Positions 1 to 15,411 of a stretch of DNA of 15,411 bases are shown piece by piece. A model generated the notes under the pieces. The model did not search any database. It was not told the origin of the DNA and was given only the letters and a program-made list of their open reading frames with translations. Numbering within the stretch: the first letter of the stretch is position 1; each line of letters starts with the position of its first letter. The DNA comes from Caldilineaceae bacterium (GTDB lineage: Bacteria > Chloroflexota > Anaerolineae > Caldilineales > Caldilineaceae): contig JAAUPU010000006.1 of assembly GCA_012032975.1 (NCBI GenBank), positions 1-15,411 on the forward strand, in the 5' to 3' direction. Both the position numbers and the translations under genes were made by a program.

Positions 1-2
1 CG

Positions 3-192
3 GGCGGCTTCACGGCCTTCATCTGCTGGACGTTTCAGCCGGAGAATACGGACATGGCGGACATCCCGGCGGCGGGGTCGTTCGAGTATCTGCGGACGCA
101 GGCGATTGCCCGGCTCTATCTGGATAACATCCCCAACATTCAGTCGTCGTGGGTGACGCAGGGGCTGAAGGTGGGGCAACTGGCTCTGCGCC
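3..192 (+). pseudogene. mqnC: MqnC (cyclic dehypoxanthinyl futalosine synthase) C-terminal fragment
   Basis: The frame starting at base 3 encodes about 63 residues that I recognise as the C-terminal part of MqnC, the radical SAM enzyme that cyclises dehypoxanthine futalosine in the futalosine route to menaquinone. Diagnostic pieces are [36 protein letters not shown] and [17 protein letters not shown]. The family normally continues with a glycine-rich FGANDxGSTMIEENVVSAAG-like stretch. Here the frame instead turns into arginine/proline-rich sequence that is the antisense of the neighbouring sulfatase, and it stays open only to a stop at 368. The 5' part lies outside the window. The gene therefore lacks roughly its last 70-90 residues, including conserved ones, and is probably not functional unless the join is an assembly artefact. 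Identification rests on recalled family sequence. Confidence 0.75.
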
Positions 193-1215
193 CGCGAGAT
201 CGACCACCGTCGCGACCAGATCCACCAGTGACACAACCTGGGACACTCGCCGACCAGAGGGCCAACCGGCCTGCCACGAGATCACCATCGGGATGCGCGC
301 CGACTCTTCGTAGAAGTTGGATTTGCGCCACATGCCGTGCTCGCCTGCCATCTCTCCGTGGTCGCTGATGTAGATGATCACCTGTGTTTCAAGTTGACCC
401 GTCTCGCTCAGCGCTGCAACCAGTCGTCCGATCTTGTCGTCGAGATAGGTGATCAGCCCGTAATAGCCGACCCGCGCCCGGCGCAGCGCGGCTTCTGGAT
501 ACTCGACCAGGCCGAACATGCTGCGCATGCGCTGATAGACTGGGTGCTGGTTCTCCAGATGACCTGCGGGAATCTGCGGCAGATCGACCTCGTCCGGCGG
601 ATACAAATCCCAGTATGGCTGGGGCACGACCAGCGGGAAGTGGGGCGCAATGAACGAGACGTTGATCGCCCACGGCTGATCCCGCCGCGCCGGGTCGCGT
701 AGATAGGCCAATGCCCTGGCCTCCGCCTCATCATCGACTTCGATCTCCAGCGTCGTGCCCGGACCGGCCTGGTCGACGCCCATCCACGGCGTCTCTGCCT
801 CGACAATGCCGTCGGCCCAAGGATGGATGGCGTGGTTCGTTTCGCTGTGGGGATCGCGGCCTAGTTGGGCGCGGAAGCCATGCAGCTTGTCCGGCCCGAT
901 GAAGTGCTGCTTGCCGGAGAGCACCACGTCGTAGCCCACCGCACGCAGCAGATGCGCCCAGGTCACCGCATCCGAGGCGAGCGGCGATGTGTTGTCCCAA
1001 GCGCCAATGTGGTGGATGTAGCGCCCCGTCATAAACGACATGCGCGAGGGGACGCAGAGCGGCGAATTGCAATAGGCGTTCTCGAACAACACGCCAGCCT
1101 CTGCCAGCCGATCCAGGTGGGGCGTCTGCACGAGCGGGTGTCCATACGCACCGCTGAACATGGGTGCGTGTTCGTCCGACATGATGACAAGGAAGTTGGG
1201 GCGTTGGGTGGTCAT
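178..1215 (-). pseudogene. Sulfatase (CxPSR type, choline-/arylsulfatase-like), C-terminally truncated
   Basis: This encodes a formylglycine-dependent sulfatase that hydrolyses a sulfate ester; the substrate cannot be told from sequence. The N-terminus RPNFLVIMSDEHAPMFSGAY carries the first metal-ligand region. NSPLCVPSRMSFMTGR is the C-x-P-S-R signature whose Cys becomes formylglycine. Further on, [20 protein letters not shown] is the second metal/substrate region. I chose the ATG at 1213-1215 (MTTQRPN) because AGGAG lies 11 nt upstream and the family starts just before the RPN; an in-frame ATG at 1248 adds an unconserved leader. Homology stops at about [11 protein letters not shown]. The open frame then runs antisense through the mqnC fragment to base 19 with low-complexity sequence. 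About 80-100 C-terminal residues of a usual ~480-residue sulfatase are missing. Confidence 0.8.
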
Positions 1216-1242
1216 AGGTGACCTGGCTCCTGTCTTGATGTG

Positions 1243-1263
1243 ATCCACGGATTTCGCAGATTG
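1243..1263. repeat. Possible dispersed repeat (ATCCACGGATTTCGCAGATT)
   Basis: The gap upstream of the sulfatase start contains ATCCACGGATTTCGCAGATT. It resembles a short, often tandem ATCCACAGATTTCACAGATT-type repeat that I recall as dispersed in many environmental bacterial genomes. Only one unit is present. The resemblance is from memory and its role is unknown. The rest of 1216-1330 shows no convincing gene on either strand. Confidence 0.3.
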
Positions 1264-1330
1264 TTTTGAGGGTTGGCGTGATTAGAGGGAGCGGGTCTGT
1301 TTGGATGAGCCTGCTTGCCAGGCGCTCAAG

Positions 1331-1365
1331 AATAAAACGGCCCACGAATTCACAGTTCGTGGACC
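1331..1365 (-). terminator. Candidate Rho-independent terminator downstream of the TPR remnant
   Basis: Read on the minus strand, the arm GGTCCACGAA (1356-1365) pairs with TTCGTGGGCC (1339-1348), with one G-U pair and a 7-nt loop. It is followed by GTTTTATT (1331-1338). A stem plus T-rich tail downstream of the minus-strand regulator remnant fits an intrinsic terminator for that unit. It lies about 100 nt past the remnant's reading frame. Confidence 0.5.
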
Positions 1366-1468
1366 ACGTTGTTCAAGTCAACACACACTTGGGTCGGGCG
1401 CTTGGCAGGCAGAGATGGCTATTCTCTTCGAGCGTTCGTCAAGAGCAAAGCGATTTGCCTATGATCGG

Positions 1469-2353
1469 TCAAATCGCAGTCGAAATGCTCACAATCCCCC
1501 AAGACCAATCCGTACGTTGTGGCCAATGGCCGGCTGCCAGTACAGTATCCCATAAATCAGTTGTTTGTCCCAGCGCCAAGGCTGCCTTCACCTTCTCCGC
1601 GGTCAGCTTCGCCCGCAACTCAGTTTCGAGGACGTCCAATCGATCCTTGCTTTCCTGGTAGCTGCTGGGATGATGGCGGACCAAGCCGACCCAGGTCAGG
1701 GCTTCCTCAAGTTGGCCTGCCTGAGCTTGCAAGTGGACCATGCCGGCCAGCGCTTCGAGCGACTGGGACGCTGTTTCCAGTTGCGCGGTGAGGGGCAGCG
1801 CGGTCGCAAAATACTGGCGAGCCGCCGGCCAATCTCCCCCTTTTATGGCAACGCAGCCCAACCCGATGAGGGTAGCGGACCAAAAGTATGACTGGCCTTG
1901 ATTCTGCTGCCAGATCTCGACAAAGGCCTGCTGCGCGGCCGGCAGGTTGCCCTGCGCTTCGGCCAGATGGCCTGAGGCCAACAGAATCCTATGGCGATGA
2001 AGATGACGGCTCTCTTCGGGATGACCATCCCCTATTCGGTGTTCCACCGCTACCGCCTCTCGGAGATAGGCGGCAGCTTGCGCATAATCACCCTGCTAGC
2101 GAGCTACATCCGCCAGGCCGGCCAAAGCAAAAGGGACAGCCGCGAAATCGGGGTCGATGCCGACCCCCAGCTGATAGGGTTGCCAACAATCGCTTTCCGC
2201 CTGGGGATAGTCGCCGCGGGCCAGGGCTAGGTATCCCCGCAGGCCAGCCGCTGCGAATTTATAGTGGCGCACATCCACCGATTCCGTCACGGCGAAAAGC
2301 TGATCGGCATAGTCGGCCGCCTCTAATAGAGAAGTGAAAACAAAGTCGTACAT
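1469..2353 (-). pseudogene. TPR-rich C-terminal remnant of a large transcriptional regulator/ATPase, in-frame stop
   Basis: This minus-strand stretch encodes helical TPR-like repeats typical of the C-terminal half of large Chloroflexota regulators of the MalT/BTAD-AAA style. It has three visible parts. An upstream piece starts at 2353 (MYDFVFTSLLEAADYADQ). An amber TAG at 2096-2098 interrupts the frame just after GLADVAR. The frame then continues uninterrupted through QGDYAQAAAYLREAV and HHPSSYQESKDR to LWDTVLAAG and a stop at 1469. Nothing resembling the usual N-terminal ATPase or DNA-binding domain precedes it: an in-frame TAA lies 12 nt before the ATG at 2353. It is most likely a decayed tail. 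A homologous tail lies at 11119-11442 on the same strand. What the parental protein regulated is unknown. Confidence 0.65.
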
Positions 2354-2489
2354 ATCGGGTGTGCCTTACCCCTGGTCGTGAGTATGCCATTTGTACGGAC
2401 TCAATTTGGTATCTCTATTAGAACTGTCCGGCGTGGACGGCCGCATTCCCTAAGCCCGCCAGGGCCACCGCTTGACCATAGTGATCTCT

Positions 2490-2840
2490 CAAGGCTTGAC
2501 CTGCTCAACAACATCCCGGGGCGAATAGGTGATCCCCAGCCTCGCTGCCCAGACGATATCCACGATTTTTGGGCCATCTGGATCAGCCGTGGCTGGTTTG
2601 AATGGGAGCAGGAAGGCTATCCCTACTGGGGGACAATGCACCACAACCAGAGTTGGTGGAACCACCGTCATCTGGGCAGTGTCTTACTGGTCCATTACGC
2701 CGATCTGAAGGCCGATCCGGCGGGCGAGATACGCTGCATCGCCGACTTCCTCGCTATCGAGATCTCCGATGATGCTCTTGGCTAGAATCATAGATCATAC
2801 TAGCTTTGGCTCGATGTGTGAACGGGCCATCGCCGCCCAA
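2490..2840 (+). pseudogene. Sulfotransferase (Sulfotransfer_1-like) internal fragment with frameshift
   Basis: The fragment matches the C-terminal half of PAPS-dependent cytosolic-type sulfotransferases as I recall them. It has LDLLNNIPGRIGDPQPRCP, DIHDFWAIWISRGWFEWEQ, a W-W-N-H-R-H segment and LLVHYADLKADPAGEIRCIA (part of the 3'-phosphate/substrate region), then ISDDAL. At 2778-2779 the frame breaks. Removing one T restores DDALARIIDHTSFGSM, which reads on in another frame to about 2835 before homology stops. The N-terminal PAPS-binding loop (PKSGTTW-like) and the extreme C-terminus are both absent, so this is a remnant. It abuts the kinase frame immediately downstream. The 2354-2489 stretch before it shows nothing I can identify. 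Confidence 0.65.
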
Positions 2841-2905
2841 GCAGACTCGGACGGCTCATCGCCATTTCGCAATGGGGCCAGGACCACATCATCTTCATCA
2901 CCGGC

Positions 2906-3442
2906 ATGTCGGGTTCGGGTAAAAGCACCACGTGCCGAGGAGTGGCCGAACATTTTACCCGAGCGATGCACATTGACGTTGACAAACTACGCGACATGAT
3001 GGTCACTGGCCGAGCCAAACCGAGCAGCCGACCTGACATTGTGACGGAAGAATGGCGCACACAACTCCAACTGGCCCGCTCCACCGCGACCTGTATGGCG
3101 AACTTGTATGCCAGCCAGGGGGTCGATGTGGTGATTGATGATTTCTGTTGGCCGCCCAACTTCCCTGAATACTACGCGGACCTGTTTGACAATCCAGAGG
3201 TACACCGGGTGCTATTGTTGCCAAGCCAATCGGCCTTGGTCGAGCGGGTCACAAAACGGGGAGGGCCGTTTGCCGACGTCTTTGTGAAAAACACACCCTA
3301 CGTCTACAGTTATCTGGAAGCGATGCCGAAAGAGGGCTGGATCGTGCTGGACTCAAGCGACTGGACGGTTGAGGAAACGGTTCATGAGGTCCTGGCGCGG
3401 GTCGGCGTAACTCATAGCCATACCAAATACGTACACCCCTAA
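2906..3442 (+). CDS. P-loop kinase/phosphotransferase-like ATPase (AAA_33 type), start lost or non-canonical
   Basis: This is a small P-loop nucleoside-triphosphate-dependent kinase-like protein of about 178 residues. Its Walker A is G-MSGSGKST. An acidic HIDVDKLRDMM strand/helix follows, then VVIDDFCWPPNF as the likely Walker B region and VLLLPSQSALVERVTKRGG as a lid-like segment. The substrate is unknown; the fold class includes gluconate/shikimate-kinase and chloramphenicol-phosphotransferase-like enzymes. The annotated ATG is the first conventional start in frame, yet it falls inside the Walker A loop. The preceding in-frame codons encode HIIFITG, the expected beta-1 strand, back to a TGA near 2825 with no ATG, GTG or TTG. 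The native start has therefore been lost at the join with the sulfotransferase fragment, or an unusual start is used. The C-terminus looks complete. Confidence 0.6.
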   Translation: MSGSGKSTTCRGVAEHFTRAMHIDVDKLRDMMVTGRAKPSSRPDIVTEEWRTQLQLARSTATCMANLYASQGVDVVIDDFCWPPNFPEYYADLFDNPEVHRVLLLPSQSALVERVTKRGGPFADVFVKNTPYVYSYLEAMPKEGWIVLDSSDWTVEETVHEVLARVGVTHSHTKYVHP

Positions 3443-3671
3443 ATCGTGTCAGTCAAACTGGCGCACCGGGTGCAATTCATGCTGGTGGCGGGATTCAGTC
3501 GCGCAGGTTGTCCCCAATATGAAGTAGACCTTGCACCACCCCCCACACCTCAGCACCCCTTATCCATAGCCAGCGGCCAACGGTAATCAGCCATTTGGGG
3601 ATCTTGCAGAATTCCAAGTCTTGCCCATAATTGCATCTAGCCAAACCACAGATGTCAATAGGGGAATCCAC
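3443..3671. other. Intergenic gap between kinase and monooxygenase
   Basis: No convincing gene is visible here. A minus-strand frame ending at 3495 gives a tail reading WIRGAEVWGVVQGLLHIGDN that looks protein-like, but I cannot assign it and the rest of its frame is antisense to the monooxygenase. A GGGGA about 6 nt before the ATG at 3672 is the ribosome-binding site of the next gene. Confidence 0.3.
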
Positions 3672-5477
3672 ATGAACCACACAAACGATCCGGTCAGCGC
3701 GCAGGCTGCGCGCTGGCTTGCCCAATGGGATCGCGCCCTGGCGCACGCCGATATCGCTGCGGCCTCCGCACTCTTCGCTGACGAATGCTACTGGCGCGAT
3801 CTGGTTGCCTTCACCTGGAATATCGTCACGCTGGAGAGCAGTGACGAGATCCGGGAGATGTTGGCCGCCACGCTGCACGAGATCCAGCCCTCCGGTTGGA
3901 CGCTGACCGATCCAGTGACGGTGAAGGATGGCGTTGTGGAGGGCTGGTTTTGCTTTGATACCGCGATCGGGCGGGGCCGAGGCATCTTCCGCTTGCGAGA
4001 TGGGCGTTGCTGGACGCTGTTGACCACGCTGCAGGAACTGAAAGGTTTTGAGGAAAAGGCCGGGCCGCGCCGCGCCAGGGGCGTAGACGATGGCGCAATC
4101 AAGAACCGCAAAACCTGGCTTGAAATCCGTCAAGACGAAGCCGCGCGTCTCGGCTACACGGAACAACCCTACTGCCTCATTATCGGCGGTGGTCAGGGTG
4201 GGATCGCGCTGGGCGCCCGCTTGAAGAGGCTTGGCGTCCCGACGCTGATCATCGACCAGCACGAACGCCCAGGCGATGCATGGCGCAAGCGCTACAAAGC
4301 ACTCCATTTACATGACCCGGTCTGGTATGACCATCTGCCCTATATCCCTTTTCCAGACCACTGGCCGGTCTTTTCACCCAAGGACAAGATCGCCGATTGG
4401 CTTGAGATGTACACCAAGGTCATGGAGTTGAACTATTGGTCGTCCACCGTTTGCCACCATGCCGAATACGACGAAGCCGCCCAGGGTTGGACAGTGGCGG
4501 TTGAACGAGCCGGTGCGTCGGCGGTGCTGAAGCCCAAGCAGCTTGTCCTGGCGACCGGCGGCGCATTAAGCGCCCCGCGCACGCCAGATATTCCCGGCGC
4601 AGAGACCTTCGCTGGGGTGCAGCAGCATTCCAGCCATTTTGTCAGTGGCGAAGGCTGGGCCGGCAAACAGTGCATTGTGCTGGGATCCGGCACCTCCGCC
4701 CACGATATCTGCGCCGATCTTTGGGAATACGGCGCCGATGTGACCATGATCCAGCGCGCCTCCACCACCGTGATCAAGTCGGCAACGCTGACGGAGCTTG
4801 GCATCGGCCAACTCTATTCGGAAGAAGCACTCCAGGCTGGGATCACAACCGAGCGGGCGGATCTGCTTGATGCGTCAATGCCCTTTGCGTTGAAACATAT
4901 TGGTGGACAAGCCCTTACGCGCCAAATCAAAGCGCGCGATACCGATTTCTATCAGCGCTTGACCGCGGCAGGCTTCAAACTTGACTTTGGCGAGGACGAG
5001 TCGGGGCTGGGCATGAAGGCTGTGCGCAACGGTGGCGGCTTCTACATCGACGTCGGCGCGTCGGAACTGATTATCGCCGGCGCCATCAAATTGCGCAGCG
5101 GCGTCAGCATCGCCCGCATTCGGGAAAAGAGCGTCGTCCTGACCGATGGCAGTGAGCTGCCCGCCGATCTGATTGTCTATGCCACTGGCTACGGCGCCGC
5201 CAACAAGGGACTGGCCAGGCTGATTTCCCAGGAGACCGCCGATAGGGTTGGTAAGGTTTGGGGATTAGGCTCTAATACCTATGGTGATCCAGGCCCGTGG
5301 GAGGGTGAACTGCGCAACATGTGGAAACCGACCCAACAACCCGGCCTCTGGATTCATGGCGGCAACCTGGCCTGGTCGCGCCACTACTCGCTCTACCTGG
5401 GACTCCAGATCAAGGCGCGCATGGAGGGGATTCCTACGCCTGTCTATCGATTGGCGCCCGTTTATCACCCTGGTTAA
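3672..5477 (+). CDS. SnoaL/NTF2-like domain fused to flavin-containing monooxygenase
   Basis: This 601-residue protein joins an N-terminal SnoaL/NTF2-like domain (about residues 8-125; SAQAARWLAQWDRALAHADI start, ECYWRDLVAFTWNI) to a class B flavin-dependent monooxygenase. The FAD Rossmann motif GGGQGG is at 172-177. The FMO-type signature FAGVQQHSSHF (FxGxxxHxxxF/Y) is near 313, and the NADPH Rossmann motif GSGTSAHD near 338. VYATGYG lies toward the C-terminus. Such enzymes use NADPH and O2 to oxygenate soft nucleophiles or carbonyls; the substrate here is unknown. I chose the ATG at 3672 because GGGGA lies about 6 nt upstream and the SnoaL domain starts there; a TTG at 3621 only adds an unconserved leader. 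It is intact. The regulator gene follows 128 nt downstream on the same strand. A two-domain SnoaL-FMO layout is recalled as common in actinobacterial and Chloroflexota FMOs. Confidence 0.88.
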   Translation: MNHTNDPVSAQAARWLAQWDRALAHADIAAASALFADECYWRDLVAFTWNIVTLESSDEIREMLAATLHEIQPSGWTLTDPVTVKDGVVEGWFCFDTAIGRGRGIFRLRDGRCWTLLTTLQELKGFEEKAGPRRARGVDDGAIKNRKTWLEIRQDEAARLGYTEQPYCLIIGGGQGGIALGARLKRLGVPTLIIDQHERPGDAWRKRYKALHLHDPVWYDHLPYIPFPDHWPVFSPKDKIADWLEMYTKVMELNYWSSTVCHHAEYDEAAQGWTVAVERAGASAVLKPKQLVLATGGALSAPRTPDIPGAETFAGVQQHSSHFVSGEGWAGKQCIVLGSGTSAHDICADLWEYGADVTMIQRASTTVIKSATLTELGIGQLYSEEALQAGITTERADLLDASMPFALKHIGGQALTRQIKARDTDFYQRLTAAGFKLDFGEDESGLGMKAVRNGGGFYIDVGASELIIAGAIKLRSGVSIARIREKSVVLTDGSELPADLIVYATGYGAANKGLARLISQETADRVGKVWGLGSNTYGDPGPWEGELRNMWKPTQQPGLWIHGGNLAWSRHYSLYLGLQIKARMEGIPTPVYRLAPVYHPG

Positions 5478-5552
5478 ACGGAATTGCACAGCGACCTTGT
5501 GCTCCGCCGAATGAGTTCCAACCGCGTTCTGTTTTCATGATTCACGCTGTTG

Positions 5553-5558
5553 TATAAT
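5553..5558 (+). promoter_or_regulatory. Possible -10 element (TATAAT) upstream of the LuxR-type regulator
   Basis: A perfect TATAAT lies 48 nt before the regulator start, in an AT-richer patch of an otherwise GC-rich window. The region about 15-17 nt upstream (TGTTTTCA) is only a weak -35 match. The regulator may therefore have its own promoter rather than depend on read-through from the monooxygenase. The hexamer alone is weak evidence. Confidence 0.35.
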
Positions 5559-5605
5559 TTTCCAATCTTATCATTGTTTGACAGCCGCCGATTGGATTTC
5601 TAGTT

Positions 5606-8464
5606 ATGAGTATACGTCTCGCAGATGCTGCATCATCGCCAGCAGCAGTAGCCGCACCCCAACTCCTGTTACAAACGAAGCTTTATCACCCCCCGCCTGC
5701 GGATAATCTCATCGTCCGCCCTCAGTTGCTCGATTATCTCAGTCAGCCTTTACCACGCAAATTGACCTTAATCACTGCTTCAGCTGGCTATGGGAAAACA
5801 ACCATCGCTACCCAGTGGCTCGACCAATTGATCAAGACGCGCCAAGAAGGCGCCATCTCTATTGCCTGGCTCTCGCTGGATGAACATGATGATGAACTGC
5901 TGCTCTTCCTACGCTATCTGGTGGCGGCAATCCAGAAAGCCTGCCCTGGTTTTGGGAGGAATATTCTACATGCGCTGCATGGGGCCCAGTCGCCGACCTG
6001 GCAGCAGATCGCGGATAGTTTGGTCAATGACTTGGCGCACATAGCACAGCCGCTCTGCTTGACACTGGATGATTATCACGTCATTACGGCGGACGCGATC
6101 CATCAGGTGCTCAACCGGCTGCTGGAGCACCTGCCACCGATAGTGCATCTGATCTTGCTCAGCCGTACGGAGCCGCCTTTGGCCCTTGGCCGTTTGCGCG
6201 TTCGGCGTCAGATGCAGGAGTTACGCGCGGCCGACCTCACCTTTTCGCTACAAGATACGGCGCACTTTATGAGCCGGATGCTGGGGCGAGAGCTGCGGCC
6301 AGAGACGCTCCAAACGCTGTATGCCGGCAGTGAAGGCTGGATTGCCGGGTTGCAACTCACGGCGCTATCGCTCCCTCGTGCGACAGATGAAGGGCAACTG
6401 GTTGATGACACAGCCCTCCTCCGCCACTTCCGTGGCAACAATGCGTACCATATGGACTATTTATTTGAAGAGATCTTGGTGCTTCAACCACCGGCGATCC
6501 AGGCGTTCTTACTACAGACTGCCATTTTTGAACGGTTCTGCGCTCCCTTATGTCAAGCCGTCTTGGATTCAGTATGGTTTGCGCAAATCGAGGAGGAGGC
6601 GCAAGGGCTGACGCCCATTGCGGCGAGTCCGGCCCCGATTCAGGCGGTTTTCAGTTGGTTGCGGCGCGCGAATCTGTTTCTCATTCCACTCGATGGCGAA
6701 GGAGTCTGGTATCGCTATCACCACCTCTTTCAGCAGATGCTGGAACAAACCCTACGCGCGCGGCTGAGCGCGGCGCAGATCGCCATGCTCCACCGGCGCG
6801 CCAGTGCGTGGTTGGCTGCGGAAGGGGTGACGGAGAGCGCCATCCGCCATGCACTGGCTGCGGGAGACGCACTTCTGGCTGCGCAGCTGATCGAACAACA
6901 GCGCTACCATCTCTTAAGCCAGCATGATTTTCCCACCTTAGACCGTTGGTTGTCGTGGTTACCAAGCGAAGTGATCGTCCAACGGCCTGCCCTGTTGGTG
7001 GCACAAGGTTGGCGTCATTACTTCTTTTACCGCGCCAGGGAAACCTTTTTCCGCTTCGCAACGCAGGCGGAGGCGCAGTTGGCATCATCCGACTTGGGGA
7101 TGGATGCGGCGTCAAAGCAGATTTTGGCCGGTGAGATCCATGCGCTGAAGGCATTTAGCTTGCCCTGGCACAGTCATGCTGATGAGATCTGGCGCCACAT
7201 TGAATTGGCCTTTGCCCAAACTCCCGAAGGAACTGTCTTTCTCTATCCCTATTTGGTCTTGATGAAAGCCTACGCCCTCAATACACAAGGCAACGTCACA
7301 GAAGCGCACGCCTTTTTGGAAACCGCACAGCGCACGATACAACGGACCTCAAGTGCAGCCGGTATGGTCGCCGGTTTTGCCCAACTCATCAATTTTGTGA
7401 ACGGTAAGCTCTCCCAATGCGCCTCAGTCTATGAACAGTTGTGGAAAATGGAGTCGAATCATCAGAGCAACCATGGCCCATTTTTATCAAGCGTTCTGCA
7501 TGCATACCTGGGGTCCATCTACTATGAATGGAATCAACTGGACAAAGCTGCCGTACATCTAACGGCTGTGCTCGATATCACGCATGGTTACAGCCTAGGT
7601 GCATTCAAACGGGGCGGCCTGATATTGGCTGCGCTCTATCAAGCACAGGGCAGATTTGTCGAAGCTGTGCAGGTGCTTGAGCGACTTTACCAATTGGATG
7701 TAGCCAAAGAGAGTGACTACTTCCGCCATGAGGTGCAATCCTTTCATGCCAATTTGCTCCTCAGAGAGGGTGCAATGGCAGAGGCGCTGCAACAGTTTCA
7801 TCTGGTGAAGCCAGAACCGCTCTATTTGATTGACGCGGCCACCGAGTTCTCTATGCTAACACAAGCCCAACTATTGATTGTTCAAGGGGGCGAGCAAAAT
7901 CTTGCCCAGGCCGCTGAGATTTTGCAGACTCAAAAAGCAACGACTGGCCCCCTCCACCATCGGGGCAGACGGATTCATGTGCTGGCGCTCGAAGCGTTAC
8001 TCCAACGAGCAGCAGGCCGACAGAAAGAAGCATTAACCGCCCTAGAAGAGGCGATTATTCTGGCCAAGCCGGATCACTTCATCCGCACCTTTGTCGACCT
8101 CGGTCCCGACCTGGTGCAGCTACTGGAACAACTGCGGCGACAGCAAATTGAACCCGATTACATCGGGCAAATCCTCATGGCGTACCCCTTGGCAACACAA
8201 GCACCGCAGACCATGCGGCCAAGCCAGCCTGCTCAACCACAGCCGCTCCCACCCGCAACGAAACTGGTTGAACCGCTAACGGAGCGTGAACGCGAAATCC
8301 TCGTCTTGTTAGCCGAACGCCTCTCGAACAAAGAGATTGCCCATCTCCTGGCTGTCTCGCCCTTTACGGTCAAAAACCACCTCAGCACCATCTATCAGAA
8401 GCTTGGCGTCAGCGGCCGTCGACAGGCTGTGAATCACGCCGGGCGCGCTGGACTCCTGCATTAG
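5606..8464 (+). CDS. Large ATP-binding LuxR-family transcriptional regulator (MalT/LAL type)
   Basis: This 952-residue protein has the three-part build of MalT-like regulators. The N-terminal STAND ATPase carries Walker A ASAGYGKT at residues 58-65 and a Walker B-like LCLTLDD near 150-156. It also has LLSRTEPPL and GSEGWIAGLQL, both typical of the family. A TPR-like helical middle spans about 400-860. The C-terminal LuxR helix-turn-helix covers about 891-952, starting LTEREREIL, with NKEIAHLLAVSPFTVKNHL as the core. In characterised members, ATP and an inducer drive oligomerisation and activation of transcription; the inducer here is unknown. The ATG at 5606 has no strong Shine-Dalgarno, but the product then begins at the family's usual distance before LLQTKLYHPP. 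The gene is intact. Immediately downstream lie repeated TAGTCC motifs before the GTPase gene, which makes that gene a candidate target. Confidence 0.93.
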   Translation: MSIRLADAASSPAAVAAPQLLLQTKLYHPPPADNLIVRPQLLDYLSQPLPRKLTLITASAGYGKTTIATQWLDQLIKTRQEGAISIAWLSLDEHDDELLLFLRYLVAAIQKACPGFGRNILHALHGAQSPTWQQIADSLVNDLAHIAQPLCLTLDDYHVITADAIHQVLNRLLEHLPPIVHLILLSRTEPPLALGRLRVRRQMQELRAADLTFSLQDTAHFMSRMLGRELRPETLQTLYAGSEGWIAGLQLTALSLPRATDEGQLVDDTALLRHFRGNNAYHMDYLFEEILVLQPPAIQAFLLQTAIFERFCAPLCQAVLDSVWFAQIEEEAQGLTPIAASPAPIQAVFSWLRRANLFLIPLDGEGVWYRYHHLFQQMLEQTLRARLSAAQIAMLHRRASAWLAAEGVTESAIRHALAAGDALLAAQLIEQQRYHLLSQHDFPTLDRWLSWLPSEVIVQRPALLVAQGWRHYFFYRARETFFRFATQAEAQLASSDLGMDAASKQILAGEIHALKAFSLPWHSHADEIWRHIELAFAQTPEGTVFLYPYLVLMKAYALNTQGNVTEAHAFLETAQRTIQRTSSAAGMVAGFAQLINFVNGKLSQCASVYEQLWKMESNHQSNHGPFLSSVLHAYLGSIYYEWNQLDKAAVHLTAVLDITHGYSLGAFKRGGLILAALYQAQGRFVEAVQVLERLYQLDVAKESDYFRHEVQSFHANLLLREGAMAEALQQFHLVKPEPLYLIDAATEFSMLTQAQLLIVQGGEQNLAQAAEILQTQKATTGPLHHRGRRIHVLALEALLQRAAGRQKEALTALEEAIILAKPDHFIRTFVDLGPDLVQLLEQLRRQQIEPDYIGQILMAYPLATQAPQTMRPSQPAQPQPLPPATKLVEPLTEREREILVLLAERLSNKEIAHLLAVSPFTVKNHLSTIYQKLGVSGRRQAVNHAGRAGLLH

Positions 8465-8470
8465 CACTGT

Positions 8471-8491
8471 ACTAGTCCATTGCGGACTAGT
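8471..8491. promoter_or_regulatory. Perfect inverted repeat ACTAGTCC-N5-GGACTAGT, candidate operator
   Basis: ACTAGTCC (8471-8478) and GGACTAGT (8484-8491) form a perfect 8-bp inverted repeat with the 5-nt spacer ATTGC. It begins 6 nt after the regulator's stop codon. No T-tract follows, which argues against an intrinsic terminator. The half-site TAGTCC recurs at 8538 and 8548, so a protein-binding site upstream of the GTPase gene is plausible. Confidence 0.45.
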
Positions 8492-8537
8492 GAAAGCGCA
8501 CCCCTCCTCAGCAACCCCTCAAATTTCCCGTCAAACA

Positions 8538-8554
8538 TAGTCCAAATTAGTCCA
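8538..8554 (+). repeat. Two direct TAGTCCA repeats at 10-nt period, candidate regulator half-sites
   Basis: TAGTCCA occurs at 8538-8544 and again at 8548-8554. The 10-nt start-to-start spacing is close to one helical turn, so both lie on the same DNA face. The core matches the arms of the inverted repeat at 8471-8491. They lie about 115-130 nt before the GTPase start, a normal place for activator sites. Which protein binds is not known; the upstream LuxR-type regulator is the obvious candidate. Confidence 0.4.
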
Positions 8555-8667
8555 TGATGGCTCATGCAATGCGGCGCTGCACCCGCTATCATTGAGCTAT
8601 CAACGGGCAGTACGGTGACATGCCTAAAATTGCTCGACACATTCGAATTCAACGGAGGAAAACAATC

Positions 8668-10002
8668 ATGGATTTAACTAGAGAAACTTTGACGGTTGCA
8701 TTCTGTGGCCCAGTCGGTTCCGGCAAGTCGACGCTCCTTGGTAACTTTCGCTTCCTCACCGGAGGTTTTGACCAGCGTAGCCTTGATCGAAAATTTGGTG
8801 GGGGGGAAGTCAATTATGCCTGGGTGATGGACAATACGGCTGAAGAGGAAGCGGCTGGAAGGACGCTACGATGGTCTTCGTGTTTTGTTGAGACCGAAAA
8901 ATACCTCCTCAATTGCGTCCAAGTTCCCGAGTCCGTCGATCTGCTTCGCGAGACGATCTCCGGACTGTCCCAGGCGGACGTGGCGTGCTTGGTGGTGGAT
9001 CCGCACCCAGACCGTTTCGAGGCGGCCATCGCACCAGGCGGCGAGATCATGCGCACGAGCATCATCCTGGCGACGCTTGGAATCAACCAACTGATTGTCG
9101 CCGTGAACAAAATGGACACCGTCAGCTATTCCGAGACGCGCTTCAATGACGTGGTCGCCCAACTGAAACCCGTTCTCCAAGAGTGTGGACATAATCTCAA
9201 CTTGGTGCGCTTTTTTCCCACTGTCGCGACGAAAGGTGAAAACGTTATCGGTTCGAGCACCAACATGCCGTGGTGCAAGGGGACCTTGGCGTGGACCTTG
9301 TTGAGTGCCATCGACACCATCGACAGCGCCCAACTGCCGGTGAAGAATGCCAGCGCGCCTTTTAGGGGCTTGGTCGTCCGAGAGGACAATCAGTACGCGG
9401 ATGGGACCGATTGGCTCGTCGTGCATGTCGAGGCGGGGGTCCTCAGACGGGATCAAGAAGTCGTTTTTTATCCCACGCACACTGTCGCTAACCCCTGCGC
9501 AGCGAAAATCCGCCAGATTGATTTTCGCCATGAAGCCGTTAGCGATGCCGGGCCAGGGGCAACCGTGGTCCTCGAGCACTCGGGCCTGTCCAAAACGCAC
9601 TGGCCTCGACGTGGCGATGTAATGGTGATCAAAGGTGACACATCTCTCGGTCCGGTCACTCGATTCACTGCCAGGATCTCGGTCGTGTATCAAGATGGGC
9701 CGCTCGCGGTGGGCGCTGTGACCACCCTTTATCTCAACAGCGCGCAAGTCCAAGTCCGGATCGCAAAAATCGAGCGCGAATTCAACAGGAAGACCGGGGC
9801 GACCATTGCGGAGAATCCAGCCTCGATTGGCCAAGCAACAGGTGCGGTTGTGGTCTTTGAGCCCCTCGAACCGCTGACTTTGGCGGTGTTTCAGAAGACT
9901 TGCCAGGGGCTTGGCCGGCTGGTTCTCACCGACAGCAAGCTGAGCGCCGCTGGGGTCATGAACCTGAGCATCGGCGCGGTCAGCAACGTCGTCTACGGTT
10001 AA
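8668..10002 (+). CDS. EF-1alpha/CysN-like translational-type GTPase paralogue with degenerate G3 motif
   Basis: This 444-residue protein aligns by eye with the whole length of archaeal/eukaryotic EF-1alpha. Landmarks are G1 GPVGSGKS at 14-21, then GGFDQRSL, NYAWVMD, SGLSQAD, and TLGINQLIVAVNKMD with G4 NKMD at 147-150. After these come STNMPWCKG at 197-205 and beta-barrel domains with REDNQYADGTDWL, HEAVSDAGPGATV and FNRKTGATI. The switch II/G3 element (DAPGH in EF-1alpha) is replaced by QVPES at 85-89, so the Asp, the Gly and the catalytic His are all lost. Switch I (RGIT) is altered to AAGRTL. It probably binds nucleotide without normal GTP hydrolysis or elongation activity. The ATG at 8668 has GGAGG 9 nt upstream; an earlier ATG at 8620 lacks a Shine-Dalgarno site. 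No CysD or other translation gene is nearby. Its role is unknown. Confidence 0.8.
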   Translation: MDLTRETLTVAFCGPVGSGKSTLLGNFRFLTGGFDQRSLDRKFGGGEVNYAWVMDNTAEEEAAGRTLRWSSCFVETEKYLLNCVQVPESVDLLRETISGLSQADVACLVVDPHPDRFEAAIAPGGEIMRTSIILATLGINQLIVAVNKMDTVSYSETRFNDVVAQLKPVLQECGHNLNLVRFFPTVATKGENVIGSSTNMPWCKGTLAWTLLSAIDTIDSAQLPVKNASAPFRGLVVREDNQYADGTDWLVVHVEAGVLRRDQEVVFYPTHTVANPCAAKIRQIDFRHEAVSDAGPGATVVLEHSGLSKTHWPRRGDVMVIKGDTSLGPVTRFTARISVVYQDGPLAVGAVTTLYLNSAQVQVRIAKIEREFNRKTGATIAENPASIGQATGAVVVFEPLEPLTLAVFQKTCQGLGRLVLTDSKLSAAGVMNLSIGAVSNVVYG

Positions 10003-10351
10003 CGGCGGTTAGCGGTTATAACCATTGCTGCAGCAGGTCCTCAGGCACAACAAGCCGTTGAGCATTTAGTTGCATTTGTTGCGCAACTGCAGTAGTTGAT
10101 ATCTATCCTTCGCTCTGTTTGAAAACCGGAGTCGCCTGAAGGAGTAAACTTCTTCGCAAAGTCCGGTTTTCAAAACAACCGCCGTATAGCATCAAAGCAA
10201 GGCAAACTGCCTTTGTTTGCCTGTGGTCATCATGGTTGGTCAGGCTCGAGCAAACTCGGCTTGGTTGTGGGTCAGGTTTGCCGGGTTGGTTCTACAATCA
10301 AATATCATGGTACGAGTCGCTAACAAATCATTGCAAAGGAGACTAAATCAG
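10003..10351. other. 349-nt intergenic region with several small palindromes and a long hairpin
   Basis: I see no gene here; an open frame upstream of 10352 lacks a ribosome-binding site. The region holds the perfect palindrome GGTTATAACC (10014-10023), GTTGCGCAAC (10078-10087) and the long hairpin listed separately. TACAAT (10293-10298) and TATCAT (10303-10308) are possible -10 elements for the downstream gene, but neither has a good -35 partner. Confidence 0.4.
10118..10174. repeat. Long inverted repeat/hairpin, 13-bp perfect arms
   Basis: TTTGAAAACCGGA (10118-10130) and TCCGGTTTTCAAA (10162-10174) are perfectly complementary across a 31-nt loop. The loop itself can form a small GAAG/CTTC stem. 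The hairpin lies 115 nt after the GTPase stop and 177 nt before the secreted-protein start. It may be a bidirectional terminator, a small dispersed repeat element or an mRNA stability element. No long U-tract directly follows. Confidence 0.6.
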
Positions 10352-10915
10352 ATGTTTCGCAAAATCGTTTTCACCCTCATGATCGCCGTGTTGCTCTGCA
10401 CCGTTGCCGTCGGCTCCGTCTTTGCCGGCCAACAGAAGGTGACCGTCTGCCACAAACCAGGCACCGAAGAGGAAGCCACGCTGGAAGTAGCCGCCCCCGC
10501 CTTGAATGCCCACCTGGGACATGGCGACTACGAGGGCGACTGTCATGCACAACAATCTGCCGGCTGTGAGGCCATCAATGCGCTCGTTCCCGATCCACAG
10601 ACGGATCCATTTGAGTATTTCTTTGGCGTTTCCAGTTTGGATTTTCTGCCTGGTGAGACCATTCATGTCGATATCACAGTGACCAATGCGAATGCGCCGT
10701 ACCCATATCTGCAATCGTATGGCGGGATCGTCACGAGCAGTTTCGATTACCTTGCTGGTGGGTTTGAGTATAGCGAGACCCCAAATGAACAGGTTAGTTG
10801 GTCCGCAGATCATGTGGTTGTGGCTGGTGATGACGCAGACGGCGCATATGTCTATGTCATCGGCATTGAGGGCTTCACGCTGGACGCTGTGAATTTCAGT
10901 TGCACGCCCAACTAA
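10352..10915 (+). CDS. Secreted protein with CHKPG...AHLGHGD...C motif
   Basis: This 187-residue protein has a clear Sec signal peptide: MFRKIV, then a hydrophobic core, then a signal peptidase I site at SVFA|GQQ around residue 25. The mature N-terminus carries VTVCHKPGT (C33, H34), ALNAHLGHGDYEGDC (H54, H57, C64) and another Cys at 72. I recall this C-H-x-P-G / A-H-L-x-H-G-D-x-x-G-C pattern from many secreted proteins of environmental bacteria. The paired His and Cys could bind metal or form disulfides, but its function is unproven. The C-terminal 110 residues look beta-rich (ETIHVDITVTNAN), like a small extracellular immunoglobulin-like domain. AAGGAG lies 11 nt before the chosen ATG, supporting this start over the GTG or ATG codons further upstream. 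A strong terminator follows. Confidence 0.75.
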   Translation: MFRKIVFTLMIAVLLCTVAVGSVFAGQQKVTVCHKPGTEEEATLEVAAPALNAHLGHGDYEGDCHAQQSAGCEAINALVPDPQTDPFEYFFGVSSLDFLPGETIHVDITVTNANAPYPYLQSYGGIVTSSFDYLAGGFEYSETPNEQVSWSADHVVVAGDDADGAYVYVIGIEGFTLDAVNFSCTPN

Positions 10916-10946
10916 ACTGAGCGCTTTACCTCGATTCTGTTGAGAG

Positions 10947-10984
10947 CAACCGGTGCAGCCACCTGCACCGGTTGTTTGCGTTTT
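10947..10984 (+). terminator. Rho-independent terminator after the secreted-protein gene
   Basis: CAACCGGTGCAG (10947-10958) pairs perfectly with CTGCACCGGTTG (10963-10974) over a CCAC tetraloop, followed by TTTGCGTTTT. The 12-bp GC-rich stem with a T-rich tail lies 31 nt after the stop codon at 10913-10915. It closes the plus-strand island. Confidence 0.85.
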
Positions 10985-11060
10985 GAGATCTGGACGACAT
11001 ATACCTCAATTCTTGCCACGCTGTTGCTTTAAAGTGTACTGTTCGCCACTTTCCTCGTTC

Positions 11061-11442
11061 TTACCGCATCCACAGCCGTAGCATGCGAAACGCCCGTTCT
11101 GGCATCTCGGCCAGCACCTCAGCCAGCGGTAGACAGAACGGTTGGACGGAAGGCGCTTTGAACGTATGATGGGTCTAGCTCAGCCTGCACCGCTGCGACG
11201 ATACCCCATAATTCGCCTGCTTGTCCGCGCACCAGCGCCGCCTGCACCTGCTCCAGGGACAAGACCGTCTGTAATTCAGTTTCCAGGCCGGCCAAGCGAT
11301 CTTTGCTTTCCTGGTAGCTGCTAGGATGGTGCTGGATCAGCCCAATCAGCGTCAACGCCTCTTCCGGTTGACCCGCCTGTTGCTGCAAGTGGGCAAAGCA
11401 GGCCAGCGCTTCGAGCGCCTGGGGCGCGGTTTCCAGTTGCAT
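11061..11442 (-). pseudogene. Second TPR regulator tail remnant (paralogue of the 1469-2353 remnant)
   Basis: From about 11442 the minus strand encodes QLETAPQALEALACFAHLQQ, then GLIQHHPSSYQESKDRL and LVRGQAGELWGIVAAV, and stops at 11119. About 55 of 83 residues are identical, by eye, to the tail inside 1469-1784. The corresponding 161-nt stretches (1624-1784 and 11280-11440) align without gaps. Only the last ~85 residues of a regulator remain; upstream the sequence joins the 3' end of a VWA gene. After the stop, a neighbouring frame continues LPLAEVLAEMPERAFRMLRL to a TAA at 11061, which may be a further remnant tail reached by a frameshift. It is non-functional as it stands. Confidence 0.6.
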
Positions 11443-11482
11443 GATTCCACATTCTGGAACGCGTCCAACGCTTTTAGCAGCT

Positions 11483-12564
11483 TTACACCAACGGGTTCCA
11501 CATCTGCGCCAGTGCCAGGGCCAGAAGGGCCAGGATCGCCCCGACGCCAGCGAACGCAACCGACACCTCGCGCGCCTCTTCGGTGGTGATGAAATACTTG
11601 GGCAAGTTGGCAAAGACCTGGTGCAGCGCGTCTGCGCTCTCCGCAAGATAGTACTCGCCGTCCGTCATCTCCGCGATTTGGGTGAGCGTCTCCTCGTCCA
11701 AAGCGCGGCGTCCTCCGCCAAATCCACCTCCCACCCCACCGCCGCCAAAGTTGTTCGGGTCTATCTCGAAGAGTCCTGCGCTGCCCAAACTGCTCTGGCG
11801 TACAGCGTCTCGGCGTGTTCTCGTGCTCTGTCCCAAAACCGATGGTATAGACGCGTATCCCGCGCTCTGCGGCGAGTTGGGCTGCGTCCAACGGCAGCGC
11901 GCCCTGGTTGCTGGATCCGTCGGTCAGCAAGACGATGATATCCGGCTGGTAAGAGCCAGCGGGAATGGGCGTCGGTGCGATCTCGCCAACACCGCGCCCC
12001 ATGTTGACCGGCGCCACGTTGGCGTTCACCTCGGCAATTGCGTCGATGGACCGAAGAATGGCGCTGCCGACCGCGGTGCGCCGTGCGCGCGTCAGACCGT
12101 CGATTGCCTGGATCAGTGCGTCCTGGTCGCGGGTCGGCGGCATCACCAACTCGGCAAAACCGGCGAAAGCCACGACCCCTACCTGCGTACCAGCCTCCTG
12201 GTTGAGCACGAACGCCTTGGCCGCTTCTTGCGCGGCGGAAAAACGATTGGGTGAAATGTCCGTGGCGCACATGCTGCCTGAAACGTCCAGCGCGAGGATA
12301 ATGGTGGCGCGGCTGTAGGAGATGGCCATGACCGCGGTCGGTCGAGCCAGGGCGAATACGAGCGCAGCAATTGCCAAGAGAAAGAGCGCCGCCGGCAGAT
12401 GCCGTCGCCAGCGAGAACGTTTCGGTATTGGCTGCGCGCACAAGTTGCAGGCTGGAGAAGCGGATGGTAAATCGGCGACGTCGTCGCAGAGACCAGATGT
12501 AGACTACGAGGATCAGCGGGACCAGAAGAAGCAAAGCCAGAAACCACGGCCACAAGAAGTTCAT
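11483..12564 (-). pseudogene. BatB-like VWA-domain membrane protein, two single-base frameshifts
   Basis: This is an aerotolerance-type (Bat) von Willebrand factor A membrane protein of about 360 residues. The N-terminal membrane helix is FLWPWFLALLLLVPLILVVY. A second helix follows at HLPAALFLLAIAALVFALARP. The VWA domain has the MIDAS motif DVSGS and the downstream LLTDGSSN. A glycine-rich loop and LDEETLTQIAEMTDGEYY come next, then the C-terminal helix VAFAGVGAILALLALALA. Three frames carry the product. Removing one T at 12428-12429 restores LVRAAIPKRSRWRRH, and removing one C at 11785-11787 restores PEQFGSAGLFEIDP. GGAGG lies 6 nt before the ATG at 12562-12564. It follows a similar gene by 53 nt, as in bat operons, but no MoxR ATPase or DUF58 gene is present. 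Either the errors are in the sequence or the gene has decayed. Confidence 0.75.
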
Positions 12565-12617
12565 TCGACGCCTCCTCGGCTCATTCGACCGATCTCTCGG
12601 TCAGCGTACACAGGGGA

Positions 12618-13626
12618 TCACGGGAAGCGGCCAAACCAGAAGAGCGACAGCACCGATGCCGCAAGCAGGATGACCATCCCAACGCCCGCCAAGAGCGCAG
12701 TGACTTCCGTCTCCTCTGGCTGCACTGTCAACGCGCGGGCAACGCCGTCATAGATGTCCGCCATTTCTTCCTCGCTCTCAACGTTGAAATAGACGCCATT
12801 GGTGATCTCTGCGACCCTGCGCAGAAGCTCCTCGTTGAGCCGGGTGACGACCGTAAAGCCATCGATCTCGAGGTGGTCCCCGCAGCACTGCCCATCCCTA
12901 CCGTATGCACGCGCACGCCATAGTCCGCTGCTCGCTCCGCGGCCTCCAGCGGATCCGAATCGGCCATGTCCTCTCCGTCGGTGATCAACACGATCACCGC
13001 GTCGTCGAACGAACCCGAAGGCAACGGGGTAGGGATGGGCGTGCGTGGCGTTTCGACGCCGTCCTCCTCAGATTCTGCCTGTGGCGCGACGCCGGTCAGG
13101 ATCAAGGCCAATGCAGCGAGGATACCTTCTCCTAACGATGTGCCACTTTGCGGCGCCAGCCGGTTGATGGCGTCGAGGAGTTCGATCTGCTCGAAAGTGG
13201 GTTGTTGCACGACCATCCCACCTTCGCTGAATGCGACCAGGCCGACCCGGATGGTGTCGGGCTTCTGCTGCACAAAGGCCAGAGAGGAGCTTTTGGCCGC
13301 CTCCATTCTGCTTGGTTCAATATCGCCTGCAGCCATGCTGGCAGAGACGTCAAAGGTCAGGATGACTGTTCCTTCGTACAGGGGCACGTTCAACGGCATG
13401 TGAGGGCGGGACAATGCAATGAGCAACAACGCGATACCCAGCAGGGAGATGCCTGCCGGCAGTGCCGCCGCCAGCCAACCCGCCGGCTGCTGCCGCTCTG
13501 TGTCAGATCCAAGCTGCCCCACCGCGCGATCAGATCACGGCGGCGTCTGTGGGCCTGAGCGTAGAGCAAGACGCAGACTGGCAACAGCAGGAGCGATACG
13601 AGCATCCACGGCCAGATGAACGTCAT
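12618..13626 (-). pseudogene. BatA-like VWA-domain membrane protein, two single-base frameshifts
   Basis: This upstream partner of the VWA gene at 11483-12564 has about 336 residues once repaired. It starts MTFIWPWMLVSLLLLPVCVL (first helix) at the ATG 13624-13626. The second helix is WLAAALPAGISLLGIALLLI. The VWA MIDAS is DVSAS, with ITDGEDM further on and a proline-rich insert TPRTPIPTPLPSGSFDD before it. The C-terminal helix is ALLAGVGMVILLAASVLS, ending WFGRFP-stop at 12618. Adding one base in the C-run 13517-13520 restores IARWGQLGSD. Adding one in the C-run 12878-12881 restores GSAAGDHLEIDGF and RLNEELLRRVAEITNG. The family is tied to periplasmic stress or MoxR-linked metallochaperone systems; the exact role here is unknown. 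Its 5' neighbour is an unrelated hydrolase remnant. Confidence 0.75.
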
Positions 13627-13690
13627 GGATCGCAATCATCCTGGGAAAGACTGTCCACCGCACACCGCCGAAGCAGGCTGCGGAGCAACA

Positions 13691-13866
13691 TCACTTCAAA
13701 TGCTCATCGAAGAACGCAACGGAGCGCGCAAGGGCCGTCGCGAGATTGACCGAAAGGTTGTGGTTGTCGCCTGGATATTCAAAATACTCGACCGCGCCAT
13801 CCACAGATCGAATCTGTTCGGCAAGGGTGCGAGACCATTCGACAGGAACTTCGTACGGGGGGCAAC
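13691..13866 (-). pseudogene. C-terminal remnant of an alpha/beta hydrolase (S9/dienelactone hydrolase-like)
   Basis: About 55 residues resemble the C-terminal end of alpha/beta-hydrolase peptidases: VPVEWSRTLAEQIR, then VEYFEYPGDNHNLS, whose His would be the catalytic-triad histidine, and SVAFFDEHLK-stop at 13691. Upstream of VPVEWS the frame reads MVRTTVVGSCPPYE, which lacks the expected HHGxxDxxVP segment, and no Ser-containing GxSxG core is present. The gene is therefore truncated at about 13866, leaving only the native C-terminus. It ends 65 nt before the VWA gene start on the same strand. Confidence 0.55.
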
Positions 13867-13923
13867 TTCCAACCACGGTCGTGCGAACCATTCCTGCCTC
13901 CGTTGCGCTGCCTACGCAAAGTT

Positions 13924-14327
13924 TCAGCCGTCCAACGTCTCACGAGATTCGCGTGGGGACTTCACGGCGAATGAATATCCTGAAGAGATGCCTCTGAGAA
14001 AGTCACGATTGTAGGAGACCATCACATCAATATGACGCCACTCACAGAACGCTCCAATTTCCGCGTCGCCCTTTCTTAACCCCATTTTCTCAAAGACTGC
14101 AATGAGGTGCAGTGGAACTTTGTCGAAGTCGACAGTTGCTCTTGAACGCAACAGGAGCCGGTAGAACTGTCTCATGTCATCGCCAGAGAGATTGCGCTCC
14201 AATTCGGCCCGAACTTGGTCTGGAATGATCACATCAAGCTTGTCCAAGTTGAGCAAAATATACTCACAGGAATCATCGATGCCGGAATGCCAAAAATTCA
14301 GACGTTGGTGTCCAGACTAACTTTCAT
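13924..14327 (-). pseudogene. PIN-domain toxin (VapC-like), broken by a stop and a frameshift
   Basis: This is the toxin half of a type II toxin-antitoxin pair; PIN proteins are Mg-dependent ribonucleases. It starts at the ATG 14325-14327 with MKVSLDTNV, where the Asp is the first acidic active-site residue. It then meets an in-frame TGA at 14298-14300. The next residues, IFGIP, lead to a frameshift at the GG of 14284-14285. Restoring one base gives GIDDSCEYILLNLDKLDVII and then RAELERN, KGDAEIGAFCEWRHIDVMV and SYNRDFLRG, which hold the remaining acidic residues. The stop at 13924 follows SRETLDG. Its start overlaps the antitoxin stop by 11 nt, typical of a translationally coupled pair. Without the two lesions all four acidic residues would be present, so the breakage looks recent or is a sequencing error. 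Confidence 0.7.
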
Positions 14328-14559
14328 GCCGTTCAGCCCAAACAGACTCGCGCGTATCACGAAGAAGATTCAGGATTTCATCCTTGTCCATTGCGGCAAG
14401 TGGGTGACGGCCACGAATGTCAGCCAGCCAATTCTTCATCTCTTCAATATCGTCTGACCGATCGAGGATCACGATCTCGATTTCTTTTTCCGGTGGCAAG
14501 CCTGACAGGTGAACTGAGCCATCTTTTTCTACGACTGTATTGTATCGATAAGTAGCCAT
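14317..14559 (-). CDS. Antitoxin-like small protein paired with PIN toxin
   Basis: This intact 80-residue protein starts MATYRYNTVVEKDGSVHLSG and contains EIEIVILDRSDDIEEM and an acidic C-terminal half. The start ATG (14557-14559) has AGGAGG at 14564-14570, about 5 nt away, one of the best ribosome-binding sites in the window. Its TAG overlaps the start of the PIN gene by 11 nt. Size, order and overlap are those of a type II antitoxin. The fold looks like a short beta-strand dimeriser (SpoVT/AbrB-like or a related DUF) followed by a toxin-binding tail, but I could not name the antitoxin family. Such antitoxins usually repress their own promoter; three phased CACGAAG repeats lie 53-79 nt upstream. 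Confidence 0.65.
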   Translation of the reverse strand: MATYRYNTVVEKDGSVHLSGLPPEKEIEIVILDRSDDIEEMKNWLADIRGRHPLAAMDKDEILNLLRDTRESVWAERHES

Positions 14560-14608
14560 TCGATCCTCCTATCCTTCACTTGCGTAAGGCCATTGCGGGA
14601 AAATAACT

Positions 14609-14680
14609 ATCCACGAAGAGACACGAAGCTGCACGAAGAACCAGGTCAAATCTTGGTGTTCCTTCGCGAGCTTCGTGGAT
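14609..14680. repeat. CACGAAG triple repeat (10-nt period) with inverted copy
   Basis: CACGAAG occurs at 14612, 14622 and 14632, exactly 10 nt apart. The first unit extends to ATCCACGAAG (14609-14618), perfectly inverted by CTTCGTGGAT (14671-14680). A weaker CTTCGCG lies beside the inverted arm. It sits upstream of the antitoxin start. I recall CACGAAG-type tandem strings as dispersed repeats in many environmental bacterial genomes, so it may be a mobile-like repeat rather than an operator. The remainder of 14681-14828 shows nothing I can identify. Confidence 0.6.
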
Positions 14681-14828
14681 GCTTTTAATCTTGGATCGGC
14701 CTAAGTTGAATGCTTCGCACGACTTCCCTCTGGTTCCTCTATCCGAGAACGATAGCACGGAACCCTCCCCCCTGCAATTCATTTTCCAGGACACAGATGT
14801 GCCTCTGCGTCCCGTCTCAATCTGTCGC

Positions 14829-15411
14829 CTAACTTCTCACCGTCACATCTTCCCGCTTCAACACCTCGGGCAGCAACGCCAGGCCGAGGCCGGCCCCCTC
14901 CGGCGCATAGACAAATCCCTCCTCGATGCGCGGCAGGTTGGTCACCAGGCGCGGATACCAGCCGGCGTTAAACGCGCGCACCGTCTCCTGGATCAGCGCG
15001 TTGGGACCGTGCATGCAGAGATGCACCGACGCCATCAGCGTGACCGGACCGGTGCAGTCGTGGGGGGCAAAGGGCAGGTGATGCGCCTCGGCCATGGCCG
15101 CGATCTTGCGCGCTTCGGAGATGCCGCCGACCCAGGCGATGTCGAGCATGGCATAGCTGGTGGCGTGGCGCTCGAACATCTCACGGAAAGCCCAGCGCGT
15201 CGCGACCGTCTCGCTGGCACAGGTGGGGGATGCGCGTCGCGCTTGAATTGGCTGAGCGCATCCAGGTTGTCCATGCGCACCGGGTCTTCGAACCACATCG
15301 GCTCGAATTCCTCCAGCGCCCGTGCGATGCGCATGGCCGAGGGCAGATTCCACAGGCTGTGCATCTCGACCATGATCTCCATTTTGCGCCCAACCGCGTC
15401 GCGAATCTTGC
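14829..15411 (-). pseudogene. Mandelate racemase/muconate lactonizing (enolase superfamily) enzyme, partial and frameshifted
   Basis: The minus strand carries the C-terminal half of an enolase-superfamily enzyme of the mandelate racemase group; the N-terminal part runs off the window at 15411. KMEIMVEMHSLWNLPSAM and FEPMWFEDPVRMDNL contain two of the acidic metal ligands. ASETVATRWAFREMF carries the third, and FAPHDCTGPVTLMAS a likely catalytic His. The end, ETVRAFNAGWYPRLVTN to LKREDVTVRS, looks native, with a TAG at 14829. The frame breaks at the G-run 15225-15229: one added base restores DAHPPTCASETV. Such enzymes abstract a proton alpha to a carboxylate in sugar acids, commonly as dehydratases or racemases; the substrate cannot be told. 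It sits upstream of nothing related in the window. Confidence 0.75.

Follow-up and report, generated by a model that had tools for sequence, protein, structure and literature searches.

The window, a stretch of 15,411 nucleotides from a Caldilineaceae bacterium, appears to encode a three-domain bacterial pseudo-elongation factor; its domains 2 and 3 probably trace back to EFL, a branch of the EF1A family of eukaryotes. We assign this reading a probability of about 0.58. On the best reading, an elongation factor of the EFL lineage reached bacteria by transfer and there became a pseudo-GTPase, comparable in part to yeast Ski7; judged from the protein's sequence, its G domain is EF1A-like while domains 2 and 3 are EFL-type.

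An EF1A-type protein with an altered G3 motif

The open reading frame at 8668-10002 on the forward strand holds 444 open codons and specifies a full-length EF1A-type protein, EF1A being the factor that delivers tRNAs to the eukaryotic ribosome. ATG 8668 is a better start than ATG 8620, which opens the longest ORF, because a GGAGG lies 9 nt upstream of the former. The features of the gene are:

8654..8658, forward strand: GGAGG, Shine-Dalgarno-like, with ATG 8668 9 nt downstream (read from the sequence)
8668..10002, forward strand: EF1A/EFL-type three-domain protein of 444 amino acids with G3 destroyed (ORF, profiles, alignment and predicted fold)
8707..8730, forward strand: G1/Walker A, GPVGSGKS, residues 14-21, with Gly replacing the Asp of GHVDxGKS
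8863..8865, forward strand: G2/switch I Thr66, retained (alignment)
8920..8934, forward strand: G3/switch II, QVPES, residues 85-89; DxPGH in EF1A and EFL
9106..9117, forward strand: G4, NKMD, residues 147-150, retained (alignment)
9340..9651, forward strand: domain 2, residues 225-328, approximate boundaries
9472..9498, forward strand: EFL-type domain-2 signature PTHTVANPC, residues 269-277
9652..9999, forward strand: domain 3, residues 329-444, approximate boundary; the part most similar to the Okeania relative (46%)

In Pfam, the protein matches GTP_EFTU (3.5e-26) and GTP-eEF1A_C (1.3e-12). Among NCBIfam models, the two EF-1alpha models PRK12317 (242 bits) and TIGR00483 (231 bits) outscore CysN (112 bits), which bears out the claim, made from the sequence alone, that the protein is closer to EF-1alpha than to CysN. 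None of these three models reaches its curated cut-off; for TIGR00483 EF-1_alpha the score is 231.3 bits against 540.1, a cut-off that the EFL yardstick P0015 also misses (414.1 bits). The predicted fold contains all three EF1A domains; an alignment-free fold prediction was poor (pLDDT 35.9) and was left out of the conclusions.

The EF-1alpha backbone motifs that had been picked out by eye were all located by residue, i.e., GPVGSGKS, YAWVMD (residues 50-55), NKMD and STNMPWCKG (residues 197-205). The description of G1 and G4 as intact holds for NKMD and for GxxxxGKS, but not for the full GHVDxGKS element, in which Asp is changed to Gly, as it also is in the Okeania relative, and His to Pro. 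At G5, Val stands in place of Ser. At G3, the codons are CAA GTT CCC GAG TCC, and five EF1A chains from the PDB read DAPGH where the window protein reads QVPES. The replacement of DxPGH is real: the frame is intact and three codons are changed. An isolated mutation or frame error was rejected, since these three codons differ with no shift of frame and the Okeania protein described below is also without PGH; PGH is likewise absent at this position from both other reading frames. Although further genes in the window look frame-broken, the chance that a sequencing or assembly error produced the G3 change is next to negligible.

A relative in Okeania and the losses common to the pair

The best match by far among 5.8 billion proteins is Okeania P0002, at 40% identity over 92%; the next-best, among the matches listed, share 28-35% identity and are EF1A-family proteins of eukaryotes and archaea. 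P0002 reads DVPHA at G3, with Gly and His gone, and the possibility raised earlier that close homologues would all carry DxPGH did not materialize. DxPGH is kept in 178 of 180 collected proteins (the best 120 of 744 and the best 120 of 827 at E 1e-10 plus 9 at E 1e-8, overlapping), the exceptions being the window protein and P0002.

The Okeania gene sits on a 53.5 kb contig, and eukaryotic contamination is an unlikely source because the surrounding genes look cyanobacterial. In Okeania hirsuta, the frame carries one in-frame TGA directly after Walker A (L001 9995-9997), the public protein begins downstream of this TGA, and G4 reads NQMD (Gln at 148) against NKMD in the window protein. Given the stop and NQMD, part of the family, including the Okeania copy, may be decaying; the Okeania gene may be truncated, translated through the stop, or dead. 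Nothing common to the window and the Okeania gene neighbourhood was noticed. The Okeania locus also holds, at L001 3016-5790, a chlorophyll-binding-like ORF of 924 amino acids with a long internal repeat, either real or an assembly artefact.

Conservation across 179 references reaches 95% or above in 90 alignment columns. The window protein departs at 41 of them, the Okeania protein at 32 (one stop and three gaps included) and both at 28, compared with about 15 expected by chance (hypergeometric 1.6e-9, columns treated as exchangeable); the pair's common losses thus exceed chance expectation. They include P-loop Asp17, switch II positions 88-90, 92 and 94-96, and domain-2 positions 236, 245, 247, 249, 253, 287, 298, 299 and 301. 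We take 245, 247, 253, 287, 298, 299 and 301, all changed in both members, to line the aminoacyl-tRNA pocket. Gly14, Gly19, Lys20, Ser21, Thr66, Asn147, Lys148 and Asp150 are kept in the window protein, and the elongation-factor hallmarks DxPGH and P-loop Asp are absent. Having lost the P-loop Asp, switch II and conserved positions of domain 2, the window protein is expected neither to work as a GTPase nor to carry tRNA, whereas nucleotide binding is plausible because the Walker A Lys and Ser, the switch-I Thr and NKMD remain. The earlier interpretation, a nucleotide-binding, non-hydrolysing decoy, regulator or sensor, is partly supported: profiles and alignment agree with descent from an elongation factor and with loss of the GTP-hydrolysing residues.

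Searches for further members

Within the Cyanobacteria sets (386 genomes for the phylum, 388 for the order and 39 for the relatives, which overlap and all include the Okeania genome), the sole member found was in Okeania genome G001. Query A1 matched 3/386 genomes in the phylum and 2/388 in the order (both E 1e-20; the displayed rows score no more than four candidates for any genome), and 31/39 genomes in the relatives set (E 1e-10). Three further phylum and order matches look CysN-like by motif with DxPGH intact, and the weak matches among relatives (41-52 bits) are taken to be EF-Tu. A search of genome contigs that reaches close relatives only gave no relative with P0001 and one locus with P0002. 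Viral contigs searched with A1 and P0002 yielded no member. By tblastn, 364 plasmid records matched, all below 60% identity, and among the 20 of these listed, those annotated are EF-1alpha (tuf) or cysC; the phage collection gave 3 records, annotated as cysN or EF-Tu-like, the latter inside a cysDNC operon.

Evidence for an EFL-type ancestry of domains 2 and 3

Both members of the pair possess, in domain 2, the PTHTxx[NT]PC region with its Cys column. Cys277 is present in 81 of 82 EFL rows; every one of the 53 eEF1A rows has a gap in its column, and so have 43 of the 44 other rows, most of them archaeal. The PTHTxx[NT]PC motif occurs in 34 of 178 other proteins but in none of the 92 among them with YAW or FAW, whereas the pair combines the two. 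Among the rows examined, the domain 2-3 signature of the pair is otherwise found only in EFL. The EFL and eEF1A labels were assigned by identity thresholds and motifs, and checked by eye against consensus patches in PMC3938643, which also describes insertions and a CTTK patch in the EFL G domain. These G-domain insertions are absent from the pair, which has gaps after residues 124 and 178, and columns 69-73, the CTTK patch region, read W S S C F in the window protein and V N Y W R in the Okeania protein, with no CTTK.

Identities differ by domain. The Okeania D2 averages 39% to EFL and 28% to the rest, whereas its D1 averages 44% to EFL and 49% to non-EFL rows. In D2, the window protein is 43% identical to the best EFL and 41% to the Okeania protein, while in domain 3 the pair is 46% identical and either member is at most 39% identical to any reference.

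Trees were computed on 38 to 42 rows selected from 184 (below 72% identity to kept rows and at least 400 residues, plus named rows). In the 41-row tree with Hbs1 and eRF3, which takes in three added rows, the pair forms one clade (100/99) that is sister of EFL (100/99). With P0052 and P0001 left out, the Okeania protein alone is again sister of EFL, and so is the pair in the domains 2-3 tree, where the EFL clade itself has 94/95. The G-domain-only tree leaves the pair unplaced, with no supported joining to eEF1A. When CysN and EF-Tu rows were included, in this tree only, the pair, CysN and EFL fell into one unresolved fork; after this tree was viewed, P0088 was dropped and some rows were relabelled archaeal.

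The approximately unbiased (AU) tests, whose groups were named after the trees had been seen and whose p values carry no correction for multiple testing, reject none of the full-length alternatives: pair with eEF1A (0.118), with Hbs1/eRF3 (0.224) or with archaea (0.074), and EFL with eEF1A and the pair outside (0.112). With the Okeania protein alone, the first three values are 0.106, 0.257 and 0.066. On domains 2-3, the uncorrected p values speak against eEF1A (0.021) and, by a narrow margin, against archaea (0.043) and EFL with eEF1A (0.0495); Hbs1/eRF3 stands (0.123). The window branch is very long, at 1.8-2.0 changes per site in the protein trees, and two sequences with long branches limit the certainty of placement.

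Gene neighbourhood and maintenance of the frame

Of ten gene-like neighbour ORFs scanned against Pfam, seven gave a match and three gave none. Neither CysD nor any translation gene is among the ten, as the sequence-only reading had noted for the surroundings. The LuxR/MalT-type and VWA genes may point to a Chloroflexota host. Scans for promoters and terminators did not exceed the yield from shuffled sequence. About 100 nt past the stop codon lies an inverted repeat (10103-10189) with 28 nt arms, 75% complementary and 31 nt apart. Two VWA-domain genes, 11352-12564 and 12728-13635, both on the reverse strand, have overlapping frames, as if frame-shifted by error or decay, and the Pfam match of a sulfatase (19-1248, reverse strand) stops at residue 354 of 409, the remainder being frame-shift-like. 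The short reverse-strand ORFs 1469-2047 and 11119-11646 both contain HHPSSYQESKDRL and may be remnants of LuxR/MalT-type regulators flanking the intact regulator at 5606-8464. At 13924-14559 on the reverse strand, two small adjacent ORFs have the look of an antitoxin and a PIN-like toxin, without a Pfam match.

In simulations of unselected point mutation, stop-free copies numbered 6/300 at 0.1 and 1/300 at 0.2 substitutions per site, and 0/300 at both 0.5 and 1.0. Because neutral mutation breaks frames in this way while the branch carries 1.8-2.0 changes per site, the window frame has been maintained over time, for a purpose that this leaves unspecified.

Alternative explanations

Ancestry and function are separate questions, and the weights given to the explanations below overlap. 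It is doubtful, but deserves to be taken seriously, that the pair is a pseudo-GTPase lineage from archaeal EF1A, eEF1A or Hbs1/eRF3 whose likeness to EFL is convergent or due to long-branch attraction. The Okeania G domain is nearer to non-EFL rows, the full-length AU test keeps all of these placements and Hbs1/eRF3 also stands on domains 2-3; against this origin speak the domain-2 insertion column with its PTHTxxNPC signature and the nominal AU values for eEF1A and archaea on domains 2-3. Recombination of an EF1A-type G domain onto EFL-type domains 2-3 would explain why D1 and D2 prefer different groups. Yet an early exit from the EFL stem, before the G domain was remodelled, predicts the same pattern, and D1 has no supported joining to eEF1A, making such a mosaic rather improbable.

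As to function, we consider it unlikely that an elongation-factor gene was transferred and is now a relic in decay, functionless in either host. The in-frame TGA in Okeania hirsuta, the very long branch of the window protein and its broken-looking neighbours would all suit a relic, but the window frame is intact and preceded by a ribosome-binding site, frames of this kind do not survive simulated neutral point mutation for long, the losses common to the pair hit active sites and leave the predicted fold in place, and codon-position GC resembles that of neighbouring genes. A CysN-like sulfate-activation GTPase is very improbable. In its favour, PMC4342817 describes CysN as archaeal EF1A that bacteria acquired in an ancient transfer, and CysN models do match the window protein (4e-32 to 6e-28). 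EF-1alpha models match far better (8e-72), however, and DxPGH is kept, on inspection of motifs, in a CysN yardstick from Salmonella and in the three weak cyanobacterial matches that look CysN-like. CysN identity was rejected at 111.9 bits against a cut-off of 336.1, with no CysD among the ten scanned neighbours; an ordinary CysN beside cysD, the other outcome that had been foreseen as contradicting the sequence-only reading, is thus found in neither profile nor neighbourhood.

Proposed mode of action and implications

On the preferred reading, a pseudo-elongation factor with EFL-derived domains 2-3, the protein would bind GTP or GDP via its retained Walker A, switch-I Thr and NKMD, would not hydrolyse GTP on the ribosome and would not carry aminoacyl-tRNA. 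Held in one conformation, it could act as a fixed binding platform, as proposed for Ski7. Its partner surface would most likely lie on domains 2-3, because the pair is most alike in domain 3 (46% versus at most 39%). Such a protein would provide a non-eukaryotic case of an elongation factor that keeps its fold without hydrolysis or tRNA carriage.

A more specific history may be entertained tentatively: bacteria would preserve a side branch that split from the EFL stem ahead of the diversification of living EFLs, the EFL-type domain 2 would predate remodelling of the G domain, and the product would be a pseudo-elongation factor with a new bacterial role. EFL is described as restricted to eukaryotes in PMC1891102, and its tree, according to PMC3938643, cannot be rooted reliably owing to long-branch attraction. 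For the origin of EFL, a relative in bacteria that carries EFL-type domains would be informative; among the listed titles and abstract openings on EFL and bacterial EF1A-like proteins, we found no report of one. Were the side-branch history true, the pair would be an outgroup for rooting EFL, although so long a branch would by itself root the tree poorly.

Comparison with known systems

With EFL, the pair shares the PTHTxxNPC domain-2 region, the Cys277 column and a sister position in the best trees, but the EFL rows examined keep DxPGH, the pair is without the G-domain insertions and CTTK patch, and EFL is eukaryotic whereas the pair's hosts are bacterial. Compared with eEF1A and aEF1A, the pair has a domain 2 of EFL type and is missing G3, the P-loop Asp and conserved positions of domain 2. 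CysN is likewise a bacterial offshoot of the EF1A family; its rows checked, however, keep DxPGH, and its profile match to the window protein is much weaker. In two annotated CysN loci cysD adjoins, and in the three short cyanobacterial CysN-like loci no CysD-type motif was seen.

Divergent EF-1alpha proteins co-occurring with EFL in some eukaryotes are proposed, in PMC3699394, to have left protein synthesis while keeping a subset of functions; they are eukaryotic, and are likened here by description, the trees having no such rows by name. Ski7, a yeast Hbs1 paralogue, is eukaryotic and belongs to the Hbs1 side, and the window protein is without its added N-terminal region. PMC4509514 considers Ski7 likely to bind GTP without hydrolysing it, with a monovalent cation between Asn277 and a switch-I carbonyl and a Ser replacing the active-site His. 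The window protein has Gly in place of this Asn277, but belongs, like Ski7, to the EF1A family and has the same Ser at the catalytic His position.
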